From NCBI RefSeq assembly GCF_005144965.1, contig NZ_CP039704.1:2712001-2776000 (forward strand): a stretch of DNA of 64,000 nucleotides. Direction: 5' to 3'. The notes under the pieces are model-generated. The model searched no databases. It was not told the origin of the DNA and worked only from the letters and a program-made list of their open reading frames with translations. A program made the position numbers and the translations under genes. This document shows, in pieces, positions 1-64,000 of this stretch (within the stretch, counting starts at the first letter, position 1; each line of letters opens with the position of its first letter). Source of the DNA: Hankyongella ginsenosidimutans. Its GTDB lineage: Bacteria > Pseudomonadota > Alphaproteobacteria > Sphingomonadales > Sphingomonadaceae.

Positions 1-1490
1 GGTTAAGACGTCGTTGCCGTCCCGGCCATAAAGGCCGACAAAGCCGGTCGTGTTGTTGGCGTTGTTGTCGGTGCCCTGCGTGGCGTTGCCCAGGGTGATG
101 TTGTCGTCAAAGTTCGATCCGACGATCTCACGATATTGCTCAAGGCCGGTGAAGCTGCCGCCCGCGAACGTGGCCGTGCCGCCGGTGAAGGCCGCGCCAA
201 GGTCGCCGGTCACGCCAGCACTTGCACCCAGCAGCGAGCGAGAGGGTGTCGGTGCCGGTGCCGCCATCGACACTGTCGCCGAACCCGGCGATCAGGCGGT
301 CATCGCCCGCGTCGCCGTTCAGGCTGTCGGCACCCGTCGTGCTGTCCCAGTTGCCCCGTCCGTAAAAATCCTCATGGTCGGAATAGAGGATGTCATTGCC
401 ATCGCCGCCATTAAGGGTATCCGCGCCTGCACCACCGGTCAGCCGGTCATTGCCGCCAAGCCCGTTGAGCGTGTCGTTGCCATTATCGCCATAGAGGTCG
501 TTGCTGGCGGTGCCGCCGGTTAAGACGTCGTTGCCGTCCCGGCCATAAAGGCCGACAAAGCCGGTCGTGTTGTTGGCGTTGTTGTCGGTGCCCTGCGTGG
601 CGTTGCCCAGGGTGATGTTGTCGTCAAAGTTCGATCCGACGATCTCACGATATTGCTCAAGGCCGGTGAAGCTGCCGCCCGCGAACGTGGCCGTGCCGCC
701 GGTGAAGGCCGCGCCAAGGTCGCCGGTCACGCCAGCACTTGCACCCAGCAGCGAGCGAGAGGGTGTCGGTGCCGGTGCCGCCATCGACACTGTCGCCGAA
801 CCCGGCGATCAGGCGGTCATCGCCCGCGTCGCCGTTCAGGCTGTCGGCACCCGTCGTGCTGTCCCAGTTGCCCCGTCCGTAAAATCCTCATGGTCGGAAT
901 AGAGGATGTCATTGCCATCGCCGCCATTAAGGGTATCCGCGCCTGCACCACCGGTCAGCCGGTCATTGCCGCCAAGCCCGTTGAGCGTGTCGTTGCCATT
1001 ATCGCCATAGAGGTCGTTGCTGGCGGTGCCGCCGGTTAAGACGTCGTTGCCGTCCCGGCCATAAAGGCCGACAAAGCCGGTCGTGTTGTTGGCGTTGTTG
1101 TCGGTGCCCTGCGTGGCGTTGCCCAGGGTGATGTTGTCGTCAAAGTTCGATCCGACGATCTCACGATATTGCTCAAGGCCGGTGAAGCTGCCGCCCGCGA
1201 ACGTGGCCGTGCCGCCGGTGAAGGCCGCGCCAAGGTCGCCGGTCACGCCAGCACTTGCACCCAGCAGCGAGAGCGAGAGGGTGTCGGTGCCGGTGCCGCC
1301 ATCGACACTGTCGCCGAACCCGGCGATCAGGCGGTCATCGCCCGCGTCGCCGTTCAGGCTGTCGGCACCCGTCGTGCTGTCCCAGTTGCCCCGTCCGTAA
1401 AATCCTCATGGTCGGAATAGAGGATGTCATTGCCATCGCCGCCATTAAGGGTATCCGCGCCTGCACCACCGGTCAGCCGGTCATTGCCGC
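1..1490. repeat. Near-perfect direct tandem repeat, about 517 bp unit, at least 2.9 copies
   Basis: The sequence beginning GGTTAAGACGTCG recurs at 1, 518 and 1034, giving periods of 517 and 516. The units look identical except for an AG dinucleotide (present near 1270, absent near 233 and 750) and one A in a run (five A near 365, four near 880 and 1397). Restoring these gives 519 bases, exactly 173 codons, which keeps the RTX frame open. The array continues off the left edge. Confidence 0.95.
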
Positions 1491-1728
1491 CGCCACCTTG
1501 AAACCAGTTGGCCTCTGCCCCGCCGAAGAATTCATCCGCGAAGGCCGAGCCGATCAGATTTTCGATCGAGAGAAATAGGTCATTTCCCGAGCCGAGCGTG
1601 TTCTGGCGCGTGGCGATTCTCAAATCGACGCGTATCGCTGATGCAGCATTTGCATAACTAACTATGTCATTAACGCCTGCAGAGCCGCGAAAATTATCGT
1701 CGCCACCCGTCGCAAGAAAATCAGTCAT
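1..1728 (-). CDS. RTX (hemolysin-type calcium-binding) repeat protein, 3' end off the left edge, frameshifted
   Basis: The protein is built of glycine/aspartate nonapeptides of the GGxGxDxLx type (for example GGAGADTLNGGDGND), the calcium-binding beta-roll of proteins exported by type I secretion. The ATG at 1728 is preferred because GGGGA sits 7 bases upstream; the protein then begins MTDFLATGGDDN, with no signal peptide, as expected for type I substrates. After about 75 unique residues it enters a tandem array of about 173-residue units. The frame breaks near 1398, 1265-1270, 881 and 749; each break can be explained by a 1- or 2-base difference between otherwise identical units. The carboxyl end, where a secretion signal would lie, is outside the window. 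No T1SS transporter genes are visible. Family assignment is firm, specific role unknown. Confidence 0.8.
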
Positions 1729-2049
1729 TTGAATTCCCCATATTAATATAACAAATTTACCACGGCCAATCTGGCCTTGTCGATATAATTCTTTTAATTT
1801 CAACAGATTAATTGCTTAATGTTACATAATTTTGCAATATATTTCCACAGCGGGTAGCAATAATCATCAAGCGCAAGGCATTGTTCGACAATAATTGATA
1901 ATCAATCATAAGTGGAGCTGCTGCATTTGCTCTGATCCCGGAAAACTGGATCGCTTTGAGTTAGGGTCCGGACCCATAAACGGAATTCACGAGGTGGTCT
2001 GGATGTCCTTTACCACCCGTTCGGCGGGAGCCTTGGCTGGCGGTTTTCG

Positions 2050-2108
2050 AGGAGGGTTGGGGCTTCATCTTCGTTCCTTTGTCACTGCGACGAAGCCCCA
2101 ACCCTCCT
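2050..2108. other. Hairpin with 17-bp perfect stem
   Basis: AGGAGGGTTGGGGCTTC at 2050-2066 pairs perfectly with 2092-2108, leaving a 25-nt loop. No T-run follows on the plus strand, so it is not a standard intrinsic terminator. It could be an element end, a recombination site or an RNA hairpin. Confidence 0.6.
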
Positions 2109-2140
2109 TAAATCACAACCTCAAATCTGTGCCATTGGTG

Positions 2141-2496
2141 CTGACGGCGGACACCATCCTCATCGAGGACAGGGCGTCAGGCATCCAGCTGATCCAGGAT
2201 CTGCGCCATGATGGCCTGAGCGCTGTGACCCCTATAAGCCGCAGGCCGAGAAGGTCATGCGCATGCTGGCGCAGACGCCAACCATCGAACAGGGCCTCGT
2301 GCATCTGCCCGAGACCGCACCGTGGCGCGCCGACTATATCCGCGAGCTGACGTCGTTTCCCAAAGCTAAGTACGACGACCAGGCTGACTCGACCGCGCAG
2401 GCGCTGGAGTGGTTCGCAACCAACGGCAAGACGCCCGGGATCATCCGATACTATCAGCAGGAGGCAAAGCGGCATGGGCAGTCAGGAGCAAACTGA
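2141..2496 (+). pseudogene. Phage terminase large subunit, C-terminal remnant
   Basis: Reading from 2141 the translation contains ILIEDRASGIQLIQDLRHDG. After a one-base loss near 2230 it continues in the next frame as YKPQAEKVMRMLAQTP, then APWRADYIRELTSFPKAKYDDQADSTAQALEWF. This arrangement (ASG-x-QLIQ, ELTxFPxxKYDDQxDSTAQAL) is the nuclease end of phage TerL proteins as I know the family. Only about 115 C-terminal residues remain of a protein usually 450-550 long, and neither the ATPase domain nor neighbouring head genes is present. It is a degenerate prophage leftover lying inside the 31-bp inverted repeats. Bases 2497-2761 downstream show no recognisable gene. Confidence 0.7.
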
Positions 2497-2761
2497 ACCT
2501 ACCGGCATTCACGCCTCTTGCCCACGGCGTCGGCGGTGTTACGCGACTGGACTCCAGCGGAGGCGCGCGGCCCCGGCCATTGCACGATGACACCGCCGCC
2601 GCGCGCCAGTCTCTGATCGATCAGTTGAGCCCTCCTCGAAAAATTGCTGAACGAGGGCATCATCAGACTTGGATACCGTGCGCCAAATGTTCTGACAACG
2701 GACACTCAAAGCGATCCAGTTTTCCGGGATCAGATCAAAGCGGTTCGACCTGCCATCCGCC

Positions 2762-5700
2762 TCAGGCGATTTGATGTTGCTGACCGAACTCGTAGACCAA
2801 GCCGCTTATCGTGGCCGGGTCGACCAGATCGTTGACGTTGTAAACCACGCCGGCAAACGCGAACTGCTCGACGTTGGAGACCGTATCCACGCCTTCCGCG
2901 CCGGTCAGGTCGGTGACCACGATGCTGGTGCCGACCCGGGCGATGTCGAAGTTGGACAGATCGCCCGCGAAGCTGGCGGTATCACGACCGGTGCCGCCAT
3001 CGAGCGAGTCGTTGCCCGCACCGCCGGTCAGCGTGTCGTTGCTGGCCCCGCCGCCCAGGAAGTCGTTGCCCGTACCACCATCGAGCGTGTCGGCATTGTT
3101 GCCGCCGAGCACCCGGTCGTTGCCATCCCCGCCGAGCAGGGTATCATTGCCTTCCCAGCCTTCCAGGACATCATTGCCGCCGCTGCCGAACAGGCTGTTG
3201 GCACTGCTGTTGCCGATCAGGATATCGCGCAAATCGGTGCCGGAGAGGTTTTCCACATCGATGTAGGTGTCGCCCTGCGCCGCGCCCCTGTTAGCGCTCG
3301 GGTCGCGCAGGCTAGCGGTGACGCCCGCGGTATCAAGCACGCCAAAATCCAGGAAGCGGTAGTCGGCAACGTCGCTGAGGCCGCTGCCACCGTTCAGGAC
3401 ATCGGCACCGAGTCCGCCGGCCAGGGTATCGTTGCTGGCATCGCCGTTCAGGGTGTCGTTGCCGGTGCCCCGAACAATGTGTCGTTGTTGTTGCCGCCGA
3501 GCAGCGTGTCGTTGCCGGCCCCGCCGATCAGGGTGTCATTGCCGTTCAGGCCCACCAGGCGATCGTCGCCGTCGCCGCCGGTCAAGGTATCGTTCCCGTC
3601 AGTGCCTGTCTCGATGGTGAGGTCAAGGATCGTCAAGGATAGCGCCTGTTCATCAAACAGGCTACCGTCGCTGGCGCGCACGATGACCTCGTAGATGTTG
3701 TTGTCATCAAGGTCGCCTGGCGTCTCGAAGTCCGGCGCGGACAGGAAGGCCAGCGCCCCGGTCGCAACGTCGATCACAAAGCGGGCGGCGTCCGCGCCGC
3801 CGGCGATTGAATAGGCGAGTGCCGTGCCGGCGTCGGAGTCGCTTGCGGAAACGGTCGTTACAGACGTTGTATTTTCTGCCAAGCTGATCGCAGCGGTCGC
3901 GCCACCGCCGTTCGAGGTGATCACCGGCGCTTCGTTCACATTGGTGACCGTGACGCTGATCGCCTGCTCGTCGGTCAGCCCGCCATTGTCGGTAACGCGG
4001 ACCGTGACGTCATAGACATTGTTACTACCAACATCGGCTGGCGCCTCAAAGTTCGGCGCGGCGACAAAGGCCAGCGCGCCGGTCGTCGCGTTGATGCTGA
4101 AGCGGGCGGCGTCCGCGCCGCCGGATATCGAGAAGGTGCGGGTCGCGCCGAAATCCTGATCGGTTGACGTGACGGTCGTCACCGTGGTCGTGTTCTCCGC
4201 AACACTGACCGCAGCTGTTGCACCACCGCCGTTCGAGGTGATCACGGGCGCTTCGTTCACATTGGTGACCGTAACCTCAACGGTCTGGTCGGCGGACAGC
4301 CCGAACGAATCAGTTGCACGGACGCCCACGATATAGATGCCATCGCGGTCCGTATCGCGCGGATCCTCAAAGTTCTGCCCACTCCCGAAAAGGACAGGGC
4401 ACCAGTCGTCGGATTGATTGTGAAAGCGGCCTGATCAAAGGGGAGTTCGAAGAATGGAACAAAACTGTAGGTCAGCGGCTGACCGTCAGGGTCTAATGCG
4501 GAAATCGTACCAACAGTCGTCGTATTTTCGGCAACGCTGAACCTCAGCGGGCCGAAGCCGACGACCGGCGCTTCGTTCACATCGATCACCCTGACGCTGA
4601 TCGCCTGGGCATCGGTCAGACTGCCATCGCTGACCTGAACCGTCACCTCATAGACATTGTCCAGGTTAGCATCGCCACGCCCCTCGAAGTCCGGTGCCTG
4701 GGCAAGGCCAGCGCTCCGGTACTCGCGTTGATGGTGAAGCGCGCGGCGTCGGCACCGCCGGCGATCGAATAGGCGAGCACCGTGCCGGCGTCCGGGTCGG
4801 TCGCGGTGACGGTGGTGACCGCGCGGGTGTTTTCTGCCACGTTGATCGCAGCGGTCGCGCCACCGCCATTGGAGGTGATCACCGGCGCAGTGCGCGCGCC
4901 GTAGATCACGTAAGCCTCGCCGGCATCTGTGCCGCCAGCGTCATTGCCAGTCGCCCCAACGATCAGGTCATCAAGGCCGTCGCCGTTGACGTCGCCGGCA
5001 TTGGAGACGCTGCGGCCGGCGTTGTCACCCGCCGCGTCGCCGATGATTCGGAAGCCGTTCGCGCTGCTGAGATTGGTCAGGTCTAGCGGCCCACGCGTTC
5101 CGCTGGGGTCGTTGCGGCCGTAGATCACATAGGCCGCGCCGGCATTTGTGCCGCCGGCGTCGTTCTGATTTGCTCCGACGATCAGATCGTCGATGCCGTC
5201 ACCGTTGATGTCGCCGGCACTGGAGACGCTTATGCCAGCATAGTCATTCGCCGCATCGCCGAGGATGCGAAAGCCGTCTGCCGCAGTGAGGGTGGATAGG
5301 TCCAGGTTACTGCGCCCGCCGCTCCGTCCGTAGATCACATAAGCCGCGCCGGCATTGGTGCCGCCATCGTCGCCGAAGAGCGCGCCGACGATCAGATCGT
5401 CGATGCCGTCGCCGTTGACGTCGCCAGCATTTGAGATGCTGAAGCCCGCTAAGTCACCCGCTGTGTCGCCGATGATGCGGAAGCCGTCGGCAGCACTGAG
5501 ACCGGTCAGGTCAAGCGGTCCGCGGGTCCGGCCAGGGTCATTGCGGCCGAAGATAACATAGGCCTCGCCCGCAAAGTTCCCGCCATCGTCCCCGTTAGGC
5601 GCGCCGACGATCAGGTCGTCAATACCGTCGCCATTGACATCGCCGGCGATGGAGACGCTTCGACCGGCCCCGTCATACGCCGCGTCGCCGATGATGCGGA

Positions 5701-6391
5701 AGCCGTCGGCAGCACTGAGACCGGTAAGGTCGAGCGCGCCCCGCGGCCCGGTCTTCCCGTAAACCACATAGGCTTCGCCGGCGTCGGTGCCGCCGTCGTC
5801 GCCGCTATACGCGCCGACGATCAGGTCGTAGATACCGTCGCCGTTGACGTCGCCGGCATCGGAGACGCTGATGCCCGCAAAGTCACCCGCCGCATCGCCG
5901 ATGATTATGAAGCCGTCGGCCGCGGTGAGGCCGGTCAGGTCAAGCGGTCCGCGTGTGCGGTTTGGATCATTGCGGCCGTATATGATATAGGTCTCACCAG
6001 CGCTGATGCCACCATCGTCGCCAGTGACCGCTCCGACGATCAGGTCGTCGATGCCGTAGCCGTTGACGTCCCCGGCACTGGAGACGCTCCAGCCCGCAAA
6101 GTCACCTGCCGCATCGCCGATGATGCGGAAGCCGTCTGCGGCGCTGAGGCCGGTCAGGTCAAGCGATCCGCGGGTCCGGCTGGGGTCATTGCGGCCATAA
6201 ACGACATAGGCTTCGCCGGCTTCATTGCCACCGTCGTCGCCTCGATGCGCCCCGACGATCAGGTCGTCGATGCCGTCGCCGTTTACATCCCCGGCGTTGG
6301 AGACGCTAAGGCTGGCGTTGTCACCTGCCGCGTCGCCGATGATGCGGAAGCCCTGTGCGGGTGTGAGAAAACTCAGGTCGATATCAGCCAT
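2762..6391 (-). CDS. Giant FG-GAP / cadherin-like / RTX secreted adhesin-type protein, frameshifted
   Basis: The protein starts [15 protein letters not shown] (ATG at 6391, preceded by GAGGGG). It carries seven FG-GAP (integrin alpha beta-propeller) repeats around [16 protein letters not shown] over residues 10-490. Four cadherin/Ig-like modules follow, each opening with [12 protein letters not shown] or a variant and containing AENT and NVNEAP. Last come RTX nonapeptides ([17 protein letters not shown]) and a C-terminal stretch ending HQIA. The frame breaks near 4690, 4380 and 3460, while domain order continues smoothly across each break. The intact product would be about 1,200 residues. There is no signal peptide, so type I secretion is inferred. 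The architecture suggests a calcium-stiffened cell-surface or biofilm adhesin. The gene runs in the same direction as the RTX gene downstream. Confidence 0.85.
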
Positions 6392-6527
6392 GTAAAGCCC
6401 CTCTTAGCAATAAAAATACACCTAGAAGGCGCATAATTATTCGTTAATCATACTTCTAACGATCATCCATGACACCAGCGTGACAAGGCGCTATGCAGCC
6501 GCAGCTTTTCTGCCAGCCGAGAACCCC

Positions 6528-7593
6528 ATGACAGAACCCGCCTTTGCGCTCACCTCCTCGCGCCATTTCCCGCAGTGGCTGGGGCGCACCGGCGGCGGGC
6601 TGGCCTTCACCACCTACCAGGCCGGCAAGCTGTTCCTGCTGGGGTGAAGCCGGACGGCAAGCTCGCGGTGTTCGAGCGCAGCTTCGCCCGCTGCATGGGG
6701 CTGGGCGTCAGCGCTGATGGCCGCAGCCTGCTGCTGGCCAGCGAATATCAGCTGTTGCGGCTCGACAATGTCATCCCGCCCGGCGAGCAGGACCCCGCCG
6801 GCCATGACGCGCTGTTCGTGCCGCATCAGGCCTGGATCACCGGCGACTGCGACATCCACGACATCGGCTTCGGGGCCGATGGCGCGCCGCTGTTCGTCAA
6901 CACCCTGTTCGGCTGCCTGGCGACCGTCAGCCCCGGCTACAGCTTCAGGCCGCTGTGGCGGCCGCCGTTCATCTCGCGCCTGGCCGCCGAGGACCGCTGC
7001 CACCTGAACGGCGTGGCGCTGGTCGAGGGCGCGCCGCGCTATGTCACCGCCGTCTCGCGCTCGGACGTGGCGGACGGCTGGCGCGACCGGCGGGTCGATG
7101 GCGGCGTGGTGATCGCGGTGCCGGACGGCGCGGTGGTGGCAGACGGGCTCTCCATGCCGCACTCGCCGCGCTGGCATGACGGGCGGCTGTGGCTGCTCAA
7201 CTCCGGCACCGGCGAGTTCGGCACGGTGGACCTGGCCAGCGGCCGGTTCGTGCCGGTCGCCTTCCTGCCCGGCTTTGCGCGCGGGCTGGCGTTCGTCGGC
7301 GGCCATGCGGTCATCGGCCTGTCGCTGCCGCGCGAGAGCCGCACCTTCAGCGGCCTGCCGATCGACGCAGCGCTTGCCGCCCGCGACGTGGAACCGCGCT
7401 GCGGGCTGGCAGTGATTGACCTTGCGACCGGCGACATGGCGCACTGGGTGCGTATCGAGGGCGTGGTGCGCGAGCTCTATGATGTCGGCGTGCTGCCGGG
7501 GTGCGCCGCCCGGCGGCACTCGGCTTCAGGACCGACGAAATCAAGCGGGTGATCGCAATCGACGAGGGCGAGAGCCTGAGCGTTTCTGATTGA
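6528..7593 (+). CDS. TIGR03032 family protein, frameshifted
   Basis: The start ATGACAGAACCC at 6528 gives an N-terminus with HFPQWLGRTGGGLAFTTYQAG. After a break near 6640 the frame carries the body (GLGVSADGRSLLLASEYQLLRL, CDIHDIGFG, CHLNGVAL, LSMPHSPRWHDGRLWLLNSG). After a second break near 7500 it ends with PAALGFRTDEIKRVIAI. These blocks match the uncharacterised TIGR03032 family as I remember it, which reads like a beta-propeller, and the rebuilt length of about 355 residues fits. There are no catalytic motifs to name. It lies divergently from the large secreted repeat gene, and in other genomes I believe such genes accompany large repeat proteins, but the role is unknown. Confidence 0.7.
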
Positions 7594-7627
7594 ATCGATC
7601 TGGAACGCTCATGGTCTGATTGAACGG

Positions 7628-8860
7628 TGACCTGCTCCCTGAAATGTGACCGTTTTTGGTAGAGTCCGACGCCAAGGAGTCGGACGATATGAAGCAAAGC
7701 AGGTTCAACGAAGAGCAGATCATAGCGATCTTGAAGGAGCAGGAGGGCGGCATGCCGACGGCGGAGGTTTGCCGCCGCCACGGGATCAGCTCGGCGACGT
7801 TCTACAAGTGGAAGTCGAAGTTCGGCGGGCTGGAGGTGTCCGAGGCCCGGCGGTTGCGAACGCTCGAGGAGGAGAACTCCCGCCTGAAGAAGCTTCTGGC
7901 CGAGGCGATGCTCGACAACGCGGTGCTGAAGGATCTGGCATCAAAAATGGTAACGCCCGGCGCCAAGCGGGAAGCCGTCGCCCATGCCCGGGAGCATCAC
8001 GGGGTGAGCGAGCGTCGGGCGTGTGCATTGGTTGGTGTGAGCCGCAGGGTGATCCGTTACGAGCCGACACGGCCGGATGATGGCGCGCTGCGGCAGCGGT
8101 TGCGCGATCTGGCGGCGGAGCGTCGCCGGTTCGGCTATCGCCGCCTGGGCTACCTGCTGGCGCGGGAGGGCATCACGCCCAACCACAAGAAGCTGCTGCG
8201 CATCTACCGCGAGGAAGGGCTGCGCGTGCGCCGTCGTGGCGGGCGCAAGCGCGCTCTGGGCACACGCAGGCCAATGGTATTGCCCGATGGTCCGAACCAG
8301 CGCTGGTCGCTCGACTTCGTCTCGGACAGCCTGATCTGCGGTCGACGCTTCCGCATCCTGTGCGTGGTCGATGATTACACGCGGGAGTGCTTGGCGCTGG
8401 TGGCCGATACGTCGCTGTCGGGGCACGGGTGGCCCGGGAACTGACCGGCCTGATGGGCATGCGCGGCAAGCCGCACACGGTGGTCAGTGACAATGGCACC
8501 GAACTGACCTCGTCGGCGATCCTGCGCTGGTCGCAGGAGCGGCGGGTCGAGTGGCACTACATCGCGCCCGGCAAGCCGATGCAGAACGGCTTCGTGGAAA
8601 GCTTCAATGGCCGCCTGCGGGACGAATGCCTCAACGAGACCCTGTTCACCTCGCTGGCCCATGCCCGGTTCGTGCTGGCCGCCTGGCGGCACGATTACAA
8701 CACGGTCAGGCCGCACTCGAAACTGGGCGGGAAGACCCCCGCCGAGATCGCCGGCCAACGTGTCTGGGGCATGCCCCAGACACGTTGCCATCCCATCAAA
8801 CAACCATCATGAAGGAGCCAGACTCTATCTCTGACTGGTAACAATCAGGGGAGCAGGTCA
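7628..8860 (+). mobile_element. IS3-family insertion sequence (IS407-group-like)
   Basis: The left end TGACCTGCTCCCTGAAAT at 7628 matches the reverse complement of the right end, which finishes GAGCAGGTCA at 8860. The 1,233-bp length is typical of the group. One transposase reading frame fills it. I see no clear 3-4 bp target duplication (ACGG on the left, GTCA on the right), so rearrangement at one end is possible. The element lies between the TIGR03032 gene and a serine recombinase, in a small patch of mobile DNA that ends at a tRNA-Leu gene. Confidence 0.85.
7689..8812 (+). CDS. IS3-family transposase (OrfA and OrfB read as one frame), frameshifted
   Basis: The N-terminal part (MKQSRFNEEQIIAILKEQ) is the OrfA helix-turn-helix followed by a leucine-zipper region (LRTLEEENSRLKKLLAEAML). 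The rest is the OrfB DDE integrase core: first Asp in WSLDFVSD, second in VVSDNGTEL, Glu in FVESFNGRLRDECL. In this group OrfA and OrfB are normally joined by a -1 ribosomal slip on a run of about seven A. Here the run near 7944 has five A and the two parts are simply in frame. A separate break near 8425 separates the first from the second Asp and would inactivate the enzyme if real. Confidence 0.85.
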
Positions 8861-8913
8861 GTCAGGACCAAGGTTCTTCGGCGTCCACAGCAAGCGCACC
8901 AGGGTCATCGGCG

Positions 8914-10628
8914 ATGCGTAGCGCGGCGGCCGCTCAGCGCAATGCCGAGATCCGCTGTGCCATCTATACCCGCAAGTCGACCGAGGAGGGGCTGGACCAG
9001 GCGTTCAACAGCCTCGATGCCCAGCGCGAGGCGTGCCGGGCCTATGTGTTGAGCCAGGCCGGCGAAGGCTGGGTGGCAAGTGACGAACTCTATGACGATG
9101 GCGGCATCTCTGGCGGGACGATGGAGCGGCCGGCGCTGCAGCGTCTGCTGGCCGAGGTCAGGGCCGGGCGTATCCAGGTCATCGTCGTCTACAAGGTGGA
9201 CCGGCTGACCCGCAGCCTCGCCGACTTTGCCAAGATCGTCGAGACCCTCGATGCGGCGAGCGCCAGCTTCGTCTCGGTCACCCAGGCGTTCAACACGACC
9301 ACCAGTATGGGACGCCTGACCCTCAACGTGCTGCTGTCGTTCGCCCAGTTCGAGCGCGAGGTCACTGGCGAGCGCATCCGCGACAAGATAGCCGCTTCCA
9401 AACGCAAGGGTCTGTGGATGGGTGGCCCGGTGCCGCTCGGCTATGACGTCAAGGATCGCAAGCTGGTGCCCAACGCCGCCGAGGCGGAACAGGTGATCCA
9501 CATCTGCAGGACCTATCTCGAGGTCGGCTCGGTGCGCGAACTCGCGGACCGGCTTGCGGACCAGGGCCTTCGCACCAAGGTTCAAGTCCGCGCCAGCGGG
9601 CCGCATCGCGGCGGTTGCGTCTTCCGGCGCGGCGGGCTGTTTCACCTGCTGCAGAACCGCATCTACCGGGGCTATATCGTCCACCGGGGCGAGGCCTATC
9701 CCGGCGACCATGAGGCCATCGTACCGGAAGCGCTGTGGGACGCCGTGCAAGCCAAGCTGGCAGCCAACGGCCCCGGGCAACTGCCGCGCGGCGGACGGCG
9801 ATCCGAGGCGCTGCTGACTGGGATATTGCGTGACGCGCAAGGCCGGCGGATGACGCCGAGCCAGTCCAACAAGCCCGGGCGGCGCTACCGTTATTATGTG
9901 ACGCTGCCGAGTGAGCAGGCCGGCAGCGACGAGGTCGCCTGGCGTGTGTCGGCACACGATATTGAGGCCATAGCCATTGCCCGACTTGTCGAGGTGCTGC
10001 GCGATGGCCCGGCATTGCAGGACTGGGCCGCCGATGCATCGGACGGGATCATCCGCCTCGACCGGTTACTGGCGGGCCATCGCCGCAGCGGGGCATCTCG
10101 GCGGTAGCGATGCAACTGTCCGGCGCCAGCTGTTCCGGACGCTGGTCCAGGAGGTCGTGCTCGGGAGGCCACGCTCCTGCTGACGCTGCGGCTGGATCGC
10201 TTGATTGAGCCGGATAACCGGACTGATGCGCAACGTCCCGCGCTGGTGGTCTCGGCGCCGTGGCGCGCGTTCGGAAAGGCCATGACATCCGCCTGATCGT
10301 GCCTGCCGCCGCGCAGGGTCTCACCCCGCCGGCCGGTCGCTACGAACCGCTGGTCCGATTGCTGGCGGAGGCACTTGCGACCCGCGAGCAGCTGACAGGG
10401 TCAGGAACCCGGTCGGTCGAACAGTTCGCAACAGAGGCCGGCGCTTGCCGCAAGCGCGTCGCGCAGTTGATCCGGATCAGCTATCTCTCACCCACATTGG
10501 TCAAGCTTGCACTCGCAGGCGAGCAGCCAGCGGCGATGACGCGGCGGGCGCTGTTGGATACGGAATTGCCAATGGCCTGGGCCGATCAGCATCGCCTGTT
10601 CGGGCTGGGGAACACAGCCAGCCGATAG
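8914..10628 (+). CDS. Large serine recombinase (resolvase/invertase family), C-terminal part frameshifted
   Basis: The N-terminal resolvase domain (residues 12-160) has the catalytic serine in IYTRKSTEEGLD and the Arg-containing KVDRLTRSLADF and FAQFEREVTGERIRDKI blocks. A recombinase domain (GGPVPLGYDV, LLQNRIYRGYIVHRGE) and a zinc-ribbon-like region follow. After breaks near 10105, 10170 and 10255, a last segment (RLIVPAAAQG ... SYLSPTLVKLALAG ... LDTELPMAWADQHRLFG) matches the C-terminal tail of chromosomally encoded alphaproteobacterial recombinases. Rebuilt length is about 570 residues. It promotes site-specific DNA integration or excision. It lies between an IS element and the 3' end of tRNA-Leu. 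No partner att site was found, and the element it belongs to may be decayed. Confidence 0.8.
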
Positions 10629-10817
10629 GCCGGCAAACCAACTGAGGTCGGAATTTCAGCGCCCGAGACGCAGGCCGTGTTGGGCCTGATATCGCTGTCT
10701 CGGCCGCGAGTCTCCCGCCTCAGTGCAGCACGCCGCCAGCCGCAAAGCACCGGAAATACCGGGAAAATCCCGCCCTGTCCCACTGGGTTCCGGACCGTTC
10801 CGGTCACTCGGACTGTC

Positions 10818-10902
10818 TGGTGCGGTCGAGAAGACTCGAACTTCCACGGGTTGCCCCACAGCGACCTCAACGCTGCGCGTCTACCAATTCCGCCACGACC
10901 GC
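10818..10902 (-). tRNA. tRNA-Leu (GAG)
   Basis: The reverse strand from 10902 reads GCGGTCGTGGCGGAATTGG. It folds with a seven-base acceptor stem (GCGGTCG with CGACCGC), an anticodon stem CAGCG/CGCTG around loop TTGAGGT (anticodon GAG), a long class II variable arm, the T-loop GTTCGAGTC and an encoded CCA at 10818-10820. The long variable arm and A discriminator fit leucine. The 3' end points toward the serine recombinase. The surrounding stretches 10629-10817 and 10903-11150 hold no other gene I can support. Confidence 0.95.
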
Positions 10903-11150
10903 ACTGTCGCGCGACTTCAGAACCGGGGCGTCTAGCAGAGCACTCGCCCGCCATCAACCGCCTTCTGCGGCCCGCGCAGAATTTCCCGCATGCGCTGGCC
11001 GCAGCAACTTTACCCGTTCAGGCGCTGGACAAGCGATGGTATCGAACACATATTGACGACATAAATTAATTTCGTTGCGCAGCGGCGCGCCAGAATGCCG
11101 CGACAACCCCGAACATTACAAAATTCAGCAATTTTTCCGAGGAGTGCCCC

Positions 11151-11609
11151 ATGGTGGAGCTCAAGCTCAATGGACAGACACGTTCCATCGATGTGCCGGC
11201 GGACATGCCGCTGCTGTGGGTCCTGCGCGACGAACTGGGCCTGACCGGCACCAAATTCGGCTGCGGCCTGGCCCAGTGCGGCGCCTGTACGGTCCATGTC
11301 GATGGCGTCGCCACCCGCTCCTGCGTGACGGCAGTCGGCGATATCGCCGGCAGTTCGGTAACCACCATCGAAGGTGCAAAGGACAAGGTGGCACAGGCGG
11401 TCATGGATGCCTGGGTCAAGCTGGACGTCGCGCAATGCGGCTATTGCCAGCCCGGCCAGGTGATGTCCGCGATCGCGCTGCTCAAGGACAATCCGGCACC
11501 AAGCGACGCCGACATCGACGGCGCCATGGCCGGCAACATCTGCCGCTGCGCCACCTATCATCGCATTCGCGCCGGCATCAAGCAGGCCGCCTCGACTCTG
11601 GGAGCATAA
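11151..11609 (+). CDS. iorA: [2Fe-2S] small subunit of an isoquinoline 1-oxidoreductase / aldehyde dehydrogenase-type molybdoenzyme
   Basis: This is an intact 152-residue protein. A plant-type ferredoxin domain has cysteines in [14 protein letters not shown] and GVATRSC; the second, helical [2Fe-2S] domain has CGYCQPGQ and CRCATYHR. These are the clusters of the xanthine oxidase family small subunit, which passes electrons from the molybdenum cofactor. A GAGGAG ribosome site lies 7 bases before the ATG. The gene ends 3 bases before the large subunit gene, so the two form one operon. The symbol follows the two-subunit, FAD-free IorAB type; the true substrate cannot be read from sequence. Confidence 0.88.
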
Positions 11610-11612
11610 CCC

Positions 11613-13812
11613 ATGCCGCACCCCATGTTCGCGCATCAAGCGCCCGAAGCGACACCGGCAGCACCTGAGCCGGTCGCAACCTCCCTCGCCGCACCGGACC
11701 GCCGCGGCTTCATCAAGCTCGCAGGTGTCGGCCTGACGCTGGCGCTTGTGCCCGCTGCCTGCAGCAAGGCCAGCGAGGCCGGCGCGCGCACCGGCACGCT
11801 CGCCCAGCCGTTCCTGCGCATCGAGCCGGACGGCGCGGTGGTCGTGCTCTCCAAGCATCTGGAAATGGGCCAGGGCGTCTGGACCGGGCTTGCGACCCTG
11901 GTCGCCGAGGAGCTGGACGCCGACTGGAGCAAGGTGCGCGTCGAGTCGTCGCCGTCCGAGGTTCCCGCCTACGGCAACCTCGATTGGGGCGGCAAGGTGC
12001 AGGGCACCGGCGGCTCTTCGTCCATCCACAACAGCTATGAACAGTATCGCAAGGCTGGTGCCACCGCCCGCGCCATGCTGGCAGCCGCTGCGGCCAAGCA
12101 GTGGAACGTCCCGGTGGCCGAGATCGCCATCGCCAATGGCGTGATCAGCCATGCGTCCGGCAAGTCGGCTGGGTTCGGGGACCTTGCCGCCGCCGCCGCC
12201 GATCAGCCCGTGCCGCAGACCGTCGGTCTGAAGGACGCTGCGAAGTTCACGCTTATCGGTGCATCGTCGGCCCCCGCGTCGACTCCGCCGACAAGGTACA
12301 TGGCCGCCAGACTTTCGGCATGGACGTGAAACTGGATGGCATGCTGATCGCCGTCATCGCCCGCACGCCGCGCTTTGGCGGTACGGTCAAGGCGTTCGAC
12401 GCCAGCAAGGCGAAGGCCATGCCCGGCGTGGTCGATGTGGTGCAGGTGCCGTCCGGCGTGGCCGTGCTGGCGAAGAACACCTGGGCCGCGCGTCAGGGCC
12501 GGGATGCGCTGGCCGTCACCTGGGACGACAGCAAAGTGGAGAAGCGCAGCAGCGCCCAGTTCGAGGCGGACTACAAGGCGCTGGCCGCCAAGGGCGGCGG
12601 ACGCAGCGTCACCGCCAAAGGCGATGCGGGCAAAGCCCTGGCCGGCGCCACCAAGGTCATCGAAGCGGACTACGTCTTCCCCTTCCTTGCCCACGCGCCG
12701 ATGGAACCGATGACCTGCGCCGGTCGCCTGGTCGACGGCAAGTGCGAGATGTGGGCCGGGTTCCAGATCCCCACGGTCGACCAGGGGCGGCCGCCGCAGC
12801 GCTCGGCCTGCCGCCGGAGAACATCACCCTGCACGTGCTCGCGGCGGGGGCAGCTTCGGCCGTCGTGCGACGCCGACCGGCGACTTCACCGGCGAACTGG
12901 CAAGCATCCTGAAAGCCACAGGGGCAAGTATCCGGTCAAGCTGGTCTGGACCCGCGAGGACGACATCCAGGGCGGCTATTACCGGCCGTTCAACGTCCAC
13001 CGGATCAGGGCCGGCCTCGATGCATCCGGCAAGATCGTCGGCTGGGACCAGAGCTTCGTCGGCCAGAGCATTCTTGCCGGCACGCCGTTCGGGGCACCCG
13101 ACGGCTCCGACCCCGCCGCCTACGAAGGCCACGCCGGCGAGCAGTATGACATCCCCAATGCCGCCGTGCGCTGGATCAAGGCGGAAAGCCCAGTCTCCGT
13201 GCTCTGGTGGCGTTCCGTCGGGCATACCCACAGCGCCTATTCCAAAGAAGTGATGATGGACGAACTTGCCGCCGCCGGCAAGGACCCGCTCGAATTCCGG
13301 CTGGCGCACCTTGGCAAACACCCGCGCCACGCCGCCGTGTTGAAGCTGGCGGCGGAAAAGCCGGCTGGGGCACGCCGCTGCCGGCGGGCAAGGCGCGCGG
13401 CATTGCGGTGCACGAAAGCTTCGGCAGCTTCGTCGCCCAGGTGGCGGAAGTCAGCATGAAGGACGGTACGATCACCGTCGACCGGGTGGTGTGCGCGGTC
13501 GACTGCGGTCTGGCGGTCAACCCCGATCATGTGCGCGCGCAGATGGAGGGCGGCATCGGTTTCGGGCTCGGGACCGCGCTCGGCAGCGCGATCACGCTCA
13601 CCGACGGCAAGCCGGATCAGGCGAATTTCGACACCTATTCCGTGCTGCGCATCGATCGCATGCCCAAGACGGTCGAGGTGCATATCCTGAACAGCGGCAA
13701 CCCGCCGAGCGGCGTCGGCGAACCCGGGGTACCGCCGATCGCGCCTGCGGTCGCCAACGCCGTGGCGAAACTGACCGGCAAGCCGCCGCGCCGTCTGCCG
13801 CTTGAAGCATAA
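11613..13812 (+). CDS. iorB: Molybdopterin-binding large subunit of the IorAB/aldehyde oxidoreductase type, frameshifted
   Basis: The N-terminus carries a twin-arginine export signal ([17 protein letters not shown]), so the enzyme is probably periplasmic and folded with cofactor before export. Family blocks follow: [34 protein letters not shown], then [29 protein letters not shown] and, near the end, [18 protein letters not shown], whose Glu in GEPG is the expected catalytic base. The frame breaks near 12270, 12790, 12870-12915 and 13360. Rebuilt length, about 730 residues, is normal. Together with the preceding small subunit it would hydroxylate an aldehyde or N-heterocycle using water. Electrons would go to a c-type cytochrome or quinone, which is inference. 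Confidence 0.85.
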
Positions 13813-13814
13813 TC

Positions 13815-13925
13815 GGGGTTAAGGGTCATTTTGGGAAAACCGCGCGTGGTGCGCTTGGACAGAACCACGCGCCGCCCGACCCTTTGTCCAGCTCAGGGCA
13901 AGCGGCAGGATTTCATCCTGCCATG
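13815..13925. repeat. Dispersed palindromic repeat, diverged copy (family A)
   Basis: It contains CGCGTGGT...ACCACGCG (a hairpin) followed by TTTGTCCAGCTCAGGGCAAGCGG. The same order and near-identical sequence occur at 54097-54209 and 63744-63855. This copy has poorly preserved ends. It lies between the iorB stop and alr. Confidence 0.65.
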
Positions 13926-13969
13926 ATCGGAGATTGCAGACGGCGGCAGGGGCGGCTATCGAGCTGTAA

Positions 13970-15033
13970 ATGCTCACATGCACCCCCGCCGCCCAGCTCC
14001 TGATCGATCTTGATGCACTTGCCGCCAACTGGCGCGCGCTGCGGGCCCTGTCCGGCGGTGCGCCGGCCGGGGCGGCCGTGAAGGCGGGTGCCTACGGTCT
14101 TGGCCTGGCGCCGGTGAGCCTGCGTCTGGCCCGCGAGGGCTGCACCGATTTCTTCGTCGCGACCCTGCAGGAGGGCGAACAGTTGCGCCGCATCCTGCCG
14201 GATGCGACCGTGCACGTGCTGCACGGCTTCACCGCCGCGGACATGCCGACCCTGCTGAACGCCCGGCTGACCCCGGTGATCGATACGCCCGAACAGGCAG
14301 AACTGTGGCGGCAGGTGGCGGCACCGTGCAGCCTGATGATCGACACCGGCATGAACCGGCTGGGGCTGCGCCCGGAGCAGATCGCCGCGCTCGACCTTGC
14401 CGATCTCGACATCGATCTGGCGATGAGCCACCTCGCCTGCGCGGACGAGCCGGACCATGCCATGAACGCGCGCCAGCGGACGCGCTTCCTTGACCTTGCC
14501 GCCAAGGTCCAGGCCCGCCGGCGCTCACTGGCGAATTCGGCCGGTGCCTGCCTTGGGCCGGACTATGCCTTCGACCTCACCCGGCCGGGCCTTGGCCTCT
14601 ACGGCGGGCTGCCCAGCCCGCTTGCAGCAGGGCGCATCGCGCCGGTCGTGCGGGCCCAGGCCCCGGTGCTGCAGGTGAAGACGATCGCAGCCGGGGAGAC
14701 CGTCGGCTATGGCGCGACCTGGCAGGCCGAACGCGAAACCCGTATCGCAACGCTCGGTATCGGTTATGCGGACGGCTACCCCGCCGGCTTTCCGGCAAGG
14801 ACGCATGGGTTGAGCTGAACGGCCAGCGCTGCCCGCTGGTCGGGCGGGTCTCCATGGACCTGATCTGCGCCGACGCCGGCGCGGCGGACCCCGGCGTCGG
14901 TGCGCTTGCAACCGTGATCGGTGGCGCAGCCCCGTCGCTCGAGGACATCGCCGCCCGCACCGGACTTGCCGCCTACGAAGTGCTGACAGGGCTGGGCGAT
15001 CGCTTCAACCGCCGTTATAGCGGCGCGACATGA
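13970..15033 (+). CDS. alr: Alanine racemase, one frameshift
   Basis: A PLP-dependent enzyme interconverting L- and D-alanine for peptidoglycan. The PLP lysine is in AAVKAGAYGLGLAPV (usual VKADAYGHG). The barrel blocks MIDTGMNRLGLR, LANSAGACLG and TRPGLGLYGG are present, and the C-terminal beta domain reads GRVSMDLICADAG. The frame breaks near 14790 and resumes as GKDAWVELNGQ, ending ALAAYEVLTGLGDRF-like residues at 15033. Rebuilt length is about 354 residues. The stop overlaps the mlaE start (ATGA), giving an alr-mlaE-mlaF operon. Start chosen as the first ATG with full homology; no strong ribosome site is seen. Confidence 0.9.
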
Positions 15034-15812
15034 CCTCTCTGCTCGCGTTCCTGGCCCTCGTCGGCCGCTTCGCCCTTGGTGGCCTTGCCGTAATCGGCAA
15101 CGTCAGCCGGTTCGCCACCTCCAGCCTCGCGCACCTGGTGCGCCCGCCCTTCTATTTCGGCCGCATGCTCGAGCAGATGCTGATCATCGGCTATTTCTCG
15201 CTGCCGGTCGTCGGCCTCACCGCCCTGTTCACCGGTGCGGCGCTCGCCCAGCAGATCTTTGTGGGATCGAGCCGTTTCAATGCGGAAAGCGCCGTGGCCG
15301 CCGTCACCGTGATCGCCATCGTGCGCGAACTTGGCCCGGTGCTCGGCGGCCTGATGGTGGCGGGCCGGGTTTCCTCCGCAATGGCGGCGGAACTGGGCAC
15401 CATGCGGGTCACCGAACAGATCGACGCCATGGTCACGCTCTCGACGGACCCGCTGAAATATCTGGTCGCGCCGCGCCTGCTGGCCGCCGTCATCGTGCTG
15501 CCGCTGCTGACCATTGTCGCCAACATCATCGGGGTGTTCGGCGGCTACCTGATCGCGACCGAGCGGCTGGGCTTCAACCCGGCCGCCTATCTGCGGGTCA
15601 CCTCACAGTATCTGGAGTGGGAAGACGTCCACTCCTCGCTCATCAAGGCGGCGGTGTTCGGCTTCATCATCGCGCTCATGGGCTGCTATCATGGCTACCA
15701 CTCCAAAGGCGGCGCGCAGGGTGTCGGGCGCGCGACGACCAATGCGGTGGTGTCAGCGTTCATCCTGATCCTGCTCGCCAACCTCATCATCACCGTGATC
15801 GTGTTCGCATGA
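15030..15812 (+). CDS. mlaE: MlaE-type phospholipid ABC transporter permease
   Basis: This is an intact 260-residue inner-membrane protein with five to six hydrophobic segments and the MlaE signature region (VIAIVRELGPVLGGLMVAGR, AAELGTMRVTEQIDAM). With MlaF, MlaD and MlaC it moves phospholipids between outer and inner membrane to preserve outer-membrane asymmetry. The start overlaps the alr stop and the stop overlaps the mlaF start, so translation is probably coupled. In this genome mlaD is not here but at 28.4-28.9 kb. Confidence 0.95.
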   Translation: MTSLLAFLALVGRFALGGLAVIGNVSRFATSSLAHLVRPPFYFGRMLEQMLIIGYFSLPVVGLTALFTGAALAQQIFVGSSRFNAESAVAAVTVIAIVRELGPVLGGLMVAGRVSSAMAAELGTMRVTEQIDAMVTLSTDPLKYLVAPRLLAAVIVLPLLTIVANIIGVFGGYLIATERLGFNPAAYLRVTSQYLEWEDVHSSLIKAAVFGFIIALMGCYHGYHSKGGAQGVGRATTNAVVSAFILILLANLIITVIVFA

Positions 15813-16581
15813 CGACGCCGAAGCTCGAACTCATCGGCCTCACCAAGGCGTTCGGCACCAAGCAGGTGCTGCGCGGGGTCAATCTGCGGGTCGAGGCGGG
15901 GCAATCGCTGGTGATCATCGGCGGCTCGGGGACCGGCAAGTCCGTGATGATCAAGTGCATTCTCGGTCTGCTGCGGCCGGATGCGGGCGACGTGCGCGTC
16001 GACGGGCAGTCGGTGCTGGGGCTCACGGGCAAGGCGCGGCAGCAGTTCCTGATGCGCATCGGCATGCTGTTTCAGGGCGCAGCGCTGTTCGACTCGCTGC
16101 CGATCTGGCGCAACGTCGCCTTCGGGCTGATCCAGGGCCGCGGCATGGCGGCGCGCACGGCGCGGCGGCTCGCCATCGAAACCCTCGAGCGCGTCGGCCT
16201 GGGGGCGGACGTTGCCGATCTCTTCCCTCCGAACTGTCGGGCGGCATGCAGAAGCGGGTCGGGCTGGCGCGTGCGATCGCTGCCAAGCCGGAGATCGTCT
16301 TCTTCGATGAGCCGACGACCGGCCTCGACCCGATCATGGCCGATGTCATCAACGCGCTGATCGTCGAGCGGGTGCGCGACTTGGGCGCGACCACCCTGTC
16401 GATCACCCATGACATGGGCAGCGTGCGCAAGATCGCGGACCGTGTCGCCATGCTGCACCAGGGCGAAATCGTCTGGGATGGCCCGCGCGCGCAGATCGAC
16501 GCCAGCGGCAACGCCTACGTCGACCAGTTCGTTCATGGCAAGGCCGAGGGGCCGATCAGCACCCTCACCGGCCGGCGCTGA
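15809..16581 (+). CDS. mlaF: MlaF-type ABC transporter ATPase, one frameshift
   Basis: It energises the MlaE permease. Walker A is GGSGTGKS (residues 37-44), the signature LSGGMQKRVGLARA, Walker B IVFFDEPTTGLDP, and the switch histidine lies in SITHDMGS. The break is near 16230, where TTCCCTCCGAAC should read TTCCC-TCC-GAA-CTG with one more base so that PSELSGGMQ is restored. Length about 258 residues is typical. The 3' end overlaps the convergent mlaC/hpnM gene by about 50 bp. Confidence 0.92.
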
Positions 16582-17210
16582 ACGGGCGCAAGCAGCCAGC
16601 GTTTACCCTGTGGCGGGGCACCGCGTTTCTTCAGGTCGGCGATCAACGCGTCGAAGCCCTTGTCGCGCGCAAACGCTGCAAATTCCGCGCGCTTGCCCAG
16701 CGCGTTGGAGACGCCTTCGGTCGCCACGTCGACGATGCGAAACTGGCCGTCCGCACCCTTGCGCACGCGCCATTCCAGCGTCGCAGGCGCGCCGCTGGTG
16801 CGCTTGACTTCCGTGCGCACGAACACCTCGCTCGCGCCCACTGTGCGGATGCTCACCTGGCGCTGCGTCTTGCCGACGAGCTTGCCGAACTGATCAAGAT
16901 AGAGCGCGGTCACGTAGTTCGGGAACACGCTCTTGTAGGCCGCCTGCTGGTCCGGCGTCGCCTTGGTGTAGGCATCGCCGCCGAGGAAGCGGGCCAGAAA
17001 ATCGAGTGCGTAGGTCTTGTCCAGCAACGCGCGGAACTGCGTGAACCGCGCGCTGGCGCTCAAGCCCTTGTCGGTGATGATTTCACTCGCCCTGGCATTG
17101 AAGTCGCTTACCGCGCTCGCGGCGGCAGCCTGCAGCGCATCGGTCTGCGCGTAAGCCGCAGGTGCTGACAGCAGGGCGGCGACACTGAGCAAAGTAGCAT
17201 TTCGCAGCAT
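16533..17210 (-). CDS. MlaC / HpnM family periplasmic lipid-binding protein
   Basis: It begins MLRNATLLSVAALLSAPAAYA, a clear signal peptide, followed by the MlaC/Ttg2D fold (SARFTQFRALLDKTYALDFLARFLGG, YVTALYLDQFGKLVGK, WRVRKGADGQFRIVDVATEGVS). It would carry lipids across the periplasm. The start ATG overlaps the hpnN stop (TGATG on the minus strand), and HpnM, the MlaC-like partner of HpnN, normally sits there, so HpnM is as good a name as MlaC. The last about 25 residues overlap mlaF antisense and may be an artefact of a small indel near the true stop. Confidence 0.88.
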   Translation of the reverse strand: MLRNATLLSVAALLSAPAAYAQTDALQAAAASAVSDFNARASEIITDKGLSASARFTQFRALLDKTYALDFLARFLGGDAYTKATPDQQAAYKSVFPNYVTALYLDQFGKLVGKTQRQVSIRTVGASEVFVRTEVKRTSGAPATLEWRVRKGADGQFRIVDVATEGVSNALGKRAEFAAFARDKGFDALIADLKKRGAPPQGKRWLLAPVQRRPVRVLIGPSALP

Positions 17211-19809
17211 CAGGAAACTCCTGTCTTGAGGTGGCGATAGCGGAGCGCCAGCAGGTTCGGGATGATGGTCATGGTGGTGATGACGGCGAACGCCACCCCG
17301 ATCGCCAGCAGAATGCCCATGCTCGCAATCCCCTGTGATCCGAAAGCGAGAGGGTGCCAAAGGAATCCATGGTGGTGAGCGCGCTGAACAGGATCGAACG
17401 CGCCGTCGTCCGGTCCGGGCCTTTGCCGATCGAGCCGGGCTCGCTGCCGGCGACCGTGAGATAGATGCCGGCGTCGACGCTGAGGCCGATCAACAGCGGC
17501 AGCACGATCACATTGGCGTAATTGTAGGGCAGATCGAGGAGAACACCGGCCGCAGACGTCAGGATTGCCGCAAACACCAGCGGCGTCACCACGATCAGCG
17601 CCAGGCTGAACTTGCGTGTCGTGATCCAGACTACGCCGATCGCCAGCACAAACGCCAGGCTGGTCGCCTGGATCATGGAGCCAGCCACATAGCCGCCTGC
17701 CTCCAGCACGGAGCGCGCCGGGCCGCTGGCGGTCGGTGCAACCGACTGCACGGCCTCGACGAAGGCGCGCCGCGCTGGCACGCTGTCAATGTTGCCCGCC
17801 GGCTGGATTTCCAGACGCAGACGGCCGTCGGTCGCGATAAAGCGGTCCTTGATCCATTGCGGTGTGCTCTGAACCGTCAGGACTTCCGGCGAGAGCTGGC
17901 CGCGCAATTCCGTGACCAGCGGCGGCAGATAGGCGAACAGGTCGCGCTCCACGGCACTGACGAGCGCCGGATCGCGCGCGGCGCGCACCTGCAGCTGCTG
18001 GATCGCCGCGGACAGCCGGTCAAGTTCCGGATTGCGCGGCAGGTTCAGGAGTTGCGAGCGCGCCGCCGCCACCCGCTGCAAGGGGCAAGCGTCAGCGGCT
18101 TGTCCGGCTTCGGCGCCAGCACCCTCCAGCCCGCCAGCGGCGAACGCGATCAGGCCAAGCCGGTCCTCCTGATCGTCGGGCACGAAACTGAGGGTCGAGA
18201 CGACGCGCCCGACCTGCGGCAGCGCCTTCAGCTTCCCGGTCAGTGCCTGCGCCTCGGCGGCGTCCTTCACGACCACGCTCAGCCGGTACGGCCCGCCATC
18301 GTCGCCATCGTACAGCCAGGCAAAGGTCTTAACGGAAGCGGTATCCGGGTCGCGCAGGCCCATGGGATCGGCGTTGAACCGGACGTGCGGCAGCAGCGGC
18401 AGCGCAAGTGCTGTCACCCCCACCACCACCCACAACTGCCAGGGTCGCCGCTTCCAGTGGCCATGGAGCGATGCGGCAGACACGAAGTGGGAATGCCCAC
18501 CAGCCCGGCGGACCAGACGCAGGGCGGCGGGCAGGATGGTCAGGTTGCAGGCCAGCGCGATCAGCACGCCTGCGCCGGAAATCACGCCGAGCTGGGCAAT
18601 GCCGATGAAATTGGTCGGCACGAAAGCCAGAAAACCGATGGATGCCGTGCCGGCCGCGACCAGCAGCGTCGGCCCGAGGTGGCGCGCGGTCGCAGAGAGG
18701 GCTGCGTCCAGCGCCTTGCCCTCGCTCTCCTCTTTCTGGACGTGCAGGCAGTAGTGCAGCGCAAAGTCGATGCCGAGGCCGAACATCAGCACAGTGAAGG
18801 CGACCGAGACAAGATTGAGTGACTCGACTGCAAGTGCGGCAAAACCGGACGTCAGGGCGATGCCGATGCTGAGCGACAGCATCGCCGCCGCCGCCATCCA
18901 GCCGCTGCGCAAGGCGAACCCCAGGACAACGGCCAGCAGGACGAACGACAATCCAAACGACAGGACCATGCCGTCGGTTACGCTTTTCAGTTCCTCCTCG
19001 CGCAGTGCCGGATCGCCGGTCACGCCAACCTGCACGCCGCGAAACTCGGCACGCCCCTTCAGTTGGCCGATCGCGTCGCGGATCGAGGTCAGCGCAGCCC
19101 GCGCCGGGTGCAGCGCATGAAAATCCTGGACGGCCTCGATCGTCAGCACCCGCTGGGCGAACGGCGCAGGCTGCGTGTCGAGCAGCGATTGCCACGACAT
19201 CGGTCGCGGATTTCCTGCAGGCGCGCGTCGATTGTCTCGGTCACGGCGTCGGTCGCATGCTTCAACTGCGCGGTATCGATCTGCCCGCCAGCGCTGGAGG
19301 AGAGATCCTGCGCCTTGGCCAAGGCCCCGACGATCGACGGCAGGGACGCCTCGGTGGTCACGCTCTCGAGCAGCGTGGATGCAGAACTCAGCGTATCGAG
19401 CCGCTTGGCCGCCTTCTCGCTCGACATGAGCAGAAAGGCGTTGCGGCGCAGATAAGGGTCGGTCGCCGGCGAGATCACACCGGCGATCGCGTGTTTTCCA
19501 GCCGCAACCGCTGCTCGAGCTCGCGGGCATAGGCATCGGCCAGCTCCGGCGTCGGCGCGCGCACGACGACCGCAATCGCCTTGCTCAGCTTCGGGAACGC
19601 CGCCTCCATCGCCCGGTCGGCGACGTTGAAGTCAAGCGACTGGTTCAGCATCTTGCGGGTGTCGGTGTTCACCCCAGGTGGGTCGCAGCGTAGGCCCCGC
19701 CAAGCGCGGCGAGCAGGACGCCGACAAGAATGGTGAGCCAGGGGCGCGCGGTCGCGATGGCCGTCCAACGCAGCAGGAAGCGCGCAGCGGCGGAAGGGTG
19801 ATCTTTCAT
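17210..19809 (-). CDS. hpnN: HpnN-type hopanoid RND transporter (MMPL family), frameshifted
   Basis: An inner-membrane RND transporter proposed to deliver hopanoids to the outer membrane. The N-terminus MKDHPSAAARFLLRW is followed by the first transmembrane helix and the periplasmic start THLGVNTDTRKMLNQSL. The middle contains the sterol-sensing/RND bundle (VLMFGLGIDFALHYCLH, ASIGFLAFVPTNFIGIAQLG); the second bundle has LPLLIGLSVDAGIYLTV. The protein ends RYRHLKTGVS. Breaks lie near 19675, 19490, 19200 and 17340. Rebuilt size of about 866 residues matches HpnN. It forms an operon with the MlaC/HpnM gene, overlapping it by one base. Confidence 0.85.
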
Positions 19810-19954
19810 GGCGTGCAAGGAGGTAGCGCTCTGTCGCTGAACCGGAAGTGAACTGGCGATCTATCGCCGAGCGGTCTCACCAGTGCAAGCGCAATGAGCC
19901 CCAGAGCGATGAAGCCGGCTTGCCGCGCGCAGACGGCGCGGCTACAGCACCGGC

Positions 19955-20945
19955 ATGTCGCAAACAGCCATGCCGGACGGGGCGCACCCCTTCCCTACTA
20001 TAACCTTCTGGGCATCGCCGGCCTGAAGCCGTGGGAAATCCGCTATCTGCTCGACGAGGCGGCGCGCTGGATCGACCCGCCGGCGGATGCGCCGCGCCCG
20101 CTGGCCGGCCTGACCCAGATCAACGCCTTCTTCGAGAACTCGACGCGCACCCTGCTGTCGTTCGAAATCGCCGGCAAGCGCCTGGGTGCCGACACCATCA
20201 ACATGGTTCCCGGCGCCTCCTCCATCCGCAAGGGCGAGACCCTGCTCGACACGGCGCTCACCTTCTCGGCGATGCGGCCGGACATCATCGTGATCCGCCA
20301 TGCGGACTCGGGCGCGGTGCGCCTGATCGCGGAGAAAGTCGGCTGTTCGGTCATCAATGCCGGTGACGGCCGCCATGAACACCCGACCCAGGCGCTACTG
20401 GACGCGCTCACCATCCGCCGCCGCAAGGGCCGGATCGAGGGCCTGACGGTCGCCATCTGCGGCGACATCCTGCACAGCCGCGTTGCGCGCTCCATTTCCA
20501 GCTGCTTGCGAGCCTGGGCGCGCGGGTGCGCGCCGTCGCACCGCCAACCCTGATGGGTGCGGACATCGAGCGGCTGGGCGTCGAGACCTTCACCGACATG
20601 GAAGCCGGCATCGCCGACGCCGACGTGATCATGATGCTGCGCCTGCAACGCGAGCGCATGCAGGGTGCCTATGTGCCCTCGACGCGCGAATACTTCCATT
20701 TCTATGGCCTGACCGAAGCCCGGCTCGCCGCCGCCAAGCCGGACGTGCTGGTGATGCACCCCGGCCCGATGAACCGCGGCGTCGAGATCGCGACCGCCGT
20801 CGCCGACGACGTCAGCCGCTCGGCGATCACCGAGCAGGTGGCGATGGGTGTTGCCGTGCGCATGGCCTGCCTTGATGTGCTGACCCGCGGCAAGCGCGGA
20901 CTGGACGGCTGGGCCGGGCTGCAGTCATGGGGAGTCCCGTCATGA
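19955..20945 (+). CDS. pyrB: Aspartate carbamoyltransferase catalytic chain, frameshifted
   Basis: It condenses carbamoyl phosphate with aspartate, the committed step of pyrimidine synthesis. Carbamoyl-phosphate loop [13 protein letters not shown], the [14 protein letters not shown] loop, [12 protein letters not shown] and, after a break near 20500, [12 protein letters not shown]-like and [14 protein letters not shown] blocks are all present. The ATG at 19955 ([12 protein letters not shown]) is preferred; it needs one more base near 19995 to join [12 protein letters not shown] longer in-frame start exists at 19894. The stop overlaps the next gene's ATG, as in the usual alphaproteobacterial pyrB-pyrC pair. 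Confidence 0.9.
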
Positions 20946-22183
20946 TCGAGGCGCCGCCGCTGGCTTTCGTCAACGCCCGCCTGCTTGACGGGACCGGCAT
21001 CGATCGCGCCGGAGGCTTGCTGATGCAGGGCGGCCGGATCAGCGCTGTCGGCGACATCGAAATCCCGGACGGCGTGCCGACGATCGACTGCGACGGCCTG
21101 ACCCTGTGCCCTGGCCTGATCGATAGCCGCGTATTCAGGATAGACGTTGCCGCAGCCACTGCCGGAGGCGTCACCCGGTTGTGCCTGATGCCGGACCAGT
21201 CGCCGACGCTCGACGATCCGGCGATGATCGAGCGGGTGCTGCGGCTGGGCCAGAAGCGGGTCTGGGTGCACCCGCTGGCAGCGGCGACCACGGGCCTTGA
21301 AGGCGACGCCATGGCGGAGGTCGGGCTGTGTCTGGCCGCCGGCGCGGTCGCCATTGCAACCGGGCGTGCCGCCATCCGCAACGCCGCCATCATGCTGCGC
21401 CTGCTGCAGTATGCGCGCGGCTTCGACGCGCTGGTGGTCAGCCATGCGGAGGAGCCGGACCTGGTCGCCGACACGGTCGCAACCGACGGCGAGGTCGCAA
21501 CACGGCTGGGGCTCGCCAGCCACCCCGCGATCGCCGAGTGCCTGATGGTGGCGCGCGACATCCGCCTGGCCGAACACGCCGGCGCACGCCTGCACATTGC
21601 CCAGGTGACGACAGCGGAAAGCATCGCGCTGGTGCGCGCCGCCAAAGCCCGCGGGGCTCAGGTCACCTGCGGCGTCACGCCGGCGCACCTGCTGCTGAAC
21701 GAGCACGCGGCCTACGGCTACCGCACCTACGCCCGGCTGTCGCCGCCGCTGCGCAGCGAGGCTGACCGACTGGCCACGGTCGCAGGGGTGCGCGACGGCA
21801 CGATCGATGTGATCGCCTCCGGTCATGATCCGCGCACCGAAGAGGACAAGCGCCTGCCATTCGGCCAGGCGGAACCCGGCATGGTCGGCGTCGAGACCCT
21901 GCTGCCGCTGGCCCTGACCCTCGCCCACAACGCCGACATCGATCTGAAAACCGTTCTTGCCGCCATGACGGCCAATCCGGCGCGGATTTTCCGCGTGCCG
22001 GGCGGTGTGCTGGCCGCTGGCGCGCCGGCCGATGCGATCCTGATCGACCCCGACGCCGCCGGCCGGATCGATGCCAGCGCCCTCGCCTCGCCCGCCCGCA
22101 ATACGCCGTTCGACGGACTGCCGGTTTACGGGCGGCTCCACGGCGTCTGGCAGGCCGGACGCCAGATCTTCGGCGCTTTCTAG
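20942..22183 (+). CDS. pyrC: Dihydroorotase-like protein (PyrC'), probably non-catalytic
   Basis: This is an intact 413-residue amidohydrolase-fold protein translationally coupled to pyrB. The metal-binding HxH that should follow the first strand is absent: the site reads [16 protein letters not shown], and the segment after it is shorter than usual. The late catalytic Asp motif, normally DHAPH, reads [15 protein letters not shown]. Other blocks ([36 protein letters not shown]) are kept. Such inactive PyrC' chains form the scaffold of a PyrB complex in Pseudomonas. By analogy this one probably supports PyrB, with true dihydroorotase encoded elsewhere. Confidence 0.8.
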
Positions 22184-22194
22184 CAGGCTGCTAG
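22180..22194. other. Palindrome shared by two convergent stop codons
   Basis: CTAGCAGGCTGCTAG carries the TAG stop of the dihydroorotase-like gene at 22181-22183 and, on the other strand, the TAG stop of the SPOR gene at 22191-22193. The same AGCAGGCTGCT core heads the repeat at 48171. It could act as a short bidirectional terminator stem but lacks T-runs. Confidence 0.5.
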
Positions 22195-23501
22195 AGACGG
22201 ACGGTGCTGAAGGCCGCCGTCACCCGGCGCTCGAAGCATTCCCCACCACTGGCGCGGTAGCTGCGGCAGAACGTGCGCGCCTCGGCCTTGTCGGCAAAAC
22301 CGCTGACCACGACCCGGGTCAACCCCGTGCCCTGAGTACGCAGCAGCAAGGGCGAACCAGCGCCATTCAGCAGCTTGTACCTGCCGGTCAGCACGCCCCA
22401 GGCCGCCTTGGCCAGATCGACCGTGCTGAACGCGCCGAGCTGCACCGTCCACGCTTCGGCGGACGTCGCAGCGAGAGATGCAGCCTGGACAGGTGCGGAC
22501 ACTTTCGCCACGACTGCCGGGGTGCGGGTGGCGGCCAGACGCACCGCCTGCGGCATCTGCCGAGGCGCTTGCGCGGCTTGCAGGGCGGGTTGGGGTGCGG
22601 GTTCCGGCGTCGCTTCCGTGATGATCGGCGTCGGCGCAATCGCAAGCGGGCTGACCGCGGCAAGCTGCACCGGCCCAAGCTTGGGCAGGTTCACTGCGGT
22701 TTTTCAACGACCGGGGCGGCGTCGGCAGATCGGCGGCAGCGACAACCCAAGGCTGGCGGCCGGCGCGAGCGCCGCCGGTGCAGCCCGGGTCAGTTGCGTG
22801 CGCGCAGCGAGCTTTTCCGGCGATCCGCCCAGCAGGATGGCGATGCGCTCCGGGGTCTGCTGCTGCAGCAGCACGGCCCAGCGCGCCAGCGCCGCATCCA
22901 CCTGCTCGGGCGTGAGGTCAAGGCGCGCGGCGTCGCGGGCGCGCAGCCAGTCGCCCTTGGCGGCATAGGCCAGCCCCAGATTCTGGCGCACCCGCCCGTC
23001 CGCCTCTGCAGCGCGCGCGGCCGGCTCCAGCAGGCTGAGCCCGCCGGCCGGATCGCCCGCCAGCGCCAGCGCCAGGCCGACATCGCTCGCCATCTGCGGC
23101 GCGCTGGTCATCACCAGCCTCACCAGATGCACGCGTCCTGCTTCCTCCTGCCCGGTCGCCAGCAGGGCGAGCCCGTAGGAGAAGCTGAGCGCTGTATCCT
23201 GTGGGTTGGCCTCGGCCTGGGCTTTCAGGGTGTAGAGCGCCTCGGTGAAGCGGCCATCGGCCAACTGCGCCCGCGCCAGCAGGCGCTGCAGCTCCGGCGA
23301 CCCCGGCTGCGCCTGAGCCTGCAGTTGCGCCAGCGTCACCGCCGCGCCGGTGTCACCCTCGGCCAGCGCTTTGTTGACGGCGACCGCCAGCTTCGAGGGT
23401 GCGATCGGTTTCTGCGCCGTCAGCGTCGGCGCCCTGGTTTCGCTGCAGCCGGCGGCCAGAACGGCGATGATCGCCAAAGTCGAGGCGGTGCGCAGCGTCA
23501 T
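22191..23501 (-). CDS. TPR lipoprotein with C-terminal SPOR domain, frameshifted
   Basis: The protein begins MTLRTASTLAIIAVLAAGCSE, a lipoprotein signal with cysteine lipobox, and AGGAG lies 8 bases upstream. Tetratricopeptide-type helices fill residues 30-250 (KALAEGDTGAAVTLAQLQA, GRFTEALYTLKAQAEANP, LGLAYAAKGDWLRARDAAR). After one or two breaks near 22700 a proline/alanine linker leads to a SPOR domain (WTVQLGAFSTVDLAKAAWGVL ... RVVVSGFADKAEARTFCRSY), which binds denuded peptidoglycan at the septum. I read this as one gene because linker and SPOR domain have no start or ribosome site of their own. It follows the ParA-like ATPase gene and a small basic protein gene, probably in one operon. 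Confidence 0.72.
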
Positions 23502-23946
23502 GCCTGATCTCCTGATGGGCGCTGCGCCAGATCGCGGCAGGGGCAATCCCCGCCGGCGAGCGGGGCATAATCGGCGAGATACTTGTCGAGCGCAGCGCAG
23601 ACGATCTGCTGCGCGGAGAGGTTCGCGTGCGCGGAGGCCAGACGAAGCTTCAGGTGGCGTTCGCCATCCAGCCGCAGGGTGAACGCCGCCTTGTTGTTGC
23701 GCGCCATGCCCGGTTGCGCGCGCTTGCCCACCTGCGCGCGCTGCTGCGGGCGGGAGCGATGGGCGGCGGCGCGCTCTGCACCTCGATCTTGTCCGGCACG
23801 GCCGGGCGCTCGGGCGGCAGTGCCTTGTCCGCGAGCAGCGGCGCATCCTGGTCTGCGTAGACGATCGAACGGCTGGCCGGCCGCGCCTGCCCCTTGCGGG
23901 CGAGCAGCGCGGAACTCAGCGAGGCGAATGCTTTGCTTTCCTGCAT
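23498..23946 (-). CDS. Small basic protein, ribbon-helix-helix-like C-terminus, frameshifted
   Basis: It starts MQESKAFASLSSALLARKG at 23946 just after the ParA gene. After a break near 23700 it continues ARNNKAAFTLRLDGERHLKL, then LRLASAHANLSAQQIVCAALDKYLADY. The KAAFTLRLD...HLKLRLA...SAQQIVxxALDxYL pattern is what ribbon-helix-helix partners of ParA-type ATPases look like; I recall the same gene pair in related genomes. Its role may be DNA or protein binding for the ATPase. Length about 149 residues. The stop overlaps the start of the TPR/SPOR gene. Confidence 0.65.
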
Positions 23947-23954
23947 GGATGCCC

Positions 23955-24661
23955 CTACTCTGCGGTCGCCGCTTTGCGGCCGAAGCTGGCGCGCGGGGCG
24001 GCGTCACCGCCATGCGCGGTTGAAACACGGTGCGGCGGAAGTTGCGCTCCAGGCGGTCGTAGAGATAGCGCCAGAGCTCGACGACTTCGTTTGCCGACTT
24101 GCCGCCCGGGTCCACCTCCATCACCGTGCGGCCGTCGATCATGCTGGCGGCGAAATCGGTGCGGTGATGCAGGGTGATCGGGGCGACGGTGCCGTGCTGG
24201 GAAAGCGCGATCGCCGCCTCAGTGGTGATGCGTGCCCGCGGCGTCGCACCATTGACGACAAAGACCAGCGGCTTGCCGGCCCGCTCCACCAGATCGACGG
24301 TGGCGCCGGCGGCACGCAGGTCGTGCGGGCTGGGCCGGGTCGGGATGACGATCAGTTCGGAGACGGCGATGACGCTCTGGATCGCAACGGTGATTGCGGG
24401 CGGCGTATCGATTATCGCCAGCTTGAAGCCGCGGTTGCGCAGGTCTTCGAGGTCATGATTGAGCCGGACGACCGTCGTCTGCGCGAACGCCGGCGCATCC
24501 GCCTCGCGCGCATTCCACCATTCGGACAGCGACCCCTGCGGATCGATGTCGATCAAGACCACCGGGCCGGCTCCCGCCCGCTCCGCCTGGACTGCAATGT
24601 GGCCGCTCAGCGTGGTCTTGCCCGATCCACCCTTCTGCGACGCAAATGCCAGAACACGCAT
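23955..24661 (-). CDS. ParA-family ATPase
   Basis: A deviant Walker A, ASQKGGSGKTTLSGHIA, lies at the N-terminus, with IDIDPQGSLSEWWN and the second acidic motif LAIIDTPPA. Blocks SELIVIPTRPSPHDLRA and HHRTDFAASMIDGRTVMEVDP are typical of a chromosomal orphan ParA/MipZ-like group in alphaproteobacteria. The body is intact. The last residues need one base near 23990 to give a short tail ending KAATAE at 23955; otherwise the frame runs on into the next gene. No parB or parS is nearby, so it more likely positions a protein or envelope structure than segregates the chromosome. Confidence 0.85.
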
Positions 24662-24739
24662 CCTGTTTTGCACTCCGCAAATTGTTTTTCGCGAGAGCAC
24701 GATAGAATTCAGCAATTAAGAAAGGCTAAAGCATTCCCC

Positions 24740-24756
24740 GGTTAATGTTGTTAACC
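24740..24756. promoter_or_regulatory. Inverted repeat in the divergent parA / Sel1 promoter region
   Basis: GGTTAA and TTAACC are separated by five bases, between the ParA-family gene (left) and the Sel1/SPOR gene (right). The position and symmetry suit an operator serving both directions. No regulator is identified. Confidence 0.35.
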
Positions 24757-24791
24757 ATCTTGTAACTGCCTGCCGCTTGAAAGCGAACCGT

Positions 24792-25761
24792 ATGTCCGTA
24801 TTGCGCCGCCTTGTCCTTCTTGCCGCTGTGCCACTGGCATTGACGGTGCGGACGGCCGCGGCGGATGTAGCCACCGGCGCCGCCAAATACGCAGCCGGTG
24901 ACTATACCGGCGCGCTGGCGGAATGGTCAGCCCCGGTCTCGAGAACGACCCGGCAGCACTCTACAATCTCGGCCAGATGCACCGCCTGGGCAAAGGCGTG
25001 CCCGCCAACGACCGCCAGGCGGTCGGCTATTACGAGCGCGCCGCCAAGCTTGGCCATGCCGGCGCTCAGGCCAATCTCGGCACGCTGCTGTATTTCGCGC
25101 CAGCCCCGCTTGGAGATATCACCGCCGCGATCGGCTGGTGGCGCGAAGCCGCCAAGGTCAACGAGCCGCATGCGCTGTATATGCTGAGCGTGCTCATGTT
25201 CAACGGCGAGCTGGTCGCCCGGGACTGGCCGCGCGCCTATGCCTATGCGCGCCTCGCTGCCTCGCTGGGCGTGAACGAGGCGGCCGCCGCCGTCGCCACC
25301 ATGACCAAGACGCTGGGAGCCGAGGATCGCCAATCGTCCGACGCGCTGCTCGTCGCCTTGTCCGCGCCGCCTGCGTCCCCACAGCCGAACCCTGCGTCCA
25401 GCGCGCCAGTGCGGGTCGCAGCAGCGCAGCCGGTGAAAGTCGCCGCAAAACCTTCACCGGCACCCCAGAGCGCGCCCGCCGTCGCGCCTGATGCCGCCTC
25501 GACGCCCGATGCGCCATGGCGCGTGCAGCTGGGGCTTACGGCTCGAAGGCGAAAGCGCAGGACGCCTGGGCCGAGTTCGTGCGCAAGCGCATGGCGTTTA
25601 CCAGCCGCCAGCCCGTGTTCGAGCAAGCCGGCCCGGTCGTGCGGCTCCATCTTGGCCTTGGCGAGAAGGCCGAGGCCCGCGACCTGTGCGCGCAAATCCG
25701 CAGCGCGGGCATCAATTGCCTTGTGGTGCCGCGCGGCGTTGCACCCGCCAGACAGTCCTAA
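24792..25761 (+). CDS. Sel1-repeat protein with C-terminal SPOR domain, frameshifted
   Basis: The signal peptide is MSVLRRLVLLAAVPLALTV with a cleavage site near TAAA. Sel1/TPR-like repeats follow (ENDPAALYNLGQMHRLGKGV, YYERAAKLGHAGAQANLGTL, GWWREAAKVNEPHALYMLS, ARDWPRAYAYARLAASLG). A proline/alanine linker leads to a SPOR domain (GAYGSKAKAQDAWAEFVRK ... IRSAGINCLVVPRG). Breaks lie near 24925 and 25530. Size about 323 residues. With the TPR/SPOR lipoprotein on the other side of the ParA gene, this gives two peptidoglycan-binding SPOR proteins flanking one ParA-like ATPase, suggesting a shared role at the division site. Confidence 0.8.
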
Positions 25762-25836
25762 TCCACGTTTACCTGCTGTTTGCGAAATCCCGCTAAGGAT
25801 CGATAGCTGATAGAAGGACCGGAAGGTAACAATCTC

Positions 25837-26177
25837 ATGTCTGCACAACTATCCGGGCTCGCCAGCGACCGGCGCGGTTCTCCGCGCTATCGGGTCGAGA
25901 GCATGTGCGTGATCCGCGATGGTGAGCAGTCGCTGGCCGGTCGCCTGCAGGAGATTTCCGCCTCCGGCGCCTATCTGGTCATGCGCCAGCGCCCTGACCT
26001 TGGGCATAAGGTCACGCTCAGCCATCCGTTCGCGGGGAGATCGGCGCGACCGTGACGCGGCATGACCAATACGGCTGCGGGTTGCAGTTCGAGCTTGGCG
26101 AAAGCGCCGTCGGTTTCGCGCTGCGGGCGATCGCTGCCGATATGACCACAGCGCATGCCCTGACCTTGTTGGATTGA
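25837..26177 (+). CDS. PilZ-domain protein, one frameshift
   Basis: A short protein of about 113 residues. The PilZ start motif RRGSPRYRVES (RxxxR for c-di-GMP binding) is followed by DGEQSLAGRLQEISASGAYL (D/NxSxxG-like). After a break near 26040 it continues GEIGATVTRHDQYGCGLQFEL. It probably binds cyclic-di-GMP. It lies just upstream of a methyltransferase gene, and a GGDEF-EAL protein is coded 7 kb away, but a direct link is inference. Confidence 0.8.
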
Positions 26178-26197
26178 ACGATATCTTGAGAGAGGAG

Positions 26198-27219
26198 ATG
26201 GCGAGTAAGGCCGCATCCGCACCGAGTAAGCGCCCCATCCCGTTCAGCATCCGGCTGAAGGCGTGGTGGGAGGGCTATGACCCGGAACATCTGATGCCGC
26301 ACCAGGACGCCGCCACCGCTTCGACACCCAGCCGGCAGGACCACACGCCGCCCGACGACATCGACGTCGCGTTGCAGGAAACGCCGCTGCAGGGCGTGGA
26401 TGCCACCAGCATCGACCCGTGGAACGAACAACGCATCGATATCGCCCAGTTGATCTGGGGCGCGGCTACTGCGGCCCCGGCGGGCCGGAATATATTATCG
26501 CCATGTCCAAGCTGCTGGCGATGACGCCCGAGCTGAGCATGCTCCATCTCGGGGCAGGGCTTGGCGGCCCCGCGCGTACGCTCGCGGAGCATTTCGGGGT
26601 GTGGGTGACCGGACTCGAGCCGTCCCAGTCGCTGGCGCAGGCCGGCAACCACCTGTCCACCATGGCCGGAATGATCAAGAAGGCCCCGGTTCAGCAACTC
26701 GATCTGACGCAGGAAAATCCGCTTATACGCCGCTATGACCGGGTGCTGGTCGACGGCTATCTGGCCCAGCGGCCGAACAAGGCCGAAGCGTTGGCCATGA
26801 TCGACGCGGCGCTGAAGCCGGAAGGCCTGGTGCTGATCACCGATTATTTCCTCGTCGACGACGGCTCGGTGGCGAACGCGGACTACCGGGACTGGCTGCA
26901 GGGCGAGCCGCGCCAGCTCAATCTGGTCACCGCACCGGAGTTCGTCGAAGCCGCGACAAAAGCGGGTCTTGGCGTGCGCGTGAACGAGGACCGCACCGAA
27001 GAGCATATCGACCTCATCAAGAAGGCGTGGGCCGGTGCGGACAAGCTTGTCGCCGATCTTCTGCAGCAGCAGGGCCAGGAGCATCTGACCAAGATCGTGC
27101 TCAAGGAAGCCGAACTCTGGAGCAAGCGCGTCAAGGTTCTCACCGGCGGGCAACTGCAGTTCCGCCGGATTCTCGCCGCCAAGAAGGAAAAAGGCGTCAA
27201 GATGATGAGCAACTGGTAG
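26198..27219 (+). CDS. SAM-dependent methyltransferase, one frameshift
   Basis: The N-terminal about 90 residues are low-complexity and may include a linker (KAWWEGYDPEHLMP, then DATSIDPWNEQRIDIAQLIWG). After a break near 26465 the methyltransferase fold begins with CGPGG and the SAM-binding MLHLGAGLGGPARTLAEHFG, with acidic residue in VTGLEPSQ, then YDRVLVDGYL and the post-motif ALKPEGLVLITDYFLVD. The substrate cannot be named. A TTG at 26174 is an alternative start, but the ATG at 26198 following a GAGAGAGGAG stretch is preferred. Length about 340 residues. Confidence 0.8.
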
Positions 27220-27253
27220 CTGTTAGCCCGGTCGGCTTCGGCTATAAGGCGCC

Positions 27254-28000
27254 ATGCTGACGCCAGACCTGTTGCTCAAGGCTTACGCCGCCGGCCTGTT
27301 CCCCATGGCGGAGCACCGCCACGCCGCGGACATCTACTGGGTCGAGCCGAAACAGCGCGGCGTCCTGCCGCTGGACCGGCTGCATATCAGCCACTCGCTC
27401 GCCAAGATCGTCCGGCAGGACCGTTTCTGCGTGACCAGCGACCGTGCATTCGCCGATGTCATGCGCGCCTGCGCCGAACCTGCGCCGGGCCGCGAGAATA
27501 CCTGGATCAACAGCGTCATTCTGGACGCCTATACGGAACTGCACAGGCGTGGCCATGCGCACAGCATCGAGTGCTGGCTTGAGGGCCGGCTGATCGGCGG
27601 ACTGTACGGCGTGTCGCTCGGGGCGGCGTTTTTCGGCGAAAGCATGTTCTCGCGCGAGACCGATGCATCCAAGGTCGCGCTGGTCCATCTGGTCGCGCGG
27701 CTGCGCTTCGGCGGCTACCGGCTGCTCGACACCCAGTTCATCACCGAGCATCTGGCGCGGATGGGCGCCATCGAAATCGGCCGGGACGCGTATCTGCGCC
27801 GGCTGCACCTCGCAGTGCGGGAGAGCGCCGACTTCCAGCGCCTGGAGCGGGACTACTCGCCTTCGGCCGGGGCCGCCTCTGGAGTACTCGCGGCAGGGGT
27901 TGCGGACGAGGCCCTGGGCGGCGCGCTTGAGCGCGCGCTCACGGTGTCCGGCCCACTGTCCGGGAAGCGCATCTTGCAGCTTTTGACCCAGACGGCGTAG
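27254..28000 (+). CDS. aat: Leucyl/phenylalanyl-tRNA-protein transferase
   Basis: This is an intact 248-residue enzyme that adds Leu or Phe to N-terminal Arg/Lys, creating N-degrons read by ClpS. Family blocks LLLKAYAAGLFPMAE, YWVEPKQRGVLPLD, ENTWINSVILDAY, HSIECWLEGRLIGGLYGVSLG, FFGESMFSRETDASKVAL and YRLLDTQFITEHLARMGA are all present. The substrate adaptor ClpS and the unfoldase ClpA are encoded at 54-57 kb, so the N-end-rule route is complete in this window. Confidence 0.95.
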   Translation: MLTPDLLLKAYAAGLFPMAEHRHAADIYWVEPKQRGVLPLDRLHISHSLAKIVRQDRFCVTSDRAFADVMRACAEPAPGRENTWINSVILDAYTELHRRGHAHSIECWLEGRLIGGLYGVSLGAAFFGESMFSRETDASKVALVHLVARLRFGGYRLLDTQFITEHLARMGAIEIGRDAYLRRLHLAVRESADFQRLERDYSPSAGAASGVLAAGVADEALGGALERALTVSGPLSGKRILQLLTQTA

Positions 28001-28382
28001 CCTGGATGCTCGAAAGCGTTGAGCGAGCGGGCCACGGCGAACATCCAACCCGAGAACAACCGCTTGCCGCCGCCTGTAATCTGCACGAACGCGCCCGATT
28101 CCGGCGGCAGGCCTGGCGCGCGCGTCTCGCAGCTGCGCACGGCGATCCTCAATTCGCGAAACGTCACGCTCTCGCCCGGTTTCAGCGCCAGGATCTGGCT
28201 GTGACCGCTCAGCTTGTCGAGTGCCACGATCTCGACCGCGCGCTGGTCGACGGGGTCGGCAGCTGCGAGGGTTTCGGGCCGGCGGGTTTCAGGTTGGCGG
28301 GTTGCGGCGGCGCGCTCGCCGGCTGCGCCAGCACCGCAGTCGCAAGTGTTAGCGACCAACCCGCAGCCAGCGCCCACTTCAT
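27853..28382 (-). CDS. DUF2155 protein with signal peptide, frameshifted
   Basis: The ATG at 28382 gives MKWALAAGWSLTLATAVLAQ, a signal peptide, followed by a proline-rich stretch. After a break near 28260 the conserved domain reads VEIVALDKLSGHSQILALKP, RELRIAVRSCETRAPG, GKRLFSGWMFAVARSLNAFEHPGYAVWVKSC. It is a periplasmic protein of unknown function, typically next to complex I NDUFA12 and aat in alphaproteobacteria. The start overlaps the mlaD stop. The C-terminal extension past MRFPDSGPDTVS overlaps aat by about 150 bp and may be longer than in nature. Confidence 0.8.
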
Positions 28383-28878
28383 TGTGCGACGGGACTCGCA
28401 GGGGTTGCAGTGTCCTTCTTCTCGGCTGGTTTGTCCGTATTGCCGATGAAGCGGCCGACCAGCCCGAGGATATCCAGCGATCCTTGCGTATAAAGCACGG
28501 TTGCGCCGGGCTTCAGCAGATCCTCCTCATAGCCTGGCTTCAATTCCAGGTAATTGCCGCCAAGCAGCCCCTCGCTCGCCACGACGGCGGTGCTGTCCGC
28601 AGGCAGCTTCACATCGTCACGCACCGTGAAACTGATGACGGCCTTGTAATTCTCGGGGTCGAGGGATTGCGCGGTCACCGTGCCGACCTTGATGCCGGAG
28701 ATGCGCACATCGGTGCCGACGCTCAGGCCGCCCGCGCTGTCGAAGCGCGCGTTGAGGGTGTAGCCGCCTGCCCCTGCCCGGCCTCGGTCCGGGTGTAGGC
28801 ATAGCTCACGAACAGGCCAGCGACCACCAGCACGGCAGCGCCGATCAGCGCTTCGACGAGATTTTCCTTCAACTGCAT
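28379..28878 (-). CDS. mlaD: MlaD-type lipid transport substrate-binding protein, one frameshift
   Basis: The N-terminal membrane anchor is MQLKENLVEALIGAAVLVVAGLF. The MCE domain follows after a break near 28770 (ARFDSAGGLSVGTDVRISGI, VGTVTAQSLDPENYKAVISF, STAVVASEGLLGGNYLEL). MlaD forms the hexameric ring over MlaEF. Here it is coded 12 kb from mlaEF, between NDUFA12 and DUF2155, an order I recall from several alphaproteobacterial groups. Length about 166 residues. Confidence 0.88.
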
Positions 28879-28885
28879 CGCGTCC

Positions 28886-29271
28886 TCAGGCTTCGTCCGG
28901 CCGCCAGGCCTGGTAATCGCCGGTCGCAGGCGCGCGCTTGCCGCCGGCGTCCAGACTGCCGGGCGGCGCATAGGCCCCGGCGCCGCCGGTCTGGTTCGCG
29001 ACATGGGGCTTCTCCCAGGTCTTGACGACCGGGGCCGCTCGGACGGCGGCGTATCGACCGTGTAGTGCAGCCAGGCGTGCCATTCCGGCGGCACGCGGCT
29101 TGCCTCGGCGTCGCCCTTGTAGATCACCCAGCGACGGCTGCCGTTACGCTCCCGGTAATAGGCGTTGCCATCGGTATCGGTGCCAATCTTCTCGCCACGC
29201 TGCGCCGTGAACAGCCGCGTGCCCCAGGTCGCATCGTCCCACCAGACGAAGATATTCTTGAACAGCCCCAT
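28886..29271 (-). CDS. NDUFA12 (B17.2)-family complex I subunit, one frameshift
   Basis: MGLFKNIFVWWDDATWGTRL, then GEKIGTDTDGNAYYRER and RRWVIYKGDAEASRVPPEWHAWLHY are the diagnostic blocks of this supernumerary NADH:ubiquinone oxidoreductase subunit shared by alphaproteobacteria and mitochondria. The frame breaks near 29030; the tail continues APVVKTWEKPHVANQTGG and ends YQAWRPDEA. Length about 128 residues. It lies 7 bases upstream of mlaD on the same strand. Confidence 0.92.
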
Positions 29272-29306
29272 GACGGCGTTCCTCTCACAATGGTCTCACC
29301 CCGCCG

Positions 29307-29467
29307 AGTGTCCCGAATCTGAAATCCGTTACCCCGATATCAGGCGCGGTTGGATTTCGGATTCGAGAAGGACACTGGCAAGATATTGTTTCTCGTGTCG
29401 TTTTCAGAATCGAAGTTCGCACGAGTCCGATATCATGGTGTAGCGAGCTTCGATTTCACGACACTAG
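29307..29467 (-). repeat. Two-hairpin dispersed repeat (family B), copy 1
   Basis: Two adjacent inverted repeats, each bounded by GTGTC...GACAC: GTGTCCCGAATCTGAAATCC with its partner ending GAAGGACAC, and GTGTCGTTTTCAGAATCGAA with its partner ending CACGACAC. The reverse complement closely matches 58297-58455. Located between NDUFA12 and the NrdJ-like gene. Confidence 0.8.
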
Positions 29468-29552
29468 CGGCTGACGCCGGGATGTTCAATTTATTCCGCA
29501 CGCAAACGCCAGCGTCCGTCCCGGCGCTTCTGGACCGCCCGCGCAACGTACC

Positions 29553-29568
29553 CCACCATATATAGAAG
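29553..29568. promoter_or_regulatory. Candidate NrdR box upstream of the NrdJ-like gene
   Basis: CCACCATATATAGAAG agrees at 11 of 16 positions with the usual NrdR palindrome as I know it (ACAC-x-ATATATAGTGT pattern) and is followed by CTGGGGATAAC. It lies about 95 bases before the start codon. NrdR represses ribonucleotide reductase genes when dATP is plentiful. A second box is not clear. Confidence 0.4.
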
Positions 29569-29660
29569 CCTGGGGATAACTTGTCTCCATATCTTGAAGC
29601 ATGCGGAACAAGTGGCATCATATGGCTTGAGTCGTGGGCGCAGGCCCCGGCGCAGGCAGG

Positions 29661-32600
29661 ATGAAGGCCATGCGTTTTTCCCGTCGCTACACCGTCGCCG
29701 GCCTCGGCCCGTTCGAGGGCATCGCCGTGCGCACGGCGCGCGCTGAATGTGGCGCGCTGGAGTCCCCGGCTGCCGTCAGCGTCGCGGTTCCGGCGCATTG
29801 GAGCCAGGTCGCCGTCGACCTGCTGGCGCAGCGCGCGCTGCACCTTCATGGCGTTCCGGCCCGCCTGCGCCGCATCGAGGAACCCGGACTGCCGCCCTGG
29901 CTGTGGCGCAGCGCGGCGGACACCGAGGCGCTGGCAGCCCTGCCTGCCGAAGACCGCACCGGCGGAGAGACCAGCGCCTTGCAGCTGTTCGCGCGTCTGG
30001 CCGGTGCCTGGACCTATTGGGGCTGGAAGTCCGGCGTCTTCGACAGCGAGGCGGACGCCCGCACGTTTCACGACGAGATCGCCTACATGCTGGCGATGCA
30101 GATGGCGGCGCCGATGTCGCGCAATGGCAGGAGACCGGCTTGTACTGGGCGTACGGGATCGAGTCGCCGCCTGCGGGCTACGGCCTCGACCCGCGCACGG
30201 GTGATGCGCGTGCCCTGACCGGCCCCGGCGAACGCCCGGATGCCCTGAGCCTGCGCATCGACGCCCCGCCGCGCGATGCAGGGCAAGTGCTGGCCGGTGC
30301 GCTTGAGGCGTTTGACTGCACCGGCATCGACGCCGACCCGATGTCGCTGCTACGGCTCGCCGGCGCAACGCACGCCCCTGCTGCCGATGGGTTCGCGCTG
30401 CGCCGCCCGACACGGCTTCTGGCGCTCGGGCTTGACCATCCGCAGGCGGACGCGTTCATCCGTGCGAACGCGCAAGACCAGCGCACCCTTGCGACGCTTG
30501 CGACCGGCGCGCGCGTGCTGGAGCGGCATCTGAACGCCGTGCTCGCCGCCGCTGCCGACGGCGTCGACCCCGTGGACAATCCCGGCCTGCGCGCTGCGAT
30601 CCGCGCCGCGCGCGCCGATGGCGTGCCGGACGGGACGCTGCGCCAGACGCTTGACCAAGCCCGCGCCGGCGTCAACCGGATCGAGATCCCCGCGCCGCAG
30701 CTTGACTGGGACAGCGGCGCCTGGTCGGCCCTTGCCGACACCCGCCTGCTGGCGCGCGTGCCCGATGCCGCCCCGGCGCAGCGATCGGACAGCTGGTCCA
30801 GCCTCGCCAGCGCGATCTGGAGCAGCAGCGGCCCGAGCCTCATGTTCGCGGATACCGTCAACGGCTGGAACACCTGCCCGCAGCTTGGCGACGTCACGGC
30901 GTCGAGTCTCGATGGCGCGTTGCTCTTCCCCGGCCCTGCGTCCTGCCCGGCGGCCAGCCTGAACCTGATGGCGTTCACGCTTGCAGACGGCGCAACGGAC
31001 GTGGACAGCCTGATGCATGCCGTGCGCCTGTGGGCAGTCGCGCTCGATATCGTCGTCACCGCCACGCAGTATCCGAGTGCAGAACTGGCGCAGGCCGCCT
31101 GGCGCGCCCGGCCGCTCGGCCTCGGCTTCGCCAATCTCGGGAGCCTGCTGCTGGCGCGCGGCATCGGCTATGATAGCCCGGCCGCCCGCGCCCTGGCCGG
31201 CAGCCTGGCCGCGCTGATCACCGGCAGCGCCTATGCGGCCTCGGCCGAACTGGCGGCCGAACTGGGTCCCTGCCCGGCCTTCACCCAGGACATGCTGCGG
31301 GTCGTGCGCAACCATCGCCGCGCCGCCTATGGCCTGACCGATGGCTATGAGGCGCTTGCGACCCCGCCTGCCCCCTCGACGCCGACCACTGCCCCGACGT
31401 GCCGCTCGCTCAGGCCATCACCCGTGTGTGGGACCGCGCGCTGGCGCAGGGAGCAGACCACGGTTATCGCAATGCGCAGGTGACCAGCCTGGCCGCAGCC
31501 GCCGCGTCGGCGTTGCTGATGGACTGCGACACGCCGGGCCTGGAACCGGAGACGGCGCTCGTCAAATACCGCAAGCTGTCGGACGGCGGCTATGTGAAGG
31601 TGATCAACCGCGCCGTTCCGGCAGCGCTTGCCGCGCTCGGCTACCCGCCGGACGCGAGCGCCGCGATCTGCGACCATGTGCTGGGCCGCGGCAGGCTGGC
31701 GGGTGCGCCGCACCTCGATCCGGGTGCCCTTGCCGCACTCGGCTTCGGCGTTGAGCAACTGGCGGCTGTCGAAGCGCAACTGGCGCAGGCCTACGACATA
31801 CGCCCGGCGTTTTCGCCCTGGAGCCTCGGCCTGGCGTTCTGTCGGGATACGCTTGGCATTCCGGAGGAGGCGCTGGCCAATCCCGGCTTCGACGTGCTGG
31901 CGCACCTGGGCTTTTCCACCGAACAGATCGCGCAGGCCAACCGCCATATCTGCGGCGCGCAGTCGCTCGCCGGTGCGCCGGGGCTCGACCCTGCACACCT
32001 GCCTGTGTTCGACTGCGGCACGGCTGCGGACGGCCGGACGCTTGGCGTCGAGCCCCGGCTGCGCATGATGGCGGCGGTTCAGCCGTTCCTGAGCGGCGGC
32101 ATTGCCCACGCCCTGGTTCTACCGGCGGACACCGTGCGCGACGACTGCGCGGACCTGATGACGCTTGGCTGGCGGCTCGGCCTCAAGGGCCTGACGCTCT
32201 ACCGCGACGGGACCGATCTCGCGCAGCCGCTGCCCGCCGCCGCCCTCGGGGCGGACGACGTCGAAGACCCGGTAGGCAATCCGGCACCACCTCCGGCGCA
32301 TGAGGTGCTGCGCATTCACCTGCCGGGCCGGCGCAAGGGCTATACCCAGAAGGCGGTCATCGGCGGCCACAAGGTGTATCTGCGCACCGGCGAGTATGAC
32401 GACGGCCGGCTGGGCGAGATTTTCATCGACATGCACAAGCAGGGCGCGGCCTTCCGTAGCCTGATGAACAGCTTTGCAATCGCGGTCTCGATCGGGCTTC
32501 AGTACGGAGTGCCGCTGGACGAGTTCATCGACGCCTTCACGGCGACCCGATTCGAGCCGTCTGGCCCGGTCGAAGGCAACGATTCGGTCAAATCCGCCAC

Positions 32601-32901
32601 CTCGGTGCTTGATTACATCTTCCGGGAACTGGCGATCAGCTACCTCGAGCGCCGCGACCCGGACTGCCGCGAAACCGACCCGGGTTTGATGGCCTACGCT
32701 CGGCCGGACCTCTATGTCGTGCCTGATGCCCTGAGCCAGGAAGCCGCGCAACCGGCTGAAATTCCGCCGCCAATCAGCCTGGCGCAGCGCCTGCACGGCC
32801 TTGATGGGCCAGCGTGCCCGGCCTGCGGCGGCCGCGCGGTGCTGCGCAGCGGCGGCGGAACGATCTGCGCGGCCTGCGGTGCCGCCGCCGCTCAAGGCTG
32901 A
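29661..32901 (+). CDS. NrdJ-like (class II ribonucleotide reductase) protein lacking catalytic motifs, frameshifted
   Basis: The N-terminus ([55 protein letters not shown]) and C-terminal half ([71 protein letters not shown]) clearly belong to the adenosylcobalamin-dependent reductase NrdJ. The active site does not. The NPCSE block with the radical cysteine and glutamate is replaced by SLDGA in [19 protein letters not shown]. The GSGTG loop region is missing. The PHACF cysteine is PDALS, and the APTGTIG loop is AAAAASA. Breaks near 30125 and 31390 are simple single-base losses outside these sites. Two CxxC pairs close the protein. About 1,080 residues. Probably a non-catalytic paralogue; the start at 29661 is one of several possible. 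Confidence 0.85.
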
Positions 32902-33031
32902 CGACAGTCTAAATCCTTAACAAATAAGCCATGTCTCGACGAACGGACGTTTTGCCGTTTACCTGAAATTAAAGCGGGGCTGGCAAATTGCGGGTAATGA
33001 CCGGCAAGAACAGGCTCATAATCTTACAAGC

Positions 33032-33058
33032 GGCGCTGCATTCACGCGCTGCAGCGCC
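33032..33058. terminator. 9-bp hairpin after the NrdJ-like gene
   Basis: GGCGCTGCA pairs perfectly with TGCAGCGCC around a nine-base loop, followed by TTT. It lies 130 bases after the NrdJ-like stop and 39 before the GGDEF-EAL start, so it could be a weak terminator for the first or a leader hairpin of the second. Confidence 0.4.
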
Positions 33059-33096
33059 TTTGGCCCGCCAGAATGGCGTTTTAGGCTGAGTTTATC

Positions 33097-34861
33097 ATGT
33101 ACGCTGACATCGTGCCCCTGCGACCGCTTCTCGCCAACGCCGCGCCCGAACCCGGCGATAGCCGGGCGTTCGATGTCCAGGTGCTGATCGACGCCTTGCC
33201 GACCTCCGCACTGATTTTCCAGCGCGCCCCGGACCATGGCTTTGTCTGCGCACTGGCCAACCAGGCCTTCGAGCGGCTGGCGAACTACACCCGCCACAAC
33301 TGCATCGGGCTGACCCTGCCGAAAATCCGCCTGATCGGAACCAGCGCGGTTATCGCCGGCGCGATTGCCGATTGTTTCGAGGCCGGAAGCGCACGCTGCG
33401 TCAGCGTCGAGTCCCGCGAAGACATCAACTGTCAGTCGCTGGAATGCTGCATCGCGCCGGTGCAGTCCGCAGACGGCCGGGTGACCCGCGTGCTGCTCTC
33501 GATCATCGATCGCACGCCGGAGCGTCTGGCCGAGCGCCAACTGCTGCACGCGGCATCGCACGATAATCTGACCGGCCTGCCAAACCGCACGCTGCTGACC
33601 GAGCGTATCGAGCGCGCGCTGGCCAACGCCAAGAACAACGCACGGCGCCAGGTCGCACTGCTGTTCCTCAACATAGACCGGTTCAAACTCATCAACGAGA
33701 GCCTGGGCCATGTCATCGGCGACGAACTGCTGATCACGCTCGCGCGCCGGCTTATCGGCTGCGTGCGTGCAGGCGATACGCTGGCGCGGCTGGGCGGGGA
33801 CGAATTCGCCATCCTGCTCGAGGACGTGCAGTCGATCGCCCCCGCGCGAAACCGCTGAGCGCATCCACCGGGAACTCAGCAATCCGATAAGGATCGGCGG
33901 CGAAGAACTCTATGTGTCGCTCAGCATTGGTGCCGCCTCATCCCTGTCCGGCGAGTATTTCGCCGAGAACCTGATCCAGGATGCGGACTTCGCCATGAAC
34001 CGCGCCAAGGCGCTCGGCCGCGGCTGCACCGAAATCTACCAGAACGCGGAGCATCTTGAAGCGCGCGCCCAGTTCCGTCTGGAAACCGACCTGCGGCATG
34101 CGGTCTGGCGGCGCGAGCTGACGCTCAACTATCAGCCGCTGATCGACCTGAAGACGGGCCGCCCGCATTCGTTCGAGGCGCTGGCCCGCTGGCACCACCC
34201 GACCCGCGGCTTTGTTTCGCCGGTCGAATTCATTCCCGTCGCCGAATCGACCGGGCTGATCGTGGAGCTGGGACGCTGGGCGCTCGACGAGGCCTGCCGC
34301 ACGCTTGCGCAATGGCGCAGCGACGGCGTCGCGCCGGACGATCTGCGAGTCGCCGTGAATGTCTCCGCCCTGCAGTTCGCGCGCGACGATCTGGTCGCGG
34401 TGGTGCTCAACGCGCTGGAGCGCTACGATCTGCCGGGTCGCTGCCTGGAGCTGGAGATCACCGAAAGCGCAATCGCCGAGCACCCGCAAAAGGCCGTCGA
34501 CGTCCTGAACCAGTTGAAGGCGCAGGATGTCATCATCGCCATGGACGATTTCGGCACCGGCTATTCGTCGCTGGGCGCTCTGCAGCAATTGCCGATCGAC
34601 ATCCTGAAGATCGATCGCAGCTTCATCGCCGGCATGCTCGAGCTTGAAGAAAGCCACAAGCTGGTCTGCACCGTGCTCTCGCTTGCCAGCCACCTGGGCA
34701 AGGCGACCGTCGCGGAAGGGATCGAGCGCTTCGATCAGGCGGTGGCGCTGCGCGATCTCGGCTGCACGCTCGGCCAGGGCTATGCCTTCTCCCGCCCCGT
34801 CGACAACGCGCATGCCGCCGAGTTCCTGCGGCGCACGGCCGCACAGGCGATCGCCTTCTAG
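33097..34861 (+). CDS. PAS-GGDEF-EAL cyclic-di-GMP signalling protein, one frameshift
   Basis: A PAS-like sensor fills residues 25-140 (LIDALPTSALIFQRA, ANQAFERLANYTRHNCIG). The GGDEF domain (HDNLTGLPNRTLL, LFLNIDRFKLINESLGH, LARLGGDEFAILLED) has an intact catalytic motif. After a break near 33845 the EAL domain follows (SFEALARWHHP, VNVSALQF, LELEITESA, MDDFGTGYSSLG, LKIDRSF, AEGIE), with all expected metal-binding acids. It could both make and degrade c-di-GMP. No transmembrane segment is visible, so it is cytoplasmic. Length about 588 residues. A PilZ effector is encoded 7 kb upstream. Confidence 0.92.
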
Positions 34862-34950
34862 CAGAGAAGCATCTCCGCGACTTTTCAGAAGCCTGCAAGA
34901 TCATGATGGCATCAGGTTAGGTGCGCCTCCCTCCTGCGCGGGAGGGGAGA

Positions 34951-35315
34951 TCAAGGTGTAGGGCCCGCCTCCACGCACTCAAGATCCATGCGCACCTGCG
35001 TGGAGCCGTCCGGCCCCGCGACGATCGTAATCGGACTGGCGGCGCGCACGAGCCAGCGCCCAGCCGCCGCATCATCAAGCGCAAACAAACAATCCCGCCG
35101 CTGCACCCAGGTCAGCCAGGCGGCGAACGCCTCCGCGTCGCCATGCTTCACCGGGATCGACACAGCGAACACGCGGGTGCGCCAGCGCTCGCCGCTCGTC
35201 TGCGGGCAAAGGCGCGGCAGGCTGGGAATTTCCTCGAAGGGCCAGGCCAAGACGTGGCGCGCTTGCTTGAGCTTCGAAATTCTACGCGGGAATACGCGCA
35301 GGCCGCCCTTCGGCA
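34951..35315 (-). CDS. Hypothetical protein, third gene of the operon facing the S24 repressor
   Basis: About 121 residues starting MPKGGLRVFPRRISKLKQAR, with WPFEEIPSLPRLCPQ, VFAVSIPVKHGDAEAFAAW and IVAGPDGSTQVRMDLE. I do not recognise a family. The acidic, Trp-rich C-terminal half looks like a beta-rich small-molecule or virion-type fold, but this is a guess. The frame is open upstream beyond this start, so the true start is uncertain. It is preceded by an AT-rich gap (35320-35420) that may hold its own promoter. Confidence 0.5.
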
Positions 35316-35420
35316 TCAGCCTATTACTGGACACAAGCGCACCTCGAACACCGCCCGCAACAAACTCGTATTGGTTGTATATTACTTTACGAGCTTTAGC
35401 AATGGCTGATATTCTAGGAT

Positions 35421-35748
35421 TCAGCGTGCATCGATCAGCGCCAGCACCTCGACGATCAGCTGCCGGCCCTGTCCGCCAGACCCTCCCCGCCCGCATGCAG
35501 ATATCCACGAGAACCTGATCGTCCGGCAACCAGGCTCCATCAGCAAATGTCGCCCGCAGAGCCTCGATCAGGGCAGGCTCAGCCTGTGGTGCCATGCCGA
35601 TCACCAGATGATAGCGCATGCCATCGAAGGTCGCGCTAACCCAGGGCCTGGCTTCGAAATCCACCAACCAGAACCTGTCGACGGGGAAAACGGTACGTAG
35701 CGTGCGCCTGGCGCGCTGCAGAGCGGGAGAGACATCCAGGGTCAGCAT
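35421..35748 (-). CDS. Hypothetical protein, second gene of the operon facing the S24 repressor, frameshifted
   Basis: It starts MLTLDVSPALQRARRTLRTV, overlapping the stop of the small upstream gene by four bases (translation coupling). It contains RFWLVDFEARPWVSATFDGM and YHLVIGMAPQAEPALIEALR. After a break near 35480 it would end QGRQLIVEVLALIDAR at 35421. Length about 108 residues. The pattern of a small GMRYHL strand and a VDI...LIVEVLALID end resembles small proteins I associate with prophage-like regions of sphingomonads, but no family can be named. Confidence 0.5.
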
Positions 35749-35927
35749 GCTGCACCTTTCGCTTCGAGGTCCGACAACCAGACTTCCAGACGGGTACACA
35801 TGGGCGGGCTTGGCCTGCGCCCACGCCGCAGGTCGAAAATCAGGCGTGGATCGGCCGCAATGGCGCGTCCGGCCGTCGACGGTGCGATGGCGTGGACCCT
35901 GAGGGCGTATTCGATGCGATCGAGCAT
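35742..35927 (-). CDS. Small putative DNA-binding regulator (61 aa)
   Basis: MLDRIEYALRVHAIAPSTAG, then RAIAADPRLIFDLRRGRRPS and MCTRLEVWLSDLEAKG. The layout (short helix, PSTAGR, a DPRLxxDLRRGR turn, then a hydrophobic helix) is that of minimal Cro-like helix-turn-helix proteins common in alphaproteobacterial prophages. It is transcribed away from the S24 repressor gene, with two palindromic operators between them, and is the first gene of a three-gene operon. It is intact. Confidence 0.6.
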   Translation of the reverse strand: MLDRIEYALRVHAIAPSTAGRAIAADPRLIFDLRRGRRPSPPMCTRLEVWLSDLEAKGAAC

Positions 35928-35954
35928 AGGAGACCTCGCATAAAAACTATTCTC

Positions 35955-36009
35955 TAGGTTTTTCCTATTATCGGAAGATGCCTTGCATGTCTAGGTAAAT
36001 TCCTATAAC
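35955..36009. promoter_or_regulatory. Divergent promoter region with two TAGG-CCTA operator palindromes
   Basis: TAGG-N5-CCTA lies at 35955-35967 and TAGG-N6-CCTA at 35992-36005, both within a longer CTAGGT...TTCCTAT context. On the minus strand TAGACA (35988-35993) and TAATAG (35965-35970) are separated by exactly 17 bases, so the two operators cover the -35 and -10. On the plus strand TTGCAT (35983-35988) and TATAAC (36004-36009) could serve the repressor gene, though at 15 bases their spacing is short. The arrangement is that of a self-regulated repressor switch. Confidence 0.6.
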
Positions 36010-36094
36010 GCATCGCACTACGGGGGTGCCGGGAACAGTGCGCAGGCGCTGCTCCACCGATGTTGAGGGGCCGGCCGACCAGGCCGGAGCGCGT

Positions 36095-36763
36095 ATGGAC
36101 TCTGAACAGGTGCGTATCACGCTGGACCAGCTTATCCGCTCCGGCAATGAGGACTATGCTTCGATTTCCCGCCTGCTCGGGCGGAACCCCACCTATGTCC
36201 AGCAGTTCATCAAGCGCGGCGTGCCGCGCCGCCTGTCGGAGTCTGATCGGCGGATTCTGGCGCGCCATTTCAATGTCAGCGAGCGGGACCTCGGTGGGCC
36301 GGACGGGCCGCAAGTGCGCAGCAACGCCACCGATGTCCGGGACTCGGAAGATTTCATGCTCATCCCCTACTACGATGTGCGCGCCTCAGCCGGCGGCGGC
36401 AGCCTGCAGACAGGCATCGAAGCACCGGACTCGGCGCTGGCGTTCCAGGCCCGCTGGGTGCGTTCGATCGCCAGCGGCGGGATCGAGAGTCTGGCGGTCA
36501 TCCGCGTCGAGGGCGACTCCATGTTCCCGACCCTCAACGACGGGGATCATATCCTGCTCGATACCGCCGACCGCCGCGTGCGGGACGGCATTTACGTCCT
36601 GCGCACGGACGACAGCCTGCACGTGAAGCGGCTCGCCATCCACCCCGCCACCGGCCGCCTGACGATCCAGAGCGACAATCCCGCCTATCCAAGCTGGCCG
36701 GATTGCCCGGCGCACAGCGTGGAAGTCATCGGCCGGGTGGTCTGGGTCGGCCGCAGGCTCTAG
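36095..36763 (+). CDS. S24-family (LexA/CI-like) autocleaving repressor
   Basis: This is an intact 222-residue protein. The N-terminal helix-turn-helix spans residues 20-65 (DYASISRLLGRNPTYVQQFI, then KRGVPRRLSESDRRILARHF). The C-terminal S24 peptidase domain has the serine in VEGDSMFPTLNDGDHIL and the lysine in LHVKRLAI. Such repressors cleave themselves when RecA filaments form, linking gene control to DNA damage. The gene faces a three-gene operon across two operator palindromes, which it presumably binds. It may be a prophage leftover or a domesticated regulator; no phage structural genes are adjacent. Confidence 0.88.
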   Translation: MDSEQVRITLDQLIRSGNEDYASISRLLGRNPTYVQQFIKRGVPRRLSESDRRILARHFNVSERDLGGPDGPQVRSNATDVRDSEDFMLIPYYDVRASAGGGSLQTGIEAPDSALAFQARWVRSIASGGIESLAVIRVEGDSMFPTLNDGDHILLDTADRRVRDGIYVLRTDDSLHVKRLAIHPATGRLTIQSDNPAYPSWPDCPAHSVEVIGRVVWVGRRL

Positions 36764-36819
36764 CTGTGGAGGCTCAACAGGGTGTCCACCGGCTGATCCA
36801 GCCTGCCGATGGGGACAGA

Positions 36820-36966
36820 TTATCGGCGGATGCCGATCAGGATCGCTGCGCCGATCCCCAGCGCGACGCCTGTGAGAATCCCTATGGTCGACTGGCCGAA
36901 CGCCACGCCGACCGCCGCGCCGCCGATTGCGCCGATTGCGATGAAAACCCCGCCGCCACGCTGCAT
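36820..36966 (-). CDS. Small glycine-rich membrane protein (48 aa)
   Basis: MQRGGGVFIAIGAIGGAAVG, then a second hydrophobic run ILTGVALGIGAAILIGI and a basic end RR. The ATG at 36966 has AAAGG seven bases upstream. Two hydrophobic helices with glycine-zipper spacing (GxxxG) indicate a membrane miniprotein. I recall similar short proteins in sphingomonads; function unknown. Convergent with the repressor gene. Confidence 0.55.
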   Translation of the reverse strand: MQRGGGVFIAIGAIGGAAVGVAFGQSTIGILTGVALGIGAAILIGIRR

Positions 36967-37174
36967 GCTCACGCCTTTCATTTCCGCGCCGCCGTGCGAC
37001 AATCACGCGCCCGTTACAAGCCTGAAATTCGGGACAGCTTGCACCACTCTGGCACAACTCGTCCCGTCCTGTACATTACAGAACGGCCAAGAAACGCATT
37101 TTTCTAAACAATTACAATGCCATGAGAGCGGCCCCTTCCTTGCAATACCCCGAGTGTATGCAAGGGAGTAGAGC

Positions 37175-37390
37175 ATGAATACCAGTCCGCTGACCATCGC
37201 CGACACCGCAGTTTATGTGACAGCCACCAGCCTGATTGCCGACCATGGCGAGTATGCCTGCGTCGAGGCCGCTGCCCGCGCCGACGCCAGCCAACGCATC
37301 GGCAATGTCGTCGAATTCTCGCACTGGCGCCAGGTCGAGCGCGCGGTCCAGATCCTGCAGCTTGAAGACATTATCGGCGACCTCCATTAA
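37175..37390 (+). CDS. Conserved small hypothetical protein (71 aa)
   Basis: MNTSPLTIADTAVYVTATSL, then IADHGEYACVEAAARAD and NVVEFSHWRQVERAVQIL. It has a good ribosome site (AGGGAG, 6 bases before ATG), is intact, and its FxxWRQVER core is one I associate with short proteins widespread in sphingomonads. Soluble and helical by composition; function unknown. Confidence 0.6.
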   Translation: MNTSPLTIADTAVYVTATSLIADHGEYACVEAAARADASQRIGNVVEFSHWRQVERAVQILQLEDIIGDLH

Positions 37391-37449
37391 TCAGGCCGTT
37401 CATGCGTTTTGGCATTTAACGCCTGAAACCGATGCTTTAAGGGAGGGGC

Positions 37450-39326
37450 GTGCTAGCGCTCGCCGTCCTCCTGCTGCAGGAGCAACGCCTGCCGATCCCC
37501 GCCGCAGGCAGGGGTGCCGTATCAAGTTGAGCAACGCTCCGACGAGGATGCGCTGGAACTGCCGGCCGGCGATGAAGAACCCGTAGACATCGGCGCATCG
37601 TCCGCCGCCGATACCGTGCGCTATACGGTTCGCTTTCCCGGCTTCAAGGAAATCGGGCTGGAGGAGCGCCTCCAGGAAGCCTCGACGCTTTGGGCCGAGC
37701 GGCGCACCCCGGCCGCCAGCCGCGCCCAGATCAGCCGGCCTCGCTTGAGGACCGGGATATCGCGCTCCTGCTGCTGCGCAATGATGGCTATTACGGCGCA
37801 AACGTCACAACCCACCTGCGCACCGACCCGGCGGACCCAACCCAGCTTGAAGCGGAATTGAGCGTCGAGCCGGGCGCGCGCTACACGTTCAGCGCCGTTC
37901 GCATCCAGACGCCGGACGATGTGCGGCCGCTCGTCGAATCCCTGCTGAACATCCAGACCGGCGACGTCGTGCAGACCGAGGCGATTCTGGCCGCCGAGGA
38001 CCGTTTGCGGCTGGAACTTCCCAAGCGCGGCCGGCCATTCGTGATGCTGTCCGATCGCGATATCCTGATCGACCACGACGCCTCGGCGGCGCGCTACACC
38101 CTGCAGGTCGACCCCGGACCGGACGCCGTGTTCGGCGACTTGCGCTTCGAGGGCCGCCAGGCCTGCGGCGCAACCACATGGCGCGCCTGTCCCGCTTCAA
38201 GGCCGGAGAACCCTATGACCAACGCCGCATCGACGACCTGCGCGAGGCGCTGGTCGCGACCGGCGTGTTCGCCACCGTGCAGATAACGCCTGAGCGGCCG
38301 CCCGAGGGAGCGCCGGAACCGGTGGCGGTGCCGATCGTCGTCCGGACCGAACAGGCGAAGGTCCGCACGCTCAGTGCCTCGCTCGGCTATGCCACCGACG
38401 AAGGCCCGAACGGCTCCATCGGCTGGCAGCACCGCAATCTGCTGGGCGGCGAGGAGCGCTTCACGACGGAAGCCAAGGTCGGCACCATCGAACAGTCGGC
38501 GCTGGCGACCCTGGAGCTTATCAATTTCGGCCGCCGCGACCAATCTCTGCTGTTCCCGTTCACCATCAAGCGCGAGCGGCCGCTGGCTTTCGATGCAGAC
38601 AGTATTTCCTTCGGCGTCGCCGTGACACGTCAGGCCGGGCCGGTTGTGCAGCGTCGATGGGTTGGCAGCCTCGGCACCGAACTCAACGCCACCCGCACAG
38701 TCGACAGCACGGGCGAGCGCCGCTTCCTGCTGCTCTCGACGCCGCTGAGCCTGCGCTACGATGCGACGGACGACCTCCTGAACCCCACCCAGGGCTATCG
38801 GCTCGGTGCCATTCTCGCGCTGGATATTGCAACAGAGGACAGCCTGTTTTCCTATGGCCGGTTCGAGGCGACCGGCTCCTATTACCTGCCGATCGATGAC
38901 GACGGCCGGCTCGTGCTGGCGCAGCGCTTGCGGTTTGGCTCCATCGTCGGCGCCGGCCAGCAGCGGATCCCCGCAACCCGCCGCTTCTATGCCGGCGGCG
39001 GCGGCTCGATCCGCGGTTTCGGCTTCCAGCGCGTCGGCCCGCGTGACGCCGAGGACGACCCGCAGGGCGGGCGCTCGCTCATCGAGCTGAGCGGAGAGAT
39101 CCGCTGGCGGATCACCGAGACCTTGGGCATCGCTCCGTTCCTGGATGCCGGCAATGTCTATGCCGGGCCGAACCCCGAGCTGGACCGTTTCCGCTTCGGC
39201 GCCGGATTGGGCCTGCGCTACTATACCAGCTTCGCCCCGGTTCGCCTGGACATTGCGACGCCATTCCGCCGGCGCGACGGCGAGGAACGCATCGCCATCT
39301 ATGTCAGCGTCGGGCAGAGCTTCTGA
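37450..39326 (+). CDS. tamA: TamA outer-membrane translocation protein (BamA family), frameshifted
   Basis: A GTG start at 37450 behind AAGGGAGGGG gives the signal-like MLALAVLLLQEQRLPIPAAG. Breaks near 37500, 37740 and 38165 join it to POTRA domains (RYTVRFPGFKEIGLEERLQ, LLLLRNDGYYGANVTTHL, EPGARYTFSAVRI, ADPGPDAVFGDLRFEG) and to the 16-strand barrel (LSASLGYATDEGPNGSIGWQ, LSLRYDATDDLLNPTQGYRL, FYAGGGGSIRGFGFQRVGP, with the conserved RGF lid, FAPVRLDIATPF). TamA with TamB moves phospholipids and assembles some outer-membrane proteins. About 625 residues. tamB starts one base after the stop. Confidence 0.92.
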
Positions 39327-39327
39327 C

Positions 39328-42300
39328 ATGACGCAAGAGGATATCCCGCCTGCGCCGCCACGCCGCCGCTTCGGCCGGCGGATGATGATTGCGGTGATCG
39401 CCGTCATCGCCCTGGCGGCGGTGCTGGTCGGCGCGCTCAATGTGCCGGCCGTGCAGCGGCTGGCGCTCCATGAGCTGGGCGGTCTGCGCACCGAGTCCGG
39501 CCTTGGGGTCACGGTTGGGCGCTTTCACGGGTCGCTGCTCTCGTCCGCAACCCTCGAGGACATTGCAGTGCGCGATCAGCACGGCATTTTCGCGCATATC
39601 CCGGTGCTCGCGCTGCGCTGGTCGCCGGCTGCAGGGCTGCTGGGCCGGATCGAGATCGACCGGCTGCGCGCGCCGGAAGCGCAAATCCTGCGCAAGCCCG
39701 ACCTGCTGCCGACCCCGCCGACCGACGAGCCGCTGTTGCCAAACATCGATATCGCCCTTGGCAGCCTGCGCATCGACCGACTGACGCTGGGCCAGGCGCT
39801 CATGGAGGGCGACGCGCGTATCGTGCGCGTCGATGCAGCGGGCACCCTGTACAAGCGCGTGGTCGACCTGCGCGCCAGCGTGACCGCAGAGGAAGGCGGC
39901 GATCTGGCCCTGCTCGACGTGCGCGCCAGCGAAGCCTCGCGCCAGTTCGATCTGGAAGCGCGCGCGGTCTCGCCCAAAGGCGGCGCGCTGGCGCGGATCG
40001 CCGGCCTGCCGGAGGGCTTTGCGCTGATCGCGACCGGCGACGGCGACTGGATGCACTGGCGCGGGCCTGCGGGCGTTGATCGGCGGCAAGCCTCTGGCTA
40101 CGCTGCAGCTGAATCAGACGGCCGGCCTGCTGAGCGCCGGCGGCAGGTTGTTCGCCCATCCGCGGTTCCCGAATGCCGTCAACAGCCTGATGGCGGACGC
40201 GGCTACCGTCGGCCTGGCGGGACGCCTGGATGCGCGAACGCTGCGCGCCGCCGCCCAGGTGCGGGGCGCAAACGGACGGATCGCCGCCAAGGGCGCCTCA
40301 ACCTCGACACCCGGGCCGTTACCGCGGCTGCGCTTGAGGCACGGCTGCCCGATTCCGGCGCCTGCTCCCCGACATCCGGGTAAAGGCGCTGACGCTGACA
40401 GCGCATGGCGGCGGCACGCCGGACGACTTCCGGGCCAGCATCGACGCCGCCGCCCAGGATGCGATGCGTCGCGGCCTCGCCATCGACAAGCCGAAGCTCG
40501 CCGGCGTCATCATCCGCAAAGGCGACGCCGTGAGCGGACCAGTCACGGTTGCGGCGGCCCGCATCACCGGCCTCGATCCGCAGGCCGACCCCTGGCTGCG
40601 CGACCTCAGCCTTGACGGCCCGGTGCGCCTGGAACTTGCCACACGCCGGCTGACCCTGGACAGCGTGCGCCTGACCCATCCAAACATCGCAGCGACCATC
40701 GGCGGCACGGTCGCACTGAAGGACTACACGGGCAAGCTGGCGGTCTCAGCGGCGCTGAAGGCGCTCGCGGTGCCGGACCAGCTTCGCCTGAGCAGCGGCA
40801 CGGTGGAAGCCGACGTGACGCTCCAGGGCAGCGCGCTGCCAACGGTTGCCGGCACGGCAGCACTTCGCGGGCTGGAGCCGCACGACCCCGCCATCATGCG
40901 CTGGCTGGGTGGCCCGGCGGCGCTGGAAGGCCGGTTCGCCTGGTCGCGCCCGGACGGCGCGCGCCTGGATGCCCTCGCCCTCAACGCGCCACTGGTCGCG
41001 GTGACCGGCTCCGGCCGCTACAGCGCTGCCGGCGCGCTCGCCGGGCAGGCGCAGGCGCGCCTCGCCTCCCTTGCCGCCCTCGGTCACCCCGAGAGCGGCA
41101 CCGTGACAGCGCGGGCGGACCTCTCCGGCAACCCATCGCGGCCGGTGCTCAAAGCGACGGTCTTCGTGCCGAAGCTGGTGCTCGAAGGCCAGACATTCGC
41201 CCAGCTTCGCGCCGACATCGCCCCTGTGGGCGACCGGCACCAGGTTCGCCTCGATGGCCGGTCGACGCTTGGCGCGCTCGCCGCCGATGCGGACCTGAGC
41301 CTGGGCGACGCTGTCGATATCCGCGCGCTCAAGGCGTCGCTCGGGGACTGGTCGCTCACTGGCGGCCTGGCCTTCCGCAGCGGCCTGGCGAACGGCGATC
41401 TGCTGCTAGCGGGCCGCGGCCTGCGCGCCAATCTTCGGGCAATGCCGGATGCCGGCGTCCAGCACCTGCGCTTCACTGCCAGCGCCGAGCGCGCCCGTAT
41501 CGCGCCCAGCGTCAATTTCGCCATCGGTGCGCTACGCGGTGCGGGCGACATCCGCCTGGGCGAGACGCCCCAGGTCACCGCCTCGCTTTCCATCGAGGAT
41601 GCCGTCTACCGGGACATCGCACTCGATCGCCTGCGCCTCGACGCGCACCCGCTTGGCGGCGACCGGCATGCGCTTGATCTGCAGCTGGTCGGCGCGCGCG
41701 AAGCACCCTTCGACATCTCGACCAGCCTCGAACTGGGTGCAGACGGCGGCACTCTGGCGCTACGCGGCACCCTGGCCGAGCAGACGCTCGCAACGGCGGC
41801 CCCGGCAAGTCTCGTCCGTCGCGGCACGGACTGGACCCTGGAACCGGTGCGCCTGCTGATCGGCAAGGCAGGCATCGACCTGTCCGGCGTCTGGGGCCGA
41901 AAGCCGCCAGTCTGGACGTCAGCGCCCGCGATTTCGACCTCGGGCTTTTGCAATATGCAGCACCACGCCTGGCACTCTCCGGGCGGGCCAACAGCACCCT
42001 GAAGGTCGCGCTGGAGCACAACCAGCTAAAATCCGCCGATATCGAGCTGGCGATCCGCGGCCTGCGCCGTTCCGGCCTCAGCTCCGCCTCTATCCCGGTC
42101 GATGTGCGGGTCAGCGGCGCGCTCGACAGCGAAAAGGCCCGGCTGGCGCTGGACGCAAATGTCGGCGATGCGCAAGTGGGCCTGGTGCGCCTGCGGATCC
42201 CGCCGGTTGCGGGGCCGCAGCGCCACTGATCGACCGCATCGCCAAGGCACCCATCAAGGGCCGCATCCGCTGGAATGGTCCGGCAGAGACGCTGTGGGCG

Positions 42301-43529
42301 CTGGCCGCGCAGGAAGGCCACGACCTGGCGGGACCCATCGCATTGCGCGCCGATATCGGCGGGGTCGTCGGCGATCCGGACGTAAGCGGCCAGTTCCGTG
42401 CACGCGGTGCCCGTTACGAGAACCTCAATCTCGGTGCCAAGGTTACGGATTTCACCATGCGCGGCAACTTCACGGGGCCGACGATCAAGATCGAGCAGGC
42501 GCAGGGCAAGGTCGGCAAGCGGGGACGATCGCTCTCACGGGCGAGGCGACCCTGTCATCCGCGCGCGGCTGGCCGGCGGCAATCCGTATCGCGCTTGATG
42601 ACGCGGCGCTGATCAACCGCGACGACATCGATATCGATGGCACCGGCATCATCGACATCGCCTACGGTCCGGACGGTGGCACAATCAGCGGCAAGCTGGA
42701 CTTGCCGCGCGCACGCCTGCGGCTGGGCGGTGCCGCGCGGGCAGCGATCCCGCAAATCGAGGTCCGGGAGACCGGCCTCACGGTCCGGCCGGTTCAGGAA
42801 GAGAAGCGCCGCCGCAAGCCCTGGCGGCTCAATCTCGTGATCAACGCGCCGCAACGGGTCAATGTCAGCGGCAAGGGCCTGGTCTCGGAATGGCGCGGCC
42901 GCCTTACGACCAGCGGGACGGTCGATGCGCCGCAGATCGACGGCCGCCTCGATCTCATTCGCGGCAACTATGAGTTCGCAGGACGGCGCTTCGACCTCAG
43001 CCGTGGCGACATTACCTTCTCGGGTGGCGGGATCAATCCGACGCTCGACATCGTGGCCACGGCACCCATCGATGGCGGCACGGCGGTCATCACCATCGGC
43101 GGCACCGGCGAGCAACCGCGGATCACCTTCTCCTCCTCGCCGGCGTTGCCGCAGGACGAGGTGCTGGCACGGTTGCTTTTCGGATCGTCCGTCGCCAATC
43201 TTTCAGCGCCGGACGCAGTGCAACTGGCGAGCGCTGTCGCCAGCCTGCAAAGCTCCGGACGCGGACTCGACGTTGTCGGGCAGGTGCAGCGCCTGACCGG
43301 CATCGACCGGATCCGGGTTCTGGGGCCGGACGTCAAACGCGGGACCGGCACCGTATACGCCGGTGGGAAATACATAACGGATCGGGTGTATGTGGAAGTC
43401 AGGACGGATGGCGCAGGCTACACGGCGACGGTGTTCGAAATCGCCTTGACTCGCACCCTCTCGATACTATCCGAACTGGCGACGCTCGGCGGTACGAACG
43501 CCTCGATCCACTGGTCGCGTGACTATTGA
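39328..43529 (+). CDS. tamB: TamB translocation/assembly protein, frameshifted
   Basis: One N-terminal membrane anchor (RRMMIAVIAVIALAAVLVGA) is followed by a long repetitive beta-helical region that bridges the periplasm (GRFHGSLLSSATLEDIAVRD, PNIDIALGSLRIDRLTL, PNIAATIGGTVALKDYTGKL). The C-terminal TamB/DUF490 domain reads TTSGTVDAPQIDGRLDLIRG, YEFAGRRFDLSRGDITFSGG, PRITFSSSPALPQDEVLARL, ending SILSELATLGGTNASIHW. Breaks lie near 40070, 40290, 40370, 41900, 42220 and 42530. Corrected length about 1,400 residues is normal. It works with TamA. Confidence 0.92.
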
Positions 43530-43546
43530 CCTCGGTACTGGACACC

Positions 43547-44201
43547 ATGGCAACCCTAGACCTCTACTATTGGCCCACGCCAAACGCCCATAAAATCACT
43601 ATCCTGCTGGAAGAACTCGGACTCGCCTATGAGATCCGGCCGATAAACCTGGCCGCCGGCGCACAGTTCGACCCCGCGTTCCTGGCGATCTCACCCAACA
43701 ACCGGGTTCCGGCCCTGGTCGACAACGCGCCGGCGGACGGCGGCGCGCCGATCGCCCTGTTCGAGTCGGGCGCGATCATGACCTATCTTGCCGAGAAGAC
43801 CGGGCGGTTCCTGCCGACCGCGCCGCGCGCGCGCCGAGGTGCTGTCCTGGCTGTTCTGGCAGATGTCCGGGGTGGGGCCGATGTTCGGCCAGGCTTTCCA
43901 CTTCATCGCCCATGCGCCGGAACATATCCCCTATGCCGTCGAGCGCTACACCCAGGAAGCCGACCGGCTGCTGAGCGTGCTCGATCAGCAACTCAGCACG
44001 CGGGACTATGTTGCAGGCGACTATTCGATCGCCGACATGGCGATCTTCCCGTGGATCAAGAGCCTGCACAAGATCAAGCACAGCACGGACGCTTTCACCG
44101 CCGTCCAGGCCTGGGTCCAGCGGCTGAAGGAGCGCCCGGCCATCACCCGCGCCTATGCCCATGCCGCACTGGTCGCCAAGCCGGCCGCCACGGCTGCGTG
44201 A
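43547..44201 (+). CDS. Glutathione S-transferase, one frameshift
   Basis: The thioredoxin-like N-terminal domain starts MATLDLYYWPTPNAHKITIL, then FLAISPNNRVPALVDN and the glutathione-binding ALFESGAIMTYLAEKTG. After a break near 43830 the helical domain follows (EVLSWLFWQMSGVGPMFGQA, YSIADMAIFPWIKSL). This layout resembles the YfcG/YghU (Nu class) disulfide-reductase-type enzymes. It follows tamB by 17 bases and overlaps the next gene. Confidence 0.88.
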
Positions 44202-45124
44202 ACGCGCCGGACGCGCCCGCCACCGTCTCGGCGGCGCTGGCGCGGGCCGTCCACCGCCTCGATCGCACCCTTGAGGATCGGCTTCCCGCACTCGTCCGTG
44301 GCGAGGACGCCGACTATGGCCGTACGACGCGCGTCGCGACCCGCAAGCTGCGGGTGATCCTCGGGGTTGGCGGAGCAGCGCTGCTTGGCCGCAAGACGGT
44401 GGCGCGTTTGCTCACTGATCTGCGCTGGCTCGGCCGCCTGCTTGGCCAGCCGCGCGATATCGCCATCGTGCGTGCCAACCTGCCCGCCACACCCTCGCCT
44501 TGGCTCGCCCGCACGCTGCAACTGGCCCATGGGGCTGCCTTGCAGCAGGCGGCGCTCGGGCTGCGCGGGCCGCATCTGGTGCGCCTCCGGCTCCGGCTGG
44601 CACAGGTGGAGTCGCGGCTGATCCTCGCCGAACCGCCCCTGCTGGAAGCCGCCGCCGCGCGCGCTACGCATGCTGGACCAGGCGCTCGCGTGCGGCAGCA
44701 CGGTCGGTCGCGTGGCCGGGCGCGCAGAGGACATCGTCGCGGCGCACGCATTCCGCAGGGGGTCCGCAAGCTGCGCTATTGTTGCGACCTGCTGAAGGCG
44801 CACAAGCAGACGCCATGGCGGCGCGCGCTCGGCGCCGAAATGCGCGACCTGCAGGATTGGCTGGGTCAGTTCCAGGACCTGGCGACCCGCATCGCGATCC
44901 TCAGCCAGATCGTCGAGCGCCAGCGTCTCGACGGACGCGAGAGCGCTTGCCTGCATGATGCCGAGCAGTGGATCGCCGCCGATCAGGCGCGCGTGCGGGC
45001 GGCGCTGCTGCGCTTTCCAGCCCGCTATGCCGCATTCGCCGCGACGGTCGAGTCGGCAGGCGTGCGCGAGGCCCTGGAAGAGCTACAGGCTCTCGAGACG
45101 CGCCCTGAAGCGACCAGGCTCTAG
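44198..45124 (+). CDS. CHAD-domain protein, frameshifted
   Basis: A helical CHAD domain with conserved histidine/arginine/lysine-rich helices (RVATRKLRVILGVGGAALL, LRWLGRLLGQPRDIAIV, VRKLRYCCDLLKAHKQTPWR, LQDWLGQFQDLATRI). CHAD proteins bind polyphosphate. Breaks near 44670 and 44755 shift a short stretch that in the correct frame reads RMLDQALACGSTVGRVAGRA. A GTG at 44198 overlapping the GST stop is the likely start. About 308 residues. It ends in a CTAG shared with the stop of the convergent cold-shock gene. Confidence 0.82.
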   Translation: MNAPDAPATVSAALARAVHRLDRTLEDRLPALVRGEDADYGRTTRVATRKLRVILGVGGAALLGRKTVARLLTDLRWLGRLLGQPRDIAIVRANLPATPSPWLARTLQLAHGAALQQAALGLRGPHLVRLRLRLAQVESRLILAEPPLLEAAAARATHAGPGARVRQHGRSRGRARRGHRRGARIPQGVRKLRYCCDLLKAHKQTPWRRALGAEMRDLQDWLGQFQDLATRIAILSQIVERQRLDGRESACLHDAEQWIAADQARVRAALLRFPARYAAFAATVESAGVREALEELQALETRPEATRL

Positions 45125-45357
45125 GCGACAGCCGTCTCGCCCGAGTCGCCATCCAGTGGCAGCAGGCCAAGCGCTGCGACACGGCCGTCGCGCATCTGGG
45201 TCAGTTCGAACTCCAGGCGCTGTCCTGCCAGCAGCGTCGACAGGCCAGCGCGGCGCACGGCCGACGCATGCACGAAGACGTCCTTGGGGCCATATTCCGG
45301 ACGGATGAACCCGAAACCTTTGGCCTTGCTGAACCAGCGCACTTCGCCACGCGCCAT
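45121..45357 (-). CDS. Cold-shock domain protein
   Basis: This is an intact 78-residue OB-fold protein. RNP1 is SKAKGFGFIRPE and RNP2 VFVHASAV. It binds single-stranded nucleic acid as an RNA chaperone or antiterminator. The stop codon lies in the same CTAG as the CHAD stop on the other strand. Confidence 0.93.
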   Translation of the reverse strand: MARGEVRWFSKAKGFGFIRPEYGPKDVFVHASAVRRAGLSTLLAGQRLEFELTQMRDGRVAALGLLPLDGDSGETAVA

Positions 45358-45385
45358 TCCTGCCCTCCACGCAACATCTTGGCTG

Positions 45386-45790
45386 CTAAGCTACAACTGA
45401 AATCCCAATCGATTCAAACCTGAATCCATCGCCGTGCACCACTGTTCTACAGGCCGTTAATGACGCGCGCGCGACAAGAAGCCAGATTTCGCCCGCCCTG
45501 GATACGCCGGCCAGATCGCGCGCCGAAAACGTGCAGTCTCCGCTCGGGTGCGAATGGAAATACCCCAGGATCGGCAGCCCACCGCCCCGCGTGCGCCGCT
45601 GCACCGCGAACAAGGCCTTCGGATCGATCTCGAAGCTGCGCGCAGGGTCGGTTGCGACATTGTCCGCCGGCACAATCGCCTCGATGGTGGTGCCCTGCCC
45701 GAGCAGAAGACCGCAACTCTCGTGCGGGTGGGCAGCGGCGGCAAACAGGAACAAGAGCTCCCGATGGTCGTTGCGCAGTTGAATCTGCAT
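45386..45790 (-). CDS. JAMM/Mov34 (M67) metallopeptidase
   Basis: The JAMM zinc motif HSHPSGDCTFSARD (HxH-x7-S-x2-D) is complete, and the upstream glutamate lies in HPHESCGLLLGQG. The start MQIQLRNDHRELLFLF at 45790 is chosen because the family begins near here. About 134 residues, intact. It is divergent from rluD. In bacteria such stand-alone JAMM proteases may act on ubiquitin-like sulfur carriers, but no such partner is visible here. Confidence 0.88.
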   Translation of the reverse strand: MQIQLRNDHRELLFLFAAAAHPHESCGLLLGQGTTIEAIVPADNVATDPARSFEIDPKALFAVQRRTRGGGLPILGYFHSHPSGDCTFSARDLAGVSRAGEIWLLVARASLTACRTVVHGDGFRFESIGISVVA

Positions 45791-45853
45791 GGGCAGCTTC
45801 CCAAGTCTGGGCGGGGCGGCTGACAATCGTCCAACCTTCTACCGGACCTGTTC

Positions 45854-46833
45854 ATGCCCGCCGACACTCCCGACAATCAAGCCCTTGCTGAGGTTCCGAT
45901 CACGACCGAGACGCTGGGCTGGCGCCTCGATCGCGCCCTGGCCCACGGCCTGCCCCAGCACAGCCGGGAGCGGCTGAAAGCGCTGATTTCCAGCGGCATG
46001 GTCAGCCTGAACGGCGCGCCGGCGCGCGATCCGGCCCGTAAAGTGCGACTCGGCGAGGTCTACGGCGTCGAGGTGCCGCCGCCGCAGCCGGCAGAGGCGA
46101 TCGCGCAGGATATCCCGCTCGCGATCCCGTATGAGGACGAACATCTGCTTGTGGTCGACAAGCCGGCCGGGCTGGTGGTGCATCCGGCCTGCGGCAATCT
46201 CGACGGCACGCTGGTCAACGCCCTTCTGCACCACTGCGCCGGTCGCCTGTCCGGCATCGGCGGGTGGCGCGGCCCGGTATCGTGCATCGGATCGACAAGG
46301 ATACGTCCGGCCTGCTGGTCGTCGCCAAGACCGACCCCGCGCACGAAAGACTGTCGCGGCAGTTTGCAGCGCACACGGTCGAGCGGGTTTACACAGCGCT
46401 GGTCGGCGGGCTGCCGGGTGCGGCGTCCGGCCGCATCGAGGGGAACCTCGCCCGCTCCAGCCAGAACCGGCAGAAGATGGCGATCGTACCCGCTGGCCAA
46501 GGTAAACACGCGGTGACCCACTGGCGACTGATTCGCGGCTTCGGGCGCGCGGCGGCGCAGGTCGAGTGCCGGCTGGAGACCGGCCGCACCCACCAGGTAC
46601 GTGTGCACATGGCCTCGATCGGCCACGCGCTGCTGGGCGACCCGGTCTATGGTCGCGCCGGCCGTCTGGATGGCGTGCGCATCGTGCTGGAGCGGCTGTC
46701 GTTTCGCCGCCAGGCCCTGCATGCGGGCGTGCTCGGCTTTGCGCATCCGGTTACCGGCGCGCCCATGCGTTTCGAGAGCCCGCTGCCGCACGACATGACG
46801 GCGCTGCTGCACGCTCTGGCGCAGCAGACATAA
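45854..46833 (+). CDS. rluD: 23S rRNA pseudouridine synthase RluD-type, one frameshift
   Basis: The N-terminal S4 RNA-binding domain (RLDRALAHGLPQHSRERLKA, LISSGMVSLNGAPA) is followed by the RluA-class catalytic core: VVDKPAGLVVHPACGN, then after a break near 46262 GIVHRIDKDTSGLLVVAKT with the catalytic aspartate, and TGRTHQVRVHMASIGHALLG. It makes pseudouridines in helix 69 of 23S rRNA if truly RluD. About 326 residues. It sits upstream of rpoH in the same direction. Confidence 0.9.
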
Positions 46834-46873
46834 AGTTCTCAATTGAAGAACGCTACGTTTAGAACTGATACGG

Positions 46874-46902
46874 TTGTTGCGGCTTATTACACAATGTATA
46901 CG
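46874..46902 (+). promoter_or_regulatory. Candidate rpoH promoter and ribosome site
   Basis: TTGTTG (46874-46879) and TATACG (46897-46902) are 17 bases apart, a good housekeeping-type promoter. The strong Shine-Dalgarno AAGGAGGT follows 5-6 bases before the rpoH ATG. The sequence is AT-rich compared with its surroundings. Confidence 0.5.
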
Positions 46903-46925
46903 GTAAGCATCTGAAGGAGGTTGGT

Positions 46926-47813
46926 ATGACAGCAAGCACGATCCCGGTTCTGGCCAGCGACGCCTCGCTCAACCGCTATCTTCAGGAAATCCGCCAGTTT
47001 CCCTGCTCTCGGCGGAGCAGGAATATATGCTCGCCAAGCGCTGGAGCGAACACGCCGACCGCGACGCCGCGCATCGCCTGGTCACCAGCCATTTGCGCCT
47101 CGTCGCCAAGATCGCCATGGGCTATCGCGGCTATGGACTGCCGGTCAGCGAGTTGATCGCCGAGGGCAACATCGGCCTGATGCAGGGCGTGAAGAAGTTC
47201 GATCCGGAGCGCGGCTTCCGCCTCGCGACCTATGCCATGTGGTGGATCAAGGCGGCGATCCAAGAATATATCCTGCGCTCCTGGTCGCTGGTGAAGATCG
47301 GCACCACCGCTGCGCAGAAAAGCTGTTTTCAACCTGCGCCGCCTGAAGAGCAAGCTCGAGGCGGTCGAGGACGGCGACATGAAGCCCGAGACGGTCAGCA
47401 AGATCGCCACGCACCTGCATGTGACCGAAGACGACGTCGTCTCGATGAACCGGCGCATGGCCATGGGCGGCGACACGTCGCTCAACACGCCGCTGCGCGA
47501 AGACGGTGACGGCGAATGGCAGGACTGGCTGGCCGATGACGGCCCGATCCAGGACGAAATCGTCGCGGAACGCCAGGAAAGCGATCAGCGCGGCGCCCTG
47601 CTTGCCCAGGCGATGTCGGTGCTCAACGACCGCGAGCGCCACATCCTGAACGCCCGCCGCCTCCAGGACGATCCGGCGACGCTGGAGGATCTGGCGCAGG
47701 TCTATGGCATCAGCCGTGAACGCGTGCGCCAGATCGAGGTGCGTGCCTTCGAGAAACTCCAGAAGGCCGTGGTGCAGCAAGCCCAGGCCCGAAAGCTCTT
47801 ACCTGCCGCGTAA
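46926..47813 (+). CDS. rpoH: RNA polymerase sigma factor RpoH (heat-shock sigma-32), frameshifted
   Basis: Region 1.2/2 (SLNRYLQEIRQFP, AEQEYMLAKRWSEH, then HLRLVAKIAMGYRGYGLPVS, ELIAEGNIGLMQGVKKFDPE, RGFRLATYAMWWIKAAIQEY) is diagnostic. The RpoH box, after a break near 47320, reads QKKLFFNLRRLKSKL. Region 4 is DPATLEDLAQVYGISRERVR followed by QIEVRAFEKLQKAV. Another break lies near 47005. About 296 residues. It directs transcription of chaperone and protease genes in heat and envelope stress. An intrinsic terminator follows. Confidence 0.95.
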
Positions 47814-47839
47814 CGCCTTTCTCTCTTCCCCAAGCCTTG

Positions 47840-47872
47840 ACCATGGCGCGATACGCTCCGCCATGGTTTTTT
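47840..47872 (+). terminator. Intrinsic terminator after rpoH
   Basis: ACCATGGCG pairs perfectly with CGCCATGGT around a ten-base loop, and six T follow. It begins 27 bases after the rpoH stop. Confidence 0.85.
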
Positions 47873-47961
47873 GTCCCGCATGTCCCATTTTGATGCAGAA
47901 TTTGGGACAGTAGTGTGCCGAGGAATTTTCTAACCCATTGATATTCAAGAGGGTAAGTACC

Positions 47962-48070
47962 TGGCATTCGCCATGCTTGGTATGGATTATCCTGTCTCCA
48001 TAGCGTCCGTGACGCGATGGACCGCCAAGCCTGGCCCGCCGATGGTTCGCTGTCGGCGGGTCCTTCTTTC
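47962..48070 (+). ncRNA. Candidate small RNA with sigma-54-like promoter and terminator hairpin
   Basis: TGGCATTCGCCATGCT at 47962 has GG and GC ten bases apart, the spacing of a -24/-12 promoter. About 60 bases on, CCCGCCGA (48035-48042) pairs perfectly with TCGGCGGG (48053-48060), followed by TCCTTCTTTC. No open frame of note lies between. This makes a transcript of roughly 85-95 nt. Nothing beyond position and symmetry supports it. Confidence 0.3.
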
Positions 48071-48075
48071 CAGTA

Positions 48076-48398
48076 AACAGTCTGCTGAAGAAGCCGGGAG
48101 ATACAGCCCTGCTTCGTCATTCCGGCCCCGGATCGGGCGCAGCGTCGTATTGAAGGGGAAAAGATGCTTTAGCAGGCTGCTGAAAAGTGGAATTATACAG
48201 CTCCATTTCGTCATTCCGGCCCCGGATCGGGCCAAAGGCCCGTCCGAGGACAGGCTACGTCCGGAATCCATGGGAGCATATATATACAACGAATATAAGG
48301 TGTTGGCCATGGACCCCGGCCGGAGTTTATCCCCGTTAGGGGCCGGGGTGACGGCTGTGCGTTTGGAGTGCAGGAAATCACTTTTCAGCAGCCTGTTA
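48076..48398. repeat. Composite dispersed repeat (family C) ending at the petC stop codon
   Basis: A first part (48076-48150) has CTGCTGAAGAAG, GATACAGCCCTGCTTCGTCA and CCGGCCCCGGATCGGGC. A second part (48171-48397) is flanked by 19-bp inverted ends, AGCAGGCTGCTGAAAAGTG at 48171-48189 and its near-exact complement at 48379-48397. Inside lie CCGGCCCCGGATCGGGC again, ATCCATGG and GCATATATATACAACGAA, and a GC hairpin at 48313-48345. A related copy is at 61258-61350. The 582-base gap from 47814 holds no protein gene. Confidence 0.75.
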
Positions 48399-49199
48399 GT
48401 GGCCCTTAACGTTCGCCCAGATTTTCTTGTAGCTGCGGAAGGTGATGACGCAGAGGATGAGCAGGAACATCAGCACGCCAAGGCCCATGCGCTTGCGGTC
48501 CTCCAGCTTCGGTTCCGCGGCCCATTCCATGAACGCCGAGACGTCCTTGGCCATCTGATCGATGCTCGCCTTGGTGCCGTCTGCGTATTCCACCTGCCCG
48601 TCGCTGGTCAGCGGCGCGGGCATCGCGATGGCAAGTCCGGCGAAATACGGGTTGTAGTGCGCCGTCTCGGCAATTTCGACATCGGCCGGCTTGTCTTCGT
48701 AGCCAGTCAGGATCGAGTAGAGGTAGGATGCGCCGCCATGGCGGGCCTTGGCGATCAGCGACAGGTCCGGCGGGGCCTTGCCATTGTTGGCCGCCTTGGC
48801 GGCAGCATCGTTCGGGAACGGCGCCGGGAAATGGTCGGCCGGGACGGCCTTGCGGGTTGTCTCGTCGCCGGTTTTGTCGTCGATTGTCGGCACGTCCGAC
48901 TGGGCGGCGAGCGCCTTCACTTCCGCTTCCGTGAAGCCGAGGGCGGTCAGATTGCGGAAGGCGACCAGGTTCATGCTGTGGCAGGCCGCGCAGACCTCTT
49001 TATAGACCTGATAACCGCGCTGGAGCTGGGCACGGTCGAACTTGCCGAAGATGCCGTCCTGGGCGAACTCGACGTGCTTGGGGTGCTTGTGCAGCGCCGC
49101 GTGCGGGTCTGGCTCGGCCTTGTCGCGCGGCAGCGCCGCGGCGATCAGTACGGCCAGCGAGAGAATGGCGCCGACGGCGAAGGATATCAAACGAAGCAT
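48396..49199 (-). CDS. petC: Cytochrome c1 of the bc1 complex
   Basis: This is an intact 267-residue protein. After an N-terminal hydrophobic signal (RLISFAVGAILSLAVLIAAA) the haem motif is VCAACHSMNLVAFRNLTALG. The distal ligand region is GLAIAMPAPLTSDGQVEY and the C-terminal anchor MGLGVLMFLLILCVITF. It passes electrons from the Rieske protein to soluble cytochrome c. Third gene of the petABC operon; 24 bases separate it from petB. Its TAA stop is at the very edge of a dispersed repeat. Confidence 0.95.
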   Translation of the reverse strand: MLRLISFAVGAILSLAVLIAAALPRDKAEPDPHAALHKHPKHVEFAQDGIFGKFDRAQLQRGYQVYKEVCAACHSMNLVAFRNLTALGFTEAEVKALAAQSDVPTIDDKTGDETTRKAVPADHFPAPFPNDAAAKAANNGKAPPDLSLIAKARHGGASYLYSILTGYEDKPADVEIAETAHYNPYFAGLAIAMPAPLTSDGQVEYADGTKASIDQMAKDVSAFMEWAAEPKLEDRKRMGLGVLMFLLILCVITFRSYKKIWANVKGH

Positions 49200-49223
49200 T
49201 AGGGGTTCTCCAGCGTCGTCAGC

Positions 49224-50500
49224 TTATTCGGCCGGCTGCAGGGCGGCGTCGCCGCTCGGCAGCACGGGTTCCGAGATGCTCTTGGGCAGCGGTTTCGGCG
49301 TCTCGATGCGCGCCACCAGCGGCACCAGGATCAGGAAGTGGATGAAGTAGTAGGCGGCCGCCAACTGGCTGATGCGCACCCACGGTTCCTCCGCCGGGGC
49401 CTGACCGCAGACACCGAGGATGAGAATGTCGAGGAGAAACAGCCAGAAGAGCTGGCGGTAGATCGGCCGATAGTTGGCTGAGCGCACCGGCGAATTATCC
49501 AGCCACGGCAGGAAGAACAGCAGCAGGATCGATGCGAACATCGCCAGCACGCCCCAGAGCTTGGCCGGGATGCCGAGGAAGTCGTAAGTGAAGGCGCGCA
49601 GGATCGCGTAGAACGGCCAGAAATACCACTCGGGCACGATGTGTGCCGGCGTGGAGAGCGAGTCCGCCATGATGTAGTTGTCCGGGTGGCCGAGCGCGTT
49701 CGGCATGTAGAACACCACGGCGCAGTAGCAGATCAGCGCCACGACGAGGCCGAACAGGTCCTTCGCGGTATAATAGGGGTGGAACGGCACGGTGTCGGCC
49801 GGACCTTTGACGTCGATGCCCTTCGGGTTGTTCGACCCGGGATGTGCAGCGCCCAGATGTGCAGCACCACAACGCCCAGGATGACGAACGGCAGCAGGAA
49901 GTGCAGCGAGAAAAACTTGTTTAGCGCCGGGTTGCCGACGAACGGCGCACCGAGCAGCAGGGTCTGGATGCTCTCGCCGACCACCGGGATCGCGGAGAAC
50001 AACCCGGTGATGACCGTAGCACCCCAGAAGCTCATCTGGCCCCACGGCAACACGTAGCCCATGAACGCGGTCGCCATCATCAACAGCATGATGACCACGC
50101 CCAGCATCCAGATCATCTCGCGCGGAGCCTTGTACGAGCCGTAGTAGAGTCCGCGGAAGATGTGCACATAGACGACGATGAAGAAGAACGACGCGCCGTT
50201 CATGTGCAGATAGCGAATCAGCCAGCCGAAGTTCACATCACGCATGATGTGTTCAACTGACCCGAACGCAACCGCTTCGTTCGCCGAATAATGCATGGCG
50301 AGCACCACGCCGGTCACGATCTGGATCATCAGGAATACGCCGGCGAGCACGCCGAAGTTCCAGAAGTAGTTCAGGTTTTTCGGAACCGGATACCCCGCCC
50401 CGACCGCATCGTGCATGAAACGGACGAGCGGCAGGCGCTGGTCCAGCCAGCGCTCGATCGCCGTATTCGGTACATATTGTTGAGCCCAGGGCTTGCCCAT
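49224..50500 (-). CDS. petB: Cytochrome b of the bc1 complex, one frameshift
   Basis: The N-terminal part has [13 protein letters not shown]-like helix [21 protein letters not shown] with haem-ligand histidines and [20 protein letters not shown], then [20 protein letters not shown] and the second pair in [20 protein letters not shown]. After a break near 49835 the C-terminal part has [20 protein letters not shown] and the Qo-site [15 protein letters not shown] (PEWY). About 425 residues, eight helices. Middle gene of petABC. Confidence 0.95.
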
Positions 50501-50505
50501 GTTCG

Positions 50506-51078
50506 TCACCCGATCTTGATGCTGGTTGGCGACAGGAAGGCGTATTCCGGCACTTCCAGATTCTTCGGCGCCGGGCCTTTGCGGATGCGGCCCGAGGCGT
50601 CGTAGTGCGAGCCGTGGCACGGGCAGAAGTAGCCGCCGAACTCACCGCGCGTCTCGCCTTCGGCGGCGCCCAGCGGCACGCAGCCCAGGTGGGTGCACAC
50701 GCCCATGGTCACCAGCCAGTTCTTGTGCTCCGGCTTTACGCGCTGGTCATCGCTTTGCGGGTCGCGCAGGGACTTGACGTCCACAGCGTCGACCGCCTTC
50801 AGCTCGTCGGCGGTGCGGTTACGCACGAACACCGGCTTGCCCTGCCATTTCACCTTGATGGCCTGGCCCGGCTCGATAGGCGCGAGGTCGACTTCGATCG
50901 TCGACAGCGCCAGCACGTCCGCTGACGGGTTCATCTGCTGAACGAACGGCCAGGCCGCCACTGCGCCGCCGACCGCGACGAAAGCACCCGACGCAATGTG
51001 CAGGAAGTCGCGGCGTCGAACGCCTTCGTCCATCCCATGACCGCCGTGGGGCGTCGCCGCACCCTGTCCGCTTGCCAT
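50506..51078 (-). CDS. petA: Rieske iron-sulfur protein of the bc1 complex
   Basis: Twin-arginine region [19 protein letters not shown] is followed by the [2Fe-2S] ligands in [10 protein letters not shown] and CPCHGSHYD. Intact; the ATG at 51078 ([13 protein letters not shown]) is chosen, giving 190 residues. First gene of petABC; only 5 bases separate it from petB. It takes electrons from ubiquinol at the Qo site. Confidence 0.95.
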
Positions 51079-51310
51079 TCCTCGTGAACTCCTCAACTGC
51101 TGTCCTTGGTCCTACCCTGCGGCGGCCTCTCGTCGAGCCGAAGCGCACGCACGGTGAATTGAAGCGTCGATTACCGCCCACATCACGCAGAGACAATGGG
51201 CAAATTAGCCGCAAGCGCAAACGGGGGCAGGAAAATGGTCGAAACAAACACTTTGCAAACCCGGCGGCGCTACGCAGAAGGGCGCAACGGAACAACCTGA
51301 TTAGGCAAGA

Positions 51311-52729
51311 ATGCGCACAGCCCTCATCAGCGCCCTTCGCTGGGTGGCCGCCGGCCGCCTGCTCGGCCAGATCATCACCTGGGCGCTCACCATCGTCACG
51401 ATCCGGCTGTTGACGCCCGCGGACTATGGCGTCGTCGCTGCCGCCTTGCTCCTGATCAGCGTCCTGGCAATCCTCCAGGAAAGCGGCTTTCGCGCCGTGC
51501 TGATCCGCCGGCGGGACATGGAGCCGGAGCACCGGGACCGGCTGTTCGGCGCGTTCCTGCTGGCGACCCTGGGTTTGACCGTGTTCGCAGCGCTCGCCGC
51601 CTGGCCGCTTGGTCTCTACCTCGGCGATACCCGGGTGGCCCCGTGGTCTGGCTGGTGGCGTTGACCTTGCCGGTCAACATCGGGACCGTGTTTCCGCTGG
51701 CCCTGCTGGAAAAGAACTGGCGATGCGCCCGGTCGCGCTGGTCGAGCTGGGCGCGAGCCTGGCGCAAGGTATCGGCACTGCCGGCCTGGCGCTGGCCGGC
51801 GCCGGCTACTGGGCGCTGGCGGGCGGCATGGTGATCGCCAGCGTAATCAAGGCCATCGCCTTCTGGCGCTATGCCCCGGCAGACCTGCGGCCGCGCTTTG
51901 GCTGGCATGGCCTGCGCGAGGACTGGCGCTACGGCCGGACCATCACCGCCCAGGCCCTGATCTACACGGTGACCAGCAATTTCGATGTCGCCGTGGTCGG
52001 CCGGGTGCTCGGCGCGGGGCCACTCGGCCTGTTCCGCACCGCGAGCGAACTGGTGTTCATGCCCGCCTCCAAGCTGATGCCGATCATCAACCGGGTCGCT
52101 TTCCTGCCTATGCCCGCGCCCAGGAGGATCGCGCGCTGATCGCCCGCGCCTTCCGCAGCAAGCTCGGCGTGTTCATGGCGGTGATGGTGGCGCCGCTGTG
52201 GGGCTGGCGGCCGTCGCTCCGGAATTCACGACCGTGGTGCTGGGCGCGCAATGGCGCGCGCTGCCGCCGCTGCTGTGGGCGCTGGGGCTGGCCGCGCCGT
52301 TCTTCACGGTGTCGCTGTTGTTCAACGCGCCGTTCGACGCCCTGGGACGGCCTGAGCTCAGCGTGCAGAGCAACTTGATTCGTGCGGGCTTGACTCTGGT
52401 CACGCTGATCGTCGGGGCGCAGTTCGGGCTGGAGACCCTGATCTGGGTCTATGGCGCGGGCTGGCGCTGGCCGGCCTCATCATCGCCTGGATCGGCCTCA
52501 AGGTGCTGGGCGTCTGGCGGCGGCAGGCGCTGGCCGACATGGCGGCCCCGCTGGCGGCCGGGCTGGCGATGATCGGCGGCATCCACCTGATGCGCACCCT
52601 GCTTGCGCTGTCCGCGGCGCTCGAACTGCCGCTGCTGATCGCGACTGGGGCGCTGTGCTACTGCGGCGTGCTGTGGCTGCTCGGCGCCAGCAGATCCGGG
52701 CTGCGATTGCGCTGGTACGCGGCCAATGA
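51311..52729 (+). CDS. Lipopolysaccharide/oligosaccharide flippase-type protein, frameshifted
   Basis: A polytopic membrane protein of the polysaccharide transport (Wzx/MOP) superfamily: RWVAAGRLLGQIITWALTIV, RLLTPADYGVVAAALLLISV and LAILQESGFRAVLIRR at the start, then ALVELGASLAQGIGTAGLAL, TVTSNFDVAVVGRVLGAGPL and LFRTASELVFMPASKLMPII. Breaks lie near 51645, 51718, 52110, 52200, 52460 and 52700. About 473 residues, probably 12-14 helices. The glycan carried is unknown. The corrected stop overlaps the trmL ATG. Divergent from petABC with a 232-base gap. Confidence 0.82.
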
Positions 52730-53202
52730 TCCGCCTCGCGCTGTTTCAGCCGGACCAGCCGCCCAATGTCGGCACGCTGCTGCGGCTGGGTGCCTGCCTT
52801 GGCGTGCCGGTCGACATCATCGAGCCCTGCGGCTTTGCGTTTTCGCGCGAGGCGGTACGGCGGGCCGCGCTCGATTACTTCGATCATGTCGATTTGACGG
52901 CGCACGCTGACTATTGCGCGTTCGACGCAGCCCGCCGACAGGCCGGGCGACGCCTGGTCCTGCTTACAAGCAAAGGCGATACGCCATATTCTGAGGGCCT
53001 TTACACCCCGCTGGACACCCTGGTGCTGGGGCAGGAAATTGCCGGCGCTCCGCCCTGGCTGCACGACGCCGCCAGCCTGCGGGTGCGCATTCCGCTGAAG
53101 GCACCCTTGCGCTCCTTGAACGTGGCGGTCGCCGCCGCCATGGTACTGGGCGAGGCGCTGCGTCAGACTGCCGCCTTTCCTGAGATACCGGAGCTACCGT
53201 GA
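52726..53202 (+). CDS. trmL: tRNA (cytidine(34)-2'-O)-methyltransferase
   Basis: This is an intact 158-residue SPOUT-class enzyme: RLALFQPDQPPNVGTLLRLG, PVDIIEPCGFAFSREAVRRA, DYFDHVDLTAHADY, VLGQEIAGAPPWLHD and IPLKAPLRSLNVAVAAAMVL form the knotted SAM site. It methylates the wobble base of tRNA-Leu isoacceptors. The stop overlaps hemF by 4 bases. Confidence 0.93.
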   Translation: MIRLALFQPDQPPNVGTLLRLGACLGVPVDIIEPCGFAFSREAVRRAALDYFDHVDLTAHADYCAFDAARRQAGRRLVLLTSKGDTPYSEGLYTPLDTLVLGQEIAGAPPWLHDAASLRVRIPLKAPLRSLNVAVAAAMVLGEALRQTAAFPEIPELP

Positions 53203-54078
53203 CCCCTACGCCCCTGCCCGCGCCCGACGAACTCGCCCGCCGCAAACAGGCTGCCGCCACCTGGTTCGAGTCGCTGCGCAATGCCATCTGCGCCGCGTTC
53301 GAGTCGATCGAGGACGATGCCGACTTCGCCCCGGGCGTGCCTGGGCGGTTCGTCCGCAAAACCTGGGAACGCACGGACCACAGCGGCGCGCCCGGCGGCG
53401 GCGGCACGATGTCGCTGATGCATGGCCGGGTGTTCGAGAAGGTGGGCGTCAACATCTCGACGGTTGAAGGGACATTCTCGCCGGAGTTCGCCAAGAACAT
53501 CCCCGGCGCGGAAGACGACCCCGGCTTCTTCGCCACCGGCATCTCACTGGTCGCGCACCTGCGTTCGCCGCGCGTGCCGGCAGTGCACATGAACACGCGC
53601 TTCCTGGTGACGACCCGCGCCTGGTTCGGCGGCGGTGCCGACCTGAACCCGCCGCTGCCGGTCGAGGCGGAAACCGCCCGCTTCCATGCCGCATTCGAGG
53701 CCGCCTGCAACCGCCACGACCCGGCCTATTTCCCGCGCTTCAAAGCCTGGTGCGACGACTATTTCTACATCAAGCACCGCAACCGCCCCGGGAGTCGGCG
53801 GCATCTTCTACGACTATCTGGACAGCGGCGACTGGACAGCCGACTTCGCCTTCACGCAGGATGTCGGTCAGACCTTCCTGGAGATCTACCCCGCGCTAGT
53901 GCGTGCGCGCATGGCGGAACCCTGGACACCGGAAGAGCGGGAAATCCAGTTGCAGTATCGTGGCTTGTACGCGGAATTTAACCTCGTGTACGATCGCGGA
54001 ACCCTATTCGGACTCAAGACCGGCGGCAATGTCGAGGCCATTCTCATGTCCCTGCCGCCTGAGGCGAAATGGCCCTGA
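53199..54078 (+). CDS. hemF: Oxygen-dependent coproporphyrinogen III oxidase, one frameshift
   Basis: It converts coproporphyrinogen III to protoporphyrinogen IX using oxygen. Motifs [57 protein letters not shown] and, after a break near 53795, [15 protein letters not shown] and [20 protein letters not shown] are those of HemF. About 293 residues. Overlaps trmL, so trmL-hemF is one transcript. Oxygen use implies aerobic life. Confidence 0.95.
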
Positions 54079-54096
54079 GCACCCCTGTCCCGTGAC

Positions 54097-54209
54097 GGTA
54101 GTGTCTCAGTTTGAAACCTCCGCTCGTGGTGAGCTCAGACAGAACCACGAGCCGCTCAACCTTCGTCCAGCTCAGGGTGAGCGGGGATTTTTCAAACTGA
54201 GACACTACC
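54097..54209. mobile_element. MITE-like palindromic element, 113 bp, perfect 20-bp terminal inverted repeats (family A)
   Basis: GGTAGTGTCTCAGTTTGAAA at 54097-54116 is the exact reverse complement of 54190-54209. Inside, CTCGTGGT/ACCACGAG forms a hairpin, followed by CTTCGTCCAGCTCAGGGTGA. Related copies are at 63744 and 13815. It has no coding capacity, so it would need a transposase supplied in trans. It lies just after hemF. Confidence 0.8.
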
Positions 54210-54252
54210 CCGGCGACTGGCGTCTTGTGAGTAACCGTCAGGATACAATATA

Positions 54253-54702
54253 ATGGTAGAAGCGCATCGCTTCGCTGTTCACTCAAGACAAGGCAGGCTC
54301 CGATTGGCGATTGATCCACGCCCATCCCGACAACTGCGCCCGCCGGCGCTCTCCGCCGGCGACGACGACCATGATTCCCACGGCGGCCAGACCGGAATCG
54401 CGACCAAGACGGTCGCGCGGACAGCCAAACCTTCGATGTACAAGGTTCTGATGCTGAACGATGATTACACGCCGATGGAGTTTGTCGTTCACGTCCTGCA
54501 GCGTTTCTTCCGCATGTCGATGGAGGATGCCACGCGGGTCATGATGCATGTGCATCAGCGCGGCGTCGGCATCTGCGGCATTTTCACCTACGACGTCGCC
54601 GAGACGAAAGTGACGCAGGTGATGGACTATTCCCGCAAGAACCAGCACCCTTTGCAGTGCACCATGGAAAAGCCTGACCGGCGACCGTCGCCGCGCCCGT
54701 AA
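54253..54702 (+). CDS. clpS: ClpS adaptor protein
   Basis: The conserved core is [40 protein letters not shown], then [20 protein letters not shown] and HPLQCTMEK. ClpS recognises N-degrons and delivers them to ClpAP; the DDYTPM and MHVHxxG segments form the N-end pocket. An N-terminal extension of about 60 residues from the ATG at 54253 is longer than usual and the true start may lie further in. clpA follows after 165 bases. Confidence 0.92.
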
Positions 54703-54867
54703 CCCTGCGTTCACCCGGCTATGCCTTGAATGCAACCGACGGCGTCCCGAGATGGTTATGCGATGTGCAGACGAAAGCCATGCTTTGCCTGGCGCAGCTT
54801 TGTGCTAGCCTCACGCGTACTGGGGCGTTCGGATCGATACGCGGCGAGTTCTGGATAAGGAGCCACT

Positions 54868-57221
<2,354 letters not shown>

Positions 57222-57248
57222 GCGGGTTGCGCAGCCGGGGAGACGTCA

Positions 57249-57819
57249 TGACGAAGCCGGCCGCCCACCCGATCCTGCAGGCGCTCGTCGACCTGGTGGT
57301 CGGCGTCAGGGACGATGGCCAACGCTATGCCTTTGGCGAAGACGTGCCGCAGGCGCTGCGTGAAAGTGCCTCAAGTGGCTCTACGACATGCTGACGATCC
57401 TCGACAGCAAGACCAACCAGTTGCTGAGCGCCAATTCCTTCGTGCTCGCCGCCACCGCTTTCCTTGCCCGCTCGGGCGGGGATACGTTCAGCGGCGCCAA
57501 GGCGTTCTACATCCTGCCGCTGGTCCTCGCGATGGTATGCCTGATCTCAGCCGCCTGGCGCATCTACCGCATCCGCTGGGGTTTTCTCGACTATATGCAC
57601 CGCACCAACTGCGCGGACCCCACGCATGGCTTCTGGCTCGAGGCGAATGCCCTTGCCGAGGAATGCGCCCGCAGAACCGGCTCGATGCGCATGGTGCGGT
57701 TTTTCACCATTGCAGCGGCTGCGACTTTCATCTTCGCCTCGGCCGCCGTATTCCGGGAACAACCATCGGCCAAGCCGGCACCGATCAAGACCGGAGCCGC
57801 CGCAGGAGCAACGCCTTGA
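57249..57819 (+). CDS. Uncharacterised two-helix membrane protein, one frameshift
   Basis: It starts MTKPAAHPILQALVDLVVGV. Adding one C near 57370 joins it to ALKWLYDMLTILDSKTNQLL, then two hydrophobic segments (ANSFVLAATAFLAR and AFYILPLVLAMVCLISA), a cytoplasmic middle (MHRTNCADPTHGFWLEANAL) and a third (VRFFTIAAAATFIFASAAV). About 190 residues. The DSKTNQLLSxN followed by paired helices recalls the Pycsar/SLATT-type membrane modules loosely, but I cannot assign it. It lies between clpA and cdd and overlaps the latter by 4 bases. Confidence 0.6.
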
Positions 57820-58251
57820 CGATCGACCCGAACGATGACGCCCTGCGTCTGGCTGCATCAAGACCCGCGACAACGCCTATGCCCCTACTCCCGTTTTCAT
57901 GTCGGGGCAGCGGTGCGCACGCTCGGCGGGGCCATATATCGCGGCGCGAACATGGAGAATGCATCCTACGGCCTGACGATCTGCGCCGAGGTGGCAGCGC
58001 TGACGGCGGCTGTGGCTGCCGGCGACTTCCGCTGCGAAGCGATTGCGGTCGTCGGCGGCCCGGCCGATACGCTGGACCCGCAGGCGGACGTCACGCGCCC
58101 TTGCGGCCGCTGCCGTCAACTGATCGCCGAGGCGGCCGCCGTCTCCGGCGTCGACATCAAGGTCATCAGCGCCAACGCCGCCGGCACGAAAGTGGTCGTG
58201 GAGCCGATCTCGGGGCTGCTGCCGCATGCCTTCGCCCTGCCGCCGGCCTGA
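57816..58251 (+). CDS. cdd: Cytidine deaminase, frameshifted
   Basis: It hydrolyses cytidine and deoxycytidine to uridine forms in pyrimidine salvage. A TTG start overlapping the preceding stop gives MTIDPNDDALRLAA. Two breaks near 57860 and 57890 lead through KTRDNAYAPYSRFHVGAAVR to the active site TICAEVAALTAAVAAG (CAE) and PCGRCRQLIAEAA (PCxxC), the zinc ligands. About 145 residues, homotetrameric type. Confidence 0.88.
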
Positions 58252-58296
58252 TGCGCCGGTGCCCGGCCCTGCCGGGCGGCACGTCATCGCGCTCTC

Positions 58297-58455
58297 GTGT
58301 CGTGGAATCGAAGTTCGTCACACAATGATATAGGGCTACCCCGCGAACTTCGATTCTAAAACGACACGAGAAACAGAGTTGCTAGTGTCCTTTTCGATCT
58401 GAAATCCAACTTCACCTGATATTGGGTGCAATGGATTTCAGATTCGGGACACTAG
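58297..58455 (+). repeat. Two-hairpin dispersed repeat (family B), copy 2
   Basis: GTGTCGTGGAATCGAAGTTC with its complement ending ACGACAC, then CTAGTGTCCTTTTCGATCTG with its complement ending GGGACACTAG. It is the inverted counterpart of 29307-29467, and most bases match when one copy is reversed. It fills the gap between cdd and the SMR gene. Confidence 0.8.
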
Positions 58456-58462
58456 AAGGTCG

Positions 58463-58794
58463 TTAAGGGCTTGTGGCTTTCAGCAGCACGATCCCCGCAA
58501 CGATCATGCCGATGGCGATCAGGCGCGGCGCATGGGCCGGTTCGTGGTAGAGCAGAATGCCGAGCAAAGCCGCCCCGACGGCACCGATGCCCGTCCAGAC
58601 CGCATAAGCGGTGCCGATCGGCAGCACCTTCACCGCTGCCGACAGCAGATAGAAGGACGCAAAGGAGACCGCAAAAACGCAACGCTCGGCCAGAGCCGGG
58701 TGAAGCCTTCAGTCAGCTTCATCAGATACACCCAGCCGACCTCCATAAGACCCGCCGCCAGCAGCATCATCCAGGCGAGGGTTGCAGGTGGCAT
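58463..58794 (-). CDS. Small multidrug resistance (SMR/SugE-EmrE) family transporter, one frameshift
   Basis: MPPATLAWMMLLAAGLMEVG with the essential membrane glutamate in LMEVGWVYLMKLTEGFTRLW. After a break near 58675 it continues FAVSFASFYLLSAAVKVLPI, GTAYAVWTGIGAVGAALLGI and LIAIGMIVAGIVLLKATSP. Four helices, about 111 residues. VGWVYLMKxTEGF with GTAYAVWTGIGA is closer to guanidinium exporter Gdx/SugE than to EmrE, but the distinction is not certain. Confidence 0.88.
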
Positions 58795-58831
58795 GCGCAT
58801 CGCTTTGCTGTTACCGCGCCGGGGGCAGGCA

Positions 58832-59417
58832 TCAGGCGTGAGCGTAGAGCAGGCGGCCGCCGCTCATCCGCATACGGACGGACTCGATGATCGCCGGGTC
58901 CAGCACGAAACAGCCCCAACTGCGTCCCGGCTTGCCATGGCGGGCGATCCAAGCCGGCGCCACATAGGGTGCGGCGTGAACGATGATCTGCCGCTCCCGG
59001 GCGTTGCGGTTGCCGTCGTCCAGTCCCTCCAGCAGCATGGCGGGGCCATTGCTGCCTGACTGATAGGCGGCGCCAGTTGCAAAGCGCCGGCGCAGGAAGC
59101 CAGGGAACCCGGACGATCCGACAAACGGATAGCCAGCCCGCTGTTGTCGGGGTCCGATCCCCTGCCATGTGCCACCAGATAGCTCTCGATGACGCCGGTC
59201 GCCAGCTCGATGAGGTGAAAGCGCGGCTGGGAGGACGGGCGGCGCAGATCGACCACCGCCAGCCAGTCCCGCAGGGGATGCGATCGCGATGGCGGGTCAA
59301 GGCTGCTGCGGCGGCAGCCAGTGCGTCAGGGCTTGGCGTGGTGGCGGTTGACGCCCGTGCAGCCGGCACAGTAACGCTGGTGGCGGCCAATGTAAGGAGC
59401 AATCTGCGGCGATCCAT
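58832..59417 (-). CDS. YkuD_2-type murein L,D-transpeptidase domain protein, frameshifted
   Basis: An export signal, MDRRRLLLTLAATSVTVPAA (double arginine), starts the protein. Domain blocks, in three frames, are WLAVVDLRRPSSQPRFHLIE, GVIESYLVAHGRGSDP, then TGAAYQSGSNGPAMLLEGLD, VHAAPYVAPAWIARHGKPGR and the catalytic SWGCFVLDP (SxGCF). Breaks lie near 59265 and 59065. About 195 residues. It probably acts on peptidoglycan in the periplasm. Its start is 37 bases from that of a second, divergent L,D-transpeptidase. Confidence 0.75.
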
Positions 59418-59453
59418 GGTCAATACTGCGCTTCCTCGAACACCGTGGCGTCG

Positions 59454-60669
59454 ATGACCATGGCCGATCATGGCGGCCATGCCAAGCCATTCCGGCCGGC
59501 GCTGCGGCATGCCCTGGCGGTGCTGGCGTGGCTGGCAACGGCAACGCTGCCGACGCCCATCGAGGCGCAGCCGGTGACGCCCTGGCGGCCTGAGGCTGTC
59601 GCGGCGTTGCAGGGCGTGGTCGACCGGTTGCCCGAGCATGGGCTGGACCCGCGCCATTACGCCATTCCCGCACCCGCGACAGGCGCCGCGATCGAGGCGC
59701 TGGCGCTGGAACTCGCCGCCGACCTGACGGTGGGACGGCAAGGGTCCGCAGTTTACGGCGCCGAGCCGCGGGAAGCAGTCAAGGTGCGGCTGCGCCAACC
59801 TTTGCGCGATGCCTTAGTGTCCCCGGCCCTGGCGATCCCCGCCTTTACGCCACCCTGCCGCCACAGGATGCGACCTATGGAGTCCTGCAGCGGGGATTGG
59901 CGGGAGAAACCGACCCGGCACGCCGCCAGGCGCTGACCGCGACGCTGGAGCGCCGGCGCTGGCTGCCGCGCGGAACCCCGGCCCGGCTGCTGCTGGTCAA
60001 TATCCCTGCCTACGAACTGACGTTCTACGAGGCCGGCGCGCTGGTCACCGTTCACCCGGTGATCGTCGGCCAGCCGGCCCACCCCACACCCCTGATGCAG
60101 GTCGCGGCACCCGGCATCACCCTGAACCCATGGTGGAACGTGCCGGACCGGATCGCACGCGAAAAGCTCTGGCCGAAGCTGCGCCGCGATCCCCGGTTTG
60201 CGGCCAGCATGGGCTATGTGATCGACAATGGGCGGATCCGCCAGAAACCCGGGCCGAAAATGCGCTGGGTCAGCTCAAGTTCGTCATGCCGAACGGGCTG
60301 GATGTCTATTTGCACGATACGCCGGACAAGGCGCTGTTCGACCGTCAGACCCGCGCGCTCAGCAATGGTTGCGTGCGGGTGCAGGCAGTCAAGGCCTTGG
60401 CTGCGCGCCTGCTGCCGACGCCCGAATGGACGCCCGACAGGCTGGATGACGCGCTGGCCACCGGTGCCACCCGCACGCTGTCCTTCGCCACGCCGGCCAT
60501 TGTCCGTACGGTCTACGAAACCGCGCAGGTTCAGCCGGACGGCAGTATCCGCATCCTGAGCGACATCTATAACTGGGACGCGCCGCTGGTCGCCTCACTC
60601 GCCGGACCCGGCGCGCGCAGTGCGCCAGCGCCTGGACTGTCGCCCGCCATCGCCCAGTGTCTCGGCTGA
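59454..60669 (+). CDS. L,D-transpeptidase (YcbB/LdtD type), frameshifted
   Basis: A signal peptide (HALAVLAWLATATLPTPIEA) is followed by a peptidoglycan-binding-like region and DRLPEHGLDPRHYAIP. After a break near 59845 come RRWLPRGTPARLLLVNIPAY, LTFYEAGALVTVHPVIVG, TPLMQVAAPGITLNPWWNVP, and after another near 60260 LKFVMPNGLDVYLHDTPDKA, LFDRQTRALSNGCVRVQ, containing the H and SxGCxR catalytic set. It forms 3-3 cross-links in peptidoglycan or anchors lipoproteins. About 405 residues. The start is uncertain (GTG 59445, ATG 59454 or 59460). Confidence 0.85.
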
Positions 60670-60692
60670 GGCCATCCTCCGTGAGCGATCGA

Positions 60693-61153
60693 TTATCGGG
60701 AGCGTTGCTGATCCAGCGCGCGCAGGAAGCCCTGGGTGATATCCTCGACGCCATGGCCAGTGTAGTCGTGCGCGAGATAGGCAATGATGCGCGTCGCGAC
60801 GGCCGGCGCATGCATGCTCAGCAGGTGGTGCAGCCGGGGCGGCGCGATCACGACAAGATGGGTAAAGGCATCGGCCTTGCCCTCGACCAGTCCGGCTACT
60901 GCGCGCACGAAAGCTGCTTCCGCAGCATCATGGTGGTCGGTGCTCTCGACCGCCGTCCTGCCACCCGTCGGAGTGGCGAAGCGCCCGGACGGTCGCGGCC
61001 CAGCATCCGGGTTGGCGGTACCGGGTTCTCCAGTGTTGCGACCATATGCAACTCAGGCGTTCGATCGCCGCCCCGGTTCTCGAACAGGATGGCGCGGCCG
61101 CCATCGAACACAAGCGCCCAGGCGCCGGAATGATGCAGGGGAGAAGCGGCCAT
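60693..61153 (-). CDS. Host-attachment-type protein (BaeRF family), one frameshift
   Basis: The start MAASPLHHSGAWALVFDGGR is followed by ILFENRGGDRTPELHMVATL. After a break near 61010 come AAFVRAVAGLVEGKADAFTH, LVVIAPPRLHHLLSMHAPAV and AYLAHDYTGHGVEDITQGF. The VVxDGxxAxLFxN start and HLVVIAPPxxLxxLR...DLTGH end match the Pfam host-attachment (eRF1-like) family. First described near plant-attachment genes, its biochemical role is unclear. About 154 residues. Confidence 0.72.
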
Positions 61154-61257
61154 GGTGCGAACCCCAAATGTACGAATTCGTGGATCAGGCTCCTTTCATT
61201 AATCATACCATGATTCATGCCTCAGATCAGTTCAATCTGAAACGATCAAGGTCGAAC

Positions 61258-61350
61258 GGGCTGTTGAAAAGTCGCGAAGATACAGCCCTGCTTCGTCATC
61301 CCGGCGCAGGCTGGAATCCATGGGTGCATATATACATAACGAAGACAACG
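61258..61350. repeat. Dispersed repeat (family C), second locus
   Basis: CGGGCTGTTGAAAAGTCGCG, then GATACAGCCCTGCTTCGTCA, GGAATCCATGGGTGCATATA and TACATAACGAAG repeat the order seen at 48076-48300. It lies in the otherwise gene-free stretch 61154-61461. Confidence 0.7.
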
Positions 61351-61461
61351 CTTTAGACTTAAAGATCTATAGAGCAACTTTGGAACCCGGCGGCATTGAT
61401 CAGGATCATGCCCGGCGTGCAGCCTTCAGGAGAGGCGGCGATGAGGCCTGCGGGCCTGGCT

Positions 61462-62190
61462 TCAAGAGCGCGGCGTATCCACGCGCAGCCGGCGTCCGGT
61501 CTCGAAATCCTCGACCAGGAGATTGAGGATGGCGAGTCCGACGGCTTCCGGATCTTTCAGCCGGGTTGGATCCTCGCCAGGATAGGCTTCGGCGCGCATG
61601 GCCGTGCGGGTCGCGCCGGGATCGACGATGGCGCAGCGGATGCCCGTGATGCTGCCCACCTCCTCCGCGTAGCAGTCGATCAAGGTCTCCAGCGCCGCCT
61701 TGGAGGCGGCGTACGGCCCCAGTAGGCGCGCGGGCTGCGCGCGACACTCGTCGTCAGCGCGAGCACCCGGCCGGTCGGGGCAAGCCGCAGCAGAGGGTCA
61801 CAGGCGCGTAGCACCCGGAAACCGGCGGTCAGGTTCAGCGCCATGATCTTGTCGAAGTCCTTGGGCGCGACATGGGCGACCGGCGACAAGGCCCCGAGCA
61901 TCGCTGCATTGAGAACCAGGATATCCAGCCGGCCCCAGCGCTGGCCGATGGCGTCCGCCAGCCGGTCCACCGCCTCCCCGTCGGTCAGGTCGAACGGTGC
62001 CAGCGTTGCCGTGCCGCCAGCCGTATGGATACGGTCGTCGACTTCGGCCAGACCGCCCTCCGTGCGCGCCGTCAGCACGACATGCGCGCCGGCCTGCGCC
62101 AAGCATAGCGCCGTCGCAGCGCCGATGCCGCTGGCGCCGGTCACCAAAGCCAGTTTACCGGACAGCGGCCCATTGAGCGGTTTTGCGTCA
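61462..62190 (-). CDS. Short-chain dehydrogenase/reductase, frameshifted
   Basis: The ATG at 62190 overlaps the purF stop. Single-base loss just after gives the frame with KLALVTGASGIGAATALCLA. The glycine motif TGASGIG is one residue shorter than the usual TGxxxGxG, a possible 3-base deletion. FDLTDGEAVDRLADAI, DILVLNAAMLG, ALTTSVARSPRAYWG and, after a break near 61715, AYAASKAALETLIDCYAEEV supply the N-S-Y-K active-site residues; IVDPGATRTAMRAEAYPG is the usual loop. About 243 residues. The purF-SDR pair is common in alphaproteobacteria; substrate unknown. Confidence 0.85.
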
Positions 62191-63664
62191 TGATACGAAA
62201 TCCGGCAGCAGGCTGGCGTCACCGCGACCCTCCCGGTCGGTGAGCGGCGTCGGATAGTCCCCGGTGAAGCAGGCGTCGCAATATGCCGGCCTGTCAACGA
62301 TGCGCCCAACAGACGCGCCCGCCGCACGGTACAGACCATCGATGCTGAGGAACGCCAGACTGTCTGCCTTGATGAAGGCGCGCATGGCCTCCACGTCCAT
62401 CTGCGCGGCCAGGAGCTTGGAGCGCTCGGGCGTGTCCACGCCGTAGAAGCACGGGTTGCGGGTCGGCGGGCTGGCGATGCGCATGTGCACTTCGCCGGCG
62501 CCGGCGTCGCGCAGCATCTGCACGATCTTGACCGAGGTGGTGCCGCGCACGATCGAGTCGTCGATCAGGACCAGCCGCTTGCCGGCGATCTGCGCGCGGT
62601 TGGCGTTATGCTTCAGCTTCACGCCCAGGTGGCGGATCTGGTCGCCGGGCTGGATGAAGGTGCGGCCGACATAATGCGAGCGGATGATGCCCAGCTCGAA
62701 CGGCAGACCGGAGGCCTGCGCATAGCCGATCGCGGCCGGCGTGCCGGAGTCGGGCACCGGCACCACCATATCGGCGTCGACGCCGCTTTCGCGCGCCAGT
62801 TCCGCGCCGATCCGCTTGCGCACTTCGTACACGCTCAGATCGTCGACAATGGAGTCGGGACGCGAGAAGTACACCTGCTCGAAAATGCACGGACGCGGCG
62901 CCTGCGGGACGAACGGCTTGATCGACTGCATGCCGTCGCCGTTGATGATGAGGATTTCCCCGGCTCCAGCGAGCGGATGAAGGTCGCGCCGACGATATCC
63001 AGCGCACAGGTCTCGCTGGCGAGGATCGGCGCATCGTTCAGCCGGCCGAGCACCAGCGGCCGGAACCCGAGCGGATCGCGCACGCCGATCATGCCTTCCT
63101 CGGTCAGGCAGACCAGGCTGTACGCCCCTCCACCTGCTTCAGCGCATCGATCAGCCGGTCCAGCAGCGTGCGGTACTGCGAGGTCGCGATCAGATGGACG
63201 ATCATCTCCGTGTCGCTGGTCGACTGGAAGATCGCGCCCTTGCGCACCAGCCGCTTGCGCACGGTCATGGCGTTGGTGATGTTGCCGTTATGGGCGATGG
63301 CGAAGCCGCCGCTCACCAGTTCCGCAAACAGCGGCTGGACGTTGCGCAGGCCGGTGCCGCCGGTCGTGGCGTAGCGGGTGTGGCCGATGGCCGTCGTGCC
63401 CGGTAGCTGGCTGATGACGTCCGAGCGGTCGAAATTGCCGCTGATGTGGCCCTGGGCGCGGTGCGTGTGGAAGCGGCGACCATCGAAGCTGGTGATGCCG
63501 GCGGCTTCCTGCCCGCGGTGCTGCAGGGCATGCAGCCCCAGCGCCGTCAGCGCCGCCGCGCCCTCTGCGCTGTAAACCCCGAAAATCCCGCATTCCTCAT
63601 GGAAACGGTCGTCGTCGAACGGGTGTTGCGGCAAGGGATCGTTGAGGTCCGAAACGTCGGTCAT
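62188..63664 (-). CDS. purF: Amidophosphoribosyltransferase, frameshifted
   Basis: The first committed step of purine synthesis: glutamine and PRPP give phosphoribosylamine. A short propeptide ([14 protein letters not shown]...) precedes the nucleophile cysteine in ECGIFGVYS. The glutaminase domain has [26 protein letters not shown] and AHNGNITNA. After breaks near 63125 and 62960, [13 protein letters not shown], then the PRPP motif [15 protein letters not shown] and [15 protein letters not shown]. About 492 residues. The stop overlaps the SDR start. Confidence 0.93.
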
Positions 63665-63743
63665 CGTCGGGCGCTGGCTCCGCAAAATGTCATCGAACGG
63701 TCATGTGCCGACCCCTTTAGCCGCGCGCAAGCAACTTGTCGCC

Positions 63744-63855
63744 CCGGTAGTAGGTCATCTTGAATAAACCGCTCGTGGTGAGCTTGACGAACCACGAGCC
63801 GCTCAACCCTTCGTCCAGCTCAGGGTGAGCGGCAAAATTTCAAAATAACCCACTA
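63744..63855. repeat. Dispersed palindromic repeat (family A), third copy
   Basis: GGTAGTAGGTCATCTTGAAT at the left nearly complements the right end, which finishes AACCCACTACC. Inside, CTCGTGGT...ACCACGAG and CCCTTCGTCCAGCTCAGGG repeat the 54097 copy. It lies upstream of purF. The last 145 bases of the window show no gene I can support. Confidence 0.75.
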
Positions 63856-64000
63856 CCGTCGCCCCTACTGGAATATCAGCGTTCGCGTGTTATGTTAGCC
63901 ATCTGGCAGCAGAGGCGAACAGGAAGCCGCAGTTTTTCCGCAAAGATCCGGGCTTGGGACGGGATGGGCTGGCGCAGCCGAACCCCGGCAGCCTTTGGCC

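Follow-up and report, generated by a model that had tools for sequence, protein, structure and literature searches.

What does a phage-type S24 repressor control when it stands divergent from a small leftward operon in a bacterial chromosome and the genes around it are not those of a phage? We addressed this question for a locus within a stretch of 64,000 nucleotides (the window; it runs from position 2712001 to 2776000 of a genome of 2.88 Mb in one contig, with a completeness of 86.7%), in which an earlier note had recognized the layout of a phage immunity region without a prophage. That description holds: no complete prophage (integrase, structural genes) was found around the repressor, where the neighbours read are a GGDEF-EAL gene and tamA. 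The 60-aa protein, the 71-aa protein and tamA of the downstream flank recur among relatives (tamA also adjoins the unit in Polymorphobacter L148 and, by inspection, L169), indicating that the chromosomal address is inherited. We consider it likely that the unit is a phage immunity switch that has been domesticated and passed on vertically, comparable to Francisella FddR, with a captive tail-terminator paralog. The features of the locus are listed in Table 1.

Table 1. Features of the switch and its flanks, in window coordinates
Feature	Position	Strand	Evidence or remark
ORF3, probably outside the unit	34951..35316	-	Unconserved
G2, tail-terminator family	35421..35748	-	Start overlaps stop of HTH gene; frameshifted near 35490; profile match
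Cro-like HTH protein, 61 aa	35742..35927	-	Relatives, profile matches, fold
Operator-like palindrome 1	35955-35967		TAGGTTTTTCCTA, exact; overlaps leftward -10 by 3 bp
Candidate leftward promoter	35965..35993	-	TAGACA 35988-35993, 17-bp spacer, TAATAG 35965-35970
Operator palindrome 2	35992-36005		TAGGTAAATTCCTA, exact; shares 2 bp with leftward -35; also overlaps TATAAC of candidate rightward promoter
TATAAC of candidate rightward promoter	36004-36009		Overlapped by palindrome 2
S24 (LexA/CI-type) repressor, 222 aa	36095..36763	+	PF00717 E 1.8e-17; ATG at 36095
Gly-rich small protein, 60 aa	36820..37002	-	Conserved neighbour, not in switch
71-aa protein	37175..37390	+	Conserved neighbour, not in switch
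tamA-like Omp85 gene, frameshifted	37514..39326	+	Conserved neighbour; PF01103 E 5.2e-50

The rightward gene is an S24 repressor, as the note had it: membership in the Peptidase_S24 (LexA/CI) family is borne out by the domain match, by a Ser142/Lys178 dyad and by a putative Ala99-Gly100 cleavage site, both placed by alignment. By motif count the relatives carry the Ala-Gly pair in 116/125 cases (it is missing from the other 9/125 orthologs), the serine in 121/125 and the lysine in 123/125; autocleavage is plausible because site and dyad are retained. The putative N-terminal HTH region is strongly conserved in the alignment; its Pfam HTH matches fall below the cut-off, and from residue 24 the protein matches PHROG 4 (transcriptional repressor, E 5.9e-40). 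By S24, the closest named relatives are found in Polymorphobacter and allied MAGs, at about 63-66% identity.

The first leftward product had been called Cro-like, and the modelled structure agrees: the protein is predicted to have an XRE/434-Cro-like fold, the AlphaFold model of its family (pLDDT 91.6) finding the 434 repressor, HipB and 434 Cro as best folds, with weak Foldseek statistics (TM 0.63-0.67, probability up to 0.85, E about 1). Its gene was found in 29/60 relative genomes.

The second and third leftward genes had been left as unknown, and only the second can now be given an identity. Judged by profiles and modelled fold, G2 is a tail-terminator homolog of phage derivation. An ortholog from another family matches PF11367 (E 6.8e-21) and PHROG 176 (tail terminator), and a member from another family matches the RcGTA tail terminator by sequence (E 1e-4). 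Sphingomonadaceae members, which give no Pfam match of their own, are joined to the other-family orthologs by profile-profile comparison (98.3%, E 1.3e-14), and in fold they come closest to 6tba, the tail terminator of RcGTA (E 8.5e-4, probability 1.00). G2 thus shares family and fold with that protein, Rcc01690, but is a second, separate copy that lies outside the gene transfer agent (GTA) cluster, at the promoter of the S24 unit. In the window, its frame switches near 35490 (VLVDICMRAG to GSGGQGRQLIVEVLALIDAR) and ends at 35421, which reflects either real loss or an assembly indel. Besides G2, further frameshifted genes lie at 33097-34861 and 37514-39326; because the nearby tamA and GGDEF-EAL gene are also broken, assembly indels are likely, though not proven. 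The third gene, ORF3, has no homolog in the relatives' loci read or in phages and no family match, and we rejected it as a phage gene on the phage and family searches. The three-gene operon proposed previously is therefore not sustained: conservation among relatives extends to the first two leftward genes and stops before the third.

Both palindromes lie in the gap between the divergent repressor and HTH genes. They had been placed exactly on the -35 and -10 of the leftward promoter; palindromes and hexamers are indeed present, with the 17-bp spacing that the coordinates bear out, but "exactly on" is too generous because the overlaps are just 2 and 3 bp. The further claim that one palindrome overlaps the repressor's candidate -10 is correct, palindrome 2 covering part of TATAAC. 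A generic sigma-70 scan gave no match above threshold for the leftward promoter, and there is no LexA-type site (GTTC-N7-GTTC) within the gap. Only six TAGGN5-6CCTA palindromes occur in the whole genome, two of them in this gap, as against 69 occurrences of the reversed pattern, so that the pair is far beyond chance (by our own Poisson estimate, about 6e-8 for two within one gap of about 170 bp). A 13-bp palindrome, TAGGGGCACCCTA, lies near both contig ends (G000:C1 54935 and 2863868) and may be a repeat or an end overlap.

The predicted operator is conserved and almost private to the S24/HTH promoter. The family consensus is TAGGA-N4-TCCTA, matched at 9/10 positions or better in 28/48 non-redundant gaps versus 0.4% in dinucleotide shuffles. 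Exact TAGGA-N3/4-TCCTA sites occur in 24/60 relatives, frequently as the copy at the S24/HTH gap; we set aside second operators elsewhere since the remaining exact sites, among those inspected, are mostly intragenic. The two palindromes of the window fare differently when conservation is checked. Palindrome 2 aligns within a footprint, TCCTACTAGTCTAGGTAAAAAACTA, that is kept across the Polymorphobacter group (the nearest relatives), whereas palindrome 1 is not conserved at that place in this group, several of whose gaps hold an imperfect operator site only.

The unit itself is real and old, and probably vertically inherited. An S24 ortholog is present in 241/250 Sphingomonadaceae species and 87/90 genera (E 1e-20), which settles the conservation of the repressor that the earlier note had proposed to check, and at E 0.001 some S24 homolog was found in 54/60 relatives. 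Across 80 named loci the HTH gene adjoins S24 in 73 and G2 does so in 49; the 31 loci with no G2 match beside S24 include many examples of an Erythrobacteraceae cassette described below. In the loci read, a gene for an HTH protein of about 60 aa, often followed by one of about 110 aa, diverges from S24. Purifying selection acts on S24, HTH and G2 alike: among closely related pairs, Ka/Ks of each gene is far under 1 (misframed S24 values for L185/L188 and L181/L188 were left out), and G2 evolves fastest. If the locus were a functionless, decaying prophage fossil that stands beside tamA by chance, the unconserved third gene, the frameshifted G2 of the window and the lack of conservation of palindrome 1 would all be expected; the near-universal repressor, the selection on S24, HTH and G2 and an operator kept across genera make such a fossil extremely unlikely.

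Several loci depart from the common arrangement. One 2.1-Mb genome (G023:C7:1572589) has the small HTH gene and no S24 match, and in another (G025:C1:27184 and 2709437) the contig carries S24 at a distance from the HTH-G2 pair. In other families (L067, L069, L074, L098) a gene of 129-178 aa with a conserved C-terminal motif lies between S24 and the tail-terminator gene, replacing the small HTH; as a GafZ homolog this middle gene was dropped (profile comparison 3%, E 0.013). Mainly in Erythrobacteraceae (L190-L226), a near-identical S24-HTH-operator cassette without G2 recurs across genera. Three of its loci were looked at more closely (L191, L204 and L182), and each has conjugation-type genes beside the cassette (TraG_N and TraH were Pfam-confirmed in L191 only); this second setting of the same genes and operator indicates that the S24-HTH pair is a stand-alone regulatory cassette. 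The association, together with S24 relatives on Sphingomonas and Sphingobium plasmids, is also what would be seen if the unit had originated from ICE or plasmid regulators of the SetR type, with the HTH protein activating transfer-type genes and G2 a passenger. We regard such an origin as very unlikely, given that the chromosomal copies share the tamA address and S24 is in nearly all species, that transfer could equally have run from chromosome to ICE, and that a passenger G2 fits poorly with purifying selection. SetR of the SXT/R391 ICEs, an ICE-borne HTH and S24 repressor, faces a divergent operon across a gap that holds several operators, undergoes RecA-mediated self-cleavage and controls the activators SetCD (PMC4542580); the present unit differs in its chromosomal position, and no SetCD-like activators were seen at it.

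The kinship of G2 with an RcGTA protein raises a further alternative, namely that the unit is the GTA control locus of the order, a counterpart of Caulobacter RogA-gafYZ in which S24 represses an HTH regulator and a GTA structural paralog, and derepression aids GTA particles. RogA is a chromosomal LexA-like HTH-S24 repressor of gafYZ in which key residues for cleavage are missing (PMC9632790), and the unit resembles it in being such a repressor in alphaproteobacteria with a link to GTA biology. The closest solved relative of G2 is the RcGTA tail terminator, and the same genome carries a separate RcGTA-like cluster near 775 kb (capsid, tail tube and baseplate genes) and a DUF6456 (GafZ-type) gene at 787 kb. 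Loss of S24 accompanies loss of GTA genes: among the 250 species, S24 and DUF6456 occur together in 218, S24 only in 23, DUF6456 only in 2 and neither in 7 (DUF6456 missing in 7/9 S24-negative versus 23/241 S24-positive; Fisher 5.5e-6), and for gp12 the corresponding numbers are 169, 72, 1 and 8 (missing in 8/9 versus 72/241; Fisher p 6e-4), both tests ignoring phylogeny, so that common ancestry inflates their significance.

Against this reading, S24 is retained in 72/80 gp12-negative genomes and so is more than a mere component of the GTA, with the reservation that gp12 is a single marker and these genomes may hold divergent GTA clusters. Two genomes (G002 and G014) have the whole unit, including G2 (read in fetched loci only), and neither g9 nor gp12 was found in them; two gp12-positive genomes (G001 and G004) gave no g9 match. 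The GTA cluster has a g8 of its own. An operator at the DUF6456 loci was rejected, 30 such loci showing no excess of operator-like sites over mononucleotide shuffles, although the pattern may differ from RogA's motif. From RogA as described, the unit is set apart by keeping the cleavage residues, by having its sole clear operator in its own gap and by the retention of its S24 in most GTA-marker-negative genomes. Weighing both sides, we think a GTA control locus unlikely. As a separate observation, DUF6456 (the GafZ-type GTA activator family) is retained in 60/80 family genomes without gp12, a hint that it has a GTA-independent role.

We therefore return to the domesticated immunity switch, for which the nearest model is Francisella FddR, a domesticated S24 switch that is proposed to be damage-released and has the operator GTG-N11-CAC (PMC13148647). 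The unit is FddR-like in that the divergent promoter of an S24 peptidase gene contains a palindrome, a likeness drawn from layout and residues; it differs in its operator, TAGGA-N4-TCCTA, and in its predicted targets, the Cro-like protein and the paralog of a tail terminator. Both layout and residues are compatible with release of the repressor by damage, which is reported for SetR (PMC4542580) and proposed for FddR (PMC13148647). In the mechanism we propose, the S24 repressor would bind the TAGGA-N4-TCCTA-type palindromes in the gap, blocking the leftward promoter and limiting its own. DNA damage, through the RecA filament, would trigger self-cleavage at Ala99-Gly100 and free the two-gene HTH-G2 operon; the Cro-like protein would then likely compete for the gap, resetting or committing the switch, and tail-terminator-fold G2 would be the output. 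To judge from the sequence, the switch is probably flipped by DNA damage and appears to hold down the Cro-like protein and a spare phage-tail capping protein.

A possible role of the output is in defence or competition, upon release by damage: the captive tail terminator would be made when a phage (resident or incoming) triggers damage, and would cap or poison foreign tail assembly. This would explain both why G2 evolves faster and why the unit is retained where no GTA is present; we hold it to be quite unlikely nonetheless.

The open-licence literature on Sphingomonadales contained nothing specific on this unit. Few domesticated S24 switches are known, and the proposed switch, with its conserved predicted operator, would join them as one that belongs to the core of a whole family. 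It also presents a phage structural gene that is kept beside a repressor in genomes without a detected GTA marker, which points to a role of G2 outside the particle.
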